Source: Shinella kummerowiae
GTDB taxonomy: Bacteria; Pseudomonadota; Alphaproteobacteria; Rhizobiales; Rhizobiaceae
Assembly: GCF_009827055.1 (NCBI RefSeq)
Contig: NZ_WUMK01000009.1
Location: forward strand, 62,001-126,000
DNA length: 64,000 bases
Direction: 5' to 3'
Part shown: positions 1-64,000 of the stretch, piece by piece
Layout: each line of letters opens with the position of its first letter
How positions within the stretch are numbered: position 1 is the first letter of the stretch
Notes under the pieces: generated by a model
What the model saw: only the letters and a program-made list of their open reading frames with translations
The model's database searches: none
What the model was told of the DNA's origin: nothing
Made by a program: the position numbers and the translations under genes

Positions 1-2299
1 TATCGATGCGCACGCCGAGATCGATGCGCGCAAAACGCTCGGCATCGACAAGGGCACCGAAGGTCATCGCCGGATCGGCCTCGGCGTCAGCCACGATGAT
101 GACACGGCACTTGCGTTTCAGGAGCTGATAGAGACCGATATTGTCGATATGCCCGCCGTCGGTGAGATAGACCTTGGCCGCATCACCCGACAGCAGCCCG
201 AAGGATTCCGCCACCAGATAGGCGCGGAAGAAATCGTACCAGCGCCGGTATTTCAGCCCAAGCCCTCCTTGGATGTTCTGCTGCGGCTGGGTCTCTATGA
301 AGCGAGGATTGAGCATCCAGTAGCCGAGACGCAGGTTCAGCAGCGCCAGCGTAGGGCGTAGCAAACCAATCTGCACCCGCCCCATGCTGGACGATACCGC
401 CGCGCCGGAAATCGCAACAGCCGTCGCCAGATCGAATTTTTGCGGCTTGTCCGGCAGTGAACTGGTAGGGACGTAGCCGGTCAGGTCGCTGCCGACAAAG
501 TTGCGGGAGAAAAGGAAGAACTCCGCATTGCGCCCGCGCTTGGCCGGATCCGGCCTGCGAGGGTTCCGGCCAGTTTTCTTGGTGTCAACAATGCCGGCAG
601 CCGATGCCCCGGGTTGCACATTCCTCTTCTGGTCAAGCTGAAAGATGGTGCGTTGCCGTGCATTCAAGGTCGTGTTGATCAGCAGATAGGGTGCTTTTTC
701 CTCGTTGAGATCGGCAAGAGGAAGCGGTTTTGTGCGCTCAAGATCCGCCCCCAGCCGAAAGGCAACGCTGAGCCGCTCACGGTAGAGCCGGTGAAGGCCG
801 TTGGCGTTCTCGGAAAAATTGATCGTCAGCATCAGCACGATCGCGGTTGCGAGCAGGTAGACCTCCACGAGGTCGTACCCCTTGCCATTCTGCCTGGTTA
901 CAATAGCGGCCGCGATCAGGAAGGCGATGGCCACGACGAGGCTGATAGCGCCCCTTGCAGTCTTGCGCTTGTTCGCAGCCATCAAGTCGAAAAAGACCCG
1001 CAGCGTGTCGCGCCCTTCCTTGCGCAGGACGAAGACGAAAAACTCCCAGAGAAGCAGCACACCGACCGCGACCCACAAGGTGCTGGCCAGGGAATCGTCC
1101 GCCAGAAAGCCCGGCCTAAGAGAGTAATGGCCTTTTGTCGTCCCGAACCAGTCCGCAATGCCCCACAGCGACAGCGCCAGATAAGCGGCGTAGATCAACA
1201 AGGGCACGATCAGGCCGGCAGCCATGAAAGCGCCTTTCGAGGCGACGGCCCGTAGCTTGACGGCGATGTTCGCATCCTTCAGCGCCTTCTGAATCCAGTC
1301 CACCAGCGTCGTCCGCAATCCGGCCGTCATCACGGCGAAGGCGCCGAGAACGGCCGCGATGGTGGGCACCGTGGTTTGGTGCACCGCGCTCCGGGTCAGA
1401 TAGTCGTGCAGCAGCGCAAGGACCGGGCCTTGCGCCTCTGCCACAAAGGTGGCGATGGTGACCCCGATGAGCCTTGCGGACCATTTCGTGCCGCGTGAGC
1501 GGACCTCACGGTCGCTCATCTCCCCCTTGATGCCGTGCCGTTCCGGCAAGGATCGCCAGAGCCCCCAAAGCAGAAGATAGAGGAACGTCATGACCGCCAG
1601 GAGCAGCGTCGCGACGAAAGGAAACTCACACCAAGACGACGAAGCGCATGTCATGCTGCCGAAAGACAATGGTGGTGCAAGGACCTGGAAGAAAATGCTG
1701 CGCTGAAGGTCCTGCGTGACGGGATTGGCGATCACGGTGACCGCAGCGAGCGGCATGATCAGCGCAAGCACGAGAAAGGCATTGACGGCAATACCCCGCA
1801 GGATGATCGCCAACGAGGGCAATATGTCGGCCATACCGCGGGGAATGAGATAGCGGCTATGGTCCCTTATGTGGCTGACCGGCTCACTGTCACGCACATC
1901 GTCGCTGCTGGCTGGCGTCGTGGCGAGGTTGCCGCCCTGCTCATGCGCGTCGGTTGTCTTGGAAAACGGGAACTGCCCCTCGGTTCCGGCACGACTCATG
2001 GCGGCGACCATGCTGGCGCCGATATAGCCACCGCCGGATACCGTCGAAAGATAGTCGATGCGACGAATGAGGCCCCGCGCATTCAGCGCTTGCAGAACAC
2101 CAAGGCAGAAACTCGCCGAGCGGATACCACCCCCGGAAAGAGCGACACCGAAGAGGTGTTCCGGGACCCCATATGTGTCCAGCTTCCCCTCACCGCTGCC
2201 CCAATCGCCGTTGCGGCGTTTCAGGATGATGTCGTATTCGGCCGCCTTGACGCCATCGAACTTGTTTTGATCCGACAGTTCATCGCTCACGCCCTGCAT
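1..2299 (-). CDS. Patatin-like phospholipase with membrane segments (3' end outside window)
   Basis: Start is ATG at 2299 with AAGGAG just upstream. The N-terminus carries the patatin oxyanion motif GGGIRSASF (about residues 53-61) and a serine motif STVSGGGYIG some 25 residues on. The catalytic-dyad aspartate motif LTDGGHIDNIG lies near residue 713, in the same frame. Between them are several hydrophobic stretches (roughly residues 150-430), so this looks like a membrane-anchored lipid acyl hydrolase rather than a soluble one. At more than 766 residues it is much longer than simple patatins. The reading frame runs off the window at position 1, so the C-terminus is unseen. The substrate cannot be told from sequence; a phospholipase role is inferred from the family. 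Confidence 0.85.
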   Translation of the reverse strand, partial: MQGVSDELSDQNKFDGVKAAEYDIILKRRNGDWGSGEGKLDTYGVPEHLFGVALSGGGIRSASFCLGVLQALNARGLIRRIDYLSTVSGGGYIGASMVAAMSRAGTEGQFPFSKTTDAHEQGGNLATTPASSDDVRDSEPVSHIRDHSRYLIPRGMADILPSLAIILRGIAVNAFLVLALIMPLAAVTVIANPVTQDLQRSIFFQVLAPPLSFGSMTCASSSWCEFPFVATLLLAVMTFLYLLLWGLWRSLPERHGIKGEMSDREVRSRGTKWSARLIGVTIATFVAEAQGPVLALLHDYLTRSAVHQTTVPTIAAVLGAFAVMTAGLRTTLVDWIQKALKDANIAVKLRAVASKGAFMAAGLIVPLLIYAAYLALSLWGIADWFGTTKGHYSLRPGFLADDSLASTLWVAVGVLLLWEFFVFVLRKEGRDTLRVFFDLMAANKRKTARGAISLVVAIAFLIAAAIVTRQNGKGYDLVEVYLLATAIVLMLTINFSENANGLHRLYRERLSVAFRLGADLERTKPLPLADLNEEKAPYLLINTTLNARQRTIFQLDQKRNVQPGASAAGIVDTKKTGRNPRRPDPAKRGRNAEFFLFSRNFVGSDLTGYVPTSSLPDKPQKFDLATAVAISGAAVSSSMGRVQIGLLRPTLALLNLRLGYWMLNPRFIETQPQQNIQGGLGLKYRRWYDFFRAYLVAESFGLLSGDAAKVYLTDGGHIDNIGLYQLLKRKCRVIIVADAEADPAMTFGALVDAERFARIDLGVRID

Positions 2300-2445
2300 G
2301 ATCGCCCCACTCCTTATCGCCCCTAGATTGCAAGAATACCGCATGAGAAGCGCGTTGAGTATAGGGAATTAAGGAATACCTAAAATCCGGGCGGCCAGCC
2401 GACAGGTGGCGACCTGGCGGTGGGGCATCTCCTCGCATGAGACGC

Positions 2446-2472
2446 AAAAAGGGGCCGTGTGACGGCCCCTTT
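2446..2472 (-). terminator. Rho-independent terminator downstream of the 25-aa microprotein
   Basis: An 11-bp stem (2448-2458 with 2462-2472) has a 3-nt loop. Read on the minus strand it is followed by a run of five T. It lies 26 bp past the stop of the small gene at 2499-2576. Confidence 0.75.
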
Positions 2473-2498
2473 CAGACATCGGTCATTCCAAATGCCAC

Positions 2499-2576
2499 TC
2501 AGAAAAAGAAATACCAGAGCAGCAGCACGACGAAGAGCGGTACGCCCATCAGCCAAAGAATCAAAGCCCGAGCCAT
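2499..2576 (-). CDS. 25-residue membrane microprotein
   Basis: ATG at 2576 follows AAAGGAAAT at good spacing, and the frame encodes MARALILWLMGVPLF followed by a VVLLLWYFFF tail and a stop. Almost the whole peptide is one hydrophobic helix ending in three phenylalanines. A good ribosome binding site upstream and a strong terminator downstream argue that it is a real, separately transcribed gene. The function is unknown. It could be a small inner-membrane regulator peptide or the coding part of a dual-function RNA. Confidence 0.6.
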   Translation of the reverse strand: MARALILWLMGVPLFVVLLLWYFFF

Positions 2577-2648
2577 TGAAATTTCCTTTCGTTGCTTGTC
2601 GAAAAGGAGAATGTCGAGGCGGGTGATTTGTTCCATCAGCACGTCATG

Positions 2649-2674
2649 ATGGAGGGCGCCGCGGCGCCCTCCAT
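2649..2674. repeat. Perfect GC-rich palindrome after the HlyD gene
   Basis: Twelve-base arms ATGGAGGGCGCC flank a GC centre in a perfect palindrome 28 bp past the end of the adaptor gene. It has no T-run on either side, so it may be a 3'-end stabilising hairpin or a factor-dependent terminator. Confidence 0.5.
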
Positions 2675-2702
2675 GCTTACAGGATGCGAGAACGCCAGTG
2701 GC

Positions 2703-4019
2703 CTAGCGCTCGCGAAACGCCTTGTTGAAGTAGTCGGCGAGCGGCTTTACCAAATATTCGAGCGGCGAGCGCTCCGCGGTCTGGATGAAGGTCTCGACCG
2801 GCATGCCGGGCATGACGTGTTTGTCGCCAAGCTTGACCATTTCGCCGGCATCCGGCTTGATTTCGGCCTTGTAGTAGGTCGCGCCGGTGCGCTGGTCGGC
2901 GAGCACGTCGGCGGCGACCTTCGTCACATGGCCGAAAATCTCCGGCGTGTTGCGATGGTCGAAGGCGCCGAAGCGGATATGCGCGACCTGGCCGACATGC
3001 ACCTGGTCGATCTGCGTCGGCGAGATCTGCGTCGAGATGACGAGGTTCTGCTCCTGCGGGATGATGTAGAGTAGCGGATCGGCGGGGCGGATGACCGAGC
3101 GCAGCGCGTGGACCTGCATGCCGAGCACGATGCCGGACATGGGCGCGGTGATGTCCATGCGGCTCAGCGTCTCGAGCTTGGCGTTGCGGCGCTCCTTGAG
3201 CTCGGCTACCTTCGCCTCGATCTCGCGCAGCGTCGTCGTCGCCTCTTCGCGCACCGTCGAGTGGATGTTGAGGATGGCGATCTCGATTTCGGCGACACGG
3301 CCGGTATTTTCGGCGATATTGGAGCGGGCCTGGCTGATCGTGCCGCGGATTTCCGCTTCCTCGCGCTGAAGCGCCAGCACGCGGCTGGCATTGGTCAGCG
3401 ACTGGGCGAGCAGCTTGTTCTGGGCGTCCAGCTCCTTGCCGATCAGCTTTAGCTGCGTTTCCAGCGCGGTGATGCGGCTTTCGAGACCCTCGTTTTGCTT
3501 GGCGATCTGCGCCTTCTTTTCGCGCAGCTGGCCGGCCTGCTTCTCGCGCGTTTCCGCGCGCGCCGCCATCAGCCGCTTCTGGCCGGTGACGATTTCGGCG
3601 GCTTCCGGATTGGTGGCCACGGCCTTCAGCAGGTCGGGATCGAAGCTGATCTCGCTCTTGTCGTCCTGTTCGGCTTGAAGCCGCGCCTCGGTGCCGAGCA
3701 GGCTGAAGAGCTGGCCCTCGATGACGGTCAGCTCGGAACGGTCGAACGTATCGTCGAGCCGCATCAGCACGTCGCCGGCCTTGACCGTATCGCCTTCCTT
3801 CATGCGGATTTCGCCGACGACGCCGCCCGTCAGGTGCTGCACGACCTGGCGGTTGCTGGCGACTTCGATGACGCCGGCGGAGACGACCGCGCCATTGATG
3901 CGCGTCAACGCCGCCCAGGCGCCCATGCCGCCGAGCAGCACGAAGACCGTCGCATAGCCGGCAATCGCGTAGCCGCTATTGGTCCACTTCTTTTCCATCT
4001 TACCCGTTTCGCGGTTCAT
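2703..4019 (-). CDS. prsE: Type I secretion periplasmic adaptor, HlyD/PrsE family
   Basis: 438 residues, the usual length for the family. A single N-terminal membrane anchor (about residues 14-36) is followed by a biotinyl-lipoyl-like segment (GEIRMKEGDTVKAGDVLMRL), a long coiled coil (about 90-270), the second half of the lipoyl domain (MDITAPMSGIVLGM) and a beta-rich C-terminus. The protein would bridge the inner-membrane ABC exporter and a TolC-type outer-membrane channel. It lies 12 bp downstream of the ABC exporter gene in the same operon. No outer-membrane partner is encoded here; rhizobial PrsDE systems borrow a TolC from elsewhere. The prsE name rests on similarity to rhizobial PrsE, not on a search. 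Confidence 0.9.
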   Translation of the reverse strand: MNRETGKMEKKWTNSGYAIAGYATVFVLLGGMGAWAALTRINGAVVSAGVIEVASNRQVVQHLTGGVVGEIRMKEGDTVKAGDVLMRLDDTFDRSELTVIEGQLFSLLGTEARLQAEQDDKSEISFDPDLLKAVATNPEAAEIVTGQKRLMAARAETREKQAGQLREKKAQIAKQNEGLESRITALETQLKLIGKELDAQNKLLAQSLTNASRVLALQREEAEIRGTISQARSNIAENTGRVAEIEIAILNIHSTVREEATTTLREIEAKVAELKERRNAKLETLSRMDITAPMSGIVLGMQVHALRSVIRPADPLLYIIPQEQNLVISTQISPTQIDQVHVGQVAHIRFGAFDHRNTPEIFGHVTKVAADVLADQRTGATYYKAEIKPDAGEMVKLGDKHVMPGMPVETFIQTAERSPLEYLVKPLADYFNKAFRER

Positions 4020-4031
4020 TGGGCGAAAACC

Positions 4032-5768
4032 TTACTTGTTGCTGCTGCCAGCGCCGGTGCCGGCAACGACCTGCGTGTGGTTGCGCAGGTGGGCGCGCAA
4101 CACGTCGTCGCGCGGGCCGAAAGCGAGGCGCTGGCCGTTTTCCATGATCAGGATGAGTTCGCATTCCTCGATTGCCGCCGGGCGATGGGCCATGATGACG
4201 ATGGACTTGCCCTCGGTCTTCATGTTGCGGATCGCCTGGTTGAGGGCCATGGAGCCCTCTGCGTCGAGGTTCGAGTTCGGCTCGTCGAGCACCAGCAGCA
4301 CCGGGTCGCCATAGAGCGCGCGGGCAAGGCCGACACGCTGCTTCTGGCCGCCGGAAAGCCGCCCGCCCATGGCCGGCAGCCGGGTGTCGTAGCCTTCGGG
4401 CAGGCGCAGGATCATGTCATGCGCCCCCGCCTTCTTCGCCGCCTCGACGACCTTTACCGGATCGGGCTCGAGCGTCATGCGGGCAATGTTTTCGGCAATC
4501 GTACCTTCGAACAGCACAACGTCCTGCGGCAGGTAGCCGACATGGTCGGCCAGGCCGTCCGTGCCGTATTGTTCGAGCGATGCGCCGTCGAGCCGCACCT
4601 TGCCGCCGGCAGGCGGCCAGATGCCGGTAAGGATGCGTGCGAGCGTCGACTTGCCCGACGCGCTCTGGCCGATGACACCGAGCGCCTGGCCGGGCTTCAG
4701 CTCGAAGGACAGCATGCGCACCGTCGCGACCTTCTCGCCGGGCGGCACCACTGTGACCTGCTCGACTTCCACGAGCGCGCGCGGCTTCGGCAATGCGGTG
4801 CGGGCATCCTCTTCCGGCACGCGCGACAGCAGGTCGGACAGCTGGCGCCAGCCCTGCATGGCGCGCTGGATGAGCGCCCAATGGCCGATCGCCCCTTCGA
4901 TCGGCGCCAGCGCGCGACCGATGATGATGGAGCTTGCGATCATCGCGCCGGCGGTGATCTCGTTTTTCAGCACCAGCCAGGCGCCGAGTGCGAGGATTGC
5001 CGATTGCAGGAAGACGCGGAAGGTCTTCGAGGTGATGGAATAGAAGCCGTTGCTGTCGGAATAGCGGATGTTGGCTTCGAGCGCCTTGTCGCGCAGAAGC
5101 TGCCAGCGGCTGGCGACGGCGCGGCGCATGCCGAGCGCACGCACCGTGTCGCTTTCCTTCTGCAGCGTCTGGGTCATCTCGTCGCTCTGGCGGCCGGCGA
5201 TCATCGCCCGCTCCTGATCTTCCTTCGTGCCGTTCTGGTTGAGCCAGGTGAGTGCAACAAGGATCAGCCCGCCGGCGAGGCCGAGCACGCCCATCCAGGG
5301 ATGGAAGGTGAAGATGATGAAGATGAAGAACGGCGTCCACGGAATGTCGAAAACGGTGAAGACCGCGGGCGAGGACAGCACCTTCTGGATCGCGTCGAGA
5401 TCGCGCATGCCGGTGACCGTCGAAATGCCCTGCGCATGCAGGGCCGTGCGGTCGAGCACGGCATTGAACACGCGCTTGTCGAAGCGGGCCTGGAAACGGG
5501 CGCCGATGCGCGCAGCGACGCGGCTGCGGATGTGGTCCAGCACGCCCATGATCAGGTAGAGCCCGATGATGAGGCCGGTCAGCGCCACCAGCGTCGCCTC
5601 CGAACGGGAGGCCAGCACCCGGTCGTAGATCTGCAGCATGAAGAGCGGCCCGGTGAGCACGAGCAGGTTCACGAAGAAACTGAAAAGGCCGATGGCGAGG
5701 AAACCCGCAGCGCTCGACTTCAGCACGGCTCTCAATTCGTCCACACCGGTCTTGCCCGATGAACGCAT
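4032..5768 (-). CDS. prsD: Type I secretion ABC permease/ATPase, PrsD family
   Basis: 578 residues: an N-terminal membrane domain of about six helices (about 20-300) fused to an ABC ATPase. Walker A is GQSASGKST, the signature is LSGGQKQRVGLARAL, Walker B is VLLVLDEP, and the H-loop histidine is in IVIMAHRP. There is no N-terminal peptidase C39 domain, which fits exporters of RTX proteins with uncleaved C-terminal signals. It is first in an operon with the HlyD-type adaptor. In rhizobia this pair exports glycanases and RTX proteins; the RTX protein at 54444-55907 is a possible client. Start ATG at 5768 is preceded by an AGAGA-like site. Confidence 0.92.
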   Translation of the reverse strand: MRSSGKTGVDELRAVLKSSAAGFLAIGLFSFFVNLLVLTGPLFMLQIYDRVLASRSEATLVALTGLIIGLYLIMGVLDHIRSRVAARIGARFQARFDKRVFNAVLDRTALHAQGISTVTGMRDLDAIQKVLSSPAVFTVFDIPWTPFFIFIIFTFHPWMGVLGLAGGLILVALTWLNQNGTKEDQERAMIAGRQSDEMTQTLQKESDTVRALGMRRAVASRWQLLRDKALEANIRYSDSNGFYSITSKTFRVFLQSAILALGAWLVLKNEITAGAMIASSIIIGRALAPIEGAIGHWALIQRAMQGWRQLSDLLSRVPEEDARTALPKPRALVEVEQVTVVPPGEKVATVRMLSFELKPGQALGVIGQSASGKSTLARILTGIWPPAGGKVRLDGASLEQYGTDGLADHVGYLPQDVVLFEGTIAENIARMTLEPDPVKVVEAAKKAGAHDMILRLPEGYDTRLPAMGGRLSGGQKQRVGLARALYGDPVLLVLDEPNSNLDAEGSMALNQAIRNMKTEGKSIVIMAHRPAAIEECELILIMENGQRLAFGPRDDVLRAHLRNHTQVVAGTGAGSSNK

Positions 5769-5974
5769 GACAATGTCTCTTTAAAGATCGACGCCGGAGG
5801 CGCAGCCACTGAAGGCCGTTCTCCGGGCGGCGAAGGCCACTCGACCGCTCCGCCGCGGCCGGCCGGATGCGGGAGCCGTGTGCAGGTTTGCGCACGGCCT
5901 CGTTGGAAGACGGTATAGGGCGTGATTTATTCGTAAATCAACAGAATTTCGATGAACTAATCCTAAACACAACC

Positions 5975-6496
5975 TCAGCGGTCATCTTTGGCCGGTATTT
6001 TGCCGGCCTTGTCGGCCTTTCCGGCCGCGTCCACCTTCGCCTGCAGCTTGCCGAGGATGAAGAGCACCACGAAACAGGCAAATGTCGCGACGACGGCGAC
6101 GAACCAGAAGCCGAGCCCGATCGAAAGACCCACGGCACCGGCCAGCCACATGCCGGCGCCCGTCGTCAAACCGCGCACCTCGCCGCGCGAGAAGACGATC
6201 ATGCCCGCGGCCAGGAACGCGACGCCCGAGGTGACGGCCTCGATGACGCGCAACGGATCGATGCGCACCTGCTCGTCGGTAAAGCCGGCCATATGCACGC
6301 TCTCGATCGACAGAATGGAGAAGACGCAGGCCGAGAGCGCAACAAGGATATGCGTGCGCAGGCCTGCCGGATGGTCCTGGTACTCCCGCTCCGCCCCGAT
6401 CACCGCGCCGAGCAGGATCGACCCCACCATGCGGGCCAGGATGACCGGATAGGGCACTTCGGTCTTGGGAAAGAGGTCGGCAAGGATCTGTTCCAT
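5975..6496 (-). CDS. MgtC/SapB family inner-membrane protein
   Basis: About 173 residues from MEQILADLFPK. An in-frame upstream extension to 6622 exists but reads as non-coding sequence. The protein shows the MgtC signature: ARMVGSILLGAVIGAERE, then GLRTHILVALSACVF, and VTSGVAFLAAGMIVFSRGEVRGLTTGAGMW. There are four to five membrane helices and a charged lysine/alanine-rich tail. Family members bind the F1Fo ATP synthase or act under magnesium limitation. It stands alone between the type I exporter promoter region and tRNA-Pro. Confidence 0.85.
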   Translation of the reverse strand: MEQILADLFPKTEVPYPVILARMVGSILLGAVIGAEREYQDHPAGLRTHILVALSACVFSILSIESVHMAGFTDEQVRIDPLRVIEAVTSGVAFLAAGMIVFSRGEVRGLTTGAGMWLAGAVGLSIGLGFWFVAVVATFACFVVLFILGKLQAKVDAAGKADKAGKIPAKDDR

Positions 6497-6653
6497 GGCG
6501 GCGGAAACGGATGAGGCGTGAGCCGGTTCCCTCGCACAGCGCCGAAACGAAAATTTCCCGGCACCGCAGCACTTTCCCCAAGCCAGCGAATTTTTTTGAT
6601 ATTTTGCGCTTGTCGAACCCAAAAGCCTGGTCTATAGGAGGCGCCGCTGGTCA

Positions 6654-6730
6654 CGGAGTGTAGCGCAGTCTGGTAGCGCACCACGTTCGGGACGTGGGGG
6701 TCGAGTGTTCGAATCACTCCACTCCGACCA
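6654..6730 (+). tRNA. tRNA-Pro(CGG)
   Basis: 77 nt with encoded CCA. Acceptor CGGAGTG pairs with CACTCCG, the D arm is GCGC/GCGC, anticodon stem CCACG/CGTGG encloses the loop TTCGGGA (anticodon CGG), and the T arm is GAGTG-TTCGAAT-CACTC. Flanking bases GCTGGTC and GACCAGC extend the complementarity of the acceptor stem. Confidence 0.97.
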
Positions 6731-6732
6731 GC

Positions 6733-6760
6733 TTGAAACGCTGACAATGAAGCGTTTCAA
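6733..6760 (+). terminator. Hairpin immediately after tRNA-Pro
   Basis: A 10-bp stem TTGAAACGCT/AGCGTTTCAA with an 8-nt loop starts 3 nt after the CCA. It is followed by A rather than T, so it may act in 3'-end processing rather than as a classical terminator. Confidence 0.4.
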
Positions 6761-6985
6761 AACCCTCCCGAAAAGCCTCCCAAGAATCACGGCAATGAAT
6801 GGCGCGCCACTCGCGCTGCCCTTTCCGTGTGAAGGCGTCTCAGGATCCCGCTTGACGATCAGGATAGCTTTTTCCCGCGTCTCCAGGGTCATCTCCAGAC
6901 AACCGGAAACCTTCCGCTTGCCCCGCAGGGCCTGCATGAGCCGAGTGGCCGCAGCTCTATCAGCGTCGCCAATCCGGCCGCACCA

Positions 6986-7345
6986 TCATCCATCCCAAGC
7001 CTGCACGATCGTTTGCCGGACGATCTGCCTGCCGCCGAACTCAATGAAGGCGGCGCAGAATACGCGGGCGCCGTCAGGGTACTGGCAGTTCTGCGTGAAG
7101 GCGAGCCGGTCGCCCTCGGTGAGGATGACGTCGACCTTGTGAACCATGTCGCGACCGCACACATCCGCGAAGTATTCTGATATCGCCTGCCGGCCACGAA
7201 TCTCCCGTGGCTTGCTGGGTGGGTTGTTGCGGTCGATAACACGCACGACCGCATCGTCTGCATAGAAGGTCGGCAGGCGCGTGCCGTCGCGTCCTTCGAT
7301 GGCCTGCTTTATGGCCGCGCCATCAACAGCATTTGCTGTATTCAT
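6986..7345 (-). CDS. SnoaL/NTF2-like domain protein
   Basis: 119 residues from ATG at 7345, which follows GGGAGGG. A 20-residue in-frame upstream extension has no ribosome binding site. The sequence has the cone-shaped NTF2 fold pattern: an N-terminal helix with FYADDAVVRVID, then RGRQAISEYFADVCGRDMVHKVDVILTE split over strands, and a final strand pair ending VRQTIVQAWDG. Such domains act as small hydrolases, isomerases or binding proteins; no catalytic residues can be assigned. It is expressed alone, with a perfect palindrome 70 bp upstream (7415-7428). Confidence 0.7.
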   Translation of the reverse strand: MNTANAVDGAAIKQAIEGRDGTRLPTFYADDAVVRVIDRNNPPSKPREIRGRQAISEYFADVCGRDMVHKVDVILTEGDRLAFTQNCQYPDGARVFCAAFIEFGGRQIVRQTIVQAWDG

Positions 7346-7414
7346 GTTGCCCTCCCATGGCTTCACCTTGAAGCCGATCGCTGCCGCCCCCCTGGGCAGC
7401 AGCATCAGGTCTTA

Positions 7415-7428
7415 TTAGTATATACTAA
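7415..7428. promoter_or_regulatory. Perfect 14-bp palindrome TTAGTATATACTAA, candidate operator
   Basis: A perfect, AT-rich palindrome in GC-rich surroundings. It sits 2 bp after the stop of the ModA-like gene and 70 bp upstream of the SnoaL-like start, where an operator for that gene would lie. The regulator is not identifiable; HxlR- and TetR-type factors use sites of this shape. Confidence 0.45.
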
Positions 7429-7430
7429 CA

Positions 7431-8105
7431 TCAGGAAAGCTGCGACATCTGGCGTGTTGGGGCGGCGGGCCATGAGGCCCGGCCAAGCGCCATACCATAG
7501 GCGATATCCGGGGATAGATATGCGGGCAACTGCGTGACGCTGAATCTGGGATCGCTCTCATGCAGACGGGCATTGGACGCGTAGCTCAGGAACAGGTCGA
7601 CCGTACCATCCGCGATGAGCTCGGTCGCGCTTCTTCCCGGCGGCGAATGGCGGCCGCCGACCAGTTGCAGGGCGCGGGCCTTGAAGCCTTTGCCCAGACC
7701 CGGATGGCCCGCGTCCAGAAGATCGAACATCGCGAACGCATAGTCGCCGGATGGGTCGTCTCCCGGTGTCGAGGTTCCGATGCGGATCCAGGGCTTCGAC
7801 AGCACGTCCGCAATGGTCTCCGCCGTCAATCCCAGATCGGCGCGCGCGATGATCGCGAGGCGGTTGCGCGCAAAACACGTGGCCTCTCTAGCAAGACCGA
7901 GGGAAACGAGACGTTCTGGGTGCGCCATGTTGGCGGAGGCGAAGAGATCGAACGGCTCTCCCGCCTCGATGCGTTCCCGCAGCAGACCGGCAGGGCCGAG
8001 TTCAAGCGAAACAGCAATGCCCGTTTCCTCTTCGAAGGCGGCCGCGATCTCGGGCATGGCATACCGCAGGCTGCCGGCGGAAAACACGCGCACGACGTCA
8101 CGCAC
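7431..8105 (-). CDS. ModA-like substrate-binding protein without a signal peptide
   Basis: 224 residues from a GTG start at 8105 with AAGGAG upstream. The start overlaps the end of the ATPase gene by 8 bp, so translation is coupled. The sequence follows the molybdate-binding ModA/extracellular-binding pattern: VRVFSAGSLRYAMPEIAAAF, then GPAGLLRERIEAGEPFDLFASA, ARNRLAIIAR and a C-terminal SYASNA segment. There is no hydrophobic leader and no room for one, because the upstream sequence codes for the ATPase. The protein is therefore probably cytosolic, where it might bind or sense incoming oxyanion. A wrongly chosen start is possible but unlikely given the ribosome binding site. Confidence 0.75.
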   Translation of the reverse strand: MRDVVRVFSAGSLRYAMPEIAAAFEEETGIAVSLELGPAGLLRERIEAGEPFDLFASANMAHPERLVSLGLAREATCFARNRLAIIARADLGLTAETIADVLSKPWIRIGTSTPGDDPSGDYAFAMFDLLDAGHPGLGKGFKARALQLVGGRHSPPGRSATELIADGTVDLFLSYASNARLHESDPRFSVTQLPAYLSPDIAYGMALGRASWPAAPTRQMSQLS

Positions 8106-8886
8106 GGGACGTCTCCTTTCGCGCCCTCTGGCGGAAAAGCGGCACGAAGGCCGTTTCCTCCGCTTCGCCGCGCAGCCGGGCCGCGCGGACCGGCACGCCG
8201 TAGAGTGTTTCCAGGTTGGCCTCCGTCATCACGTCAGCGGTCGTGCCGAACAGCGTTTGCGTATCGGGCAGCATCAGCAGGACCTTGTCCGCAACGGCGG
8301 TCGCGTGGTTCGGCTGGTGGGTCGTGAAGGCGATGGCCAGTTTCTGCGTGTCGGCCAGCGCGCCGAGCAGCGACAATACGGTGTCCTGGTTCTTGAGATC
8401 GAGTGCGGAGGCGGGCTCGTCGAGCAGCAGCACGTCATTCTCGCCGGCCAGCGCGCGGGCGATCAGCACGAGCTGGCGTTCACCGCCCGAGAGCGAGCCG
8501 ATGCTGCGGGCCGCGTAGGCGGCCATGCCGGTGGCCTCCAGCGCCTCCATCGCCTTCGCCACGTCGGCCGCGCAGGGCGTGCCGAAGAGCGCGATATGAC
8601 GGGCCCGCCCCATCAGCACCACGTCGAGCACCGAATAGGGAAAGGAGCCGGAAAATTCCTGCGGCACGACACCGGTGCGCGGATTGCACGTGACAAAGCC
8701 GGATGTCGGCTTCAAGAGCCCGGCGAGCACGCGCAGCAAGGTGGACTTGCCACGGCCATTCGGGCCGAGGATCGCGGTGATCTCGCCGGCATGCAGGCCG
8801 ATGTCGAGGTCGCGGAACTGCCAGCGCTCGCCGTCATAGGAATGGCCGGCCTTGTCGAGATGCAGCATGACAGGGTCAGAGACCAT
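8098..8886 (-). CDS. FecE-type ABC transporter ATPase
   Basis: 262 residues. Walker A is GPNGRGKST (residues 41-49), the signature is SLSGGERQLVLIARAL, Walker B is DVLLLDEP with the D-loop ASALD, and the H-loop is AFTTHQPN. This is the ATPase of a siderophore/B12/molybdate-type (type II) importer. The start overlaps the end of the permease gene by 11 bp, and its 3' end overlaps the ModA-like gene. It is the only ATPase gene near either of the two binding-protein/permease pairs in this region, so it may serve both. Confidence 0.9.
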   Translation of the reverse strand: MVSDPVMLHLDKAGHSYDGERWQFRDLDIGLHAGEITAILGPNGRGKSTLLRVLAGLLKPTSGFVTCNPRTGVVPQEFSGSFPYSVLDVVLMGRARHIALFGTPCAADVAKAMEALEATGMAAYAARSIGSLSGGERQLVLIARALAGENDVLLLDEPASALDLKNQDTVLSLLGALADTQKLAIAFTTHQPNHATAVADKVLLMLPDTQTLFGTTADVMTEANLETLYGVPVRAARLRGEAEETAFVPLFRQRARKETSRA

Positions 8887-9910
8887 GGGCGCCTCGCTGT
8901 GTCTGCCGCAGCACCAGGGCGAAGACCGGCGTGCCGATCAGTGCAGTGAGGATGCCAAGCGGGATTTCCGTGCTGGTCGCCGTTCGCGCGACAGTGTCGA
9001 TGACGAGAAGGTAGAGCGCACCGAGGATCAGGGACGCGGGCATCATCAGCCGGTGATCCGGGCCGACGAGCATGCGGGCGATATGCGGCACGACGAGGCC
9101 GACCCAGCCGATAATGCCGCTGACGGCCACCTGCGCGGCCACCACGCAGGAGACGAGCACGAGGACGAGCCAGCGCAGCGGCTCGACATTGACGCCGAGC
9201 GTCCTGGCATCCTCGTCGCCCATCGACAGGAGGTTGATGCGCCAGCGCAGCCCGAGCAGCAGCACGCTGCCGACGATTACCGGTGCTGCGACCAGCAGGA
9301 GCTTGTCCTGGTTGGCCGTGGCGAAGCTGCCGAGCAGCCAGAACACCATGGCCGGCAGCTTGTCCTCGGTATCGGCGAGATATTGCAGGAGGCTCACCAG
9401 CGCGCCGAAGAAGCCGGTGACGACCACACCGGCCAGCACCAGCGCCAGAATGTTGCGGCGCGCGACAATGCCGTTCAGCGCGTAGACGAGCACCAGCGCG
9501 GAGAGGCCAAAAGCGAAGGATGATGCCAGCAGACCATACCGCGGCAGGCTGAGGAGGATGGCCAGCGTGCCGCCGAAGGCGGCTCCGGACGATACGCCGA
9601 CGACCTGCGGCCCGACCAGCGGATTGCGAAAGACGCCCTGCAGAGCCGCACCTGACAGGGCAAGCCCCGCCCCCGTCAGGATGGCAAGCAGGATGCGGGG
9701 CATGCGCACGGTGAACACGACATTCGCCTCCGTCGGCATCACGGCAACCTCCGGCGCGCTGATCGGCGCGATAAGAATAGCGACGACACGCGCGAAGGGA
9801 ATATCGTAGCGCCCCATGCCAAGGGAGGCGACCGCAGCAACCGCCAGAAGGACCAGCAGGCACAGGATGACGGCCCGGGCCGGCCGCTGCGAAACGCCGT
9901 CAGGTCTCAT
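8876..9910 (-). CDS. FecCD-type ABC transporter permease
   Basis: 344 residues with about ten hydrophobic helices. Hallmarks of the FecCD/BtuC family are RMPRILLAILTGAGLALSGA, the segment FRNPLVGPQVVGVSSGAAFG, and the C-terminal IGWVGLVVPHIARMLVGPDH that contacts the ATPase. The start overlaps the binding-protein gene by 4 bp (ATGA). It is the middle gene of a four-gene operon: binding protein, permease, ATPase, ModA-like protein. Confidence 0.92.
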   Translation of the reverse strand: MRPDGVSQRPARAVILCLLVLLAVAAVASLGMGRYDIPFARVVAILIAPISAPEVAVMPTEANVVFTVRMPRILLAILTGAGLALSGAALQGVFRNPLVGPQVVGVSSGAAFGGTLAILLSLPRYGLLASSFAFGLSALVLVYALNGIVARRNILALVLAGVVVTGFFGALVSLLQYLADTEDKLPAMVFWLLGSFATANQDKLLLVAAPVIVGSVLLLGLRWRINLLSMGDEDARTLGVNVEPLRWLVLVLVSCVVAAQVAVSGIIGWVGLVVPHIARMLVGPDHRLMMPASLILGALYLLVIDTVARTATSTEIPLGILTALIGTPVFALVLRQTQRGAHGL

Positions 9911-10965
9911 TGGCCGGCGCTATAGTCCGTGCGGTAGAATTCCTTGTAGTAGGCATCCGCCTCTTTCTGCATGTCGATATCCTCGAAGCGCTCCGGATAA
10001 AGCGCCTTGGCCATCCAGAGTTCGCCAAGCGCCATGGCTTCCGGCATCGGATAGCCCCAGGCCTTGGCATATTCCGGCATCAGGTAGATTCGGCCGTTCT
10101 TGACGGCGTCGATCGTCTGCCAGGATGCCGTCGTCTTGATCTCATCGACCACGGCCGGGTAGCGCTCCTGCACGAAGATGACGGAAGGGTTCCATTTCAG
10201 GACATCTTCCATCGACACCTGCTTGAAGCCGGCGATTTCATTGGCGACATTGCGGGCGCCGGCGCGTTCCATCATCAGGCCGGTATATTTGCCGCGGCCA
10301 TAGGTGGAGAGTTCGGGGTTCGCCATGTAGACGGCGACGCGCTTGTCTTCCGGGATATCGGCGAGGCGATCGGCGACGATCTTTCGGGTCTTCTTGGTGA
10401 CCGCGATCATCTCCTCGCCCTTGTCCTTGCGATCGAGGATATCGGCGATCAGCCGAACGCCCGTCGCAAAGCCGGCATCGATGGCCGCCGGCTCGTCCTT
10501 GACGGCCGGGTTCATCTTCACGGCCTCTTCCGGCGGCACATCCAGCAGCGAGATGGCGACGACGGCAAGCCCGGCATCCTCGATCTGCTTGACCATGTCG
10601 GCAGGCGCGTAGTTCGTGACGAAGACCACGTCCGGCTTCAGCGTCAGAAGCTCCTCGATATTGACCTTGGTCAGCCCGCCCGGCATCGCCAGTTCGGGAA
10701 GCTTCGGCGCGAGCCGCACATATTTCGCGCCGAGCTGCTTCTTCCATTCGTCGAGCACGCCGACCACCTTGTCCATCGCATCGAGCTGCACCGTGATGTT
10801 GAGGGTCTGGTGCTGCAAAATGACGACCCGGTTCACCTGGTCGGGAACATGCACCTCACGGCCGATCTGGTCGGTGACGACCCGGTCCGCCCAGGCGGGC
10901 GAAGCAAACAACAGGCCGCCGATGGCGAGCGCGATTTTCGGTGCAGATGCGAGGCGTGCGAGCAT
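9907..10965 (-). CDS. Periplasmic substrate-binding protein of the FecB/BtuF/MolA type
   Basis: 352 residues with a cleavable signal peptide (about residues 1-26, ending ASPAWA). The mature part begins with the typical RVVTDQIGREVHVPDQVNR strand, followed by two alpha/beta lobes joined by a long helix. Family members bind iron-siderophores, heme, cobalamin or molybdate. The mop gene next door and the ModE-like site 57 bp upstream (11022-11045) point to molybdate, tungstate or a chelate of them; this is an inference. It is the first gene of the operon. Confidence 0.85.
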   Translation of the reverse strand: MLARLASAPKIALAIGGLLFASPAWADRVVTDQIGREVHVPDQVNRVVILQHQTLNITVQLDAMDKVVGVLDEWKKQLGAKYVRLAPKLPELAMPGGLTKVNIEELLTLKPDVVFVTNYAPADMVKQIEDAGLAVVAISLLDVPPEEAVKMNPAVKDEPAAIDAGFATGVRLIADILDRKDKGEEMIAVTKKTRKIVADRLADIPEDKRVAVYMANPELSTYGRGKYTGLMMERAGARNVANEIAGFKQVSMEDVLKWNPSVIFVQERYPAVVDEIKTTASWQTIDAVKNGRIYLMPEYAKAWGYPMPEAMALGELWMAKALYPERFEDIDMQKEADAYYKEFYRTDYSAGQ

Positions 10966-11021
10966 GAAGAGGGTCCTCCGATATGAGCCGAGGGATAGCA
11001 GGTATCACCGCCGGGCAGCAA

Positions 11022-11045
11022 CGTTATATTTCTAAAAATATGTCG
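11022..11045. promoter_or_regulatory. ModE-box-like operator between the importer operon and mop
   Basis: Arms CGTTATAT and ATATGTCG are separated by 8 nt, and the whole is nested in a wider inverted repeat GCAGCAA (11015-11021) / TTGCTGC (11047-11053). It lies 57 bp upstream of the binding-protein start on the minus strand and 131 bp upstream of mop on the plus strand. The layout matches the published ModE site pattern CGTTATAT-N8-(A)CATAACG as I recall it. Two more sites of the same shape lie at 14051 and 14181. Confidence 0.6.
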
Positions 11046-11176
11046 CTTGCTGCGCGATGATACGCAGTCGCGTTTTCGCGAAAACGCCTGATAATCTGCA
11101 GCTGTTTTCTCTGCCTGGACCGTAGTAGCCTTGCGGCCCCGCATGCTAGGCGCACACGGTAAAACAGGAGAATCCC

Positions 11177-11386
11177 ATGAAGATCAGCGCACGCAACCGC
11201 CTCAAGGGCAAGATCGTCGAAGTGACCAAGGGCGCGACCACGGCCCATGTGCGCATCGAGATTGCCGGCGGCGCCATCGTCACCGCATCCATCACCAATG
11301 AATCCGTCGACGAGCTGGGCCTTGTTGCCGGCGGCGAAGCCTATGCCGTCGTCAAGGCGTCCGACGTGATGGTCGCCGTCGACTGA
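11177..11386 (+). CDS. mop: Molbindin (Mop), single TOBE-domain molybdate-binding protein
   Basis: 69 residues, the standard Mop length. The N-terminus MKISARNRLKGKIVEVTKG and the SITNESVDELGLVAGGEAYAV segment are the TOBE/Mop motif, including the serine/asparagine region that contacts the oxyanion at subunit interfaces. Mop proteins form hexamers that store or buffer molybdate or tungstate in the cytosol. AGGAG lies 7 nt before the ATG. It is divergent from the FecBCD-like operon across a 211-bp region with the ModE-like site. Confidence 0.9.
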   Translation: MKISARNRLKGKIVEVTKGATTAHVRIEIAGGAIVTASITNESVDELGLVAGGEAYAVVKASDVMVAVD

Positions 11387-11392
11387 ACCGCG

Positions 11393-11884
11393 TCAAAGAT
11401 CGCTTGCCGCAACATAGAGCGCGGCAAGCGCTTCGAACCCGGCCTGATCCTCCGCTGTAAAGCGACCGGGCAGCGGGCTATCAAGATCGAGCACGCCGAA
11501 GACCGTATCATCCCGCATGAGTGGCACGACGAGCTCCGAGCGCGAGGCGGCATCGCAGGCGATATGGCCTGGAAATGCATGCACATCGGGCACCAGCTGG
11601 CTGCGCCTTTGCGCGACCGCGCTGCCGCACACGCCCTTGCCGACCGGAATGCGCACGCAGGCGACTTTGCCCTGGAAAGGGCCAAGCACCAGTTCGTCGG
11701 ATCGCTTCAGGAAATAGAACCCCGCCCAGTTGAGATCGGCAACCGCGCCATAGATGAGCGCGGAGAGGTTGGCGGCGTTGGCGATGGCGTCGCGCTCGCC
11801 GTGAAAGAGGCCTTCCGCCTGGGCGAAGAGTTCGCGGTAGAAGCCCGGCTTGTCCGTGGCCTCGATTGTCCCGACGTCGTGCAT
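11393..11884 (-). CDS. msrC: GAF-domain free methionine-R-sulfoxide reductase (fRMsr)
   Basis: 163 residues, a single GAF domain. The three cysteines of the family are present at about residues 76, 86 and 110 (VACVRIP, KGVCGSA, HIACDAASRSE), together with the SELVVPL and GVLDLDSP strands. The enzyme reduces free L-methionine-R-sulfoxide with thioredoxin as electron donor in the cytosol. It converges on mop with 6 bp between stops and lies between the two binding-protein/permease loci. It is probably monocistronic, 102 bp downstream of the second permease. Confidence 0.88.
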   Translation of the reverse strand: MHDVGTIEATDKPGFYRELFAQAEGLFHGERDAIANAANLSALIYGAVADLNWAGFYFLKRSDELVLGPFQGKVACVRIPVGKGVCGSAVAQRRSQLVPDVHAFPGHIACDAASRSELVVPLMRDDTVFGVLDLDSPLPGRFTAEDQAGFEALAALYVAASDL

Positions 11885-11986
11885 GGCATGTCCTCACTGG
11901 CGATGGCGCATGGATAGGCCTGCCCAGCCCGTCTTGCAAGAAGGCCTGTCTTGCAAGGATGCCGGATTGCGCCCGACGAAAGCGCG

Positions 11987-13006
11987 TCACGACCAGCTTC
12001 GCTTTCCGGCCACCAGCAGCCACAGGAAGAACGGCGCGCCAACCGTGGCCGTGAGGATGCCGAGCGGCACTTCGATCGCCGCTATGGAGCGTGCCAGCAT
12101 GTCGACGATGAGGAGATAGGCGGCACCGAGCATCATGGCGGCCGGCAGCAGGCGGCGAAAATCCGGGCCGACCAGCATGCGCGCGATATGCGGGATGACA
12201 AGGCCGATCCAGCCGATGATGCCGGTGACCGAGACGGTCGCGGCCGTCACCAGTGTCGCGCCGGCGATGAGCACGATGCGTGTCTTGACCGTATCGACGC
12301 CAAGCGTTCGCGCCTCCTCGTCACCGAGCGTCATGACATTCATGCGCCAGCGCAGCAGCACGAGCGGCACGAGGCCGAGGATGACGGCGGGCAGGATGGA
12401 GAGCACGTCGAAGCGGGTGATCGCCGTCATGCTGCCGAGCAGCCAATAGGTGATGGCCGGGAGCTGGTCATAGGGATCGGCGAGCACCTTGATCAGCGAG
12501 ATGCCGGCGCCGATCAGCGCCTGGATGGCGATGCCGGCAAGCACCAGCGTCAGGACGGGATCGCGCTGGCGCACCAGCGCGCCAATGGCGGTGACGGCGA
12601 GAACCGCGGCAAGCCCGCCGGCAAAGGCGGCAAGCTGGATGAGAAGCAGGGGCAGCGACAGGAAGATGCCGAGCACCGCCCCGAGGCTCGCGCCGACCGA
12701 CACGCCCAGCAGGTCCGGCGAGACCAGCGGGTTGCGGAAGAGCCCCTGATAGGTCGCGCCCGCCGCCGCAAGGGCCGCCCCGACAACAACAGCGGCCAAA
12801 ACGCGCGGCAGGCGGACATTCCACAGCACGGTGGCGAGCAGCGGGTCGGTTGTCTCGCCGGTCACCCATTGGTGCAGGGCCGCAAACAGCGGACCCGGCC
12901 CGCCGCCATATTTACCGACCATCATGGACAGGACGGCGAGGACCAGCAGGCCTGCCAGCCCGAGGATCATCACCGATCGGCCAGCGATGGCAGCGCGTAC
13001 CCGCAT
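11987..13006 (-). CDS. Second FecCD-type ABC transporter permease
   Basis: 339 residues, about ten membrane helices. FecCD marks are NVRLPRVLAAVVVGAALAAA, FRNPLVSPDLLGVSVGASLG and IGWIGLVIPHIARMLVGPDF. The ATG follows directly on the stop of the second binding-protein gene. No ATPase gene lies next to it, so it probably uses the ATPase at 8098-8886, whose own permease has a very similar ATPase-contacting C-terminal segment. It is clearly paralogous to the permease at 8876-9910. Confidence 0.9.
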   Translation of the reverse strand: MRVRAAIAGRSVMILGLAGLLVLAVLSMMVGKYGGGPGPLFAALHQWVTGETTDPLLATVLWNVRLPRVLAAVVVGAALAAAGATYQGLFRNPLVSPDLLGVSVGASLGAVLGIFLSLPLLLIQLAAFAGGLAAVLAVTAIGALVRQRDPVLTLVLAGIAIQALIGAGISLIKVLADPYDQLPAITYWLLGSMTAITRFDVLSILPAVILGLVPLVLLRWRMNVMTLGDEEARTLGVDTVKTRIVLIAGATLVTAATVSVTGIIGWIGLVIPHIARMLVGPDFRRLLPAAMMLGAAYLLIVDMLARSIAAIEVPLGILTATVGAPFFLWLLVAGKRSWS

Positions 13007-14038
13007 CTATTTCTTCACGCTCTTTCCGAGTAGGGTTTCAAGCTGCGCGTCGCTCAATTCGACCTGATAGAACAGCTTGAAGAAGGTTCGCACCTCCGCA
13101 TCGAGCGCTGCCGGAAAGGCCTCGGGATAGAGCGTGTGTTCAAGCCACGCCACGCCGATCAGGCGGTTGAGACCGGGGGGAGAGTCGATCCAGCCGAAGG
13201 GAAGGCTTGGCGCGGCGTGGATATGCCCGGCCTTCACGGCATCAAGCTCCGCCCAGAGCGGATCGTCCTTTACAGCCCTGGCAAATTTCGGCGACGCGGC
13301 GAGGATGACATCCGGCTTCCAGGACAGGATCTGTTCGAGCGAGACCTGGGTCAGGCCGCCCTTGCCGGCGGTGGCGGCAACATTACGGGCACCGACGGCT
13401 TCCAGCAATTCCATGTTGATCGAGCCGGCAAGGCCCGTCTCCAGCCCTTCGGCACCGCGTCCGTAATAGACAGCGGGGCGCTTGTCCTGCGGGATGCCGG
13501 CAAGGCCATTCTCAAGCGCTGCCAGCTTTTCGTCGGCATAGGCGGCCAGCATCTCCGCCCGCGCCTCGACGCCGAGCATGGCGCCCGTCTCGCGCAGCAT
13601 CGCGCCGCTCTTCGCAAAGGCACCGTCGATCAAGATATAGGGAATGCCGGTCTGCGCCTGCACCTTGTCGGCAAGCGAGGCATAGGTGGGGCTCACCGTG
13701 CCGACATCGATGATGATATCCGGCTTGGCGGTCAGCACGGCCTCGATATTGGCCGTACCGCCCTTGCCGGTAAGCTGTCCGAAGACCGGAAGACTGGCGA
13801 CGGAGGGCAGCAGGAAGGCCTTCTCCTCCGCCTTCGGCTCCCTTACCCAGCCTGCGAGTTTTTCCGGTGCAAGCACGTAGACGAGCACCGAGGCCGGCGG
13901 GCCTGCCGCCAGCACGCGCTCCACCTTGTCGGGAATCTCCACCATCCGCCCTGCGGCATCCGTGATCGTGCGCGCCGCGGCCGGCAGCAACGATATGAGC
14001 AGAGCGACGAGAACGACGAAAGCGCGCAAGGCCGGCAT
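13007..14038 (-). CDS. Second periplasmic binding protein of the FecB/MolA type
   Basis: 343 residues with a signal peptide (about 1-22, ending LPAAA). The mature start RTITDAAGRMVEIPDKVERV is the usual first strand of the class. The C-terminal lobe contains PFGWIDSPPGLNRLIGV, a segment I associate with molybdate/tungstate or metal-chelate members. GGGAG precedes the ATG. It forms a two-gene operon with the permease at 11987-13006. A ModE-like site lies 13-36 bp upstream of the start. Confidence 0.85.
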   Translation of the reverse strand: MPALRAFVVLVALLISLLPAAARTITDAAGRMVEIPDKVERVLAAGPPASVLVYVLAPEKLAGWVREPKAEEKAFLLPSVASLPVFGQLTGKGGTANIEAVLTAKPDIIIDVGTVSPTYASLADKVQAQTGIPYILIDGAFAKSGAMLRETGAMLGVEARAEMLAAYADEKLAALENGLAGIPQDKRPAVYYGRGAEGLETGLAGSINMELLEAVGARNVAATAGKGGLTQVSLEQILSWKPDVILAASPKFARAVKDDPLWAELDAVKAGHIHAAPSLPFGWIDSPPGLNRLIGVAWLEHTLYPEAFPAALDAEVRTFFKLFYQVELSDAQLETLLGKSVKK

Positions 14039-14050
14039 GAATTTCTCCCA

Positions 14051-14074
14051 CGATATGTTTGTACGAATATATCC
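14051..14074. promoter_or_regulatory. ModE-box-like site next to the second binding-protein start
   Basis: Arms CGATATGT and ATATATCC are separated by 8 nt, with 6 of 8 arm positions symmetric. Same 8-N8-8 layout as the sites at 11022 and 14181, but the weakest of the three. It lies 13 bp from the ATG at 14038. Confidence 0.4.
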
Positions 14075-14180
14075 TTTGTTCGCGACCGCATGACAACACC
14101 CGCTTTCCCGATTGGGTGTTCGTCAGCGTGTCCGCGCCGAGAAGCGGCGACCAATAAGTCAACTTCCGCTCTTTCCAAAG

Positions 14181-14204
14181 CGTTATGTTTTGATAGATAT
14201 AACG
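14181..14204. promoter_or_regulatory. ModE-box-like site upstream of the Nudix-DUF2325 operon
   Basis: Arms CGTTATGT and ATATAACG are separated by 8 nt, with 7 of 8 arm positions symmetric. It is 70 bp upstream of the Nudix ATG and 143 bp upstream of the binding-protein gene on the other strand. It is the best match of the three to the ModE consensus as I remember it. Confidence 0.6.
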
Positions 14205-14274
14205 AAGACGACGTTTGGGTGCGTTTCAAGCGCCCCGACACGATCCGAAAATTCAGAGGGGTGCTTTGGACATC

Positions 14275-14742
14275 ATGCAGCGAGAAATCCGGATCGCGGT
14301 CGCACTGATCGTTCGGGAGAACGGCGACACGCTTCTCGTGCGCAAGCGCGGCATGCCGATGTACATGCAGGCCGGCGGCAACATCGCGGGAGGCGAAGCG
14401 CCGAAGGCAGCCCTTGCGCGCCATTTGCACGACGAGCTCGGCTTGTTGGTTTCGGCCGCGCGCATGGCGCCCTTCGGCTGCTTCGAGGCGGAAGCGGCAG
14501 ACGCGCCCGACCATCTGCTGATCGCCTATGTGTTCCTGATCAAGCTTCACAACGAAGACATCGCCCCGACCGCCGGTATCGACGAGGCCGTCTGGACGCC
14601 GATCGACAAGGCGCCCGCGCTGCCGCTCGCCCCGCTCACGCGCAACCACATTCTCACCCTGTTCTGGCAGATGCAGTTCGGTGCCGACCTCTCATACCAG
14701 CCGGAAAAAGCCGTCCTTCAAGCAAGCCACGCCCGGAATTAG
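14275..14742 (+). CDS. Nudix hydrolase
   Basis: 155 residues from ATG at 14275; an upstream in-frame ATG at 14215 lies close to the ModE-like site and is less likely. The Nudix box is recognisable but degenerate: GGNIAGGE, then seven residues, then RHLHDELGL where the consensus has REUXEEXGU. The first glutamate of REUXEE is replaced by His and the first of EE by Asp, while the last Glu is kept. The enzyme would hydrolyse a nucleoside diphosphate linked to X; the substrate is unknown. It shares an operon with the DUF2325 gene, 8 bp downstream. Confidence 0.8.
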   Translation: MQREIRIAVALIVRENGDTLLVRKRGMPMYMQAGGNIAGGEAPKAALARHLHDELGLLVSAARMAPFGCFEAEAADAPDHLLIAYVFLIKLHNEDIAPTAGIDEAVWTPIDKAPALPLAPLTRNHILTLFWQMQFGADLSYQPEKAVLQASHARN

Positions 14743-14750
14743 GACCCGCT

Positions 14751-15980
14751 ATGCCAACGTTACCTCGCCTCACGCTGCCCGGTTTGAGCAATCCAACACC
14801 CATCTTCACGACCAATACCCAGGCGCAGGAGCGCGCCAACTCACAGCGGTTGCGGACGTGGGACATCGCCTCCACCTTCCATTGCTCGATCATCGGCACC
14901 TGCCTGACCACGGGCGAACTGCGCCAAATTCTCTTGAAGTCCGGGCAGGACGATGCGCGCACCACAAGCGACCACGCCCTGCATGGCCGTGGCGTGCGTC
15001 TGGCAGGTCAGCGTGACCAGGGCGCGAAAATGCTGAACAAGGCCCTCGATAAACGCCACGAGACGAGCATCAAGCGCATTTCGAGGAACGCGACCGAGCA
15101 GGAATTGCGAGAAATTTGGCGGGAATCCTTCGACAGAGGCGATATTGCCGGCCCCTACTGGGCGCTGATGAGCCATCCGGGCAGTTCGGCCGGCCTGATC
15201 CGCGACATTTTTGGCGAGGTCCATATGCTGTCGCACCTCGTCGGCAGCGCAAGCCGCCTCGATATCGCCCGGCTGACGCAACTCGAAAAGGCCCTGGAAC
15301 AGGCACACGAAAAAGCGGCGCGGCAGGAACAGCGCCTGAAAGCGGCGGCCGACGAGCGCATCGATCAGCAGCACTATATCCGGCAGCTCGAAGAGCGGCT
15401 GATCCGCGCCGAAGCGGCTGCGTCCGCCATACAGCAGGCGTCGACGAAGCGGCGGCCTGCCCCGGAGCGCGCGGAGGCGGAAGACACACGCGCGCCGCAT
15501 CTGGGAAAACAGCTGGCCGAGATGGAGGAGAAACATTCCGTCCTTCAACATGCCTTCGACCAGTTGCAGGATCTCAATCACGCCGTGCTCAGGGAAAACA
15601 AGGCGCTGGAAACGGCCATCGCCGCGCATCTCCAGACACATGCTGAGAGCGTGAAAGTACCCGCGAACGGCCCGGTGCTTTACGTCGGCGGGCGCCGCAA
15701 TCTTTTCGACCACCTGCGTGCCTATGCAGAAAGCCGCAATGTCGACCTTCTTCTCCATGACGGTGGAATGGAGGACAGCACCACCTTGCTTCCCGCGCTC
15801 ATCGGACAGGCGCAGACGGTCCTCTTCCCGGTCGATCACATCAGCCATTCGGCGGTCGGCATCCTGAAGCGCCATTGCCGCGAACAGGGCAAATCCTACC
15901 TGCCGCTGCGCTCGGCCGGGCTTGCGAGTTTCCTCGCCGCCCTCACGGGCGCCGGCGGCGCCTACGGCAAACCGACATAA
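14751..15980 (+). CDS. DUF2325 domain protein with central coiled coil
   Basis: 409 residues from ATG at 14751 (TAGGA upstream). An N-terminal alpha-helical region holds two cysteines and several histidines (FHCSIIGTCLT near residue 45). A long coiled coil follows (about 175-300). The C-terminus is DUF2325: VLYVGGRRNLFDHLRAYAE, LLHDGG, then TVLFPVDHISHSA and LKRHCREQGKSY. The function of DUF2325 is unknown; the C-terminal fold pattern suggests a nucleotide- or small-molecule-binding alpha/beta domain. It follows the Nudix gene closely and converges on xdhC with 6 bp between stops. Confidence 0.75.
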   Translation: MPTLPRLTLPGLSNPTPIFTTNTQAQERANSQRLRTWDIASTFHCSIIGTCLTTGELRQILLKSGQDDARTTSDHALHGRGVRLAGQRDQGAKMLNKALDKRHETSIKRISRNATEQELREIWRESFDRGDIAGPYWALMSHPGSSAGLIRDIFGEVHMLSHLVGSASRLDIARLTQLEKALEQAHEKAARQEQRLKAAADERIDQQHYIRQLEERLIRAEAAASAIQQASTKRRPAPERAEAEDTRAPHLGKQLAEMEEKHSVLQHAFDQLQDLNHAVLRENKALETAIAAHLQTHAESVKVPANGPVLYVGGRRNLFDHLRAYAESRNVDLLLHDGGMEDSTTLLPALIGQAQTVLFPVDHISHSAVGILKRHCREQGKSYLPLRSAGLASFLAALTGAGGAYGKPT

Positions 15981-15986
15981 AGCACG

Positions 15987-17021
15987 TCAACGGATGGCCG
16001 CGGCGTTGCTGGAAAGACAGCCGGCCGCCAGCGGTTGGCGGGCCGGTTCCCAGAGCGGCAGGGGAGACAGCGCGCTACCATCGGGCAGGAGCCCCACGCC
16101 GGCACTTGCGCCCACATTTGCCTGCATGATCTCCGCCAGGATGGAAAGCGCGATGGAGGATGCGCTCTTGCCGCTTTCGAACAGCCCGGCCGGCCCGCGG
16201 ATCCGCCCGAGTTTTTCCTTCTCCACGCCAAAGCGCGCAAGGGTATCGAGCCGGCGCTGGTGGGTCTTCCGGCTGCCCATGGCGCCGACATAAAAGGCAT
16301 CCGTCTCCAGGATCAGCGGCAGCAGGTTCGTTTCCCATTCATGATCGTGGAACATCACCGCGACCGCCGTATGGCGGTCGGCGTGAACGATCGGCAGGCT
16401 TGCCGCGCTCGGGATCGGCACCACCTCGACACCGGGCGTTTTCAGGATCTCATCGCGGGTTTCCCCATCCGGCGAATAAAGCACCACCTCGAAACCGGTG
16501 ACCAGGCCAAGCCTGGAGAGCTGTACCGCGGACGGACCAATGCCAGCGACAATGATGCGCGTACGCGGGGCATAGATCCTAGTCAGCGTCTCGCTCTCGT
16601 CGCCGGCAAGCGAAGGCACATGCATCATGGCCGGCAGACGGCGGTGCAGGCGCGCGTCGATTGCGACGAGATCGTCATCGGCAATGTTGACATCGAAGAC
16701 GAGCTCGATCGCGCTGCCGCAGGGAAGCTGGATGTCGAAATATTTCGATCCGCGACCATAGCGCACACGCCGGTTTTCACCGTCCTGGATGGCGGCAATA
16801 GCTTCGCTCACCACGGCGCGCTCGATACAGCCTCCCGAAAGATAGCCCGTCCAGTGCCCGCTTTCCGAGACGGCCATCTGCGCGCCCAGCGGACGCGGCG
16901 ACGACCCCTCGATCTGGACGAGCGTGACGATGGCGATCCGCTCGCCGCGGCGTTTTCGGTCAATGGCAAAATCGATGACATAGTCGTCGAACTGGTCCCA
17001 TGATCCGGCCGGCATCTTCAT
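15987..17021 (-). CDS. xdhC: XdhC family molybdenum cofactor chaperone
   Basis: 344 residues. The N-terminal XdhC domain shows IEGSSPRPLGAQMAV and GYLSGGCIERAVV, with the cysteine that holds sulfurated molybdenum cofactor. The C-terminal Rossmann domain shows RIIVAGIGPSAVQLSRL and AFYVGAMGSRKTHQRRL. XdhC binds Moco, promotes its sulfuration and inserts it into xanthine-dehydrogenase-type enzymes. It is 15 bp downstream of the hydroxylase gene with GAGGAG before the ATG, so it is the last gene of a three-gene operon. Confidence 0.92.
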   Translation of the reverse strand: MKMPAGSWDQFDDYVIDFAIDRKRRGERIAIVTLVQIEGSSPRPLGAQMAVSESGHWTGYLSGGCIERAVVSEAIAAIQDGENRRVRYGRGSKYFDIQLPCGSAIELVFDVNIADDDLVAIDARLHRRLPAMMHVPSLAGDESETLTRIYAPRTRIIVAGIGPSAVQLSRLGLVTGFEVVLYSPDGETRDEILKTPGVEVVPIPSAASLPIVHADRHTAVAVMFHDHEWETNLLPLILETDAFYVGAMGSRKTHQRRLDTLARFGVEKEKLGRIRGPAGLFESGKSASSIALSILAEIMQANVGASAGVGLLPDGSALSPLPLWEPARQPLAAGCLSSNAAAIR

Positions 17022-17036
17022 CGCGCACTCCTCTTC

Positions 17037-19799
17037 TCAGGCAGGTTCACAGTCAGCCGCCGGCACGTTCGGCCGCGAGGGCCGCGCCTCGGCCACAAGC
17101 TTGTAAAGCCGGTCCGCCTTGAAGGGCGTCGCGTGGAGCCGCACGCCGATAGCGTCGCGAATGGCGTTGCCAAGCGCGGCGGCGACCGGGTTGTAGGGGC
17201 TTTCGCTCATCGACTTTGCGCCGAGCGGGCCGATGCGGTCGTAGGTGTCGGCAAAATAGACCTCGGCGCGGGGAATGTCGGCGAAGGCCGGGATGTGGTA
17301 GCCGCGGAACGTCGGGTTGGTGACCTTTCCCTCTCCGTCAATGTTCAGGTCTTCATAGAGGGCCGCACCGATCGCCTGCGCGACGCCGCCTTCCACCTGC
17401 CCGCGGCACTGCATCGGGTTCATCACCGTTCCGGCGTCCGCCGCGTGGATCGAGCGCAGGATACGGATCTCGCCGTAACGACGATGGATTGCCACCTCGA
17501 AACCCTGGACGTTGAAGGCGACCGAGCGCGGGGTGCCACCGCTGCGCCCCTGCCCCGACAGCTTTACACCCGCCTCGGCGGCGGCAGCAGCTAGGGCGGC
17601 GAGAGCAATCCGGCGGCCGCCGGCCGTGACGTACCCCTCGCCGAGCGCGCACTCGGACCGCCGGACATTGGCGAGCGAGGCCGCGAAATCCAAGATGAGG
17701 CCGGCGAGGTCCTCCGCTGCTTCCCGGGTCGCCGATCCCGCAACCACCGTTCCGGTGCTGCCGAAGGCGCCGGTATCGTGCGAAATATGGTCCGTATCCG
17801 ATTGCTTGATACGCACATGGGACAGCGTCGTTCCCAGCAGGGAGGCGACGATCTGGCCGTGCACCGTCGTGGTGCCATTGCCGAATTCGGCCGTGCCGGT
17901 CTTCAATTCGTAGCGACCGTCAGGCAGCAGCGTGACCCGGCTCTCGGCCCGGTGCCCGCGCGGCGGGATCGTGTCGATCATGCCGGCAGCGACACCACGC
18001 CCGACGAGCCAGTCGTCGGAAAGACCGTGGTCCGGCCCGCGCGCCAGGGCGGCTTCCACCATATCGAGACATTGGTCGAGGCCGTAGCTGCCGTATTCGA
18101 CATCATGCGGCCCGTCGTCTGCCGATGTCATCGGGTCGCCGGGCACCACCACATTTCGCCTGCGGAAAGCGACCGGGTCCATGCCGATCCGTCGCGCCAT
18201 TTCATCCATCGCCGATTCGACCGCGAAATTGCTCTGGCTCAGGCCGTAACCACGAAAGGCGCCGCTCGGCATTTCGTTGGTGTAGACCGCGACGGAATCG
18301 ACTTTCTTGTTCGGGCAGCGGTAGAGCGCGATGCATTCGCCCGAGCCGTGATACATCACGCCAGGCCCATGATTGCCATAGGCGCCGGTGTTCGACAGCA
18401 GGCGCATGGAAATGGCCGTCAGCAGACCGTCTTTCGTCGCGCCGAGCTTTACCGTGATCGTCATGGGGTGGCGGCTGGTGGAGGCGGAGAACTGCTCCGT
18501 TCGCGTGTATTCGAGCTTCACCGGGCGGCCGGTCTTGAACACGGCAAGCGCCACGATGTCCTCGATGATCATCTCCTGCTTGCCGCCGAACCCCCCGCCG
18601 ACGCGCTCCGCGAAGACACGGACCTTGTCGCGGGGAAGGTCGAACAGCGTGCACAGGGCGTCGCGTGTCAGGAACGGCACCTGCGTGCTGGTTCGCATGT
18701 TGAGCCGCCCGTCACCATCGAGCCAGCCGATCGCTCCATGCGTTTCGAGATGGGCGTGCTGCACCCGCTGGATGCGAAACGTGCCTTCATAGATGGCGTC
18801 CGCTTCCGCGAAGCCCTTGTCGACATCGCCCAGATGCCCGTGCAGCTCGGCGACGATGTTGCGCTGTGGATTGGCGATGCGCGAGGAGAGCGGCTTGTCA
18901 TGCACGACATGCGCGCCCGGCCGCATCGCCTCTTCCGGATCGAAGACCGCCGGCAGCAATGCGTATTCGACGGCGATCAGCCTGCTAGCCGCCTCCGCGA
19001 TGCCCTCGCTGTCGGCGACGACCGCCGCGACACGTTGCCCGATATGGCGAATGACCTGGTCAAGCACCAGCGTGTCGTCGGGATCATCGGTGTACATCTC
19101 GTGGCGGGCCGTCGAGAAATAGTGGCCCGGCGCGTCCGCGTGGGTCAGCACCGCAACGACACCCGGCAGGGCAAGTGCCGCGCGCATGTCGATCGAGACG
19201 ATGCGGGCGGAGGGGTGCGGCGAGCGCAGGATTTTCATATGTGTGAGGCCGGCAAGATCGCCAACGGGCGCGACATCCATCGTATAACGCACACGGCCTG
19301 TTACGACGCCTGGCCCGGCGGGCGCGGCAAGGTTTCGCCCGCACGCCTCGCCAGCCCCGACACGTTCGACATGTTTGACGCCCTCGATGGCATCGGCGAT
19401 CGCGCGGTAACCCGTGCAGCGGCACAGATTGCCCTTCAGCGCTGCCGGAAGGTTGCGGCGCTGGGCCTGGTCGAGCGCCGCCGCGGTCATGATCGCGCCT
19501 GCAGTGCAGAAGCCGCACTGGAAGCCCTGCGCGTCGAGGAAGGATTGCTGAACCGGGTGAAGGTTGTCCGGCGCGCCCAGCCCCTCGATCGTCGTGACCT
19601 CCTGGCCCTCCGCGCGAAACGCCGGGACGAGGCAACTGTGCACGGGTCGCCCGTCGATATGAACCGTGCAGGCGCCGCAATCGCCGGCGTCGCAGCCCTT
19701 CTTCACACCGAAACAGCCGAGATCGCGCAGGAAGGTGCGCAGGCATTGGCCCGGCCGCGGTGTCGCATCATGCGTCTTGCCATTGACGAGATAGGTCAT
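17037..19799 (-). CDS. Molybdenum hydroxylase: fused [2Fe-2S] and molybdopterin subunits (xanthine dehydrogenase/aldehyde oxidase family)
   Basis: 920 residues from ATG at 19799, which has GGGAGG upstream and overlaps the FAD-subunit stop as ATGA. Residues 1-150 are the iron-sulfur part: Cys 36, 41, 44, 56 for the plant-type cluster and Cys 95, 98, 126, 128 for the second. From about 170 the Mo-binding part follows, with RVGGGFGGKQE and PSGAFRGYGLSQ, and a C-terminal GAKSMSESP that aligns with GAKGxGEPP, keeping the catalytic glutamate. The family hydroxylates purines, aldehydes, nicotinate or other N-heterocycles. Fusion of the small and large subunits with a separate FAD gene is one of several known arrangements. 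The substrate is not deducible. Confidence 0.88.
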   Translation of the reverse strand: MTYLVNGKTHDATPRPGQCLRTFLRDLGCFGVKKGCDAGDCGACTVHIDGRPVHSCLVPAFRAEGQEVTTIEGLGAPDNLHPVQQSFLDAQGFQCGFCTAGAIMTAAALDQAQRRNLPAALKGNLCRCTGYRAIADAIEGVKHVERVGAGEACGRNLAAPAGPGVVTGRVRYTMDVAPVGDLAGLTHMKILRSPHPSARIVSIDMRAALALPGVVAVLTHADAPGHYFSTARHEMYTDDPDDTLVLDQVIRHIGQRVAAVVADSEGIAEAASRLIAVEYALLPAVFDPEEAMRPGAHVVHDKPLSSRIANPQRNIVAELHGHLGDVDKGFAEADAIYEGTFRIQRVQHAHLETHGAIGWLDGDGRLNMRTSTQVPFLTRDALCTLFDLPRDKVRVFAERVGGGFGGKQEMIIEDIVALAVFKTGRPVKLEYTRTEQFSASTSRHPMTITVKLGATKDGLLTAISMRLLSNTGAYGNHGPGVMYHGSGECIALYRCPNKKVDSVAVYTNEMPSGAFRGYGLSQSNFAVESAMDEMARRIGMDPVAFRRRNVVVPGDPMTSADDGPHDVEYGSYGLDQCLDMVEAALARGPDHGLSDDWLVGRGVAAGMIDTIPPRGHRAESRVTLLPDGRYELKTGTAEFGNGTTTVHGQIVASLLGTTLSHVRIKQSDTDHISHDTGAFGSTGTVVAGSATREAAEDLAGLILDFAASLANVRRSECALGEGYVTAGGRRIALAALAAAAAEAGVKLSGQGRSGGTPRSVAFNVQGFEVAIHRRYGEIRILRSIHAADAGTVMNPMQCRGQVEGGVAQAIGAALYEDLNIDGEGKVTNPTFRGYHIPAFADIPRAEVYFADTYDRIGPLGAKSMSESPYNPVAAALGNAIRDAIGVRLHATPFKADRLYKLVAEARPSRPNVPAADCEPA

Positions 19800-20617
19800 G
19801 TCCATCCTCCCAGTTCTTCGCGGATTTCCTCCGCGAAAAGATGCGTCATGTGCTGGCGCCAATCGGGCAGGCCATGGATGTCGTCATAATAGAGCGCGTC
19901 CGGGACATCCCTTTCAAGACGGTGCGCCAGGTCGCCGGCGCCTGGGCAGTGCGGAAAAGCGAGTTGCACCGGTCGGCGCGTCGAGGCGGTGACGGTGAGC
20001 ACGAAGCCGCCTTTGGCCGAAAGCGTGCCGATGAGAAGCACGCCCGAGCGGCCGAGCGGCGTCAGGCTCGCCCGGCGAAATGCCGTCCGCCGCGACAGCG
20101 CCTCCCACGGCAGGCTGATGCTGCGCAGGATTTCGCCCGGCCGCAGATCGTTGCTCAACGGCCCCTTCACGAAGTCGACGACCGGGACTTTTCGCTCCGA
20201 ACCATCCGGCGCCCATACAGTGCACACACCGTCGAGCGCTGCGGTCAGCGAGATCATCGGGCCGGCCGGCAGCGACATGCAGAGATTACCGCCGACGGTG
20301 GCCATGTTCCAGATCTTGAAGGAGGCGAGGAACGAGCGGCAGCATGTGCCGATCAGCCGCGCTGCGGGCCAAACAACCGGCGGCTCGAAGGCATCGAGCG
20401 TCGCCACCTTGCAGGTCGCGCTGATCGAGAGGCCGGCATCGTTTACCGTCAGAGGCTGCCAGTCGAGCAACGACAGGTCGACAAGTTTCTGAAGTTTGGG
20501 TTGCGGCTCGGAGAACAGCCATGTCCCGCCGCCAAGCCATGCGTCGCCCTCCTGAAACGGCCACAGTTCGGCACGGCTGCGCGGCCTGCTGACGGCGTTG
20601 ATCGTGTTGATGTCCAA
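19796..20617 (-). CDS. FAD-binding subunit of the molybdenum hydroxylase
   Basis: 273 residues. The FAD motifs of the family are AWLGGGTWLFSE near residue 27 (in place of the usual AGGTDL) and ATVGGNLCMSLPAGPM near residue 110, followed by the CO-dehydrogenase flavoprotein C-terminal domain. It passes electrons from the [2Fe-2S] clusters to NAD+ or another acceptor. It is first in the operon with the 920-residue subunit and xdhC, and divergent from a LysR gene. Confidence 0.9.
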   Translation of the reverse strand: MDINTINAVSRPRSRAELWPFQEGDAWLGGGTWLFSEPQPKLQKLVDLSLLDWQPLTVNDAGLSISATCKVATLDAFEPPVVWPAARLIGTCCRSFLASFKIWNMATVGGNLCMSLPAGPMISLTAALDGVCTVWAPDGSERKVPVVDFVKGPLSNDLRPGEILRSISLPWEALSRRTAFRRASLTPLGRSGVLLIGTLSAKGGFVLTVTASTRRPVQLAFPHCPGAGDLAHRLERDVPDALYYDDIHGLPDWRQHMTHLFAEEIREELGGWT

Positions 20618-20682
20618 GGTGAAGACCTCCGGAGGGTGTTATCGCCGCGACTGTCCTTCATCCGGATTGATCTTGCTATTTC

Positions 20683-20700
20683 CAATTCAAGAGCGAATTG
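20683..20700. promoter_or_regulatory. Inverted repeat CAATTC-N6-GAATTG, candidate LysR-type site
   Basis: A perfect 6-bp inverted repeat in the 116-bp divergent region between the hydroxylase operon and the LysR gene, 34 bp from the regulator start. Its size and position suit a LysR recognition site that controls both directions. Confidence 0.45.
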
Positions 20701-20733
20701 TTGCCGAAAAGGCATCAACAAAGGGAACAGACC

Positions 20734-21732
20734 ATGCGCACGCCAAAAGCCGCCCCCCTTCGGTCATCGCCACCCCGGGAGCGCGCGCTGTCTCCCGCGC
20801 TGCTGGCGCGCATGTTTCACCAGCCGGCGATGATCTATTTCCAGACCGTTGCGGAACTGCTGTCCATCCGGGAATGCGCGCGCCGCCTCAACGTCGCCTC
20901 GTCGGCCGTGTCTCGGCAGATCAGCCAGCTCGAGGACGCGTTGGGCATGGCGCTGTTCCAGCGCGAAGGCCGCCGCATCAAGATGACCGCGGCCGGCGAA
21001 ATCCTCTACCGGCATGTCCGCCGGGTGGCCTCGCCGCTCGAGGCGGCGGTGTCGGAACTCGACATGCTGCGTGGGCTCAAGACGGGCTCCGTCCGCATCG
21101 CCACGGTCGAAAGCGTCGGGCTGTCCTTCCTGCCACCCCTTCTGACCGCATTTTCACAGCGTCATCCGACCTTGCATCTGAACGTCGAAGTCACGTCCTC
21201 GGCCGACGTGGTCTCCCGTCTCATCGACGAAACGATCGACGTCGGTTTCGGCTTCGTGACGGCACCGCCGCGCGAGATCGAGATGGCGGTGCGCCGCGAC
21301 GTGCGTGTCGGCGCGCTGATGCGGCCGGACCATCCGCTTGCCTCCCGGCATAGCCTCAGCCTTGCGGACTGTTTCGCCCACCCCGTTGCCATCGGAACGC
21401 GCGAACTCTCCATCCGCCGGGCGATCCAGCCCAATCTGGAAGCGGCGGCAACCGCTCGGCCGCCCTTGCTGGAGGTCGGCTCGATCCGCATGCTCGTGGA
21501 GCTGGCACAGGCCGGACACCACATTTCCATCATGACGCCGATCGGCGCGCATCACGAGATCGGCAGCGGCGCCTTGGTGTTCCGTCCCCTCAGCGATCCC
21601 GGCCTGTCGACCAACCGTTTCGGGCTGATGGTCCGAACCGGCGCGGGCCTGCACTTCGCCCCGGCCGTCTTTTATGACCATGCGAAGGAGCATTTCCGCA
21701 GCCTGGAGCTGCCGGGCACGGTGTTATCCTAG
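20734..21732 (+). CDS. LysR family transcriptional regulator
   Basis: 332 residues from ATG at 20734 (AGGGAA upstream). The winged-helix domain lies at about residues 26-85 (YFQTVAELLSIRECARRLNV, then SSAVSRQISQLEDALGMALF). The periplasmic-binding-like effector domain follows from about 110 (GSVRIATVESVGLSFLP). The N-terminal extension of about 20 residues is longer than usual. Divergent placement against the hydroxylase/xdhC operon suggests it regulates that operon in response to the substrate; this is inferred. Confidence 0.92.
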   Translation: MRTPKAAPLRSSPPRERALSPALLARMFHQPAMIYFQTVAELLSIRECARRLNVASSAVSRQISQLEDALGMALFQREGRRIKMTAAGEILYRHVRRVASPLEAAVSELDMLRGLKTGSVRIATVESVGLSFLPPLLTAFSQRHPTLHLNVEVTSSADVVSRLIDETIDVGFGFVTAPPREIEMAVRRDVRVGALMRPDHPLASRHSLSLADCFAHPVAIGTRELSIRRAIQPNLEAAATARPPLLEVGSIRMLVELAQAGHHISIMTPIGAHHEIGSGALVFRPLSDPGLSTNRFGLMVRTGAGLHFAPAVFYDHAKEHFRSLELPGTVLS

Positions 21733-21753
21733 CTACCGGCATGCCGAATGGTA

Positions 21754-22098
21754 TCACGCCTTGACATAGACCCAGGCGACAAGCCCGGAGGCAAGCCGGG
21801 TCTCGATGCGGGTATAGTCGGAGACCTCGTAGGCATCGGCGGCGGCGAGCTCGCGGGCGGTGATCCTGAACACCATTCCGGCAACGCTGTCGGCCGGGTT
21901 TTGCGATGGCATGACGATGGGATGAAACCGCTTTCCGCTCTTCGCCAAAACGGCCGGATCGGTAATTTCCACCTGTTCGGTGCGGAAGCCGACCATGGCA
22001 TCCTCCTGCCCCTCCAGAAGCCGGCCGAACGAGGAGAGCTGCACGTCCTTCTGCTGGAGCGTGCCATAGGAAAAGAGATTGATGTCAGCGGTTTCCAT
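21754..22098 (-). CDS. Gamma-glutamylcyclotransferase-like protein (AIG2/GGCT family)
   Basis: 114 residues from METADINLFSYGTLQQ; AGGGGAA lies before this ATG, whereas the in-frame ATG at 22131 has no site. The family motif YGTL binds the gamma-glutamyl group, and the small beta-barrel pattern continues to GLVAWVYVKA at the end. Members split gamma-glutamyl-amino acids or gamma-glutamylamines into pyroglutamate. It converges on the LysR gene and is expressed alone. Confidence 0.82.
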   Translation of the reverse strand: METADINLFSYGTLQQKDVQLSSFGRLLEGQEDAMVGFRTEQVEITDPAVLAKSGKRFHPIVMPSQNPADSVAGMVFRITARELAAADAYEVSDYTRIETRLASGLVAWVYVKA

Positions 22099-22183
22099 TC
22101 GTTCCCCTGTCGACTTGAATGCGCCGTTCACGAAGCTCTGAACGCGCGCGATCGAGACGTGGATTGCAACATCCCGGATGAGG

Positions 22184-22211
22184 ATCGATATATTTCCTCG
22201 CCCATATCGAT
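22184..22211. promoter_or_regulatory. Inverted repeat ATCGATAT-N12-ATATCGAT upstream of msrB
   Basis: A perfect 8-bp inverted repeat with a 12-nt spacer, 92 bp upstream of the msrB ATG. The size and position fit a dimeric regulator operator; the regulator is unknown. Confidence 0.45.
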
Positions 22212-22303
22212 GGCAACAGACGTACGATGCGCATTGCCATCTGTAACAATCACGCGGCGCGCCGCGTATTCATCGACAGGACACGATCAAAGGGGTGCTT
22301 TTG

Positions 22304-22795
22304 ATGAACAGACGCAGTCTTCTGACAGCGGGCGTTGCGGTCTTTGCAGCCGATTTCCTTGCAAGAGGTACGCGGCCGCTGTTTGCCGCCGCCCGGAAAA
22401 CATTCGCCGTCTCGCACAGCGAGGAGGAATGGCGCAAGCTGCTGACCGCGGAGCAGTTCAGCATCTTGCGCGAAGAGGGCACGGAACGGCCGGGTTCAAG
22501 CGCGCTTCTGAACGAGCACAGGAAGGGCACCTTCTCTTGCGCCGGCTGCAGCCAGGCCCTCTTTGCATCGGATACCAAATTCGAGAGCGGGACCGGGTGG
22601 CCGAGCTTCTGGGCGCCGCTCGACAATGCGGTCGGCACGACAGAGGATACCTCCCACGGCATGGTGCGCGTCGAGGCGCATTGCAGTCGCTGCGGCGGCC
22701 ATCTCGGCCATGTCTTCAACGACGGCCCGCAGCCGACAGGCCTGCGCTACTGCATGAATGGCTTCGCGATGACCTTCGCCCCCTCAACGGCCTGA
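22304..22795 (+). CDS. msrB: Exported methionine-R-sulfoxide reductase B
   Basis: 163 residues. An N-terminal MNRRSLLTAG... leader of about 30 residues with a twin arginine suggests Tat export to the periplasm. The enzyme has the zinc cysteines of MsrB (CAGC at 79-82 and CSRC at 127-130), the GTGWPSFW motif, and the catalytic Cys150 in LRYCMN. It reduces R-sulfoxides of protein methionine. AAAGGGG precedes the ATG at 22304; a GTG at 22295 is a weaker choice. msrA follows after 49 bp on the same strand. Confidence 0.92.
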   Translation: MNRRSLLTAGVAVFAADFLARGTRPLFAAARKTFAVSHSEEEWRKLLTAEQFSILREEGTERPGSSALLNEHRKGTFSCAGCSQALFASDTKFESGTGWPSFWAPLDNAVGTTEDTSHGMVRVEAHCSRCGGHLGHVFNDGPQPTGLRYCMNGFAMTFAPSTA

Positions 22796-22844
22796 CGGAG
22801 GCTGAGAGAAGCCTACGCATTCACTTTCAGTTGAGGAGACCGCC

Positions 22845-23540
22845 ATGAAACATCGCGTCACATTCCTTTCCTTCGCCGTCGCCGCTTCGGCCTTCATCGC
22901 ACCGAACGCTCTCGCGCAAGAGGGCCTGGCGATTCCCGCACCAGCGCTCGACGAGACCGCAACGACGGGCAAGGAAACGGCCGTCTTCGCCGGTGGTTGT
23001 TTCTGGGGCGTGCAGGGTGTCTTCCAGCGGGTGGATGGCGTCTCCAACGCCGTTTCCGGCTACGCCGGCGGCGCGCGGAACACGGCCCATTACGAGATGG
23101 TCGGCAATGGCAATACCGGCCACGCGGAGGCCGTGCGCGTCACCTTCGATCCGGCCAGGGTGAGCTATGGCAAGCTGCTGCAGATCTATTTCTCGGTCGC
23201 CCATGATCCGACCGAGCTCAACCGCCAGGGCCCCGACGTCGGCCCGCAATATCGCTCGACCGTCTTCCCGGCCAGCGACGAACAGGCGCGCATCGCCAAG
23301 GCCTATATCGACCAGTTGAACAAGGCCCACCTCTACGAGGCCGCCATCGTCACGACCATCGAACCGGGCAAGGCCTTCTACCCCGCCGAGGATTATCACC
23401 AGGATTTCCTGACCAACAACCCCACCTACCCCTACATCGTCTACAACGACATGCCGAAGATCGAGAACCTCAAACGGCTCTTCCCGGCAAGCTTCAGGGC
23501 AAACCCGGTTCTCGTCGCCAAGGCGGGCATTGACGAGTAG
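22845..23540 (+). CDS. msrA: Exported methionine-S-sulfoxide reductase A
   Basis: 231 residues with a Sec signal peptide (about 1-25, ending ALAQE). The catalytic motif GGCFWG is at residues 50-55 with Cys52. The conserved GYAGG, NTGHAEAVRV, YFSVAHDPTELNRQGPDVG and EDYHQDFL segments are all present. It reduces S-sulfoxides of methionine. With msrB it forms a periplasmic repair pair. A ribosome binding site (GAGGAG) precedes the ATG. Confidence 0.94.
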   Translation: MKHRVTFLSFAVAASAFIAPNALAQEGLAIPAPALDETATTGKETAVFAGGCFWGVQGVFQRVDGVSNAVSGYAGGARNTAHYEMVGNGNTGHAEAVRVTFDPARVSYGKLLQIYFSVAHDPTELNRQGPDVGPQYRSTVFPASDEQARIAKAYIDQLNKAHLYEAAIVTTIEPGKAFYPAEDYHQDFLTNNPTYPYIVYNDMPKIENLKRLFPASFRANPVLVAKAGIDE

Positions 23541-23797
23541 AACTGCTGTGGTTTCGGATGTTGCCGGGTGGCCGCTTTTCGCGCTGGAGCATGCTTGCAG
23601 GGCGAAAACGCGCCGTTGGGCCTCCTTTGGTCGATGCTTTCCTTTCTCCATGAAAAGGGCGCATCGCCAACCGGGCACCGTGGGCCAATCCACCGCTTTT
23701 TGAGGTGACCAATGGCCATCGCGCGGTATATTTGAAACGCGGTTTTCCTTTTCGAGACCGGCGACCACCCGCAGCCACCAAAATATCGAAAGCACAC

Positions 23798-25006
23798 ATG
23801 ACAGCCGCCGTTTCCCCGCCTGCGCGTTCCAGAACCTACCTTGCCGTGCTTGTCGTTCTGGGACTGACCCATCTTCTCAACGACCTCATGCAATCTCTCA
23901 TCCCGGCGGCCTACCCCATTCTGAAGGACGCCTATGCACTTGATTTCGTGCAGATCGGCATGATCACCATGACGTTCCAGATCGCCGGCTCGCTGCTGCA
24001 GCCGGCCATCGGCATGGTGACGGACAAACACCCTGCCCCCTATTCGCCCGTCGTGGGAATGATGTTCACGCTGTCGGGCCTGGTCAGCCTCGCCTTCGCA
24101 CACAGCTATGCGGTGATTCTCGTCTCCGTCGCGCTGATCGGCATCGGCTCCTCCATCTTCCACCCGGAGGCGACGCGCATGGCCCGTTATGCCGCAGGCG
24201 GCCGGCAAGGATTGGCTCAGGGGCTCTTCCAGGTCGGTGGCCAGGCTGGCGGCGCGCTCGGCCCGGTCTTCGCGGCCTTCATCATCGTGCCCTTCGGACA
24301 GCCGAGCCTCTCCTGGTTCGCGGCCCTCGCCCTGCTGGCCATGATGCTGCTGGTGTGGATCGGCGGTAAGCAGCGGGAAATCAGTGCCGAGTTCGCGGCA
24401 ATGCGCGCGAACGGCAAGAAGACGGGCAGCGCAGTACGGCACGCCCCGGCAACGATCGCCGTCGCCCTCACCGTCCTGACACTGCTGATGTTCACCAAGA
24501 ACGCCTATGGCGAAAGTTTCCGCTCGTTCTACACGTTCTATCTCATCGAGCGGTTCGGCCTCTCGATCCCGTCGGCCCAGATGATGCTCTTCATCTTCCT
24601 CCTGGCCTCGGCCGCCGGTGCACTGATCGGCGGAATCGTCGGCGACCGGATCGGCCGCTACCGCATCATCTGGATCTCCGTCCTCGGACCGCTTCCCCTG
24701 ACCCTCATCCTGCCGCATGTCGATCTCTTCTGGACCGGCGTGCTGACGGTAATGATCAACCTGATCATGGCGAGCGCCTTCGCCTCCATCCTGATCTACG
24801 CAATCGAACTCCTGCCCAACCGGATCGGCCTGATCGGCGGCCTGTTCTATGGCCTGAATTTCGGGCTGGGCGGCATCGCCGCGGCCATTCTCGGCGTGCT
24901 GGCCGACAGCTACGGGGTCGAGACCGTCTACAAGATCTGCTCGGTGCTGCCACTTGCAGGCCTGCTCGCATGGTTCCTGCCGAAGATCGAGGAAAGAGGC
25001 AGTTAG
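23798..25006 (+). CDS. MFS transporter of the Fsr (fosmidomycin resistance) type
   Basis: 402 residues from ATG at 23798; an in-frame start at 23705 would add a basic stretch that does not look like family sequence. Twelve hydrophobic helices are visible. The first is preceded by SRTYLAVLVVLGLTHLLNDL and the loop after helix 2 reads GMVTDKHPAPY. The GSSIFHPEATRMARYAAGGR segment is characteristic of the Fsr family. Likely a proton-driven drug or metabolite exporter. It stands alone. Confidence 0.85.
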   Translation: MTAAVSPPARSRTYLAVLVVLGLTHLLNDLMQSLIPAAYPILKDAYALDFVQIGMITMTFQIAGSLLQPAIGMVTDKHPAPYSPVVGMMFTLSGLVSLAFAHSYAVILVSVALIGIGSSIFHPEATRMARYAAGGRQGLAQGLFQVGGQAGGALGPVFAAFIIVPFGQPSLSWFAALALLAMMLLVWIGGKQREISAEFAAMRANGKKTGSAVRHAPATIAVALTVLTLLMFTKNAYGESFRSFYTFYLIERFGLSIPSAQMMLFIFLLASAAGALIGGIVGDRIGRYRIIWISVLGPLPLTLILPHVDLFWTGVLTVMINLIMASAFASILIYAIELLPNRIGLIGGLFYGLNFGLGGIAAAILGVLADSYGVETVYKICSVLPLAGLLAWFLPKIEERGS

Positions 25007-25173
25007 GCCCAGCCGACGACGGCCTATCAACCCGGTTTCTCAAACGGACGCCCCTGGCACGGCTGAACGCGGCTTTGGATTGCAAGCGATTGATCCGTGG
25101 ACGTGCCCAGACCACTTCCCACAGGCACCGACGAGCCTGTATAAGCGGCAGGTAAGGTTAAGTGGGATGACGA

Positions 25174-25437
25174 ATGACGAAGAAACCGAAACTGGAACAT
25201 TCCGAACTGTCCGGAGAATTCACCGAGGACGATGTGACCGTGCTCGTCGACATCTACCGCCCGGCAGGCACCCAGCAGGACTGGAAGATGGAGGTCGTCA
25301 CGCAGAACGAGGACCTCTTCGAATGGGATGAGCCGTTCCCGACCGATCGGGAAGCGTTCGACGAATTCCTCGCGACCGTGGCACGTGACGGGATTCATTC
25401 CTTCCTCGACGAGGACGACGTGCCGACGACCCATTGA
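25174..25437 (+). CDS. Small acidic protein of unknown function
   Basis: 87 residues, strongly acidic, with the sequence pattern of a small conserved rhizobial protein (VTVLVDIYRP, DWKMEVVTQNEDLFEW, FDEFLATVARDGI). No signal peptide or membrane helix. The start ATG at 25174 is preceded by a GTGGGATGACGA stretch; an earlier ATG out of frame lies 7 bp upstream. No function can be assigned. Confidence 0.7.
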   Translation: MTKKPKLEHSELSGEFTEDDVTVLVDIYRPAGTQQDWKMEVVTQNEDLFEWDEPFPTDREAFDEFLATVARDGIHSFLDEDDVPTTH

Positions 25438-25635
25438 TCGACGGACCCGGCGATCATCGCGGTTTCCACCGGATCTGTGATCCCAACCATCAATCGTACC
25501 TGTTTCGAGCCTTCATACCTGACCGCGTGTGACGGGCGGATTCGCGCTTTTTTGCCGGTGCCGGAAGCCCTTGGCGGAGGCGCTTGACTTCCTTGATCCA
25601 CAATGAGAACATACCAAGAACAAATGGAGGTTCTC

Positions 25636-25803
25636 ATGCAGATGGATGCGGTCGAACGTGCGCGTGAAATCATCGCCTCTGGCCAGTCGCTTCGCGAAAA
25701 ACAGCTCGCCAATCGCGCCGAGATCCAGCGCAAGGTCGAGGCGGCGGCCAAACCGCTCTATGTCCTCAAGAGCAAGAAGCAGCTGGAGCTGCGCCTGCAA
25801 TGA
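25636..25803 (+). CDS. 55-residue helical protein
   Basis: ATG at 25636 with TGGAGG at ideal spacing. The sequence is charged and predicted helical (AVERAREIIASGQSLREKQ, then RAEIQRKVEAAAKPLY). Its stop overlaps the start of the next small gene as ATGA, so the two are co-translated. Function unknown. Confidence 0.6.
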   Translation: MQMDAVERAREIIASGQSLREKQLANRAEIQRKVEAAAKPLYVLKSKKQLELRLQ

Positions 25804-25985
25804 TCCGCGCACCGCAACGCCGGGACGACGCCGTTCCCGATGAAGCCAGGGAAATCCTCGACCTTCACAAGGGCGATGCGCTCGAAGCGCTTCGCACGCT
25901 GATCGCCGAGCGCGATGCGGTGGAGGAGCGGCTGGCCTTCGCACGGCTCGCGGGCCGGATGCAGATACGCGGCCGGCGGATATGA
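25800..25985 (+). CDS. 61-residue helical protein coupled to the preceding gene
   Basis: ATGA overlap with the 55-residue gene. The sequence is a charged helix (EAREILDLHKGDALEALRTL, then IAERDAVEERLAFARL) with an arginine-rich end. The overlap with a neighbour that has a ribosome binding site supports it. No function is known; paired small helical proteins of this kind can form heterodimers. Confidence 0.55.
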   Translation: MIRAPQRRDDAVPDEAREILDLHKGDALEALRTLIAERDAVEERLAFARLAGRMQIRGRRI

Positions 25986-26370
25986 TCGCACAGGGAGTGG
26001 ACGCAGGCCGCGCCTTCTGGCAAAAGCGCCGCAGGACGCGACTGCCGATAGTTTTAGATCGGGGTCGGGTGACCGATTGACGTCACGTCGCTGCCGCGAG
26101 ATCACGCTGGCCGTCCTTATAGCCATGTGAACCGTGCGTTCACGCTCGTCTTGTTCCCCACTTCGCCGGCCGCATACAGCCGATCTCGCCAGCCTGCAAA
26201 GGGCAGCCGTGGCGCGAACTGTTGCAAATCCGCAAGGTTCACGGGCCTTCGACAGGGATAGAAACAAAGTTTGCTGGCGGTGATTCCCCTTTGCCACGCG
26301 CTGCGCTATGGCGAAATTGAGGCTCGATTTCCGAGTCGCCCGTTTTCCGGCCGCACCGAAGTCCAAGGAC
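25986..26370. other. 385-bp intergenic stretch without a recognised gene
   Basis: No open frame with a ribosome binding site and no RNA gene is recognised. The last 100 bp should hold the promoter of the lipoprotein gene at 26371. Confidence 0.5.
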
Positions 26371-26715
26371 ATGGCACAAATGAACTCCCGCATTGCAATT
26401 CTTGCAGGCCTGACGCTTGCTCTCGCAGGATGCACCACCGTCGCCGTCGCTTCAAACCCGCTCCAGGCCCGCTGGAACGGCAAGACCGCCGGCAGTTTCT
26501 TTGCCGCCTACGGCCCGCCGATCTCCGACATTGACGGGCCGGGCGGCACGACGCTCTACAAGTGGCGCGGCGGCTTCTCCAAGGGACGGTCCTGCACGGT
26601 CGAGCTGACGGTGAACGAGGCCTACAAGATCGACAATATCCGCGCCATCGGCGATCGCGTCGATCCCAAGGGCGGCCCGACGCACTGCGAAAAGGCTCTC
26701 GACGCCGCGAAGTAA
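26371..26715 (+). CDS. Small lipoprotein
   Basis: 114 residues from ATG at 26371 (AAGGAC upstream; ATG at 26380 also possible). The leader MNSRIAILAGLTLALAGC ends in a lipobox with the cysteine to be lipidated. The mature part has a SmpA/OmlA-like flavour (GKTAGSFFAAYGPPISDIDG, then TTLYKWRGG and two cysteines late), typical of small rhizobial envelope lipoproteins. The role is unknown. A terminator follows at 26740. Confidence 0.75.
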   Translation: MAQMNSRIAILAGLTLALAGCTTVAVASNPLQARWNGKTAGSFFAAYGPPISDIDGPGGTTLYKWRGGFSKGRSCTVELTVNEAYKIDNIRAIGDRVDPKGGPTHCEKALDAAK

Positions 26716-26739
26716 ACGCAGCGTTCGATCAATCCTTTC

Positions 26740-26765
26740 AAGGCCGTGCGGAAACGCGCGGCCTT
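26740..26765 (+). terminator. Rho-independent terminator after the lipoprotein gene
   Basis: An 11-bp GC-rich stem (26740-26750 with 26755-26765, one G-T type mismatch) with a GAAA tetraloop is followed by TTCATTT. It ends 7 bp before the ribosome binding site of the methyltransferase gene, so that gene needs its own promoter or read-through. Confidence 0.7.
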
Positions 26766-26782
26766 TTCATTTGGAGGACGGA

Positions 26783-27529
26783 ATGGACGAAGACCGCCTG
26801 TACCACGACCCTGAGCTTGCCGATTTTTATGACCTCGAAAACGGCTGGGAGCGGTCGCCCGACTTCGCCTATTGCCTGACCTTCGCCGAGGCGGCCGAAA
26901 GCGTGCTGGATTTGGGCTGCGGCACCGGCGCGCTTGCCGTCGCGCTGTCTGGCGGCCGCAGGGTCGTGGGCGTCGATCCGGCGCCGGCGATGCTTGCCAT
27001 CGCGCGGGAAAAACCCGGCGCGGATGGCGTGGATTTCATCGAAGGCGACGCGCGCACGCTGCGGCTTGGCCGTCGCTTCGAGCGTATCGTACTGACCGGC
27101 CATGCCTTCCAGGTGTTTCTCACGCCGGATGATCGGCGCGCAGCCCTTGCCACCATCGCCGCGCATCTGGCACCCGGCGGCCGCTTCATCTTCGACAGCC
27201 GCAACCCCGCCTGCCGGGAATGGGAGGAATGGGGGCCGGAGGATTCGATGCGTATCGTCGAGCATCCCCGCTTCGGCGCCGTCGCGGCATGGAACGACGT
27301 GGCCCACGATGCGCAAACCGGCATCGTCACCTACGGCACGCATTACGAGATCCACGCGACGGGCAAGCGGCTTTCCGCCGCCTCCCGCATCGCTTTTCCC
27401 GAGAAGGCGGAACTGGAGACGCTGATCGCCGAGGCCGGCCTCTCGGTGGAGCGATGGCTCGCCGACTGGGAGGGCAAGCCATGGCAGCCCGGCGCAGCGG
27501 AGTTGATCCCGATCGGCACGCTCGCCTGA
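26783..27529 (+). CDS. Class I SAM-dependent methyltransferase
   Basis: 248 residues from ATG at 26783 with GGAGG upstream. Motif I is VLDLGCGTGALAVAL (about residues 43-57), followed by VVGVDPAPAMLAIAR (motif II), FIEGDARTLRLG and the post-motif segment LAPGGRFIFDSRNP. The N-terminus LYHDPELADFYDLEN is typical of small-molecule methyltransferases of this group. The substrate is unknown. Confidence 0.85.
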   Translation: MDEDRLYHDPELADFYDLENGWERSPDFAYCLTFAEAAESVLDLGCGTGALAVALSGGRRVVGVDPAPAMLAIAREKPGADGVDFIEGDARTLRLGRRFERIVLTGHAFQVFLTPDDRRAALATIAAHLAPGGRFIFDSRNPACREWEEWGPEDSMRIVEHPRFGAVAAWNDVAHDAQTGIVTYGTHYEIHATGKRLSAASRIAFPEKAELETLIAEAGLSVERWLADWEGKPWQPGAAELIPIGTLA

Positions 27530-27568
27530 GCGGGCACCGCGTTCGGCGCGGCGCCCTGCCCTCCTTGC

Positions 27569-28273
27569 TCAGACGGAGCGGGTCAGACCACCATCGACGC
27601 GGATGTTCTGGCCGGTAATGTAGCCCGCCCCTTCGGAGGCAAGGAAGGAGACGGTGGCGGCGATTTCCTCGCTGGTGCCGTAGCGCTTCATCGGCACGCT
27701 ATCGCGCCGCTCCTCGGTGCCCGGCAGGCTGTCGATCCAGCCCGGAAGCACGTTGTTGATGCGGACATTGTCGCCCGCATAGGTGTCGGCAAAAATCTTC
27801 GTATAGGCGGCAAGGCCGGCGCGGAAGACGGCGGATGTGGGGAACATCGCCGACGGCTCGAAGGCCCAGGCGGTGGAGATGTTGACGATCGACCCGGATT
27901 TCTGCGCCTGCATGATCGGCGCCACCAGCCGCACGGGACGGATGACGTTCATCAGGTAAGTGTCCATGCCCTTGTGCCAGTCCTCGTCGCTGATCTCGAT
28001 GATCTGCGCACGCGGGCCGTGGCCGGCGCTGTTGACGAGCACGTCGATGCGCCCCCAGGTCGAGACCGCAAGGTCGACAAGCGCCTTCAGGTCATCGGCC
28101 GACTGGTTCGAACCCGTCACGCCGACGCCGCCGAGTTCCCTGGCCAGCGCCTCGCCCTTGCCGGAGGAAGACAGCACCGCCACCTTGAACCCATCCGCCG
28201 CAAGCCGCCGCACCGCTGCCGCCCCCATCCCGCTGCCGCCCGCTGTGATCACGGCTACCTTGTTCGTACTCAT
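27569..28273 (-). CDS. SDR family protein with altered YxxxK catalytic motif
   Basis: 234 residues. The nucleotide motif is TAGGSGMG (residues 10-17) and NSAGHG stands in the NAG position. The serine strand is IVNISTAWAF. Where the family has YxxxK, this protein reads SAVFR, aligned by the following AGLAAYTK and the NNVLPGW segment. The catalytic Tyr and Lys are therefore replaced by Ser and Arg. The C-terminus GYITGQNIRVDGGLTRSV is normal. It may be a non-enzymatic or mechanistically different member. GGGAG precedes the ATG at 28273. Confidence 0.85.
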   Translation of the reverse strand: MSTNKVAVITAGGSGMGAAAVRRLAADGFKVAVLSSSGKGEALARELGGVGVTGSNQSADDLKALVDLAVSTWGRIDVLVNSAGHGPRAQIIEISDEDWHKGMDTYLMNVIRPVRLVAPIMQAQKSGSIVNISTAWAFEPSAMFPTSAVFRAGLAAYTKIFADTYAGDNVRINNVLPGWIDSLPGTEERRDSVPMKRYGTSEEIAATVSFLASEGAGYITGQNIRVDGGLTRSV

Positions 28274-28621
28274 ACTGTGTTCTCCCGTCTGTGTCAGGCG
28301 ACGGTGATAACACTTTCCATGGGCAAGGACGAACGGGTTTACGGAGGATTATCCACTAGCAATCTGCGGAGATCGCCTTCCTACAACCCTCCATATCAAA
28401 CGCGTGGTGGAAATGACCGAAAGCCTCACGGGCTAGTTCGATGATCGGGGAAATGAGTGGGCCGAGCGGCAAAGAACACAACCATATACACAATATAGTT
28501 GCATTACGCGTATTCTTCCCGCATCCTGCCGCCACAATGAAACACGTGTGAAGCATGTCAAATCCGCCGCCGGGGATCCGGCGCGCGATCGGCTGATTGC
28601 TGCCTGCCGGAAGACACGAGC
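28274..28621. other. 348-bp divergent intergenic region
   Basis: Promoter region between the SDR gene (minus) and the unknown gene at 28622 (plus). It contains the imperfect palindrome at 28479-28501. No further gene is seen. Confidence 0.5.
28479..28501. promoter_or_regulatory. Imperfect 23-bp palindrome, candidate operator
   Basis: CAAC-n-ATAT-n5-ATAT-n-GTTG, symmetric at 16 arm positions, AT-rich, 121 bp upstream of the gene at 28622. The regulator is unknown. Confidence 0.4.
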
Positions 28622-29344
28622 ATGAAGAAACGCCTGCCTTTTCACACCTTTCTCGACGAATTTCTGGTCGCCTGTGCGGCCAGTGTCGACAAGAAGACAG
28701 ACACGTTGATCGATGCCGTCTTTGCCGCGCGCTACATCAAGGCCCCCTTCGATGAGAGCTGGCCGGACAGCGCCATGAAGCTGCTTTGCAACAACGGGCT
28801 GCTGCGCGGCTCCTATACCCTTGGCAAACCCACCCTTTACAACCTGACGGGGGAAGGCTTGCTGCGTGCCGAGATGCTCGCGGCAGAGCGGGGCGAGGAT
28901 CTCGATGAGCTGATCGAGGCGCATGCCCGGCCGGTCGCTCGCAAGCAGACGACGGGCGAGATCGTTCCGTTCCCGATCCTGCGGCAGTTGGATAGCCCCG
29001 TGCTCAGCGTGCAGGAAGACGGCCTGCCGGCGACCCTGACGCTCGGGTCTCTCATTGCCTTGCGCGGCACGGCTAAGGCGGTCAGCCGGGATGTAAAGGC
29101 GGTCGTCGCGGCCATTCAGACGAAACGTCTCTTGCCGGAGGCGGATCAGCCGGAATGGTCTGAACATCTTCCCCGCATCGAGATGGGCCGAAACCTGCTC
29201 AAGGCGGCGCAAGTCTACGAGGGCATGCTGCATTTCTGCCTGCTGGCACCGCTGCAATGGGTCTTGCCGAGGGTGACGCAGAACTCGACACGGGAAGAGG
29301 TTGAGCGCCTTGTTGCGGCCATGGAGAGGCTGCGTGAAACCTAA
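28622..29344 (+). CDS. Unknown protein with possible N-terminal winged helix
   Basis: 240 residues. Residues 25-85 have a winged-helix-like pattern (a helix pair, then NNGLLRGSYTLGKPTLYNLT and EGLLRAEML). The rest is mostly helical, with a hydrophobic patch MLHFCLLAPLQWVLP near 205. I do not recognise the family. Its stop overlaps the stop of the convergent thioesterase gene by 3-4 bp. Confidence 0.65.
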   Translation: MKKRLPFHTFLDEFLVACAASVDKKTDTLIDAVFAARYIKAPFDESWPDSAMKLLCNNGLLRGSYTLGKPTLYNLTGEGLLRAEMLAAERGEDLDELIEAHARPVARKQTTGEIVPFPILRQLDSPVLSVQEDGLPATLTLGSLIALRGTAKAVSRDVKAVVAAIQTKRLLPEADQPEWSEHLPRIEMGRNLLKAAQVYEGMLHFCLLAPLQWVLPRVTQNSTREEVERLVAAMERLRET

Positions 29345-30441
29345 CGGCCGATTTCGCCAAGCCGCCGGGATATATCGCGGGCGAGGATTTCGGCGTTTCG
29401 GCCGACGATGACGCTTTGATGGTTGCCGCGCATATCCACCCATTCGGCGCGGGGTAGGAAGCGCGGCCAGATCGCCTTTGGATCACAGTCAACCGGTGAG
29501 CCACCGATCGCACGATAGTAGGTGAGCGTGCCCGTATAGCGTTCGGGCCGGTAGAGGCCCTTCATGCGCAGGAGCTGACGCGCGGCCGCATCGTATCGCG
29601 GCGGATAGTTGCCGACCCATTGCGGCGCCAGGCCCGGATAGTGCTCTGCGCGCGGATCGGCGAAACGAAGCGCAAGCGGCTTCAGCGTCCGCCGCACGGC
29701 CGACAGCAGCGTGGCCCGCCCCCTTCGCTCCGGCGTGCCCCGTTCGGACGCGCCCTCGGGGTTCGCCCGGCTTTGTTTGTTGGTCGCCCATCGGCGTGCG
29801 GCGCGTTTTGCCATGAAGCGCAACCAGACGGGCAGCGGCCAGCAATGCTCGCCCTGCGGCGCGTCGATCACGCCGAGAAAGGCGATGTCGTCGCCGCGTG
29901 CCGCCAGCGCCCGCGCCAGCTCGAGGGCAAAAATGCCGCCGAACGAATAGCCGAGCAGGCGGTAGGGCCCGCGAATGCCGGCGGCATCGAGCCCGCGCAG
30001 CGATTCGGCAATCTCGTCGGCCACCAGGGCGGGATCACGATTGCCGCGCCCGAACTGCGTCAGCACCATGCCCAAGACCTGGCCGGGAAAATCCAGCCGG
30101 TCGATAAGATCCTGTATTTCCAGAAAGCAGCTGAGACCGCCGGCGAAGACCACGAGCGTCTCGTCCGGGGCGCCCGGGCGCACGTCGATGAGCTTGCGCA
30201 AGCTGTGCATGCCGTCTTGAGGCGCCGATTCGACGAAGGCACCGACCGTCGCATAGGCATAGAAGCAGTTCACATCCAGCTCTATGCCCGTCTCGCTCCA
30301 GAAACGGGCGATGACACGCAGCGCGCGGTTGATCGTCAGGCCGCTGCCGAGCAGCCGATCATCCAGCGCGACGGGCTTTTTCAGTTCTTCCTGTAAAATC
30401 TCGAGAAGCCGGCCGGAAAGTCCCTGTGCCGCACTATCCAT
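29341..30441 (-). CDS. Alpha/beta thioesterase with N-terminal carrier-protein-like domain
   Basis: 366 residues from ATG at 30441, placed by GGAG 5 nt upstream. Residues 10-75 follow the acyl/peptidyl carrier pattern (LLGSGLTINRALRVIARF, then ELDVNCFYAYATVGAFV), but the DSL site that carries phosphopantetheine reads LTI, so the serine is lost. From about 90 a thioesterase domain follows, with GYSFGG (Ser166) and a late GNHQSV histidine. The arrangement resembles the end of a non-ribosomal peptide or polyketide synthetase cut free. No synthetase genes are nearby. Confidence 0.8.
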   Translation of the reverse strand: MDSAAQGLSGRLLEILQEELKKPVALDDRLLGSGLTINRALRVIARFWSETGIELDVNCFYAYATVGAFVESAPQDGMHSLRKLIDVRPGAPDETLVVFAGGLSCFLEIQDLIDRLDFPGQVLGMVLTQFGRGNRDPALVADEIAESLRGLDAAGIRGPYRLLGYSFGGIFALELARALAARGDDIAFLGVIDAPQGEHCWPLPVWLRFMAKRAARRWATNKQSRANPEGASERGTPERRGRATLLSAVRRTLKPLALRFADPRAEHYPGLAPQWVGNYPPRYDAAARQLLRMKGLYRPERYTGTLTYYRAIGGSPVDCDPKAIWPRFLPRAEWVDMRGNHQSVIVGRNAEILARDISRRLGEIGR

Positions 30442-30653
30442 GCCAACTCCAAGTTCCATTCCTCTTGGAGACAAGCCGACCCCCGGAACTGCCCCAACGT
30501 TTTGTCAAATCACATTACACGCGACAGCCCGCCCGGCAACCCATGAGCGAGCCCGCACAATCTTATCCAACGATTTGAAGATGAAACCGTCAAGCACCCC
30601 TCCCCGTCATGCAGCCGAGAGGACCCGGCCACTGCGGGGAGCACGAGGCGAGA

Positions 30654-30680
30654 AGCCCGCCGAAGCACTTTCGGCGGGCT
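30654..30680 (-). terminator. Hairpin after the DUF3597 gene
   Basis: An 11-bp perfect stem AGCCCGCCGAA/TTCGGCGGGCT with a 5-nt loop, 9 bp past the stop codon on the minus strand. The following T-run is weak (TCTCG). Confidence 0.6.
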
Positions 30681-30689
30681 GCCACATGT

Positions 30690-31133
30690 TTAATCCAGCA
30701 GGTCGGCCGGAACCTTCCCGCCATTGTCGGCGAGCGCCTTCATCAGGGCCTTGTGCAGCCAGATGTTCATGGTGGCGGAATCGCTCTTGTCGCCGGTATA
30801 GCCCAGCTCGTCGGCAAGCTCCTTGCGCTCCTGAAGGCTGGCATCCATGCCGAGCGCCTTCATCATGTCGACGATGGAGCGGCGCCAGTCGAGCTTCTGG
30901 CCATTCTTGGCAACAGCCGCATCGAGGATCGCGGCAACATCGACCGGTTGGCTCGGTGTCGTCGTCGCCGGGCGGTTTTCCACGGGGGTCACGACCGCAT
31001 CCTTGCCGGCCGTCGGCGTCGCGGCCATATCGGCCGTCGCCGGCTTCACGGCGTCCGCCGTGATCGTTTCGGCCGCCTGCTTGTCTTCCGCCTTGCCGAA
31101 GAGCTTTTCCTTGATGGAACTGAAAATACCCAT
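30690..31133 (-). CDS. DUF3597 family protein
   Basis: 147 residues from MGIFSSIKEKLFG (GGGAG upstream; an in-frame ATG at 31184 is less likely). An N-terminal amphipathic helix and a disordered Ala/Thr/Pro-rich linker (about 15-60) precede the conserved C-terminal domain: VDVAAILDAAVAKNGQKLDW, then RSIVDMMKALGMDASLQERK and MNIWLHKALMKAL. The function is unknown. The domain resembles a small peptidoglycan/solute-binding helical fold, often found near envelope genes. Confidence 0.85.
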   Translation of the reverse strand: MGIFSSIKEKLFGKAEDKQAAETITADAVKPATADMAATPTAGKDAVVTPVENRPATTTPSQPVDVAAILDAAVAKNGQKLDWRRSIVDMMKALGMDASLQERKELADELGYTGDKSDSATMNIWLHKALMKALADNGGKVPADLLD

Positions 31134-31312
31134 AGTAGACTCCCTGTTGCTTCGCGCCCGCTTTCGCGCGGCGTGACGAAACAATAGGGTCGCGGCCTGT
31201 CATTTCAATGAATGCTTTTTAAACGGCGCGGCATCATGGGTCGATTTAGCGATACAGCGCACGATGCATTGGTCCGGAGCAGGCTGTCGGCGGATTTCAT
31301 GAAACAAACCAC

Positions 31313-31328
31313 GGCTGGGGCGCCAGGA
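31313..31328. repeat. Distal att repeat of the tRNA-Gln island
   Basis: GGCTGGGGCGCCAGGA, identical to the 3' end of tRNA-Gln at 33148-33163. Confidence 0.8.
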
Positions 31329-31445
31329 CGAAAAGCCAGCCTACTTTTTAAGCGTTAAATTAAACAACTATCTGTCTTTATTGACTATTTTTCACAAAGA
31401 TTGTAGCATCAGACTGTAACGTTCGGAGGCTATACGAGGAAAAAT

Positions 31446-31661
31446 ATGGCACGGGTGAGCCACCTTCTGCGACGTGTTGCAAGCTACTATGCGTGCTTAA
31501 AAGTGCCGACCCAGCTTGCAGGCATCATCGGCAAGAAGGAATTGGTGAAGGCCCTCGGCACCAAAGACGAGACCGTAATAGCGCCGACCGCACGTTGCAA
31601 GAGGTGCCACCGCTCACCCAAACGCGATCTACGCCCGCACGACCGACTGCTTAAACATTAG
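31446..31661 (+). pseudogene. Integrase remnant (N-terminal DUF6538-like part only)
   Basis: The frame starts with ATG after GAGGA and encodes about 46 residues that match the N-terminus of tyrosine integrases (MARVSHLLRRVASYYACLKV, then PTQLAGIIGKKELVKALGTK). It then runs into about 25 basic, Cys/His-rich residues that do not belong to that family, and stops. The arm-binding and catalytic domains are missing. This is a deletion or frameshift remnant of the enzyme that brought the island in. Its end overlaps the 3' end of the Abi-alpha gene on the other strand by 33 bp. Confidence 0.7.
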
Positions 31662-32324
31662 CAAAAGGGGAAGAGCCTGAAACCAGCCTACCGATGAATA
31701 GACGGTGAGATTGCAGGGCATTTTGTGCTCTTCATGAGCGGCGTAACCAACGCTTCCAGAGTTGTCACACGAGAACAGGCCAAGCGCGACAAAACGAGTA
31801 AGCGAGAAATTTAGAGCTTGCTCATCGACGTTGAAGTCCGTTGCCCTTAGTCGCAGCGACTCACGCCGCATCTCTGCAAGATCGATCTCAAAAAGACGGT
31901 CAAGAACTCGCTTGTCTTCAGGTTCAAGTTTACTAATAACATTCGTAACAATCGCGGTTATCCCAATCGAACCTTTACTTGGATCGACGGCGTTCGCGAT
32001 GTAGTTCGCCCACATTTCCTGTAATCCATCGTCACTTTCTAATGAAACTGCCTCGATTAGCGGGATACTTGCACGTTCCTCCACGCGCAGGACGCTTGAA
32101 TCCATTCCCAATGACTTCAGATGTTTTTCGGTTTTGATCGCGACCGAAGCACGATTACGTATGCGGAATCCTCTTGCGGAGTCTGCTAGCGCGCCTGCGT
32201 AAGCCGCTATCGCCTCTTGAAATGTTTCGGCGAGATACCGACCGCCCTTTTCGCCCGCCTCGATAGCCTTTCCTGTCGTCTTCGCAACTTCAGCAGCAGC
32301 CTTGAACCCCTCGTCGCCGATCAT
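31629..32324 (-). CDS. Abi-alpha (DUF4393) family protein, putative abortive-infection effector
   Basis: 231 residues. The N-terminal helix (GFKAAAEVAKTTGKAIEAGE) and the following YLAETFQEAIAAYAGALADS match the amphipathic start of the family. The core RVEERASIPLIEAVSLESDD then LQEMWANYIANAVDP is the Abi-alpha/DUF4393 motif. The C-terminus VGWFQALPLLLMFKQSVVRA is unusual and may be altered by the nearby integrase remnant. Members are linked to phage exclusion by infected-cell death, but the mechanism is not known. The ATG overlaps the DUF4145 stop (TAATG) with AAGGAAGG upstream. Confidence 0.75.
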   Translation of the reverse strand: MIGDEGFKAAAEVAKTTGKAIEAGEKGGRYLAETFQEAIAAYAGALADSARGFRIRNRASVAIKTEKHLKSLGMDSSVLRVEERASIPLIEAVSLESDDGLQEMWANYIANAVDPSKGSIGITAIVTNVISKLEPEDKRVLDRLFEIDLAEMRRESLRLRATDFNVDEQALNFSLTRFVALGLFSCDNSGSVGYAAHEEHKMPCNLTVYSSVGWFQALPLLLMFKQSVVRA

Positions 32325-32977
32325 TAATCCTTCCTTTGTCCAGATTCGACCTGCTTGGCTTTAACGCGTGCTATGCGAGCCGGCTTTACAAAGAGACGAT
32401 CCAGAAGATCGTCGGTCAAATCTTGGAGCGCTTCCGCTTCACCGGAAGTGTATGGATCAGTATCATGAGCGGCGTCGTTGCCGTCCATCAGAGCAACATC
32501 CGCGAGTTCTACGATTTCCTCATCCAAGATTTTGAGCTGGCCGAGAGCAGCAACGCGCGCGCGAGGCGCGTCCGCAGGTTTCTTTCCAGCTAGACGAGAA
32601 TCGGTCGCGTAGATTTCTTTTGTTGCCACATCAATCGTTTTACGAAACATCGCTCCGGCGGCGTCGAAAAGAGACAACTGACGACAACGCGCTGCTTGTC
32701 GAAATAGCTCCTGCACTCGATTCGGCACATCGGCCGATAAAATCGGATCATCGGGCAGTGCGATAATCGCTTGTTGAGAAAAATAACGCCCCTTATCTAA
32801 CGCTCCGGTCACGTTCGAGATGTGAGACTGCAGCTGACCTTCATAGATACTGCCGTGGCCGCAAGCTTTACATACGAAGAATACCTCCGCATTTAGGCCA
32901 TCTGTGCTTGTCATCGCCACCGCATCTAACTGCGAGACAACGCTGCAACGAATGCACTTCCTAATCAGGTGGGCCAT
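32324..32977 (-). CDS. Zinc-ribbon DUF4145 protein
   Basis: 217 residues. A zinc ribbon at the N-terminus (CIRC at about 8-11 and CKAC at about 36-39) is followed by the DUF4145 helical domain: FDAAGAMFRKTIDVATKEIY near 105-125 and LADVALMDGNDAAHDTD near 162, the conserved asparagine-aspartate-histidine motif of the family. DUF4145 occurs alone or fused to nucleases and helicases in defence loci. It is the first gene of the coupled pair. The ATG has only a weak ribosome binding site (AAGAAA). Confidence 0.78.
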   Translation of the reverse strand: MAHLIRKCIRCSVVSQLDAVAMTSTDGLNAEVFFVCKACGHGSIYEGQLQSHISNVTGALDKGRYFSQQAIIALPDDPILSADVPNRVQELFRQAARCRQLSLFDAAGAMFRKTIDVATKEIYATDSRLAGKKPADAPRARVAALGQLKILDEEIVELADVALMDGNDAAHDTDPYTSGEAEALQDLTDDLLDRLFVKPARIARVKAKQVESGQRKD

Positions 32978-33146
32978 TTTCTTAATACCGAATCGACGCA
33001 GTTCCAGTAGCGTATTGCATCAATGGGCTTTGTGGGAGAGTAGGACTACTATTTGCAGTTGACCGGTGTGGATCATCCGCAAGCGTGTAACACTTAGAGG
33101 CTCCTAATTAAACCTAATAGACTGAATTTATTGAGAAATTATGCCA

Positions 33147-33221
33147 TGGCTGGGGCGCCAGGATTCGAACCTGGGAATGCCGGTACCAAAAACCGGTGCC
33201 TTACCGCTTGGCGACGCCCCA
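33147..33221 (-). tRNA. tRNA-Gln(TTG)
   Basis: 75 nt with encoded CCA. Acceptor TGGGGCG pairs with CGCCCCA, the anticodon loop TTTTGGT gives anticodon TTG, and the T arm is CCAGG-TTCGAAT-CCTGG. Its 3' end is the attachment site of the island at lower coordinates. Confidence 0.97.
33148..33163. repeat. tRNA-proximal att repeat of the island
   Basis: GGCTGGGGCGCCAGGA inside the 3' part of tRNA-Gln, identical to 31313-31328. Confidence 0.8.
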
Positions 33222-33449
33222 ACACGGCGGGAGCCTGATAGCAAAGGGCGGGCGGGCGGACAATGGTTAAGTTCCGGTTTGTGCGATTATTCTCGCCAGG
33301 ACACGCTCGATTCATCGGCGACCGGCAGGCTTCGTGCTTGGCAGGCGGGCATGGCGAGGCTAGGGTCCGGCCGATAGATCGTACTTCCGGCGGCAGGTCA
33401 CCCGTTCAGCCGGGGTTGTGAGCCTGCCGTTCTTTCACGAGGAACCGCC

Positions 33450-33746
33450 ATGTCCAAGTTCCGCGCCCGCCCGCCGGCCGTGCCGACCATTCTCCTCGAC
33501 GATGCGGTGGTGCGCGTCACGCGCTGGGATTTTGAGCCGGGCGCCGATACCGGCCACCATGTGCATGGGCTCGGCTATGTGGTGGTGCCGATGACGGATT
33601 GCGACTTCCTGATCGAGGAGGAAACGGGCGAGCGGCGGGTGCACAGCAAGGCCGGCGCGGTCTATCGGCGCGAGGCCGGCGTGGCGCACAATGTCGTCAA
33701 TGGCGGCGACAGCCCGATGAGCTTCATCGAAATCGAATACAAGTGA
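33450..33746 (+). CDS. Small single-domain cupin
   Basis: 98 residues. The cupin pattern is visible: GADTGHHVHGLGYVVVPMTD (metal-binding His pair), then KAGAVYRREAGVAHNVVNG with the third His. GAGGA precedes the ATG. Its stop overlaps the GTG start of the MBL-fold gene, so the two act together. The substrate is unknown. Confidence 0.85.
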   Translation: MSKFRARPPAVPTILLDDAVVRVTRWDFEPGADTGHHVHGLGYVVVPMTDCDFLIEEETGERRVHSKAGAVYRREAGVAHNVVNGGDSPMSFIEIEYK

Positions 33747-34699
33747 AGACCGTGGCGACCTCCAAACAAGACGACAGCCGGGAACCCCCGCATTTCAATC
33801 TCGACTTCAAGCCCGCCTATGGCGAGGCGGTGCCGGTCGCGGCGCGCGTCCAGCGCATCACCGTCAACAATCCGAGCCCCTTCACCTTTCACGGCACGAA
33901 CAGCTACATCGTCGGTGACCGCTCGGTGGCGGTGATCGATCCCGGCCCGGAGGACGAGGCGCATTTCCAGGCGCTGATGGCCGCACTTGCCGGCCGCGAG
34001 GTGACGCATATCGCCGTCAGCCACACCCACCGCGACCATTCTCCCCTCGCCCGCCGGCTGAAAGCTGCGACCGGCGCGATTATCGTCGCGGAGGGGCCGC
34101 ACCGAGCCGCGCGGCCGCTGCATGCCGGCGAGAGCAACCCCTTCGCCGAGAGTTCGGATATCGACTTCGTGCCGGACATTGCGCTTGCCCATGGCGACAG
34201 GGTGGAGGGCGACGGCTGGGCGCTGACGGCGCTGCTGACGCCCGGCCATACCGCCAATCACGCCGCCTTCGCCCTCGACGGGCCGGACGGCATCGTCTTT
34301 TCCGCCGACCATGTCATGGCATGGGCGACCAGCATCGTCGCGCCGCCGGACGGCGCCATGGCGGACTATATGGCCTCGCTTGAGCGCCTGCTGGAGCGGG
34401 ACGACCGCCTCTACTTTCCCGGCCATGGCGGGCCGGTCACCGAGCCGGCGGCGTTCCTGCGCGGGCTGCGCACACACCGGCGCATGCGCGAGCGGGCGGT
34501 GCGCGAACGCATCCGCGCCGGAGACCGGCTGATCGCCGACATGGTGAAGATAATCTACCGCGAGACGGATCCCCGCCTGCATGGCGCGGCGGCCCTTTCG
34601 GTGCTGGCGCATCTGGAGGATCTGGTCGCGCGCGGCGAGGTGGTGACCGAGGGGCCGCCCTCGCTGACGGGACTGTATTTTCCCGCCCCCGGCCTCTGA
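33743..34699 (+). CDS. MBL-fold metallo-hydrolase (LACTB2-like)
   Basis: 318 residues from GTG at 33743 (GTGA overlap with the cupin stop; GTG at 33752 is an alternative). The zinc motif is SHTHRDHSP (HxHxDH), with TPGHTANH and SADHVM further on, and FPGHGGPV. A C-terminal winged-helix-like segment (LHGAAALSVLAHLEDLVARG) is typical of the LACTB2/beta-lactamase-like 2 group, which act as hydrolases or endoribonucleases. It converges on the DUF1499 gene with no gap. Confidence 0.88.
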   Translation: MKTVATSKQDDSREPPHFNLDFKPAYGEAVPVAARVQRITVNNPSPFTFHGTNSYIVGDRSVAVIDPGPEDEAHFQALMAALAGREVTHIAVSHTHRDHSPLARRLKAATGAIIVAEGPHRAARPLHAGESNPFAESSDIDFVPDIALAHGDRVEGDGWALTALLTPGHTANHAAFALDGPDGIVFSADHVMAWATSIVAPPDGAMADYMASLERLLERDDRLYFPGHGGPVTEPAAFLRGLRTHRRMRERAVRERIRAGDRLIADMVKIIYRETDPRLHGAAALSVLAHLEDLVARGEVVTEGPPSLTGLYFPAPGL

Positions 34700-35611
34700 T
34701 CAATCGCCGGCGATGCCGAGCAATTCAGCGTCGAGCGCCTTCAGATAACCTTCCACAAGGGACGCGCCGATGCCGAGATCGTGCGGCCCGTAGCGCGAGG
34801 CCGCGCGCATATCGACCAGAGACGTTTCCGCCTCTTCGCGCAGGCGGATGACCACATCGAAGCGGAAGCCGAACACCGGCGAGCGCCATTCGCCCTGCAG
34901 GAGAACGTCACCGGCACCCCCGACAGGCGGGATCAGTGGTGTCTCAAGCGGGCGGGCCTCGGGGATCGGCACGTCACCGAGCGCCTCGGCGCCCTGCGTT
35001 ACCTTCTTCGGGTCGATCACGAGGTCTTCGAGATCGGTGAGGATGTTGTCGAGCCCGCCCTCGGCGGTAACCGTGATGCCATAGGCCGTCGCGACCTTGC
35101 GCACGCCCTGGTAGACACGGTCGAGCGCTCCCTCGTAGCGCCGGCCGGAGAGGCCGGGATAGGCATCGAGCTGCACCTCGCGGTCCCGCGGCGTGACCGT
35201 GCCGAGACGCGGCAGCCAGTCCTGCGCGGCAGACGGCTCGGCAAGCCAAGGCGGCGGCGATACCGTATCGGTCGTCACGTCGTAAAGCGCCGGCTTGTAG
35301 AAATAGGCATAGGCCGCGGCCCCCGTCACTCCGAGCGGCAGCAGCGCAAACAGCAGCGCAGCAAGGGCGGCCTTGCCGCCGCGCGCGCCAACATGCCAGA
35401 GGCGGGCAAGCCCCGTCGTCGCCAGCAGCACGGCCACCCCGGCCATCGCCGCGGCAAACCCTGCCAGCGCAAGGAAATGCGGCGTCGTCAGTGGGCCGAA
35501 GCGGTGCGACAGCACGACGGCGATGAACAGCACGCAGGACAACAGCGCCAGGCGCCGCGCCCAATAGGCCGCATGCGAAACAGGCCGTTCATACTGGATC
35601 GTGATCGCCAT
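34700..35611 (-). CDS. DUF1499 family membrane protein
   Basis: 303 residues. Three N-terminal membrane helices (about 18-38, 47-68 and 85-107) precede a soluble domain of the DUF1499 type (YPGLSGRRYEGALDRVYQGV, then SPVFGFRFDVVIRLREE and SLVDMRAASRYGPHDLG). This SRPBCC-like domain is probably periplasmic. The role is unknown. It is transcribed alone. Confidence 0.85.
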   Translation of the reverse strand: MAITIQYERPVSHAAYWARRLALLSCVLFIAVVLSHRFGPLTTPHFLALAGFAAAMAGVAVLLATTGLARLWHVGARGGKAALAALLFALLPLGVTGAAAYAYFYKPALYDVTTDTVSPPPWLAEPSAAQDWLPRLGTVTPRDREVQLDAYPGLSGRRYEGALDRVYQGVRKVATAYGITVTAEGGLDNILTDLEDLVIDPKKVTQGAEALGDVPIPEARPLETPLIPPVGGAGDVLLQGEWRSPVFGFRFDVVIRLREEAETSLVDMRAASRYGPHDLGIGASLVEGYLKALDAELLGIAGD

Positions 35612-35722
35612 GGCCTCACCGGATGCGTCTGCCGTTTCCTTTCCCTAACGCAGGACGGCGGGTTTTTCCATGGGCGTTGCGTGCTCACCACTCGGCAGAA
35701 GCTCGTAGCGATGGCGAGACCA

Positions 35723-36049
35723 CTACGCTTTCCTCGGTCGGAGGAACGCCGAAACCAAGCAAGCGATAAGCGCCGGGCCGGCCACGAACAACATCTGGAA
35801 TACAAGGTAGGCGAAGTATATGTCACTACCGGTGGCAACCACGCCGACCAGCAGCAGCCCGCCAATGATCGCGAGGAAACCCATGCTCATCCGCCAGAGG
35901 AAATTTGACAACGCGTAGTCCGGAGGCGATTTCCCGAACCTGGCGTAAAGCAAAATCACAGTTGCCAACGGGAATCCGATCCACAGGGCGTATCGGACGA
36001 TATCCAGCGCACCGACCACAATGAAAAAGAGCGACGTGAACATCTCCAT
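35723..36049 (-). CDS. Small integral membrane protein
   Basis: 108 residues with three hydrophobic helices (about 5-35, 50-70, 75-100) and a basic end. No recognised family and no strong ribosome binding site; the length of clean hydrophobic coding sequence supports it. Separated from the DUF1499 gene by 111 bp. Confidence 0.55.
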   Translation of the reverse strand: MEMFTSLFFIVVGALDIVRYALWIGFPLATVILLYARFGKSPPDYALSNFLWRMSMGFLAIIGGLLLVGVVATGSDIYFAYLVFQMLFVAGPALIACLVSAFLRPRKA

Positions 36050-36326
36050 ATCGGCGTGGTCGCCCCTGGCCCCAATTTTTTCAAGTCACTTTCTACTAGT
36101 CGACATCTATCGGCGACAAAGGAGGGGCCGCGCAATGCCGTCTCATATGCAAAGGGGTTCTACCGTGATTGGAGCACTTATCGCGTAAACTCGCCTTTAA
36201 GCAGGTATCAACAGTTCAAGGCGAGGCGCGGTTCTTCGCCATTCGCGTTCCGCTTGTACTCGCAGGGCATAACGTCGAGATTGCCTTGGAAGCTATGGGA
36301 TACGTCTGCATAAAAGGAATTGACGA

Positions 36327-37025
36327 ATGCAATCTGAAAGCCCGCCGAACAGCTTCATCGTCACAGATCAAACGCTCGACAGAGAGGCGGCCTCGGCACT
36401 GGTTGCCCGCAAGATCCCGGTAACGCTGCAGCGTTGCAATCTCGACGGGGCCGATCTGTCGCGCCTGTCCTTCGCGGGGTGGAATTTCGATGCATGCCGG
36501 TTGTCGCGAGCGACATTCACCGGGGCGAAGCTGACCGAGACCCGGTGGTCGAGCTGCCACGGGCCTTTTGCCGATTTCACCGGGGCGGATCTGTCGGAGT
36601 CCGAAATCACGGGATGCGACTTCAACAATGGCGGTTTTCGCGGCGTGGCATTGACCTCCTCGTCTTTGAAGCGTTGCAAGCTGACCGGCGCAAATTTCGC
36701 GGAAGCCCGCACGCTTGGCTGCGACTTCGAGGAAATCATCTTCGCCGATGCACGCTTGCCGGGTTTTTCCTTCCGCAAGCTGCACCTGAAACAACTCGAC
36801 TTCAGCGGCGCCGATGTTTCCCGTTGTGATTTCCGCGAGGCCGTTTTCGAGGCTTGCAGCCTTCGTGAAGCGCATCTCGTCGACAGCCGGTTCGATGGCG
36901 CCGACCTGCGTGGTGCTGACCTCGGAGGCGTGCGCCTGAACAATGCCAAACAGTTCAAGGGCGCGGTCATTTCGCGGGCACAGGCGGCCGACTTGCTCTC
37001 CGAGCTTGGCTTGAAAGTTCTCTAG
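36327..37025 (+). CDS. Pentapeptide-repeat protein
   Basis: 232 residues, almost wholly A(D/N)Lxx-type pentapeptide repeats (CNLDGADLSRLSFAGWNFDA, ATFTGAKLTE, DFTGADLSES, ADLRGADLGG) forming a right-handed beta-helix. Cysteines often occupy the first position. Related proteins (Qnr, McbG) mimic DNA and protect gyrase; others have unknown roles. A gyrase-protecting role cannot be claimed from repeats alone. AAGGA precedes the ATG. Confidence 0.85.
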   Translation: MQSESPPNSFIVTDQTLDREAASALVARKIPVTLQRCNLDGADLSRLSFAGWNFDACRLSRATFTGAKLTETRWSSCHGPFADFTGADLSESEITGCDFNNGGFRGVALTSSSLKRCKLTGANFAEARTLGCDFEEIIFADARLPGFSFRKLHLKQLDFSGADVSRCDFREAVFEACSLREAHLVDSRFDGADLRGADLGGVRLNNAKQFKGAVISRAQAADLLSELGLKVL

Positions 37026-37198
37026 TCAAAAGGGCGGGCGTCGAAAAAAGTCGATATGGTATGAGACGCCGCCCTCAGATCAAATCATGGTGAACGGCTC
37101 CGTTTCTCCAGTCTTCGGCACGAAATTGCTTGCGTGCCGCAAATTTGCCACGCTCGTTAACGAACGTTCACCAACGGGGGTTGAGTAAGGAGAATACG

Positions 37199-37579
37199 AT
37201 GTTGCCGACGCAGACGGTCGATGAGACACCTGCCGCCATTTCGGCTGGCGAACCCGCTCTTCCCCTAGAGCTTCTGGAACTCGAACTCTCGCTCGACGGC
37301 TTTTCCGGCGACGATGCCGATTTTGCCGAGGCCGTGAGAACGGCCGCCGCGCAGGTTGGCGGCGATTTCCTGTTCGACCTGCCGGCCTCGGGCCTCGCAG
37401 ATGACTGCCGGCGCATCGCGGCGCTGCGCGTGCCGAAGGGCGACGACGGTGCGCTTGCCGTGGTTTTTGCACTGCTCGATGCGGAGGGCGCGTCCATCCG
37501 GGTGGAAAATCCGGAAGAGAAGACAAAGGACCTGACGCGTTTCGCGGACGCGTTCATCGACGTTCTGCAGCGCATCTGA
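37199..37579 (+). CDS. Protein of unknown function, acidic
   Basis: 126 residues from ATG at 37199 with AAGGAG upstream. Acidic, with alternating strands and helices (LELLELELSLDGFSGDDADF, DLPASGLADDCRRIAAL, ALAVVFALLDAEGASIRVEN). No signal peptide or membrane helix. Not recognised. A lipoprotein gene follows 61 bp downstream. Confidence 0.65.
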   Translation: MLPTQTVDETPAAISAGEPALPLELLELELSLDGFSGDDADFAEAVRTAAAQVGGDFLFDLPASGLADDCRRIAALRVPKGDDGALAVVFALLDAEGASIRVENPEEKTKDLTRFADAFIDVLQRI

Positions 37580-37640
37580 GCACTTGCGGCGCGGCGCGGA
37601 CAGGCCTATCCAAGGCACGCAACAGTTTGCCGGAGTTCGC

Positions 37641-37898
37641 ATGTCCAAGATGCTGATTCGCCTCGCCATCCTCGCCACCACCGCTCTCCTTCTCGCTGGC
37701 TGCCAGACGGCGGCGGAAGTGCGTGCCAACGACGAGAACAAGTGCCGCTCCTACGGTTTTCGCGCGGGCACGGATGCGTTTGCCGAATGCCTGCAGCGCA
37801 TCGATCTCGACCGTCGCGCGGATTTCCGCGCAACCCGGGTGAACGATCCCTTCTGGGGTGGGCCAACCTACATCTACGTTCGCGACCGACGCCGCTGA
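37641..37898 (+). CDS. Small lipoprotein
   Basis: 85 residues from ATG at 37641. The leader MSKMLIRLAILATTALLLAGC ends in a lipobox. The mature protein has CRSYGFRAGTDAFAECLQRI with two further cysteines, a pattern common in small rhizobial lipoproteins, and a basic, tyrosine-containing end. The function is unknown. It converges on ppdK. Confidence 0.8.
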   Translation: MSKMLIRLAILATTALLLAGCQTAAEVRANDENKCRSYGFRAGTDAFAECLQRIDLDRRADFRATRVNDPFWGGPTYIYVRDRRR

Positions 37899-37954
37899 GC
37901 GCGGCGCCTATCTTCCAGTAGGCCTGGGCGCCGCCAAACGCGACGCCTGATTCC

Positions 37955-40624
37955 CTATGCCTTGACGCCCTTGAAAGCCGCCTGAGCCGCGGCGAGCCGC
38001 GCGATCGGCACGCGGAAGGGTGAACACGACACGTAGTCGAGCCCCGCCTCTTCGCAGAAATGGATCGAGGCCGGGTCACCACCATGCTCGCCGCAGATAC
38101 CGAGCTTCAGGTCGTCGCGCGTGCGCCGGCCGCGTTCGGCAGCGATGCGGATGAGTTCTCCCACCCCGTCGAAATCGAGCTGGACGAACGGGTCCTGCTC
38201 GACGATGCCCTTCTGGATATAGGTCGACAGGAAGGCGGAGGCATCGTCACGCGAGATGCCGAAGGTCGTCTGCGTCAGGTCGTTGGTGCCGAAGGAGAAG
38301 AATTCCGCCGATTCGGCAATGACATGGGCGCGAAGCGCCGCACGCGGCAGTTCGATCATCGTGCCGACGAGATAGTCGATGGGAACACCGCTTTCGGCGA
38401 TGACCGCCTTTGCGACATCCTCGATGCGGGCCTTCACATAATCCAGCTCGGCCTTCAGGCCGACGAGCGGCACCATGATTTCCGGCACGACGGCAGCCCC
38501 CGTCGCGCGTGCGGCTTCCGCCGCCGCCTCGAAGATGGCCCGGGCCTGCATTTCGGCGATTTCCGGATAGGAGATCGCCAGGCGGCAGCCGCGATGGCCA
38601 AGCATCGGGTTGAACTCGTGCAGCGTATCGACACGCAGGCGCAGCACCGCCTCGTCGATCGACAAAGCGGTCGCCACTTCGGCGATCTCCTCGTCCGTCT
38701 TCGGCAGGAATTCGTGCAGCGGCGGGTCGAGCAGGCGGATGGTCACCGGCAGGCCATGCATGATCTCGAACAATTCGACGAAATCCGAGCGCTGCATGGG
38801 CAGCAGCTTTGCCAGCGATGCGCGGCGGCCGGCCTCATCCTCGGCAAGGATCATCTCGCGCATCACATTGATGCGGCTGCCCTCGAAGAACATGTGTTCC
38901 GTGCGGCAGAGGCCGATGCCTTCCGCGCCGAAGGAGCGGGCCGCGCGGGCATCCGCCGGCGTTTCGGCATTGGTGCGCACCTTCATGCGTCGCGTGCGAT
39001 CGGCCCATTCCATGATGCGGCCGAAATCGCCCGAAAGCTCCGGCTGGAGCATGGGGATCTCGCCCTTCAGCACCTGGCCGGACGACCCGTCGATGGTGAT
39101 GATCTCGCCACGCTTCAGCGTCACACCCTGGGCGACGAGCAGTTCGTTGCGCAGGTCAACGCGCAGCGTGCCGGCGCCGGAGACGCAGGGCGTGCCCATG
39201 CCGCGGGCGACGACCGCCGCATGGCTGGTCATGCCGCCGCGGGTGGTCAGGATACCCTCGGCGGCGTGCATGCCGTGAATGTCTTCCGGGCTCGTCTCGA
39301 TGCGCACGAGGATGACCTTGCGGCCCTCTTCCTGCGCCTGCACGGCATCTTCAGAGGTGAAGACGATCGCGCCCGTCGCGGCCCCCGGCGAGGCCGGCAG
39401 GCCGGAGCCGATGACGTCCCGGCGCGCACGCGGATCGATGGTGGGATGCAGCAGCTGGTCGAGCGAGGCGGGATCGATGCGCGCAACGGCCTCGCCTTCG
39501 CTGATCAGCCCTTCCGTCGCCATGTCGACGGCGGCCTTCAGCGCCGCCTTGGCGGTGCGTTTGCCCGAGCGGGTCTGGAGCATCCAGAGTTTTCCCCGCT
39601 CGATGGTGAATTCGAGGTCCTGCATGTCGCGGTAATGCCGCTCCAGCCGGTCGCAGATGGCTCGGAATTCGGCGAAGGCCTCCGGCATCAGCTTTTCCAG
39701 CGACGGCCGGTCGGAGCCCGACGCGATGCGCGCCTCTTCCGTGATGTTCTGCGGCGTGCGGATGCCGGCAACGACATCCTCGCCCTGCGCATTGACGAGG
39801 AACTCGCCGTAGAGCTTGTTCTCCCCCGTCGAGGGATTGCGCGTGAAGGCAACGCCGGTGGCCGACGAATTGCCGAGATTGCCGAAGACCATGGCCTGCA
39901 CGTTGACCGCCGTGCCCCAGACAGCCGGAATATTGTGCAATGTCCGGTAGGTGATGGCGCGGGCATTCATCCAGCTTGCGAAAACGGCGCCGATGGCACC
40001 CCAGAGCTGGACTTCCGGATCCTGCGGGAACTCCTCGCCCAGTTCTTCCCGGATCGCGTCCTTGTAGCGAGCAATGACATGCTGCCACTCGACGGCGGAA
40101 AGCTCGGTATCCTGCTCGTGGCCGAGCCGCCCCTTCTCGTCCTCCAGAATTTCCTCGAAGGCCTCGTGGTCGAGGCCCATGACGACATCGCCATACATCT
40201 GGATGAAGCGGCGGTAGCTGTCCCAGGCAAAACGCGCGTCACCCGCATCGTGGCCAAGCGCCTGCACCGTGCGATCATTGAGGCCGAGGTTGAGCACCGT
40301 GTCCATCATGCCCGGCATGGAGGCGCGCGCGCCCGAACGCACGGAGAGCAGCAGCGGCTTCGTCGTATCGCCGAAGACGCGCCCGGTGATCGCCTCCATG
40401 TGGCGGATACCGGCGCGGACCTGATCCTTCAGGCCTTCCGGCAGCATGCGGCCATTGTCGTAATAGTGGTTACAGGCGGAGGTAACGATGGTGAGGCCGG
40501 GCGGCACCGGCAGGCCGAGATTGCACATCTCGGCAAGGTTTGCGCCCTTGCCGCCGAGCAGATTGCGATCGCCCGCACTCCCCTCGGCACGACCATCCCC
40601 AAAGGTGTAGACCCACTTCTCCAT
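37955..40624 (-). CDS. ppdK: Pyruvate, phosphate dikinase
   Basis: 889 residues, the full family length. The N-terminal ATP-grasp domain begins VYTFGDGRAEGSAGDRNLLG. The swivelling phosphohistidine domain carries GGMTSHAAVVARGMG with the catalytic His at about 460. The C-terminal TIM barrel shows GIGLCRTEHMFF and SFGTNDLTQTTFG, and the catalytic cysteine lies in GICGEHGG. The enzyme interconverts pyruvate, ATP and phosphate with PEP, AMP and pyrophosphate, and links glycolysis with gluconeogenesis. A long antisense frame over it is a shadow. It is monocistronic. Confidence 0.97.
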   Translation of the reverse strand: MEKWVYTFGDGRAEGSAGDRNLLGGKGANLAEMCNLGLPVPPGLTIVTSACNHYYDNGRMLPEGLKDQVRAGIRHMEAITGRVFGDTTKPLLLSVRSGARASMPGMMDTVLNLGLNDRTVQALGHDAGDARFAWDSYRRFIQMYGDVVMGLDHEAFEEILEDEKGRLGHEQDTELSAVEWQHVIARYKDAIREELGEEFPQDPEVQLWGAIGAVFASWMNARAITYRTLHNIPAVWGTAVNVQAMVFGNLGNSSATGVAFTRNPSTGENKLYGEFLVNAQGEDVVAGIRTPQNITEEARIASGSDRPSLEKLMPEAFAEFRAICDRLERHYRDMQDLEFTIERGKLWMLQTRSGKRTAKAALKAAVDMATEGLISEGEAVARIDPASLDQLLHPTIDPRARRDVIGSGLPASPGAATGAIVFTSEDAVQAQEEGRKVILVRIETSPEDIHGMHAAEGILTTRGGMTSHAAVVARGMGTPCVSGAGTLRVDLRNELLVAQGVTLKRGEIITIDGSSGQVLKGEIPMLQPELSGDFGRIMEWADRTRRMKVRTNAETPADARAARSFGAEGIGLCRTEHMFFEGSRINVMREMILAEDEAGRRASLAKLLPMQRSDFVELFEIMHGLPVTIRLLDPPLHEFLPKTDEEIAEVATALSIDEAVLRLRVDTLHEFNPMLGHRGCRLAISYPEIAEMQARAIFEAAAEAARATGAAVVPEIMVPLVGLKAELDYVKARIEDVAKAVIAESGVPIDYLVGTMIELPRAALRAHVIAESAEFFSFGTNDLTQTTFGISRDDASAFLSTYIQKGIVEQDPFVQLDFDGVGELIRIAAERGRRTRDDLKLGICGEHGGDPASIHFCEEAGLDYVSCSPFRVPIARLAAAQAAFKGVKA

Positions 40625-40803
40625 CGACGCCTCCCCAAATGCGTTTTCTCAATCTACATGAACAGCATGTCTTTGAAAACGCGACATGATGAGTTTTTTG
40701 CTGCATTGCATCAAAATTACGACGGCGACGCAAAATTATAAAAACCAAATATAAAGCCGCGCTCCGGCAGGAACACGGCTTGTCTCTCTGGCAACACCGG
40801 GGC

Positions 40804-40950
40804 TCAGTTTCCCTCGATGGAAAGCCCCTGGTCATTGAGCTTGATCTCGACGCCATCCGGCTGTTTTTCCTCCTGGTAGGCATAGTAGGAAAATCCGGCC
40901 ACCACGACGATGAGTGCGCCGATGATCATGTAAAGTGCATTTCTATCCAC
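40804..40950 (-). CDS. 48-residue single-pass membrane protein
   Basis: GTG start at 40950; a later ATG at codon 8 is possible. One membrane helix (YMIIGALIVVVAGFSYYAYQ) is followed by a polar tail EEKQPDGVEIKLNDQGLSIE. The pattern of one helix plus a short beta-like tail is typical of small conserved rhizobial inner-membrane proteins. It lies upstream of ppdK on the same strand, separated by about 180 bp. Function unknown. Confidence 0.6.
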   Translation of the reverse strand: MDRNALYMIIGALIVVVAGFSYYAYQEEKQPDGVEIKLNDQGLSIEGN

Positions 40951-41331
40951 GTTTCGTCCCCAGTTGTATCAGGCACCTGCAAGGCGCAGGTGCCTGTCAA
41001 TGCACAAGGCGGGACTTTGTTCCGCGAGAATGGCGTGAAACCAGTCTGCGCATCGCCCGGGCCTCACAAAAAACATCGCGGCGAACATCACGAACACCTT
41101 GTGCAAGCCAAGGTGGAAATGGTACTTTTCAATCACCATAATCGAGCATGCAAAACAATAGAGACCACCTGGACGAGGAAATGTCATTTCCTGCCCGGAG
41201 GGGTGAAGCTCTGCGTTCTTCCGAAGCAAAACACCGCGTGGCGCGCGTAATTCCGGCCTCATGGTGAGCATGCCGCTGCGATACTTATCGATGAAAATGG
41301 AGCAATCCTACTAAAACAGAGGGAGAGGATC
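40951..41331. other. 381-bp divergent intergenic region
   Basis: Lies between the small membrane protein gene and the amidase gene. A 100-codon open frame on the minus strand (40969-41271) has no ribosome binding site and no family pattern, so I do not call it. The region must hold both promoters. Confidence 0.45.
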
Positions 41332-42099
41332 ATGCCGACAAGTATCCCCAGTTCATGGATGCCGGATGCCGCCATGAAACGTGTCCATGTACACTGGACC
41401 GCTGGCGCTCACACGGCCAATAGCACGGACAAGAACTCCTACCATATTCTTGTCGAGGGCGATGGAAACCTCGTCCGGGGTGACAAATCGATTGCCGCGA
41501 ATGCTGCGGGCTCGGGAATGACACCCGCCTCCCACACGAAGAACGCCAATACGGGAGCAATCGGCATATCGATGTGCTCGATGACCGGCGCGCAAGAGAG
41601 TCCATTTTCCAGCGGGAGCCATCCGCTCCAGGAAGTACAGTGGGACACCATGATCAAAGCGGTTGCCCAATTGGCGAAGCGCTACGACATCCCTGTAACC
41701 AGACAAACCATACTGACCCATGCCGAGGTTCAGCCAAATCTCGGCATATTGCAGAATGGCAAGTGGGATATAACCCGTCTGTCTTTTACGAATTCATTCG
41801 TCGGTCACCGCCCCATTGGCGATGAGATGCGTCGCCGGATTGCCATCGAACTCGACGGCCTGAACCCTTCGATGGGTGGCGGCCTGTCATCCGATCTCAA
41901 GCTTCCCCGTTTTCGCGTGAAGGGCGTGGCTCCTTCCACATTGAATTTCAGGTCGAGCCCCGGCGGAGACAAGGTTGGGGAACTGCCGGAGAACACTCTG
42001 GTCGAGCGTATCGCGATGCAGCAGGCCTGGTGGCAGGTTCGAACGCCGAAGGGCCATGTCGGATGGGTTTCGTCGGACTTCCTTGTCGCGGTAGCTTGA
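41332..42099 (+). CDS. N-acetylmuramoyl-L-alanine amidase (Amidase_2) with SH3b domain
   Basis: 255 residues. The zinc ligands of the amidase-2 fold are visible in VHVHWTAGAH, LTHAEVQ and KWDITRL. A C-terminal bacterial SH3 domain follows (about 190-255: STLNFRSSPGGDKVGELPEN, then WWQVRTPKGHVGWV). No signal peptide, so export would need another route; the layout is that of a phage-type lysin or an effector. No other phage genes are near. GGGAGAGG precedes the ATG. Confidence 0.82.
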   Translation: MPTSIPSSWMPDAAMKRVHVHWTAGAHTANSTDKNSYHILVEGDGNLVRGDKSIAANAAGSGMTPASHTKNANTGAIGISMCSMTGAQESPFSSGSHPLQEVQWDTMIKAVAQLAKRYDIPVTRQTILTHAEVQPNLGILQNGKWDITRLSFTNSFVGHRPIGDEMRRRIAIELDGLNPSMGGGLSSDLKLPRFRVKGVAPSTLNFRSSPGGDKVGELPENTLVERIAMQQAWWQVRTPKGHVGWVSSDFLVAVA

Positions 42100-42259
42100 A
42101 GTCTAACCGGTAGGGATCACACGCGACGCGCACCAGGCGCGGCGCGGATGCCATGTGCGTGCTTCGGAATGGTCGAGAGTGTGTTCCCAAACCCGGCAGG
42201 ATGACCTTTGAATCCGGCGACAGGGGGCTGTTTGACGATGCCGTCCGGGCCGGACTGGC

Positions 42260-45200
42260 CTACGACGCCTCGCGCAGTTGCTCGGCCGTCTGCAGGTCCA
42301 CCGACACCAGTTGCGACACGCCCTGCTCGGCCATGGTGACGCCGAAGAGGCGGTTCATGCGGGCCATGGTGATGGGGTTGTGGGTGATGATGACGAAACG
42401 GGTCTCGGTGGAGGCCGCCATCTCGTCCATCAGGTTGCAGTAGCGCTCGACATTGTGGTCGTCGAGCGGCGCGTCCACCTCGTCCAACACGCAGATCGGC
42501 GCCGGGTTGGTGAGGAAGACGGCGAAGATCAGCGCCATCGCGGTCAAGGCCTGCTCGCCACCGGACAGCAGCGTCATGGTCTGCGGCTTCTTGCCGGGCG
42601 GACGAGCGAGAATTTCAAGGCCGGCATCGAGCGGATCGTCGCTCTCGATCAGTTGCAGCTCCGCCGTGCCGCCGCCGAACAGGTGGGTGAACAGGCGCTG
42701 GAACTGCACATTGACCACGTCGAAGGCGGCAAGCAGGCGTTCGCGGCCTTCGCGGTTGAGGCTCTGGATGGCCGAACGCAGCTTGCGGATCGCCTCGATG
42801 ATATCCTCGCGCTCGGCGACGATGGCATCGAGCCTTTCCGTCAGTTCCTTCTGCTCCTCCTCCGCGCGCAGGTTGACGGCGCCGAGGCGTTCGCGCTCGA
42901 TCCTCAAGCGATCGAGATCCCGTTCGCGGTCGCGCGGATCCGGCAGCGGTGCATCCGCCGGATGCCCGGCGAGTTTCAGTGCCTCGTGCGGCGCGCAGGA
43001 GAGCGCCTCGCGGATACGCACCTCGCCCTCCACGCGGCGCTCGCGGGCCGAGACGAGGCGTTCCTCCACACGGCCGCGCGTTTCGCGCGATTCGGCGAGT
43101 TGCGACAGGGCGGTGGTGGCGGTGCGGTCGGCCTCGCGCTGGTGGTTTTCCGCCGCCTGCAAGGCGTCGGCCGCTTCCCGGCGCGCAGCTTCGGCATTGC
43201 TCAAGCCGGTCAGAAGTTCGCGGCGCTTCTCCTCGATCTCGTCGGGCGCCTCGACCAGCTCTTCCACTTCCTCGCGCGCCTCGCCTTCGCGGTCTCGCAG
43301 CGTGGCGATATGTTCCTGCGCGTTGGCGGCGCGGCTCTTCCACGTTTCGCGCTCGGCGGAAATCGCCATCAGCCGGCGGCGGCGGTCGGCCATTTCGCGC
43401 GCAAGGCCGTCATGGGCAGCGCGTGCCTCGGCAAGCATCGCCCGGTCGGTTGCGACCTCCATCGTGTGGGTACGCAGGCGAAGGTCGAGATCGGCAAGGT
43501 CAGGAGCGCCTTCCAGCGCAGCGCGCGCGTCCTCCAGCGATTGCGCGGCTTCCTCGGCCTGCGCCTCGATCTGCACGCGCGTCTCGGCGAGCACGGCACG
43601 GCGGCGAATGAGATCGCCGGAGGCGCGCTCGGCGGCTTCCAGGGCATCACGCGCTTCGGCAAGCGCACGGCCGGCATTGCGCTGCGCCTCGCGGGCCTGC
43701 TGCTGGCGCTGCATCTCGGCGCGGATCACCTCGCCGGCACGGGCGAGATCGGCTTCAGCATCCGTCAGCGCCGCGCGCGCGTCCTCCAACGCGGCTTCGA
43801 GTTCCGCAAGGCGGTTCTTTTGCTCGAGACGCAGTGCGGCGGCACTCGGCGCGTCGGCGCCGGTGACGTGGCCGTCCCAGCGGAAGACGGCGCCTTCGCG
43901 GGTGACGAGCCGCTGGCCGGCCCGGAGGTGCGGCAGGAGGGAAAGCGCCTCATCGACGCTTGCGACGATGCCGATCTGGGCAAGCCGGCGGTGCAGCACC
44001 TTTGGCGCACGGACATGGCTGGTGAGCGCGGTCACGCCGGCCGGCAGATGCGGATCGTCCGACGTCGTGCCGGTCAGGCGCCAATGCACCGGAGCGGCGC
44101 TATCGGCAGGCGAATCGAGATCATCGCCAAGGGCCGCACCGAGCGCTGTTTCATAACCGCGATCGACATGCACATCATCGACGACCGGCGTAAAGGAACC
44201 GTCCGCGCGACCAGCCTCCAGCATGCGGCGGATGGTGCGGGCCTCCGTCTCGATACCGGCAAGGCGCGCACGCGCCGTATCGACGGGACCGCGCAGGGCG
44301 GATTCGCTGAAACGGGCTTCCTCCAGCGCCTCCTCCACGGCAACCAACATCTCGCCGGCCGCTTCCAGCACCTCTTCGGCCGATTGCACGGCAGCGCGGC
44401 GCTCTTCCGGATCGGGCAGATCGGCGATGCGGGCATCCATCTCGGTAAGGTCGCGCGCCTGCGCGTCAAGCTGCTGGCCGAGCCGCAGGTGGCGTTCGGA
44501 CAGGTCGCGGATCGCCTTTTCAAGCTGGTTGCGCGCGGCCTGCGCCTCGGCGCGCTCGGCGGTGACGGTAGCGAGGGCCTCTTCGCTCTCGGAAAGCTTG
44601 GCGGCAGCTTCCTTCATCGTCTCGCGGGCGGCCCCGGCGCGCTCATCGGCCTCGGCGAGGATTTCGCCGATTTCTTCCTCTTCCGCCGTCAGGCGCTCCA
44701 GCACGGCAGCGTTGTCGGCCACCATGCGCTCCTCGCGAACGATATCCTCGCCAAGCTGCGCAAGGCGGCGGGTCAGTTCGTCGCGGCGGCGCAGCAGCCG
44801 GGCGGAATCTTCCTCCAGCTGCGCACGGGCGATCTGCAGACGCTGCAGCACGGCGGCGAGTTTCGCCTCGTTGTCGCGCAGTTCCGGCAGCTTCAGGCTG
44901 GCGACGGCCTGGTCCTTGGCGGCCTGCATCTGCGCATTCGCCCGCTCGGCGACGAGCGAGGTCGCCTGGTTGAGCTGGCTTTCCGCCTCGCCTTCCGCCT
45001 CCTTCGCCTGCACCCAGCGAATGTGCAGCAGCATGGCCTCGTGGCGGCGGATATCGGCCGACAGCGCCTTGAAGCGGTTCGCCTGGCGCGACTGGCGCTT
45101 CAGGCTCTCTATCTGGCTTTCGAGCTGCGAGGTGACGTCGTCGAGCCGTTCGAGATTGGTTTCGGCGGCGCGCAGGCGCAGTTCCGCCTCGTGGCGGCGG

Positions 45201-45724
45201 GAATGCAGGCCGGAAATGCCGGCGGCCTCTTCGAGCAGCTGGCGGCGGGCCTGCGGCTTTGCCTGGATGAGCTCGCCGATACGGCCCTGCCCGACCATGG
45301 ACGGCGAGCGCGCGCCGGTGGAGGCATCGGCGAAAAGCAGCTGCACATCCTTGGCGCGCGCTTCCTTGCCGTTGATGCGGTAGACCGAACCGTTCTCGCG
45401 CTCGATGCGGCGCGTGACCTGTATTTCGTCCTGGTCGTTGAAGGCGGCGGGCGCGGTGCGATCGGAATTGTCGAGATAGAGGCCGACTTCGGCGGTGTTG
45501 CGCGCCGGGCGCTGGCCGGAGCCGGAGAAGATGACGTCGTCCATGCCGGACGCCCGCATGTTCTTGTAGGAATTCTCCCCCATCACCCAGCGCAACGCCT
45601 CGACGAGGTTCGACTTGCCGCAGCCGTTCGGCCCGACAATGCCGGTGAGGCCGCGCTCGATGACGAATTCGATGGGTTCGACGAAGGACTTGAAACCGAG
45701 CACGCGGAGCTTGGTGAACTTCAT
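42260..45724 (-). CDS. smc: Chromosome segregation ATPase SMC
   Basis: 1154 residues from MKFTKLRVLGFKSF. Walker A is GPNGCGKSN (31-39). Two long coiled coils (about 165-500 and 660-990) flank the hinge near 510-650 (FTPVVDDVHVDRGYETALGA). The C-terminal head has the LLSGGEQALTAMALIFAVF signature and Walker B PICVLDEVDAPLDD. SMC with ScpA and ScpB forms the condensin that organises the chromosome. The large open frame of about 1460 codons on the other strand is a codon-bias shadow. The ATG is 18 bp past the upstream terminator. Confidence 0.97.
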   Translation of the reverse strand: MKFTKLRVLGFKSFVEPIEFVIERGLTGIVGPNGCGKSNLVEALRWVMGENSYKNMRASGMDDVIFSGSGQRPARNTAEVGLYLDNSDRTAPAAFNDQDEIQVTRRIERENGSVYRINGKEARAKDVQLLFADASTGARSPSMVGQGRIGELIQAKPQARRQLLEEAAGISGLHSRRHEAELRLRAAETNLERLDDVTSQLESQIESLKRQSRQANRFKALSADIRRHEAMLLHIRWVQAKEAEGEAESQLNQATSLVAERANAQMQAAKDQAVASLKLPELRDNEAKLAAVLQRLQIARAQLEEDSARLLRRRDELTRRLAQLGEDIVREERMVADNAAVLERLTAEEEEIGEILAEADERAGAARETMKEAAAKLSESEEALATVTAERAEAQAARNQLEKAIRDLSERHLRLGQQLDAQARDLTEMDARIADLPDPEERRAAVQSAEEVLEAAGEMLVAVEEALEEARFSESALRGPVDTARARLAGIETEARTIRRMLEAGRADGSFTPVVDDVHVDRGYETALGAALGDDLDSPADSAAPVHWRLTGTTSDDPHLPAGVTALTSHVRAPKVLHRRLAQIGIVASVDEALSLLPHLRAGQRLVTREGAVFRWDGHVTGADAPSAAALRLEQKNRLAELEAALEDARAALTDAEADLARAGEVIRAEMQRQQQAREAQRNAGRALAEARDALEAAERASGDLIRRRAVLAETRVQIEAQAEEAAQSLEDARAALEGAPDLADLDLRLRTHTMEVATDRAMLAEARAAHDGLAREMADRRRRLMAISAERETWKSRAANAQEHIATLRDREGEAREEVEELVEAPDEIEEKRRELLTGLSNAEAARREAADALQAAENHQREADRTATTALSQLAESRETRGRVEERLVSARERRVEGEVRIREALSCAPHEALKLAGHPADAPLPDPRDRERDLDRLRIERERLGAVNLRAEEEQKELTERLDAIVAEREDIIEAIRKLRSAIQSLNREGRERLLAAFDVVNVQFQRLFTHLFGGGTAELQLIESDDPLDAGLEILARPPGKKPQTMTLLSGGEQALTAMALIFAVFLTNPAPICVLDEVDAPLDDHNVERYCNLMDEMAASTETRFVIITHNPITMARMNRLFGVTMAEQGVSQLVSVDLQTAEQLREAS

Positions 45725-45741
45725 GCGTTCACCCGTGCCGC

Positions 45742-45780
45742 AAAACAAAAAGCGGGCGCACGGCTTTCGCCGTCGCCCGC
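45742..45780 (-). terminator. Rho-independent terminator after the DsbA-like gene
   Basis: A GC-rich stem with one bulged base (GCGGGCG-ACGGC against its complement) and a GAAA-type loop is followed on the minus strand by TTTTTGTTTTG. It ends just before the smc start. Confidence 0.8.
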
Positions 45781-45799
45781 CGGAAATCCGGTCGAAGGA

Positions 45800-46642
45800 T
45801 CAGAGAAGGCTGTCGATGAGGGCCGACATGGAGTCAACCGACATGTCTCCCGAATAGCGCTTGCCGTTGATCAGGAAGGTCGGGGTCGCCGCGACGCCGA
45901 ATTCCTTGGCACCGCGTTCCCGTACCGCGTTCACATCATCCAGAAGCTTCTGGTTCGTCAAGCAGGCCTGGAAGCTCTCCTGTGTAAAACCGGCGAGTTT
46001 CGACATCTGAAGCAGTGCTTCGCGGCCATCCTGCGCGGCGGCCCAGGTTTCCTGCTGCTTCATGAGCATCGAGATCATCGGGTAATACTGCGCAGCTTCG
46101 GTGAGCTTCGTGGAATCCTGCGGCTGGCAGCGGGCCAGCATGAAGGCAGCCGCGGCGCGCGGATCGAACGGGAATTCGCGCACGATGAAACGCGCCTTGC
46201 CGCTATCGACATACTTCGCCTTGATCGCGTCGAAGGTGTTGTTGTGGAAGGCCGCGCAGTGCGGGCAGGTCGTCGACATGTATTCGACGATGGTGACGGG
46301 GGCGTTCGCCTCGCCCAGAATCATGTCCGGCAGCGCGCCCGGCTTCAGCACTTCCGCCATGTCGACATCGCCTTCGGCGGACGGAACCTCTGCCGCAGGC
46401 TTCTGAGCCGTCTCGGCCGGGGTCGTGGTGGTGGTCGTCGTCGTGGCGGTTTCGGTCGTCGTGCCGGTAGACGTCGCCGGCGTCGAGCTTGCGCTTTCGC
46501 CGGTGGTCGTCTGGCTGGTCTCGGGAGCCTTGGCGGTCTCCTCCTTCTTCTCGTCGGAGCAGGCAGCCAGCGTCACGGCGAGCGCCGCAACGGCAGCGCC
46601 GGTCAAGAGGCGCTTCATCAGGCTCATTTCGGAAAGGGACAT
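45800..46642 (-). CDS. DsbA-like thioredoxin-fold lipoprotein
   Basis: 280 residues from ATG at 46642 (AGGAGAG upstream). A lipobox ending in Cys28 follows the hydrophobic leader. Residues 40-90 are a disordered Thr/Ser/Pro/Ala-rich linker that includes eight threonines in a row. The DsbA domain starts near 110: TTCPHCAAF holds the active pair Cys126/Cys129 (CPHC, as in DsbA), and the cis-proline loop is GVAATPTFLING. It would oxidise or isomerise thiols at the outer face of the inner membrane. In rhizobia it is usually found, as here, between dciA and smc. Confidence 0.9.
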   Translation of the reverse strand: MSLSEMSLMKRLLTGAAVAALAVTLAACSDEKKEETAKAPETSQTTTGESASSTPATSTGTTTETATTTTTTTTPAETAQKPAAEVPSAEGDVDMAEVLKPGALPDMILGEANAPVTIVEYMSTTCPHCAAFHNNTFDAIKAKYVDSGKARFIVREFPFDPRAAAAFMLARCQPQDSTKLTEAAQYYPMISMLMKQQETWAAAQDGREALLQMSKLAGFTQESFQACLTNQKLLDDVNAVRERGAKEFGVAATPTFLINGKRYSGDMSVDSMSALIDSLL

Positions 46643-46816
46643 GGTCTCTCCTGTCGGAAGGAATAGGGAATTCTTTGGTCCATCGATGCAAGTCCGAACG
46701 GAAAACCACTTCGCATGCGGAATTGCTCTCGGCACTCCCGTTATACCTGCTTTGGGGCAGGAACAAGCGGAGTTGACGCCAGTAACTTCAAAGAATTGTG
46801 ACCGTTCGATGGTTGC

Positions 46817-47338
46817 TCACGGTGCTTTGCGCGGCATTCCAAGCACCGCCGTGCCGAGGCGCTTCAGCGCCGCCTTCAGCGCCTCGCCCTCGATGCCCTC
46901 GACAAGATCGTCGAGATGGCGGGCCGCTGCACCGGTCAGCGGGCGCGGCTTGGGCTTGCGACGCGGCTGTGCCGCCACCGGTTTCTGCACGATCCTGACC
47001 TGGCTGATCGCCGGGAAACCGAAGAAGCCGTTGATGCGCTGGATGATCTCGCCCTGCTGGTGGCTGAGGAACAGGGCGCGCGCCCCCTCGCAGGCGATCG
47101 TCAGCACGCCCGGCTGGTAGCCGCCGCTCTCGCCCGCCATCTCGGAAGCGCGGCGCGGCCAGGAAATGCGCTCCGGCCGCGTGCAATCGGCAAACTGGCT
47201 GCCGGCGATCTCGTCCCACGAGCCAAGCAGCATCGTATTGATGCCGGCGCGTTTCGCCAGCACCGGATCAATCAGCGCGTTCGCCACTTCGCTGATCTGG
47301 ACGATGCCGCGTCTCGCTTCCTTGGCCTTGGTGTTCAC
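46817..47338 (-). CDS. dciA: DciA-type (DUF721) helicase-loading protein
   Basis: 173 residues from GTG at 47338. The DUF721/KH-like domain covers about 10-120 (DPVLAKRAGINTMLLGSWDE, then GVLTIACEGARALFLSHQQG and IIQRINGFFGFPAISQVRIV). A basic, disordered tail follows. DciA loads the replicative helicase DnaB in bacteria without DnaC. It is divergent from mutY and upstream of the DsbA-like gene. Confidence 0.85.
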   Translation of the reverse strand: MNTKAKEARRGIVQISEVANALIDPVLAKRAGINTMLLGSWDEIAGSQFADCTRPERISWPRRASEMAGESGGYQPGVLTIACEGARALFLSHQQGEIIQRINGFFGFPAISQVRIVQKPVAAQPRRKPKPRPLTGAAARHLDDLVEGIEGEALKAALKRLGTAVLGMPRKAP

Positions 47339-47501
47339 GCTTTACCTTGACTCTCTGTTACGCAATTCGCCACAGGCCAAACCGCGTTCCACGCCTTTGC
47401 CGGACTTGCCGGCAGGGAAAATATTCCTGTTTTTACCGCGAAGCACTTGAAGATCGCGGATCACTCCGCCAGTTATAGGCGCTCCGACCCTATTCAGGCA
47501 A

Positions 47502-48596
47502 ATGATGACCCAAGCCCACCGGACAGCGGCGCCCGCCGACCTGCTTCTTGCCTGGTACGACCGGCATCATCGGGACCTGCCCTGGCGGGTGAGCCCGCCG
47601 ATGGCGGCGCGCGGCGTGACGCCGGATCCCTACCGCATCTGGCTTTCGGAAGTCATGCTGCAGCAGACAACGGTGCAGGCGGTCAAATCCTATTTTGCCC
47701 TGTTCACCTCCCGCTGGCCGACGGTGAGCGATCTCGCCAGGGCCGACAACGAAGACGTGATGAAGTCCTGGGCGGGGCTCGGCTATTACGCGCGCGCCCG
47801 CAATCTGAAGAAATGCGCCGAAGTGGTGGCCTTCGAGCACGATGGCATCTTTCCCGATACCGAGGATGGGCTGAAGGCGCTGCCCGGCATCGGCGATTAT
47901 ACGGCGGCGGCGATCGCGGCCATCGCCTTCAACCGGAAAAGCGCCGTGCTCGACGGCAATGTCGAGCGCGTCATTTCGCGCCTGCACGCCATCACGACGC
48001 CGCTTCCCGCGGCAAAGCCGGAAATGCGGGCACTGGTGGCCGCCATGACGCCGCCGGACCGGCCGGGGGATTTCGCCCAGGCGATGATGGATCTCGGTGC
48101 GACGATCTGCACGCCGCGGCGGCCCGCCTGCGCGCTCTGTCCGCTGAATGCGAGCTGTCGCGTGCTCGGGCGCGAAGACCCGGAATTGTTTCCGCGCAAG
48201 GCGGCGAAGAAGGAGAAGCCGGTGCGACTGGGTGCCGCCTTCATCGCCGAAGACGAGACGGGTGCGGTTTTCCTGCGCAAGCGGATCGAGAGCGGCCTGC
48301 TCGGCGGCATGACGGAAGTGCCGGGCAGCGCATGGACGGCGCGCGTCGATGGCGAGACGGGAACCGAGGCCGCACCCTTTCAGGCCGAGTGGCAGGCCTG
48401 CGGCACCGTCACCCATGTCTTCACGCATTTCGAGTTGCGCCTCTCCATCTACCGTTCCAAGGTGCCGCGCAATGCCGGCGCCGGCGGAGGCTGGTGGCAG
48501 GCAAAGGACACGCTCGACGGCGAGGCACTGCCGACCGTCATGAAGAAGGCAATAAAACAAGCGATACCGGACGCGTTTTCAGGCGGTAGGCAATAG
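47502..48596 (+). CDS. mutY: Adenine DNA glycosylase MutY
   Basis: 364 residues. The catalytic Glu is in WLSEVMLQQTT (Glu50), the helix-hairpin-helix is LPGIGDYTAAAI with Asp151 in LDGNVERV, and the [4Fe-4S] cysteines are Cys203, 210, 213 and 219 (C-x6-C-x2-C-x5-C). A NUDT1-like C-terminal domain with THVFTHFEL recognises 8-oxoguanine. MutY removes adenine mispaired with 8-oxoG. The last residues (GGRQ, stop) are encoded by the start of a dispersed repeat (48586-48668). Confidence 0.96.
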   Translation: MMTQAHRTAAPADLLLAWYDRHHRDLPWRVSPPMAARGVTPDPYRIWLSEVMLQQTTVQAVKSYFALFTSRWPTVSDLARADNEDVMKSWAGLGYYARARNLKKCAEVVAFEHDGIFPDTEDGLKALPGIGDYTAAAIAAIAFNRKSAVLDGNVERVISRLHAITTPLPAAKPEMRALVAAMTPPDRPGDFAQAMMDLGATICTPRRPACALCPLNASCRVLGREDPELFPRKAAKKEKPVRLGAAFIAEDETGAVFLRKRIESGLLGGMTEVPGSAWTARVDGETGTEAAPFQAEWQACGTVTHVFTHFELRLSIYRSKVPRNAGAGGGWWQAKDTLDGEALPTVMKKAIKQAIPDAFSGGRQ

Positions 48597-48668
48597 GAAT
48601 TGGGCAATAGGGGGAGAGCGATCACTGCCACCTACTGCCTCTACCTACTGCCGAGTTCCCAATTCCCA
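48586..48668. repeat. Dispersed intergenic repeat, copy 1
   Basis: Left part GTAGGCAATAGGAATTGGGC and a right part with two CTACTGCC units followed by GTTCCCAATTCCC form inverted arms (GGAATTGGG / CCCAATTCCC). A related copy with five TAGGCAG units lies at 56838-56930. It overlaps the end of mutY. Confidence 0.65.
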
Positions 48669-48685
48669 AGACACACGAGGACAGC

Positions 48686-49303
48686 ATGAGCAGCATCGAA
48701 ATCAGACACATCGTTTTCGACATCGGCAAGGTGCTGATCCACTACGACCCGCATATCCCTTTCGCCCGCCTGATCCCCGATGACGCCGAGCGCAACTGGT
48801 TCTTCGCCAATGTCTGCACGCACGACTGGAACCTCGAGCAGGACCGAGGGCGCGACTGGGCGGCGGCGGAAGACCTGCTGATTGCCGAACATCCCGAGCG
48901 CAGCGAACATATCCGCGCCTTCCGCAAATGCTGGCATGAAATGGTGTCGCACGCCTATGTGGAGAGTGTGGCGATCATGGAAGCGCTCATTGCCGAAGGT
49001 CGCGACGTGACCATGCTCACGAACTTTGCCGCCGATACGTTTCGGCAGGCGCGCCAGCTCTACCCCTTCCTCGACATGCCGCGCGGCGTGACCGTTTCCG
49101 GGGAGATCGGCCTCATCAAGCCCGACCTTGCGATCTACGAGAAACACGCGAAGGATTTCGGCCTGTCGCCCGCCCATACGCTGTTCATCGACGACGCTCC
49201 GGCAAATGTGGTCGGCGCGCGAAACGCCGGCTGGAATGCCGTGCAGTTCACGGATCCGGAGAAGCTGAAAAGCGACCTTGCGGCGCACGGCATTGCGCTT
49301 TGA
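48686..49303 (+). CDS. HAD family hydrolase (HAD-IA, YihX-like)
   Basis: 205 residues. Motif I is IVFDIGKVLIHYDP with the nucleophile Asp12; the second position is Gly as in the YihX group. Motif II is MLTNFAADTF, motif III lysine is in GLIKPDLAIYE, and motif IV is TLFIDDAPANVVGA. Such enzymes dephosphorylate sugar phosphates or haloacids; the substrate is unknown. GAGGA precedes the ATG. It lies in the usual rhizobial order between mutY and ccrM. Confidence 0.9.
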   Translation: MSSIEIRHIVFDIGKVLIHYDPHIPFARLIPDDAERNWFFANVCTHDWNLEQDRGRDWAAAEDLLIAEHPERSEHIRAFRKCWHEMVSHAYVESVAIMEALIAEGRDVTMLTNFAADTFRQARQLYPFLDMPRGVTVSGEIGLIKPDLAIYEKHAKDFGLSPAHTLFIDDAPANVVGARNAGWNAVQFTDPEKLKSDLAAHGIAL

Positions 49304-49340
49304 TTGAGGGGGCGCGACGTACGTAGCGGCATCTAAACCG

Positions 49341-49373
49341 AAACGCCCGGAGCTTTGCGGCTCCGGGCGTTTT
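49341..49373 (+). terminator. Terminator after the HAD gene
   Basis: A 13-bp perfect stem (49341-49353 with 49360-49372) with a 6-nt loop, ending in TTTT. The complementary strand carries AAA before the stem, so it may work in both directions. Confidence 0.85.
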
Positions 49374-49585
49374 CACCTTTCCGGGACTGAAGGTACAAAA
49401 ACCGGAAAAGCGATATCCGGCCTGCCCGGCCGGTTGATCGGCCCTGGCTTTCCGCAACGATTTCCGTTGCTTGGCCTGACGTGTTTACCAGATCACAGTA
49501 AGCGCTTGATGGTTAACATCACCTGAATCGCGCCCGTGGAAGTTGGGGGGATCGCGTCAAATGACGCGTGCACCCTCCCCTCAAA

Positions 49586-49626
49586 AGCCACAGCCCCCGG
49601 TGCAGGGAACACCGGAGGCCGCGGCT
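49586..49626 (-). terminator. Terminator after ccrM
   Basis: A long hairpin with arms built from AGCC, GCC and CCGGTG blocks, followed on the minus strand by TTTTG. It starts 28 bp past the ccrM stop. Between this and the HAD terminator (49374-49585) I see no gene. Confidence 0.65.
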
Positions 49627-49653
49627 GGAGAAACCGTTTTGTCGTCGAGAGGT

Positions 49654-50849
<1,196 letters not shown>

Positions 50850-51015
50850 AAAGACTGAAAGGATTGGAGAAAAAGCGATATTCGTTCCGCGGTGGGACCT
50901 TCGGCGGAATTCAAGCAGCCGCGAATAGATGGTGCGTCCCACCCGTCATTCGATGAGCATGCCGCGCCCTGCCGGCGTGAACGACCGGGTTTGCCGGCAG
51001 ACCGAGGAGAGCGAT

Positions 51016-52692
51016 GTGCGACTGAGAGCAGCCTTCATGCTTCTGGCGGGGCTTCTAGCCGCCACCGAGACGATCGCCGCCGACAAGACAATGATCGTGC
51101 TCGACGCGTCCGGCTCCATGTGGGGGCAGATCGACGGTCGCGCGAAGATCGACGTTGCCCGCGAGACGCTGGGCACGGTGCTGAAATCCGTGCCGGTGGG
51201 TACGGAACTCGGCCTGATGGTCTATGGCCACCGCGAAAAGGGTTCCTGCAGCGATATCGAGCTTGCCGTGCCGCCGGGTGCGGGCACCGGGGATGCGATC
51301 AATTCCTTCGTCGCGGGCATCAACCCGAAGGGCAAGACGCCGATTTCGCACGCCGTCGAACAGGCGGCCGATATCCTGAAATACACCGAGGACAAGGCGA
51401 CCGTCGTGCTGGTGACGGATGGGCTGGAGACCTGCGAGGCGGATCCCTGCGCGCTTGCCTCGGCACTCGAAAGCAAGGGCGTCGACTTCACCACCCACGT
51501 CGTCGGCTTCGGCCTGACGGAAGAGGAAGGCAGGCAGGTCGCCTGCCTTGCCGAAAACACCGGCGGCAAATATTTCCAGGCCTCCGACGCGACACAGCTC
51601 GTCGCGGCGCTGACCGAGACGGTGGCGGAAGCGCCGATGTCGAAGCCTGCGCAGGAGGTGGCGGTCGCCGAGCCCGAACCGGAGCCGGTGCCCGCAATCG
51701 AATTCAACACCGAACTCGACAGCGTGCTTGCAGAGGGCGGCCCGTCGCTTGGCGACAACAACGATGTGTTCTGGCAGATCTTCAAGGCGGACGCGAACGG
51801 CCAGCCCGCCGGCGACACCGTCGAGACCCAGTACAAGGGCAAATATTCCGGCAATTACCCACCGGGCAAATATGTCGCGGTCGCGACATTGCAGAGTTCG
51901 ATCAAGCGGGAGGTCCCCTTCGAGGTAAAGGACGGCGCGGTGGCAAAACCCTTCGTCAACTTCGATGCGGGTCTGCTGACGATCAAGCCGAAGCGGACAC
52001 CGCAGGATGCGGAAGCTGATGGCAATGCGGCTGTCCAGATCGCCTTCGGCGACTATTCCACCACCTATTACGGCACCGCGAAATTCTATGCTTCGGCCGG
52101 CGATGTAACGCTAAACGGCTCCATCGGCCCCGCCAAGGTGACGGAGACCGTCACGGTCAAAGCCGGGGAGACGATCGAACGAGACCTCGTCATCGGCTCG
52201 GGCATCGTGCTCAACAAGGCGATCTATGCAGAAGGCGGGCCGGAGGTCGATTCCGGCGACACGTTCTTCGAGGTGGTCGCCGCCAACAAGAGCATTGACG
52301 GCACCCGCAAGGTCGTCGCCTACAGCTATGGAACCGGAACGAAACTCGATGTCCCGCCCGGCGACCATGTGCTGACGGCGAAACTCGGCTCGGCGACGGG
52401 CGAGATCCCGTTCAGCGTCAAAGCCGGCGAGATGACGGAAGTCACCGTCAACCTCAATGCCGGCGTGCTGGCGATCACCGCACCCGGGGCGAACTTCATC
52501 GAAATCATCAGTGCCGCGAAGGATATCCAGGGCAACCAGAAATCGCTGTCCTACAACTATGGCACCGAGTGGCAGGACACACTGCCGCCCGGCGACTATG
52601 TCGTGCGCGTGAAATATGAGGGCGACGTGGCGCCGAAAGAGGCGAAGGCGACGGTGAAAGTTGGAGAGCGGTCGGAAGTGGCGGTGCAGTAG
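51016..52692 (+). CDS. Exported von Willebrand factor A domain protein with C-terminal beta repeats
   Basis: 558 residues from GTG at 51016, placed by GAGGAG upstream; this gives a clean signal peptide ending ETIAA. The VWA domain (about 23-205) has the MIDAS motif VLDASGSMWG and VTDGLETCEADPC. After a Glu/Pro hinge (about 210-230) come three related beta-sandwich repeats, each centred on PPG(D/K)(Y/H)V and ending near an (L)NAGxL or similar strand. It probably binds proteins or metal at the cell surface. The partner is unknown. Confidence 0.85.
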   Translation: MRLRAAFMLLAGLLAATETIAADKTMIVLDASGSMWGQIDGRAKIDVARETLGTVLKSVPVGTELGLMVYGHREKGSCSDIELAVPPGAGTGDAINSFVAGINPKGKTPISHAVEQAADILKYTEDKATVVLVTDGLETCEADPCALASALESKGVDFTTHVVGFGLTEEEGRQVACLAENTGGKYFQASDATQLVAALTETVAEAPMSKPAQEVAVAEPEPEPVPAIEFNTELDSVLAEGGPSLGDNNDVFWQIFKADANGQPAGDTVETQYKGKYSGNYPPGKYVAVATLQSSIKREVPFEVKDGAVAKPFVNFDAGLLTIKPKRTPQDAEADGNAAVQIAFGDYSTTYYGTAKFYASAGDVTLNGSIGPAKVTETVTVKAGETIERDLVIGSGIVLNKAIYAEGGPEVDSGDTFFEVVAANKSIDGTRKVVAYSYGTGTKLDVPPGDHVLTAKLGSATGEIPFSVKAGEMTEVTVNLNAGVLAITAPGANFIEIISAAKDIQGNQKSLSYNYGTEWQDTLPPGDYVVRVKYEGDVAPKEAKATVKVGERSEVAVQ

Positions 52693-52730
52693 CCGCGAAC
52701 ATGATGGGAAGTCCATACGACACTCCTCAC

Positions 52731-52826
52731 CGTTGTCATCCTCGGGCCTGACCCGAGGATCCATGCGACAAGGTTAGTGTTTGCCGTGTTGGTGGATCCT
52801 CGGGTCGAGCCCGAGGATGACAATGG
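52731..52826. repeat. Long inverted repeat between convergent genes
   Basis: Arms of about 35 bp (52731-52766 and 52791-52826) contain GTCATCCTCGGG and CCCGAGGAT, each arm itself being a smaller palindrome. This CCTCGGG...CCCGAGGATGAC sequence is a common dispersed element in rhizobial genomes, as I recall. Here it lies between the VWA gene and the ABM gene, where it could terminate both. Confidence 0.8.
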
Positions 52827-52908
52827 TGAAGGTTGAGGGCCTTGTGAACGCAACACCGAGGCGTTCGGAACGAAGTGGAACGACCGGACGTGAGCGGGCC
52901 ACTTGCTT

Positions 52909-53256
52909 TCACGCCGCATGAAACGCCCGGCTATCCTCCGGCGCCTGATCCCGGTCGTTCAACCCATAATCCCGCACCACGCTGGCGATGCGCAGCCGGT
53001 AGGCGTCGAATACGCCGTGGCGGCCGAGGGATTGGGCGGCGCGGTGTTCCTCGGTCGTCCGCCAGGCCTTGACCGCCGCCTCGTCGCGCCAGAAGGAGAG
53101 CGAGAGCAGGCGCGTCGGGTCGGTGAGGCTCCGGAAGCGTTCTATCGAAAGGAACCCGTCGATGCCGTCGAGCAGCGGGCGGAGGTCGCGCGCGGTTTCG
53201 AGGTAATAATCCATGCGACCGGGGGCCGGCACCACTTCGAAGATCACGGCGATCAT
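52909..53256 (-). CDS. ABM-domain (antibiotic biosynthesis monooxygenase-like) protein
   Basis: 115 residues with the dimeric ferredoxin-like ABM pattern: MIAVIFEVVPAPGRMDYYLE, then DGFLSIERF and LLSLSFWRDEAAVKAWR with HRAAQ. Members are cofactor-free oxygenases or heme-degrading enzymes; no heme ligand can be assigned. The ATG overlaps the NIPSNAP stop (ATGA), so both are one operon. Confidence 0.85.
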   Translation of the reverse strand: MIAVIFEVVPAPGRMDYYLETARDLRPLLDGIDGFLSIERFRSLTDPTRLLSLSFWRDEAAVKAWRTTEEHRAAQSLGRHGVFDAYRLRIASVVRDYGLNDRDQAPEDSRAFHAA

Positions 53257-53582
53257 GGCGTCACCTTGGGTGCATGCGGCAGCGAGACGTTTTTGAGGAA
53301 GATGCGGTCCTCCTTCAGGATGAAGCGCTCGCTGCTGGCGAAGTCGTAGTTTTCGCGGCCGAGCGGATCGGAAGCAAGCCGGGCGCGATAGGCCTCGTAG
53401 GCGGCAAGATTTTCAATGTTGTAGACACCGTAGGCCGTGGTGGCGGAGCCCTCATGCGGGCCGAAATAGCCGATCAGGTCGGCGCCGCAGCGTGGGATCG
53501 CCTGGCCCCAGTTGCGGGCATAGGTGGCGAAAGCATCCTTCTTGAACGGGTCGATCTTGTAGCGGATGAAGCAGGTGATCAT
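53253..53582 (-). CDS. NIPSNAP family protein
   Basis: 109 residues from ATG at 53582; the ATG at 53588 is too close to the AAAGGG site. The pattern ITCFIRYKIDPFKKDAFATY, then GADLIGYFGPHEGSATTAYG and a C-terminal strand is the NIPSNAP dimeric alpha/beta barrel. It is related in fold to the ABM protein it is coupled to. It is divergent from an ArsR regulator whose start overlaps an inverted repeat, so the pair is probably under that regulator. Confidence 0.85.
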   Translation of the reverse strand: MITCFIRYKIDPFKKDAFATYARNWGQAIPRCGADLIGYFGPHEGSATTAYGVYNIENLAAYEAYRARLASDPLGRENYDFASSERFILKEDRIFLKNVSLPHAPKVTP

Positions 53583-53688
53583 CGTCATTTCCCTTTGTCT
53601 TGCGCGATCCCGGAGGCAAAACCGCTCGCGCACATTGCTGGAATTGCCTCGTTTGAGACACCCGCTTTTCCCATATTGCCCGACATGA

Positions 53689-53712
53689 ATGCTTCGGCTA
53701 ACATCGAAGTAT
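53689..53712. promoter_or_regulatory. ArsR-type operator overlapping the regulator start
   Basis: Arms ATGCTTCG and CGAAGTAT with an 8-nt spacer, 7 of 8 positions symmetric. The right arm includes the first bases of the regulator ATG. This is a plausible autoregulatory site that also serves the divergent NIPSNAP/ABM genes. Confidence 0.55.
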
Positions 53713-54388
53713 GAAGGAAGGCCCGGACATTTCCCAGATCGGCGCGCTCATCGGCGATCCCGCGCGCGCCAACATGCTGACCGCGCTGATGGGCGGCCAG
53801 GCGCTGACGGCGACCGAGCTTGCCGGTGCCGCCGGCATCACCCTGCAGACCGCAAGCTCGCACCTTTCCAAGCTGGAGGCAGGCGCGCTGATCGCCCAGC
53901 GCAAGCAGGGCCGGCACCGCTATTTCGCGCTCGCCGACGACGAGGTCGGCCTGCTGCTCGAAAACATCATGGGCTTTGCCGCCAATCGCGGGCACCTGCG
54001 CACGCGCCCCGGCCCGAAGGACCCGGCGCTGCGCAAAGCGCGCGTCTGCTACAACCACCTCGCCGGCGATTTCGGCGTGCGCATGCTGGACCGGCTGGTG
54101 GCGGATGGCGACGTGACGCTGGACGGCGACGATGCCGCGCTGACTCAATCCGGCGAGGCCCGCATCGCCGCCATCGGCATCGACGTGCCCGCCCTTCGCG
54201 CCCAGCGTCGCCCCGTCTGCCGCACCTGCCTCGACTGGAGCGAACGGCGCTCGCATCTCGCTGGTTCGCTGGGCGAAGCGCTGCTCGGCCGCTTCATCGC
54301 CGACGGCTGGGCGAAGCGCGAGAAGGACAGCCGCGCCATCCGCTTCACGGCCGAAGGCGAGCGGCGGTTCGTGGCGCTGTTTCCCTGA
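53711..54388 (+). CDS. ArsR family winged-helix regulator
   Basis: 225 residues. The winged helix is at about 8-85 (IGALIGDPARANMLTALMGG, then TELAGAAGITLQTASSHLSK and QGRHRYFALA). The long C-terminal part (about 95-225) is a second wing-like or dimerisation region with cysteines in RVCYNHLAGDFG and RPVCRTCLDW, typical of the larger ArsR members without a simple metal site. It is divergent from the NIPSNAP/ABM pair. Confidence 0.9.
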   Translation: MKEGPDISQIGALIGDPARANMLTALMGGQALTATELAGAAGITLQTASSHLSKLEAGALIAQRKQGRHRYFALADDEVGLLLENIMGFAANRGHLRTRPGPKDPALRKARVCYNHLAGDFGVRMLDRLVADGDVTLDGDDAALTQSGEARIAAIGIDVPALRAQRRPVCRTCLDWSERRSHLAGSLGEALLGRFIADGWAKREKDSRAIRFTAEGERRFVALFP

Positions 54389-54394
54389 ACGAGA

Positions 54395-54418
54395 AAGGGC
54401 GGCCCGAAAGCCGCCCTT
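54395..54418. terminator. Shared terminator between the ArsR and RTX genes
   Basis: A 9-bp perfect stem AAGGGCGGC/GCCGCCCTT with a CCGAAA loop between convergent genes. Read on the minus strand it is followed by TCTC, a weak T-run. Confidence 0.65.
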
Positions 54419-54443
54419 CAAACGCCTGCGACGCAAGACCCGT

Positions 54444-55907
54444 TTACAGGATGAAGTCCCCGTTCAGCAGCGTCATGGCGTCATCGAGGTGGATCGAAAA
54501 ATCCGCCTTCTTGTCGCCGTTCACGTCACCGTGGATATAGGTATCCGAGGCCGTCCTGTCGTAGATCAACTGTCCGGCCTTGCCGGTAAAGCCGCCTTCG
54601 TTCGCGATGAAGGCAAAGGCCTGGTTGCCTGCGACCGTCGTGTTGGCGTCGATCGCCGACAGATTGATGCGGTCGCCCCTGACGAAATCGTGGATCGTAT
54701 CCTGGCCGCTGGCGGCGACGGTTGAGTCCTTGATCGACGTGAAGACGAACGTATCGTTTCCGGACCCGCCAATGAGATCGTCGGCGCCCAGACCGCCATA
54801 GACCTTGTCCTGGCCGCCGCCGGCGGAAATGAAATCGTTGCCGCCCTTGCCGTTCAGCGTGTTCGCCCCGTCATTGCCACGCAGGATGTTGCGCACATCG
54901 TTGCCGATGCCGGAGATGGCGGCCGTGCCTGTCAGGCTGAGATTTTCCTGGTAATCGCCGAGGCGCCAGGTGACCGATGACCTGACCGTGTCCGTGCCGG
55001 AATCGGCGTATTCGAACCGGAGGACATCGTTGCTGTTGTCGATGATGTAGGTGTCATTGCCGGAACCGCAGACGAAGGTGTCGGCGCCGGTACCGCCATC
55101 AAGATAGTCATTGTCGGCGCCGCCATCCAAGTAGTCGTTGCCCGAGCCACCGGAAAGTAAGTCGTTGCCCGCCCCGCCCTTGATATCGTCATTGCCGGCT
55201 TCGCCGTAGAGACGATCGGCACCATCTGCCTTCGCGTAGAGATCGGCCCCATTCATGATGTCGTTGCCGGCGCCGCCGTAGAGAATGTCGGCACCGTCGC
55301 CGCCCTCCATGTCGTCGTCACCGCCACCGCCATAGATCAGGTCGCTACCAGCCTCGCCGTAGAGGTCGTCGCTGCCGGTTCCGCCATTCAGCGTGTCGTT
55401 GCCCGTGCCGCCATAAAGGCGGTTCAACGACTGCGCGGCATAGGTCACGCCCTGGATATCGGCCCAGAGAACATCGTTGCCGGCGCCGCCATAAAGGCCA
55501 TCGCCACCGATGCCGCCGACAAGCAGGTCGTTGCCTTCGTCGCCGTAGAGCTGGTCGGCGCCGGCCTGCCCGTAGATCCGGTCGTTGCCGTTGCCGCCGT
55601 AAAGGGTATCGGACGCACCGTTCCCGCTGGTCTGCCAGTTCGGTTCGTCGGTACCGCAATCGCCGAAAATACGGTCGTCGCCATCGCCGCCATAGGCCAC
55701 GTCGCCTTCGGTGTAGTCGTTACCATTGTTGTAGATGTCGCCGAAGATGGTGTCGTTGCCGCCATAGCCGCGGATTGCACCCTTGTGGCTTGCGCTGTCC
55801 ATGTCGCTGGCATTGTCGTAGGTTCCATCGCCCAGAACGCGCGCGGTGCCCCACAGAACGTCATCGCTGTTGGTGCCTTTGATCTTGCCATTCGGATCTC
55901 TTGCCAT
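54444..55907 (-). CDS. RTX calcium-binding protein, type I secretion client
   Basis: 487 residues made mostly of GGxGxDxLx nonapeptide repeats (for example GGAGNDVLWAD, GGSGNDYLDGGADNDYLDGG) arranged in several blocks from about 40 to 380. The C-terminal 90 residues (SGQDTIHDFVRGDRINLSAI, then a hydrophobic end MTLLNGDFIL) are the serralysin-like secretion domain with the hydrophobic tail typical of T1SS signals. No enzymatic domain is seen. AGGAGA precedes the ATG. The PrsDE-like exporter at 2703-5768 is the obvious candidate for its export. Confidence 0.92.
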   Translation of the reverse strand: MARDPNGKIKGTNSDDVLWGTARVLGDGTYDNASDMDSASHKGAIRGYGGNDTIFGDIYNNGNDYTEGDVAYGGDGDDRIFGDCGTDEPNWQTSGNGASDTLYGGNGNDRIYGQAGADQLYGDEGNDLLVGGIGGDGLYGGAGNDVLWADIQGVTYAAQSLNRLYGGTGNDTLNGGTGSDDLYGEAGSDLIYGGGGDDDMEGGDGADILYGGAGNDIMNGADLYAKADGADRLYGEAGNDDIKGGAGNDLLSGGSGNDYLDGGADNDYLDGGTGADTFVCGSGNDTYIIDNSNDVLRFEYADSGTDTVRSSVTWRLGDYQENLSLTGTAAISGIGNDVRNILRGNDGANTLNGKGGNDFISAGGGQDKVYGGLGADDLIGGSGNDTFVFTSIKDSTVAASGQDTIHDFVRGDRINLSAIDANTTVAGNQAFAFIANEGGFTGKAGQLIYDRTASDTYIHGDVNGDKKADFSIHLDDAMTLLNGDFIL

Positions 55908-56145
55908 TTCGATCTCCTGGTAGAACGGGTGCCGTCAATGGCTGCACTATAGGGCAGCGACCCGACGCCCATGTTCCCAGGGTAACAGCGCGGGGCGGCA
56001 AAACACAACTCGACCTTGCGAAAACCGCAACACAAGGTTGCCGCAAAACAGCCCTGCCAATCTGGCAATTGTCGCCTTCGGCCCTTTGGTGTAGGGAAGC
56101 CGCGCTTGCCGGGCGTATCGGTGCTCCCAAAGGAAAGACGACGAC

Positions 56146-56835
56146 ATGGACGGTTTCGACCTCATCATTTTCGACTGCGACGGTGTTCTGGTCGATTCGG
56201 AAATCATCGCGGCGGAGGTTGAATCCCGGCTTCTGACGGAGGCCGGCTATCCGATCGGCGTCGAGGAAATGGGCGAGCGCTTTGCCGGCATGACCTGGCA
56301 GAACATCCTGCTGACGATCGAACGCGAAGCCTCCATTCCGCTTTCGGCCTCGCTGCTCGACAAGTCGGAAAAGCTGCTCGACGCGCGGCTTGCCGCCGAG
56401 GTGAAGGTGATCGACGGCGTCAAGCTGATGCTCTCGCGCATCCGCAAGCCCTATTGCATCTGCTCGAATTCCTCCTTCCACCGCCTCGACATGATGCTGT
56501 CGAAGGTCGGCCTCAAGCAGGTTTTCGCGCCGCATATCTATTCCGCCAAGGATCTCGGACCGGACCGCGTCAAGCCGAAGCCGGACATCTTCCTGCACGG
56601 CGCCAAGCAGTTCAACGCCGATCCGGCACGCACGCTGGTCATCGAGGATTCGGTGCATGGCATTGCAGGTGCGCGCGCCGCCGGCATGCGCGTCGTCGGC
56701 TTCACCGGCGCCTCGCACACCTACCCTTCCCATGCCGACCGCCTGACGGAAGCCGGTGCGGAAACGGTGATCTCGCGCATGAGCGAGCTGCCGGGTGTCA
56801 TCACGGCGCTTGCCGAATGGCAGGAAGCGATCTGA
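56146..56835 (+). CDS. HAD family phosphatase (beta-phosphoglucomutase/GPH-like)
   Basis: 229 residues. Motif I is IIFDCDGVLVDSE with both Asp, motif II is CICSNSS, motif III lysine is in KPKPDIFLHGA, and motif IV is LVIEDSVHGIAGARAAGM. The alpha-helical cap lies between about 18 and 80. Likely a sugar-phosphate phosphatase or mutase. AAAGGAA precedes the ATG. It ends 2 bp before the tandem repeat at 56838. Confidence 0.92.
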   Translation: MDGFDLIIFDCDGVLVDSEIIAAEVESRLLTEAGYPIGVEEMGERFAGMTWQNILLTIEREASIPLSASLLDKSEKLLDARLAAEVKVIDGVKLMLSRIRKPYCICSNSSFHRLDMMLSKVGLKQVFAPHIYSAKDLGPDRVKPKPDIFLHGAKQFNADPARTLVIEDSVHGIAGARAAGMRVVGFTGASHTYPSHADRLTEAGAETVISRMSELPGVITALAEWQEAI

Positions 56836-56837
56836 TC

Positions 56838-56930
<93 letters not shown>

Positions 56931-56934
56931 CCTC

Positions 56935-57489
56935 TTACTTCGTATTGTACGGACCTTCGTCGAAGCCGACATAGACCTTCGTGAAGCCGCCGGAACCGCC
57001 TGGCAGGGCGACATTGGCCTGCGTGAAGACGAACTGGCCGGTCGTCGTGTTGATCGAGTGCTGCACGAGTTCGGAATAGAGCGTCGTCTTTTCGTCCGTC
57101 GCGGCGACCCGGATCGGCACATTCACCGTACCACCCGTACCGGCCGGCCCCTCGACCACGCGGCCCTGCACCATCACGGTCACGACGAGCTGGTTTTCGT
57201 TCAGCACGCACTGGCGCGTCGTATCGGCGAGCGTCACCTGATAGAGCAGCTTTTGCGGATCGTCCTTGGCGCCCTTGGCATAGCGACGAAGCACCGCCGT
57301 GCCATCCCGCAGATAGACCTGCGGGCACGCCCCCTGGACGACCGCCGTTCCGGTCTGCTGCTGGTGTGCGGTCTGCACGCCGGACGGGTCAGTCGTCACG
57401 CCCATATTGGCATTGTCGGTCTGGTTGCAGCCGGCGACGACAGCAAGAAGGGAGATGCCGAGAAAGCGGCGGATATTCAGTCCAAACAC
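56935..57489 (-). CDS. Lipoprotein of unknown function
   Basis: 184 residues from a GTG start at 57489. The leader MFGLNIRRFLGISLLAVVAG ends in a lipobox cysteine (Cys21). The mature part has two Cys (ACPQVYLRDG and RQCVLNE) and strand-rich segments (LLYQVTLADT, LVVTVMVQGRVVEGPAGTGG). Probably a periplasm-facing envelope lipoprotein. Confidence 0.75.
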   Translation of the reverse strand: MFGLNIRRFLGISLLAVVAGCNQTDNANMGVTTDPSGVQTAHQQQTGTAVVQGACPQVYLRDGTAVLRRYAKGAKDDPQKLLYQVTLADTTRQCVLNENQLVVTVMVQGRVVEGPAGTGGTVNVPIRVAATDEKTTLYSELVQHSINTTTGQFVFTQANVALPGGSGGFTKVYVGFDEGPYNTK

Positions 57490-57813
57490 GTTACTTGTAC
57501 CCCTGCGATCAGGCCCCGCCCCCGGCGACCAAGCCTTTCGGAACTCTTTTAGCGGGCCTTTTCACGACCCTAGGCGATGGTCTATAGCAGCGGCGTGGCG
57601 AAAAATCGATTGTCGAATGAAACCGCCCGCAGAATTTCGGACAAGCCCGTTTCAACGGGCATGACGCAACGGCATTGCCACGATCTGCCGCAAAGAGACC
57701 TGCGGCATGCGTGGCCTTTCGGGTAAGGTCGGAAGGACGATGGCAGCACAGCGACCGAACGACCGGCGGACGTTACCCTCCGCAAATCCCAACAATTCCA
57801 AGGACCTTTGAAC
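57490..57813. other. 324-bp divergent intergenic region
   Basis: Promoter region between the lipoprotein gene and thrC. No riboswitch, RNA gene or further open frame with a ribosome binding site is recognised. Confidence 0.5.
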
Positions 57814-59211
57814 GTGGATTATGTTTCGACACGGGGCGAGGCCCCTTCCCTCGGTTTCTCCGATGCGCTTCTGGCGGGTCTTGCCCGCGACGGCGGCCTC
57901 TACGTGCCGCGCGAATGGCCGACCTTCTCGAAGAAGGAAATCCGGGCGCTGCGCGGAAAATCCTACCAGGAGATCGCCTTCACCGTGCTGACACCCTTCG
58001 TCGAGGGTGACATTCCCGCCGACAAGTTCCGCGCGATGATCGACGAAGCCTATGCCACCTTCCGCCATCCGGCGATCGCGCCGCTGGTGCAGACCGGGCC
58101 GAACGCCTTCGTCCTCGAACTCTTCCACGGCACGACGCTCGCCTTCAAGGACGTGGCGATGCAGTTGCTCGCCCGCCTGATGGACCATGCGCTTGCCGTG
58201 CGCGGCGAGCGGGCCACCATCGTCGGCGCCACCTCGGGCGATACCGGCGGGGCGGCGATCGACGCCTTTGCGGGCCGCGAGCGTACCGACATCTTCATCC
58301 TGTTCCCGGAGGGCAAGGTCTCGCCGGTGCAGCAGCGCCAGATGACCACGTCCAAGCAGAAGAACGTGCACGCGCTTGCCATCCAGGGTAATTTCGACGA
58401 CTGCCAGGACCTCGTGAAGGCGATGTTCAACGACACGAAGTTCCGCGACCGGATGAAGCTTTCCGGCGTCAACTCGATCAACTGGGCGCGCATCATGGCC
58501 CAGATCGTCTATTACTTCACCAGCGCCGTGGCACTCGGCGCGCCGGATCGCAAGATCTCGTTCACCGTGCCGACCGGCAATTTCGGCGATATCTTCGCCG
58601 GCTACGCCGCCAAGCGCATGGGCCTGCCGATCGACAAGCTGGTGATCGCCACCAACGAGAACGACATTCTCGCCCGCACGCTGAAGACCGGTCGCTACGA
58701 GATGAAGGGCGTGAAGGCTACCACCTCGCCCTCGATGGACATCCAGATTTCCTCGAACTTCGAGCGCCTGCTGTTCGAGGCCAGCGATCGCGATGCCGGC
58801 GCGGTGCGCCGCGCCATGGCGAGCCTCAAGCAATCGAGCGCCTTCGACATCGAGCCGCACGCGCTGAAGACGATCCGCAAGAAATTCCGCGCCGGCCGCG
58901 CCTCGGAAAAGCAGGTCGCCCAGACGATCAAGGACACGCTGAAGGACACCGGCTACCTGCTCGATCCGCATTCGGCAATCGGCGTCTTCGTCGCCGCCAA
59001 GCACGAAAAGCCCGGTTCGCCAATGGTTACGCTTGCCACCGCCCACCCGGCAAAATTCCCTGCCGCAGTAAAATCGGCCTGCGGTATTGACCCGGCGCTT
59101 CCATCATGGCTTGCTGATCTGATGCAAAGGGAGGAGCGTTTTGACGTGCTGAGTTCTGAACTCGACGTCGTGGAAGCCTTCATCGGCGACCATTCGCGAA
59201 TCCGGGGCTAG
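57814..59211 (+). CDS. thrC: Threonine synthase
   Basis: 465 residues from GTG at 57814, with AAGGA 9 nt upstream; a TTG two codons earlier is too close to it. The N-terminus DYVSTRGEAPSLGFSDALLA is typical. The PLP lysine is Lys112 in HGTTLAFKDVAMQLL, and the phosphate-binding loop is ATSGDTGGAA. This is the longer, type II form. It makes L-threonine from O-phosphohomoserine in the cytosol. Confidence 0.96.
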   Translation: MDYVSTRGEAPSLGFSDALLAGLARDGGLYVPREWPTFSKKEIRALRGKSYQEIAFTVLTPFVEGDIPADKFRAMIDEAYATFRHPAIAPLVQTGPNAFVLELFHGTTLAFKDVAMQLLARLMDHALAVRGERATIVGATSGDTGGAAIDAFAGRERTDIFILFPEGKVSPVQQRQMTTSKQKNVHALAIQGNFDDCQDLVKAMFNDTKFRDRMKLSGVNSINWARIMAQIVYYFTSAVALGAPDRKISFTVPTGNFGDIFAGYAAKRMGLPIDKLVIATNENDILARTLKTGRYEMKGVKATTSPSMDIQISSNFERLLFEASDRDAGAVRRAMASLKQSSAFDIEPHALKTIRKKFRAGRASEKQVAQTIKDTLKDTGYLLDPHSAIGVFVAAKHEKPGSPMVTLATAHPAKFPAAVKSACGIDPALPSWLADLMQREERFDVLSSELDVVEAFIGDHSRIRG

Positions 59212-59308
59212 GGCAATTCCGGAAGCGGTTTCGTCAGGGATTGTGTGATCACAGGAGGGCATGTCCAGTCTCCAGGCGAGCGGACATGCTGAAACGCAGA
59301 AAGTGCGC

Positions 59309-60607
59309 ATGATGAAAGTTGAGTGCACCCGGCTTGCTTCCGGGTTGACCGTGGTGACCGAAAACATGCCGCATCTGGAGAGTGTCGCTCTCGGCGTGTG
59401 GATCAAGTCCGGGTCGCGAAACGAAACCACGGACGAGCACGGCATCGCCCACCTTCTGGAACACATGGCCTTCAAAGGCACGGAGCGCCGCTCCGCCCGG
59501 CAAATCGCCGAGGAAATCGAGAATGTCGGCGGCGAAGTCAACGCCGCGACATCCACGGAAACCACCTCCTACTATGCCCGCGTCTTGAAGGACCATGTGC
59601 CGCTCGCGGTCGATATCCTCGCCGACATCCTGACGGAATCCGTCTTCGACGAGGACGAGCTTCGCCGCGAGAAACACGTCATCCTGCAGGAAATCGGCGC
59701 GGCGAACGACACGCCCGACGACGTGGTCTTCGACAAGTTCTCCGAAGTCGCCTACCGCGACCAGATCATCGGCCGCGCCATCCTCGGCACGCCGGACTCG
59801 GTGCTCTCCTTCACGCCCGGTGAAATCCGCCACTATCTCGACCGCAACTACACGACGGACCGCATGTTCGTCGTCGCGGCCGGTGCCGTGAACCACGACG
59901 AGTTCGTGCGCCAGGTCGAGGACCGTTTTTCGAGCCTGCCGACCGCGCCGAAGATCTCGCCCGTCTTCGAGCCCGCCCGCTATACCGGCGGCGACATCCG
60001 TGAGACGCGCGACCTCATGGACGCGCAGGTCCTGCTCGGCTTCGAAGGCAAGGCCTATCACGCCCGCGACTTCTACTGTTCGCAGATCCTCGCCAACATC
60101 CTCGGCGGTGGCATGTCCTCCCGCCTCTTCCAGGAAGTGCGCGAGCATCGCGGCCTCTGTTACTCGATCTACGCCTTCCACTGGGGCTTTTCCGATACCG
60201 GCATTTTCGGCATCCATGCCGCGACGGGCGGCGAGAACCTGCCGGAACTGATGCCCGTCATCTTCGACGAACTGAAGAAATCCTCGGACACGATCGAGCA
60301 GCAGGAAATCGAGCGCGCCCGCGCGCAGATCCGCGCCCAGCTCCTGATGGGTCAGGAAAGCCCGGCCGCCCGCGCCGGCCAGATCGCCCGCCAGATGATG
60401 CTCTACGGCCGCCCGATCCCCAACGAGGAACTGATGGAACGCCTCGCCGGCATCACCATCGAACGCCTCACCGACCTCGCCGGCCGCCTGTTCTTCGACA
60501 CCGCCCCGACGATCTCGGCGATCGGACCGCTCGACCATCTCGTGCCCACCGGCGACATTGCGCGCTCACTTGCGCGCGGGACCGTGCCGGAGCGCGCGGC
60601 GGGCTGA
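59309..60607 (+). CDS. M16 family zinc peptidase (processing-protease-like)
   Basis: About 432 residues from ATG at 59309; an in-frame ATG at 59261 has GGAGG only 2 nt upstream and would add 16 residues. The inverted zinc motif is HLLEH (about 48-52), with the third ligand in REKHVILQEI. The C-terminal half is the inactive M16 repeat. Bacterial homologues of mitochondrial processing peptidase are common next to thrC in rhizobia. The natural substrate is unknown. Confidence 0.93.
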   Translation: MMKVECTRLASGLTVVTENMPHLESVALGVWIKSGSRNETTDEHGIAHLLEHMAFKGTERRSARQIAEEIENVGGEVNAATSTETTSYYARVLKDHVPLAVDILADILTESVFDEDELRREKHVILQEIGAANDTPDDVVFDKFSEVAYRDQIIGRAILGTPDSVLSFTPGEIRHYLDRNYTTDRMFVVAAGAVNHDEFVRQVEDRFSSLPTAPKISPVFEPARYTGGDIRETRDLMDAQVLLGFEGKAYHARDFYCSQILANILGGGMSSRLFQEVREHRGLCYSIYAFHWGFSDTGIFGIHAATGGENLPELMPVIFDELKKSSDTIEQQEIERARAQIRAQLLMGQESPAARAGQIARQMMLYGRPIPNEELMERLAGITIERLTDLAGRLFFDTAPTISAIGPLDHLVPTGDIARSLARGTVPERAAG

Positions 60608-60776
60608 GGGGACCTCCCGGCCCCGTCGCCAACACGCCCGCCTGACAGCCGACCAGCGGGAGCTTGGGATATCGACGCCATGCTTGCGCCTGGCCGCGAT
60701 ATTCGATTGACGCAAAGCCGCTTTTCATCGAGTTCTTACGGATCATCGTATCCATGACTTGCGGATCCCCACATCC

Positions 60777-63017
60777 ATGAAAAGCGTCCTACCTTTCACG
60801 CATGATCGGCCGGAAAAACGACGTTCGGTTCCGGCACGGGCAATGCTTATCCTGTTCGCGCTCCTCATCCTGTTCCCTGTTCTGTCGGCACCGGTATCGG
60901 CGCAGGTTTCGACGCCCACCCCCGAGAAGGTCGACCAGTTGCTTGGCCTGCTCGACGATCCCACGGTCAAGGAATGGCTGGCCGCCCGGCGGGCGCCTAC
61001 GGCTGCTGCCGCAGAAGATGCAGCGGTGCCGCCGGCGGATAGCGACCAGGGCATGATGTCGTCGGCGCTCGACCGCGTGAAGACGCACCTGACGCGGCTT
61101 GCACATGCCTGGCCGCTCATGCCGCAGCGTTTCGATACGGTGCGCCAGGTGGTCATGAAGGATGTCGGCGAGAGGGGCGGCCTGAGCGTCGTTGCGCTGG
61201 TCGCGCTCTTCGTCGGTGTCGGGGCCACCCTGTCCTACATCGCCTTTCGTCTGTCGCGCCCCCTGCGTCTCTGGGTCATCGCGCAGGACATGGAAACGCC
61301 GCAAGGCAGGGTCGGCAAGTTCGGCGGGCGTTTCCTGGTCGGCCTGCTCATGCTGGGCGGTTTCACGATCGGCAGTGCCGGGGCGTTTCTCCTGTTCGAC
61401 TGGCCGCCCCTTCTGCGCGAGATCGTGCTCGCCTATCTGACGGCGGCCATCGCGATCTGGGCGATCCGCATTGTCGCGCGTGTCGTCCTGCTGCCGTCTT
61501 TCATGGGCGTGGTCCGCGCGCGCGAGGTGCGCGCCTTCAACATCAGCGACGCACGCGCCGATCACTGGTATCGCTGGATCGTCATCTTTTCCGCCGTCGT
61601 CGCGGTCGGCGCGGCGACGATATCCCTTCGTTCGCGCTTCGGCTTCGCGCCGGATGACGTGCTCGCTCTCATCGTGCCTGCCGACCTTGCCCTGCTGGTC
61701 ATCGCGCTGCTGGCCGTCTGGAAGCGGCCCGTGGCGCAAGCCGAGGATCAGGAGCGTCCCGGCCTCTTCAGCCACAAGGCGACGTCCTGGCTGCTCACCG
61801 TCTATCTTGTGCTGCTGTTCCTCGTCCGCGTCAGCGGTGCCAACGTGGCCTTCTGGTTCGCTGTGGCGGCCGTCGCCGCACCGATGGCCATTATCGTGGC
61901 GACGCATTCCGTCAATTACGTGCTGAGGCCGCCGCGAGGCGACAGCGGCACACCGCCCCTTCCCGCCGTCACCGTCGCGGTCGTCGATCGCGCCATCCGG
62001 TTGAGCCTGATCGTGCTCGCCGCCTATCTCCTGGCAAAGGTATGGGGCCTCGACATGTCGAGCATGGCGGAAACCAGCCCGCGCATGACCCTCATTCTGC
62101 GCGGCCTGCTCAATGCGGCGGTCATCGTGCTCGGGGCCGATTTCGTATGGTCGATCATCAAGGCGGTCATCCAGCGCAAGATCGGCGTCCAGGCGCCGGT
62201 CGCGATGCACGATGGGGAAGCTGCGCCGGTGCTCGATCCGCAGCAGGCCCGCTTGCGCACGCTGTTGCCGATCCTGCAGAACATCATGCTCGCAATCATT
62301 CTCGTCATGGCGGTCCTGATGGTGTTGTCATCGGTCGGAATTCAGATAGGGCCGCTGATCGCGGGCGCGGGCGTCGTTGGCGTGGCCGTCGGCTTCGGCG
62401 CCCAGACGATCGTCAAGGATGTGATCTCCGGCGTGTTCTATCTGCTCGACGACGCCTTCCGGGTCGGGGAGTACATTTCCACCGGCAAGTTCAGCGGCAC
62501 CGTCGAGAGCTTCTCGTTGCGCTCCGTGAAGCTGCGCCACCATCGCGGGTCGCTCTACACCATTCCCTTCGGGGAGCTGGGTGCCGTGCGCAACGGAAGC
62601 CGCGATTGGGCCACCGACAAGTTCAACATCACTGTCGGCTTCGAAACGGACCTCGACTTCGCGCGCAAGCTGATCAAGCGGATCGGGCTGGAACTGGCCG
62701 AGGACCCGGAATACAAGCCCTGGATCATCGAGCCGATCAAGTTGCAGGGCGTGCAGGAATTCGGTGAATACGGCATCGTCCTGCGCATCAAGGCGACGAC
62801 GCGTCCGGGCGGCGCCTTCGGCATGAAGCGCAAGTTCTATCTGCGCGTTCGCGAGGTCTTCAAGCAGAACGGTATCGAGCTGCCCGTACCCACGGTGCAC
62901 ATCCAGGGCCATTCGGCGGGAGCCCCCCCGATCGACCCGGAGAAGGAAGCAATGGCCGCGCAAATGCATCTGCAACGCCGGAAAATCGACCCGGCGGCTT
63001 CCGAGGAGCAGGCTTGA
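60777..63017 (+). CDS. MscS-family mechanosensitive channel, large form
   Basis: 746 residues from ATG at 60777. A signal peptide is followed by a periplasmic segment (about 45-120) and about ten membrane helices. The pore helix region is GPLIAGAGVVGVAVGFGAQT (about 520-540), followed by the MscS beta domain (VGEYISTGKFSGTVESFSLR, then LRHHRGSLYTIPFGELG) and the alpha/beta C-terminus. It releases solutes on hypo-osmotic shock. The C-terminal end is charged and disordered. Confidence 0.93.
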   Translation: MKSVLPFTHDRPEKRRSVPARAMLILFALLILFPVLSAPVSAQVSTPTPEKVDQLLGLLDDPTVKEWLAARRAPTAAAAEDAAVPPADSDQGMMSSALDRVKTHLTRLAHAWPLMPQRFDTVRQVVMKDVGERGGLSVVALVALFVGVGATLSYIAFRLSRPLRLWVIAQDMETPQGRVGKFGGRFLVGLLMLGGFTIGSAGAFLLFDWPPLLREIVLAYLTAAIAIWAIRIVARVVLLPSFMGVVRAREVRAFNISDARADHWYRWIVIFSAVVAVGAATISLRSRFGFAPDDVLALIVPADLALLVIALLAVWKRPVAQAEDQERPGLFSHKATSWLLTVYLVLLFLVRVSGANVAFWFAVAAVAAPMAIIVATHSVNYVLRPPRGDSGTPPLPAVTVAVVDRAIRLSLIVLAAYLLAKVWGLDMSSMAETSPRMTLILRGLLNAAVIVLGADFVWSIIKAVIQRKIGVQAPVAMHDGEAAPVLDPQQARLRTLLPILQNIMLAIILVMAVLMVLSSVGIQIGPLIAGAGVVGVAVGFGAQTIVKDVISGVFYLLDDAFRVGEYISTGKFSGTVESFSLRSVKLRHHRGSLYTIPFGELGAVRNGSRDWATDKFNITVGFETDLDFARKLIKRIGLELAEDPEYKPWIIEPIKLQGVQEFGEYGIVLRIKATTRPGGAFGMKRKFYLRVREVFKQNGIELPVPTVHIQGHSAGAPPIDPEKEAMAAQMHLQRRKIDPAASEEQA

Positions 63018-63135
63018 AAAACCGAGCGGCGGCAGTGAGATACCTTCGGGGCCGCAAGCCATTTGACGCCGTCGCGCCTGCTGTCATACTCTCAGCGGCA
63101 GGCGTGTCTCACGGCTGGTGTGCGCGGAGGAATGG

Positions 63136-63723
63136 ATGACACGATCGGTTTTTCGGTTTCTGTCGCGGCAGTCCGACACCGTCGAGCTTGCGAGCGATCG
63201 CCATCTGCTGCGCCTCCCCCGTTTCAACGATTATCGCCAATGGTATGCCCTGCGGTCGGGCAGCCGGCGGTTCCTCGAGCCGTGGGAACCGACGTGGCGG
63301 GGGGATGAGCTGACCGAGAGTTCCTTTCGTGCCCGCGTCGTGCGCAATGAACAGGAATTTTCCTCCGGCCAGGCCGTGCCGCTGCTGATTTTCGAGCGGG
63401 GGGAAAACACCCTGCTCGGCGGGCTGACCGTGGGCTATATCCGCCGGGGGGCGGCGCAATGCTGCATGATCGGCTACTGGATGGGCGAGCCCCATGCCGG
63501 ACAAGGCCATATGTATGGTGCCCTGAAACTGGCCATCCCCTATATCTTTTCGAGCCTTCAGTTGCACCGTATCGAGGCAGCCTGTATTCCAGACAATACA
63601 AGAAGCATCCGTCTCCTTGAAAAGGCCGGCTTTCAGCAGGAAGGCTACCTTCGGGAGTATCTGAAGATAAACGGGGAGTGGCGCGACCACGTGATGTTTT
63701 CGCTTCTGGCGACCGGCAGGTGA
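63136..63723 (+). CDS. GNAT acetyltransferase, RimJ/RimL-like
   Basis: 195 residues from ATG at 63136 with GGAGG 5 nt upstream. The acetyl-CoA loop region is IGYWMGEPHAGQGHMYGALK, and the late motif is HRIEAACIPDNTRSIRLLEK, then AGFQQEGYLREYLKING, as in RimJ/RimL N-terminal acetyltransferases. It may acetylate a ribosomal protein or a small molecule. Confidence 0.9.
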   Translation: MTRSVFRFLSRQSDTVELASDRHLLRLPRFNDYRQWYALRSGSRRFLEPWEPTWRGDELTESSFRARVVRNEQEFSSGQAVPLLIFERGENTLLGGLTVGYIRRGAAQCCMIGYWMGEPHAGQGHMYGALKLAIPYIFSSLQLHRIEAACIPDNTRSIRLLEKAGFQQEGYLREYLKINGEWRDHVMFSLLATGR

Positions 63724-63780
63724 CCCGAGCAGCACGCGACGCGACAGGACTGGGCAGTACCTAAGGACAATGCGCTTTCA

Positions 63781-64000
63781 ATGACGTCTTCATTCGTGCT
63801 GCAAACGCTGCGTGTCAGCCGCTTGCTCGCCCTCATGCTCCTCGCAACGATGCTCTTCGCCGGCATGCTGGCAGGGCGTGCGCTCGCGGTCGAGCCCGTG
63901 AAAATCTCGCGTGACGACACCGCGCTCGACCTCACCGCCACCACCGAGATCTATACCGGCCGGGGCGAGGCCTTCCAGGTCTCCACCGCGCCCGGCACGG
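63781..64000 (+). CDS. N-terminus of a secreted or membrane protein (3' end outside window)
   Basis: 73 codons from ATG at 63781. A signal peptide or anchor (about 1-36, ending GRALA) is followed by VEPVKISRDDTALDLTATTE, then IYTGRGEAFQVSTAPGT. From memory this start resembles rhizobial membrane sensors with EAL or GGDEF output domains, but too little is present to be sure. Confidence 0.6.
   Translation, partial: MTSSFVLQTLRVSRLLALMLLATMLFAGMLAGRALAVEPVKISRDDTALDLTATTEIYTGRGEAFQVSTAPGT

What the first reader, a model, noticed from the sequence alone, without database searches (positions are those of the whole stretch)
31313..33163. A 1.85-kb mini-island in tRNA-Gln with matching att repeats
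GGCTGGGGCGCCAGGA occurs at the 3' end of tRNA-Gln and again 1835 bp away. Between the copies the DNA is clearly more AT-rich and holds an integrase fragment and two genes of defence-linked families. Very small tRNA-borne islands that keep only cargo and an integrase stub are easy to miss and often carry defence genes.
Basis: partly seen in the sequence, partly recalled or inferred. Interest (0 to 1): 0.8.

Follow-up and report, generated by a model that had tools for sequence, protein, structure and literature searches.

The report
Collapsed phage-like island keeping defence genes
A 1.85-kb stretch beside a glutamine tRNA gene in a Shinella bacterium looks like what is left of a much larger virus-like element: its two ends, the first bit of its insertion enzyme, and two genes of families linked to defence against phages.

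Summary
GGCTGGGGCGCCAGGA ends tRNA-Gln(TTG) and recurs 1835 bp away; these are its only exact copies in the 6.34-Mb Shinella genome. The DNA between is 50.4% GC, flanks 64.4%. Three of 20 other Shinella genomes show the empty site with one copy. The integrase fragment is the first ~43 codons of a ~596-aa DUF6538 recombinase; intact relatives start about 133 bp from the same core, at the far end of phage-like elements (8.7-18.5 kb) in tRNA-Gln. The island matches those elements only at its ends, including an arm motif on each side. Best reading: a deletion derivative of such an element that kept both borders and its tRNA-side cargo, a DUF4145 (HEPN-type) and an Abi-alpha gene. It is probably immobile: integrase broken, no close relative of it in the genome, one arm drifted. 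Collapse recurs: a sibling Shinella keeps an AbiU2-family gene with a decayed arm at the same site. New member of a known kind (cryptic tRNA island). Anti-phage activity is inferred.

The parts
33147..33221 (-). tRNA-Gln (anticodon TTG), the integration target
   Evidence: ARAGORN, Rfam RF00005 60.6 bits
33148..33163 (+). proximal att core (3' end of the tRNA gene)
   Evidence: exact 16-mer; only two exact copies in the genome
31313..31328 (+). distal att core, read as the displaced original tRNA 3' end
   Evidence: exact 16-mer; flank to its left has the length and place of the spacer at empty sites
31380..31423 (+). left arm: two degenerate copies of the TGTAACAC motif, 13 bp apart, at the position of the clean pair in 8 of 10 elements
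   Evidence: left-arm matrix (from those 8): 22.6, next best on the window's plus strand -0.4, training set 44-62; minus strand not scanned; aligned
31446..31661 (+). integrase stub: about codons 1-43 (31446-31574) homologous to ~596-aa DUF6538 tyrosine recombinases, then 28 codons with little or no homology
   Evidence: Pfam PF20172; best 80% identity over residues 1-44 to the Rhizobium paknamense integrase; start 133 bp from the core, 133-135 in 5 of 10 related loci
31575..31628 (.). zone taken to hold the deletion junction, between the end of clear integrase homology and the Abi_alpha stop codon
   Evidence: DNA match to intact elements ends near 31576; position inferred; one protein alignment runs further with gaps
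31629..32324 (-). Abi_alpha (PF14337, formerly DUF4393) family gene, 231 aa
   Evidence: Pfam E 2.8e-11; PADLOC PDC-S47 weak, E 3.7e-4; 73% identical relative in G139
32324..32977 (-). DUF4145 (HEPN-type) gene with cysteine pairs at the N-terminus, 217 aa; its stop overlaps the Abi_alpha start (TAATG)
   Evidence: Pfam PF13643 E 7.3e-9; PHROG 1305 E 1.9e-23; overlap read
33086..33147 (+). right arm: TGTAACAC (33086-33093), then 54 bp to the core
   Evidence: right-arm matrix 46.6, next best in the window -13.3 (plus) and -9.0 (minus); with 52-56 bp allowed, all 11 hits have 54
30690..31139 (-). left flank gene DUF3597 (chromosome)
   Evidence: Pfam E 1.7e-48; same neighbour at the empty sites
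33450..33746 (+). right flank gene, cupin (chromosome)
   Evidence: Pfam Cupin_2 E 1.9e-5, just under its cut-off; syntenic in congeners

Best explanation
This is the collapsed remnant of a larger (most relatives 14-18 kb) phage-like element, prophage or satellite, that had integrated into the 3' end of tRNA-Gln. Shown: integration geometry (core repeat, empty sites), identity of both element ends, truncated integrase, two intact cargo ORFs on the tRNA side. Inferred: one internal deletion ran from about integrase codon 44 to just behind the Abi_alpha gene and removed the rest of the integrase and the structural genes. The remnant lost mobility and was left as a fixed two-gene operon, possibly kept because Abi_alpha and its HEPN-type partner abort phage infection. 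Expression and anti-phage activity are not shown.
For: Repeat and GC break. Three empty sites. Integrases of 593-596 aa start 133-135 bp from the core in 5 of the 10 loci examined (G086, G082, G199, G268, G119), as the stub does; the other 5 differ by my start-codon choice, are broken or are more distant. The island matches ten related elements only at its ends: left end 8 of 10, right end 6 of 10, nothing between. Both arm matrices have one outstanding hit in the window, at the two ends. The cargo lies where related elements carry variable tRNA-side genes (18 loci). One parent-type element (S. zoogloeoides) encodes portal, capsid/protease, HNH, head closure, terminase small and large, and tape measure proteins. 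No close relative of the integrase in the host: three other hits at 26-30% identity. Parallel collapses: Shinella G010 (AbiU2-family gene plus decayed right arm), Mesorhizobium qingshengii (frameshifted integrase piece, one gene, arm), G139 (Abi_alpha plus arm, no integrase).
Against: No element of this family carrying Abi_alpha or DUF4145 was found, so the parent itself is not seen. A single deletion is inferred; several steps would look the same. Loss of mobility is inferred: the cores and the right arm are intact. At the other remnants the distal core was not found. TGTAACAC is not at the right end of two of ten elements (G199, G227), nor the pair at the left end of two (G119, G227), so the arms are a feature of most, not all, of the family.
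Confidence: 0.85

Rival explanations
1. A live, non-autonomous mini-element: it keeps the sites a recombinase needs and is excised and re-integrated in trans by integrases of related elements that enter the cell.
For: Both cores and the right arm are intact and the left-arm spacing is kept. An intact relative occurs in the genus, in S. zoogloeoides. Precedent: the microcin H47 island of E. coli excises without its own recombinase (PMC3191183, passages read).
Against: The whole unit is seen in 1 of 21 Shinella genomes, and none of the other fetched right-arm loci encodes its cargo (49 stretches). No close relative of the integrase in the host. Both left-arm motifs differ from TGTAACAC at 2 of 8 positions. 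The sibling remnant G010 shows no distal core within 3 mismatches.
Confidence: 0.08
2. A defence cassette that entered the tRNA-Gln site by other means (homologous recombination or another integrase) with a chance integrase-like stub.
For: The site is used by other DNA: G003, G020 and G014 carry a different 685-700-aa ORF that looks like an integrase next to the tRNA (by eye, family not scanned), and G017 an HNH gene without the arm.
Against: Both arms and the integrase start sit at family spacing, and the DNA match is to both ends of the same elements; chance is very unlikely to give that.
Confidence: 0.03
3. Neutral debris: the two genes are leftovers that happen to be intact and have no retained function (compatible with the collapse reading).
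For: The DUF4145 copy lacks the arginine that 3 of 4 aligned relatives have before GNDxxH. The Abi_alpha/DUF4145 pair is not conserved.
Against: Both ORFs are intact and overlap as an operon. Abi_alpha protein change is low while synonymous sites are saturated against G139 (pN 0.18, pS 0.95), though that spans time before the collapse. A second remnant in the genus also kept an Abi-family gene.
Confidence: 0.25

Closest known systems
Cryptic (defective) prophages and islands in tRNA genes carrying defence genes; E. coli defence hotspots (PMC10121019, passages read)
   Same: tRNA 3'-end target, core repeat, present in a subset of strains, defence-linked cargo
   Different: only 1.85 kb; integrase reduced to about 43 codons; both ends still recognisable
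Microcin H47 small genomic island of E. coli (PMC3191183, passages read)
   Same: small island with flanking repeats and no complete recombinase gene of its own
   Different: that 13-kb island was shown to excise and integrate; nothing of the kind is shown here, and a close relative of the lost integrase is absent from the genome
Abi-alpha of Enterococcus faecalis prophage 6 (PMC6356687, passages read)
   Same: same Pfam family (PF14337/DUF4393); phage-borne abortive infection gene
   Different: distant relative in another phylum; here paired with a DUF4145 gene and untested
Capsid-encoding phage satellites (cf-PICI; recalled, primary paper not read) and small satellites such as PICMI (PMC10803314, listing and abstract start only)
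   Same: the parent's size (~18 kb) and its portal, capsid, terminase and HNH genes are reminiscent
   Different: satellite nature was not tested; a tape-measure gene is present; none of these genes was seen in the remnant

Membership tests
tRNA-targeted integrative element (tyrosine recombinase type) | direct repeat made of the tRNA 3' end at both borders | tested here: met
   exact 16-mer
tRNA-targeted integrative element (tyrosine recombinase type) | empty site with a single copy in relatives | tested here: met
   G004, G007, G009: 3 of 20 congeners
tRNA-targeted integrative element (tyrosine recombinase type) | complete integrase gene | tested here: not met
   about 43 codons of ~596 remain; hence filed as a remnant
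DUF6538-integrase tRNA-Gln phage-like elements (grouped here) | left end: core, about 133 bp with paired TGTAACAC motifs, integrase start | tested here: met
   motifs degenerate in this copy; pair present in 8 of 10 elements
DUF6538-integrase tRNA-Gln phage-like elements (grouped here) | right end: TGTAACAC, 54 bp, core | tested here: met
   motif present in 8 of 10 elements
DUF6538-integrase tRNA-Gln phage-like elements (grouped here) | structural and packaging genes | tested here: not met
   the three ORFs scanned in the island are the stub and two cargo genes, and the middle has no DNA match to the elements; present in S. zoogloeoides
Abi_alpha (PF14337) | Pfam match above curated cut-off | tested here: met
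   44.2 bits against cut-off 29
Abi_alpha (PF14337) | abortive infection phenotype | not testable with these tools
   shown for E. faecalis ef2833 (PMC6356687)
DUF4145 / HEPN RNase | Pfam match above cut-off | tested here: met
   36 bits against cut-off 23.1; DUF4145 is a HEPN family (PMC3710099)
DUF4145 / HEPN RNase | Arg...His active-site motif | tested here: not met
   GNDAAH present, the Arg three residues before it absent; present in 3 of 4 aligned relatives, there with 7 residues between Arg and His rather than the paper's 4-6
DUF4145 / HEPN RNase | HEPN fold | tested here: inconclusive
   single-sequence model, mean pLDDT 46

The most novel reading that the evidence does not exclude
The tRNA-side end of this element family works as a cargo slot that outlives the element: elements repeatedly collapse, in different lineages, to the recombination arm plus one or two abortive-infection or HEPN-type genes, turning phage-borne weapons into fixed host defence genes at tRNA-Gln. 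In the boldest form, such stubs still move with integrases supplied by visiting relatives.
Probability: 0.25. Interest if true: 0.65.

Novelty: new member of a known kind. Interest (0 to 1): 0.4.

Why it matters
It gives a clean worked example of how a phage-like element can shrink to its defence-linked cargo, with both ends, empty sites and intact relatives of the ends in hand, and a short pattern (arm, 54 bp, tRNA-Gln end) that finds other remnants and their cargo genes. It would let one test whether defence cargo outlives the rest of the element more often than chance.

Tried and rejected
Chance repeat: rejected. Native chromosomal genes: rejected by empty sites; the whole island is absent from the 20 other Shinella genomes, two of which have short matches. 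Plasmid origin: no DNA match in 72,556 plasmids and no Abi_alpha protein match there. The right-arm pattern has 0 hits in viral contigs, and of 76 stretches that matched Abi_alpha peptide patterns there none was confirmed. A conserved two-gene system: not supported; the genomes hit by Abi_alpha (9 of 247) and by DUF4145 (5 of 247) overlap only in this one, and no DUF4145 match (E<=1, five-sequence profile) lies beside 23 other Abi_alpha loci within about 1.5 kb. tRNA nearness of Abi_alpha: 4 of those 23 loci hold a tRNA gene, suggestive only. Structures: poor models (mean pLDDT 46 and 35), so no fold search was run. Solved structures: nothing convincing. Papers: searches. One search asked for at least 3 of 6 terms, found 59 papers and listed 12, none with DUF6538; this is no claim of absence from print.

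Rows dropped before a count: the right-arm matrix used 20 of 23 collected arms (left out: this one, G199 and G227, the last two lacking the motif); the left-arm matrix used 8 of 10 elements (left out: G119, G227). Controls against a loose reading of the matrix: one training arm scores -25.6 when left out; another Shinella site without known remnant (G015, score -20.5) also ranks first of 3800 over 62 bp, though not over 45 or 36 bp; and the empty site G004 reaches 7.5-8.3 over the short lengths if shifts up to 6 bp are allowed. G010 scores 1.3, 13.6 and 18.8 over 62, 45 and 36 bp without shift.

Full report
What is there. The 16-mer sits at 31313-31328 and at 33148-33163, the latter the 3' end of tRNA-Gln(TTG). 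In the whole 6.34-Mb genome it has two exact copies, both here. The 1.8 kb between has GC 0.504 against 0.644 in the flanks and is lower than all 622 same-sized windows sampled in the 64 kb. Its three likely genes are an integrase stub (plus) and an operon on the minus strand of DUF4145 followed by Abi_alpha, whose start overlaps the DUF4145 stop.

Empty sites. The genus is taken to be Shinella: G020 has a contig of the same length, 719,106 bp, as Shinella zoogloeoides PQ7. Among 20 other genomes of the genus, G004, G007 and G009 have DUF3597 and tRNA-Gln separated by a short spacer with a single core. G010 and G017 have other inserts of about 0.9-1.0 kb at this place. G002 and G005 have the flanks joined without a tRNA there. 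In the other 13 the DUF3597 flank is not next to the tRNA, so they do not inform. The whole island is in 1 of 21 genomes of the genus.

The parent. In 247 genomes of the family, 14 had a match to the stub at E<=0.001, this one included. Of the 14 matches in the 13 others, 11 lie in open frames of 577-829 aa and 3 in frames of 219-324 aa. Four of the weaker ones (38-41% identity) sit by other tRNAs (Ala, Leu, Met, Phe), so the wider integrase family is not tied to tRNA-Gln. Ten loci with a Gln-type core were examined. Five (G086, G082, G199, G268, G119) have a 593-596-aa ORF starting 133-135 bp from a core of the form GGCTGGGGMRCCWGGA. G226, G097 and G129 have long ORFs that my start-codon choice placed at 69, 126 and 132 bp; G227 has a broken 322-aa frame; G268's second copy is more distant, at 150 bp. 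Fifteen integrase loci align with the stub: 14 alignments end at residue 41-44, one (G086) runs with gaps to 67; the closest is R. paknamense, 80% over 44 residues. Ten elements bounded by two cores measured 7.7-18.5 kb. Those with a long integrase ORF run from 8.7 kb (Neorhizobium lilium) to 18.5 kb (Rhizobium paknamense); S. terangae (7.7 kb) and G227 (11.0 kb) have broken integrases. An eleventh, in G268, spans about 27.9 kb by coordinates. In S. zoogloeoides the 18.4-kb element encodes integrase, portal, capsid/protease, HNH, head closure, terminase small and large, and tape measure proteins among ten proteins scanned; one of the ten matched only families without known function and one matched nothing. 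Related contigs of 9-19 kb occur in the viral collection (6 loci). Whether these are prophages or satellites was not tested.

Two ends and nothing between. Aligned to the ten elements, the island matches only at its left end (8 of 10) and right end (6 of 10), with nothing in between. The ends carry what look like recombinase arm sites: TGTAACAC once on the right, 54 bp from the core, and twice on the left, 13 bp apart. Each feature is present in 8 of the ten elements; G199 and G227 lack the right one, G119 and G227 the left pair. A matrix from 20 other right arms scores 46.6 at 33086 and at most -13.3 elsewhere on the window's plus strand (-9.0 on minus). A left-arm matrix from 8 elements scores 22.6 at 31380 and at most -0.4 elsewhere on the plus strand; its training arms score 44-62. 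That these motifs bind the integrase is inference; on the left they lie near the integrase start and could be operators. In this copy both left motifs differ from TGTAACAC at two positions, though TGTAACGC, one step from one of them, occurs in two intact elements.

How common is collapse. The right-arm pattern found 11 of 394 family genomes and 18 named records, 21 distinct loci together. The pattern demands an intact right motif, so decayed arms are missed. Eight have a distal core and a long integrase ORF (G086, G082, G119, G310, G268, S. zoogloeoides, R. paknamense, N. lilium). Two have a distal core and a broken integrase (this one and S. terangae). Nine have no full-length integrase found: five by a genome-wide search with one 74-residue N-terminus alone (M. 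qingshengii, M. muleiense, Roseibium, Aureimonas altamirensis, Mesorhizobium M1B), three by a search of 49-80 kb alone (G338, G100, G414), and Pseudohoeflea by both; a divergent integrase could be missed. Two are cut by contig ends (Aminobacter AP02, Aureimonas ME7). One search was given 12 of the 18 named loci; five others were covered by earlier calls and one lies at a contig end. In M. qingshengii a frameshifted integrase piece, one cargo gene and the arm remain, with no distal core within 3 mismatches in the 8 kb held. In Shinella G010 a gene of the AbiU2 HEPN family (E 4.3e-14) lies beside what scores as a decayed right arm: 1.3 over 62 bp, below 19 of 20 training arms but above all 3800 background positions; G015, without known remnant, also ranks first over 62 bp at -20.5. 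G017's HNH gene has no arm. In G139 a 73% identical Abi_alpha lies beside a right arm (27.2 after a 1-bp shift, -34.4 without it, background maximum -12.3). A second tRNA-Gln end about 10 kb further on bounds DNA with ORFs that look by eye like phage head proteins (not scanned). None of 49 stretches around these elements and remnants encodes Abi_alpha or DUF4145 at E<=1e-3 (G139 and G010 were not among them).

Function. Abi_alpha was shown to cause abortive infection with premature lysis in E. faecalis (PMC6356687, passages read). A relative (33% identity over 61%) lies in three small Vibrio phage records; the one opened is classified with filamentous phages. DUF4145 is a HEPN family, mostly with an Arg-His RNase motif (PMC3710099, passages read); this copy lacks the Arg. 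So abortive infection is the best guess for Abi_alpha, with DUF4145 as a possible partner, but the pair is not conserved. PADLOC gives only a weak candidate hit for Abi_alpha and none for DUF4145. Of the tRNA-side genes in other elements and remnants scanned with PADLOC, the S. zoogloeoides and N. lilium ones hit a candidate model weakly (PDC-M14A); six others, and the G139 Abi_alpha, hit nothing.

Verdict. A well-supported collapsed element, a new member of a known kind. The recurrence of collapse to the cargo end, twice in one genus with Abi-family genes, is the part worth following. The count is small, most other remnants' cargo has no assigned family, and retention by selection is not shown.

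Noticed in passing
L039:4390-5166 (Shinella G010): A 0.92-kb AT-rich insert at the same tRNA-Gln site holds one gene, HEPN_AbiU2 family (E 4.3e-14), beside a decayed right arm.
   Followed up: partly
L034:12948-13718 (Shinella G017): A different ~1-kb insert at the same site holds an HNH_5 endonuclease gene, without a recognisable arm or second core.
   Followed up: partly
L083:10961 to L119:4992 (G139): A ~10-kb stretch with ORFs that look like phage head proteins lies between tRNA-Gln(CTG) and the Abi_alpha remnant: tandem use of one tRNA (ORFs judged by eye).
   Followed up: partly
L156:594-18985 (Shinella zoogloeoides PQ7): Intact 18.4-kb phage-like element at a tRNA-Gln end with portal, capsid, terminase and tape-measure genes; its tRNA-side gene weakly matches PADLOC PDC-M14A.
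   Followed up: partly
L038, L041, L045 beside tRNA-Gln: Shinella G020, G003 and G014 carry a different 685-700-aa ORF that looks like an integrase directly next to tRNA-Gln(TTG) (family not scanned).
   Followed up: no
L044, L046 (G002, G005): Flank genes sit together without a tRNA-Gln between them; identical tRNA-Gln copies lie elsewhere in these genomes.
   Followed up: no
L157:603-8299 (Sinorhizobium terangae): A 7.7-kb element with two cores and an integrase split into two frames, perhaps an intermediate stage of decay.
   Followed up: partly
L170:6566-7285 (Vibrio phage 1F53_PE002): A DUF4393/Abi_alpha gene in a small phage record classified with the filamentous phages.
   Followed up: no
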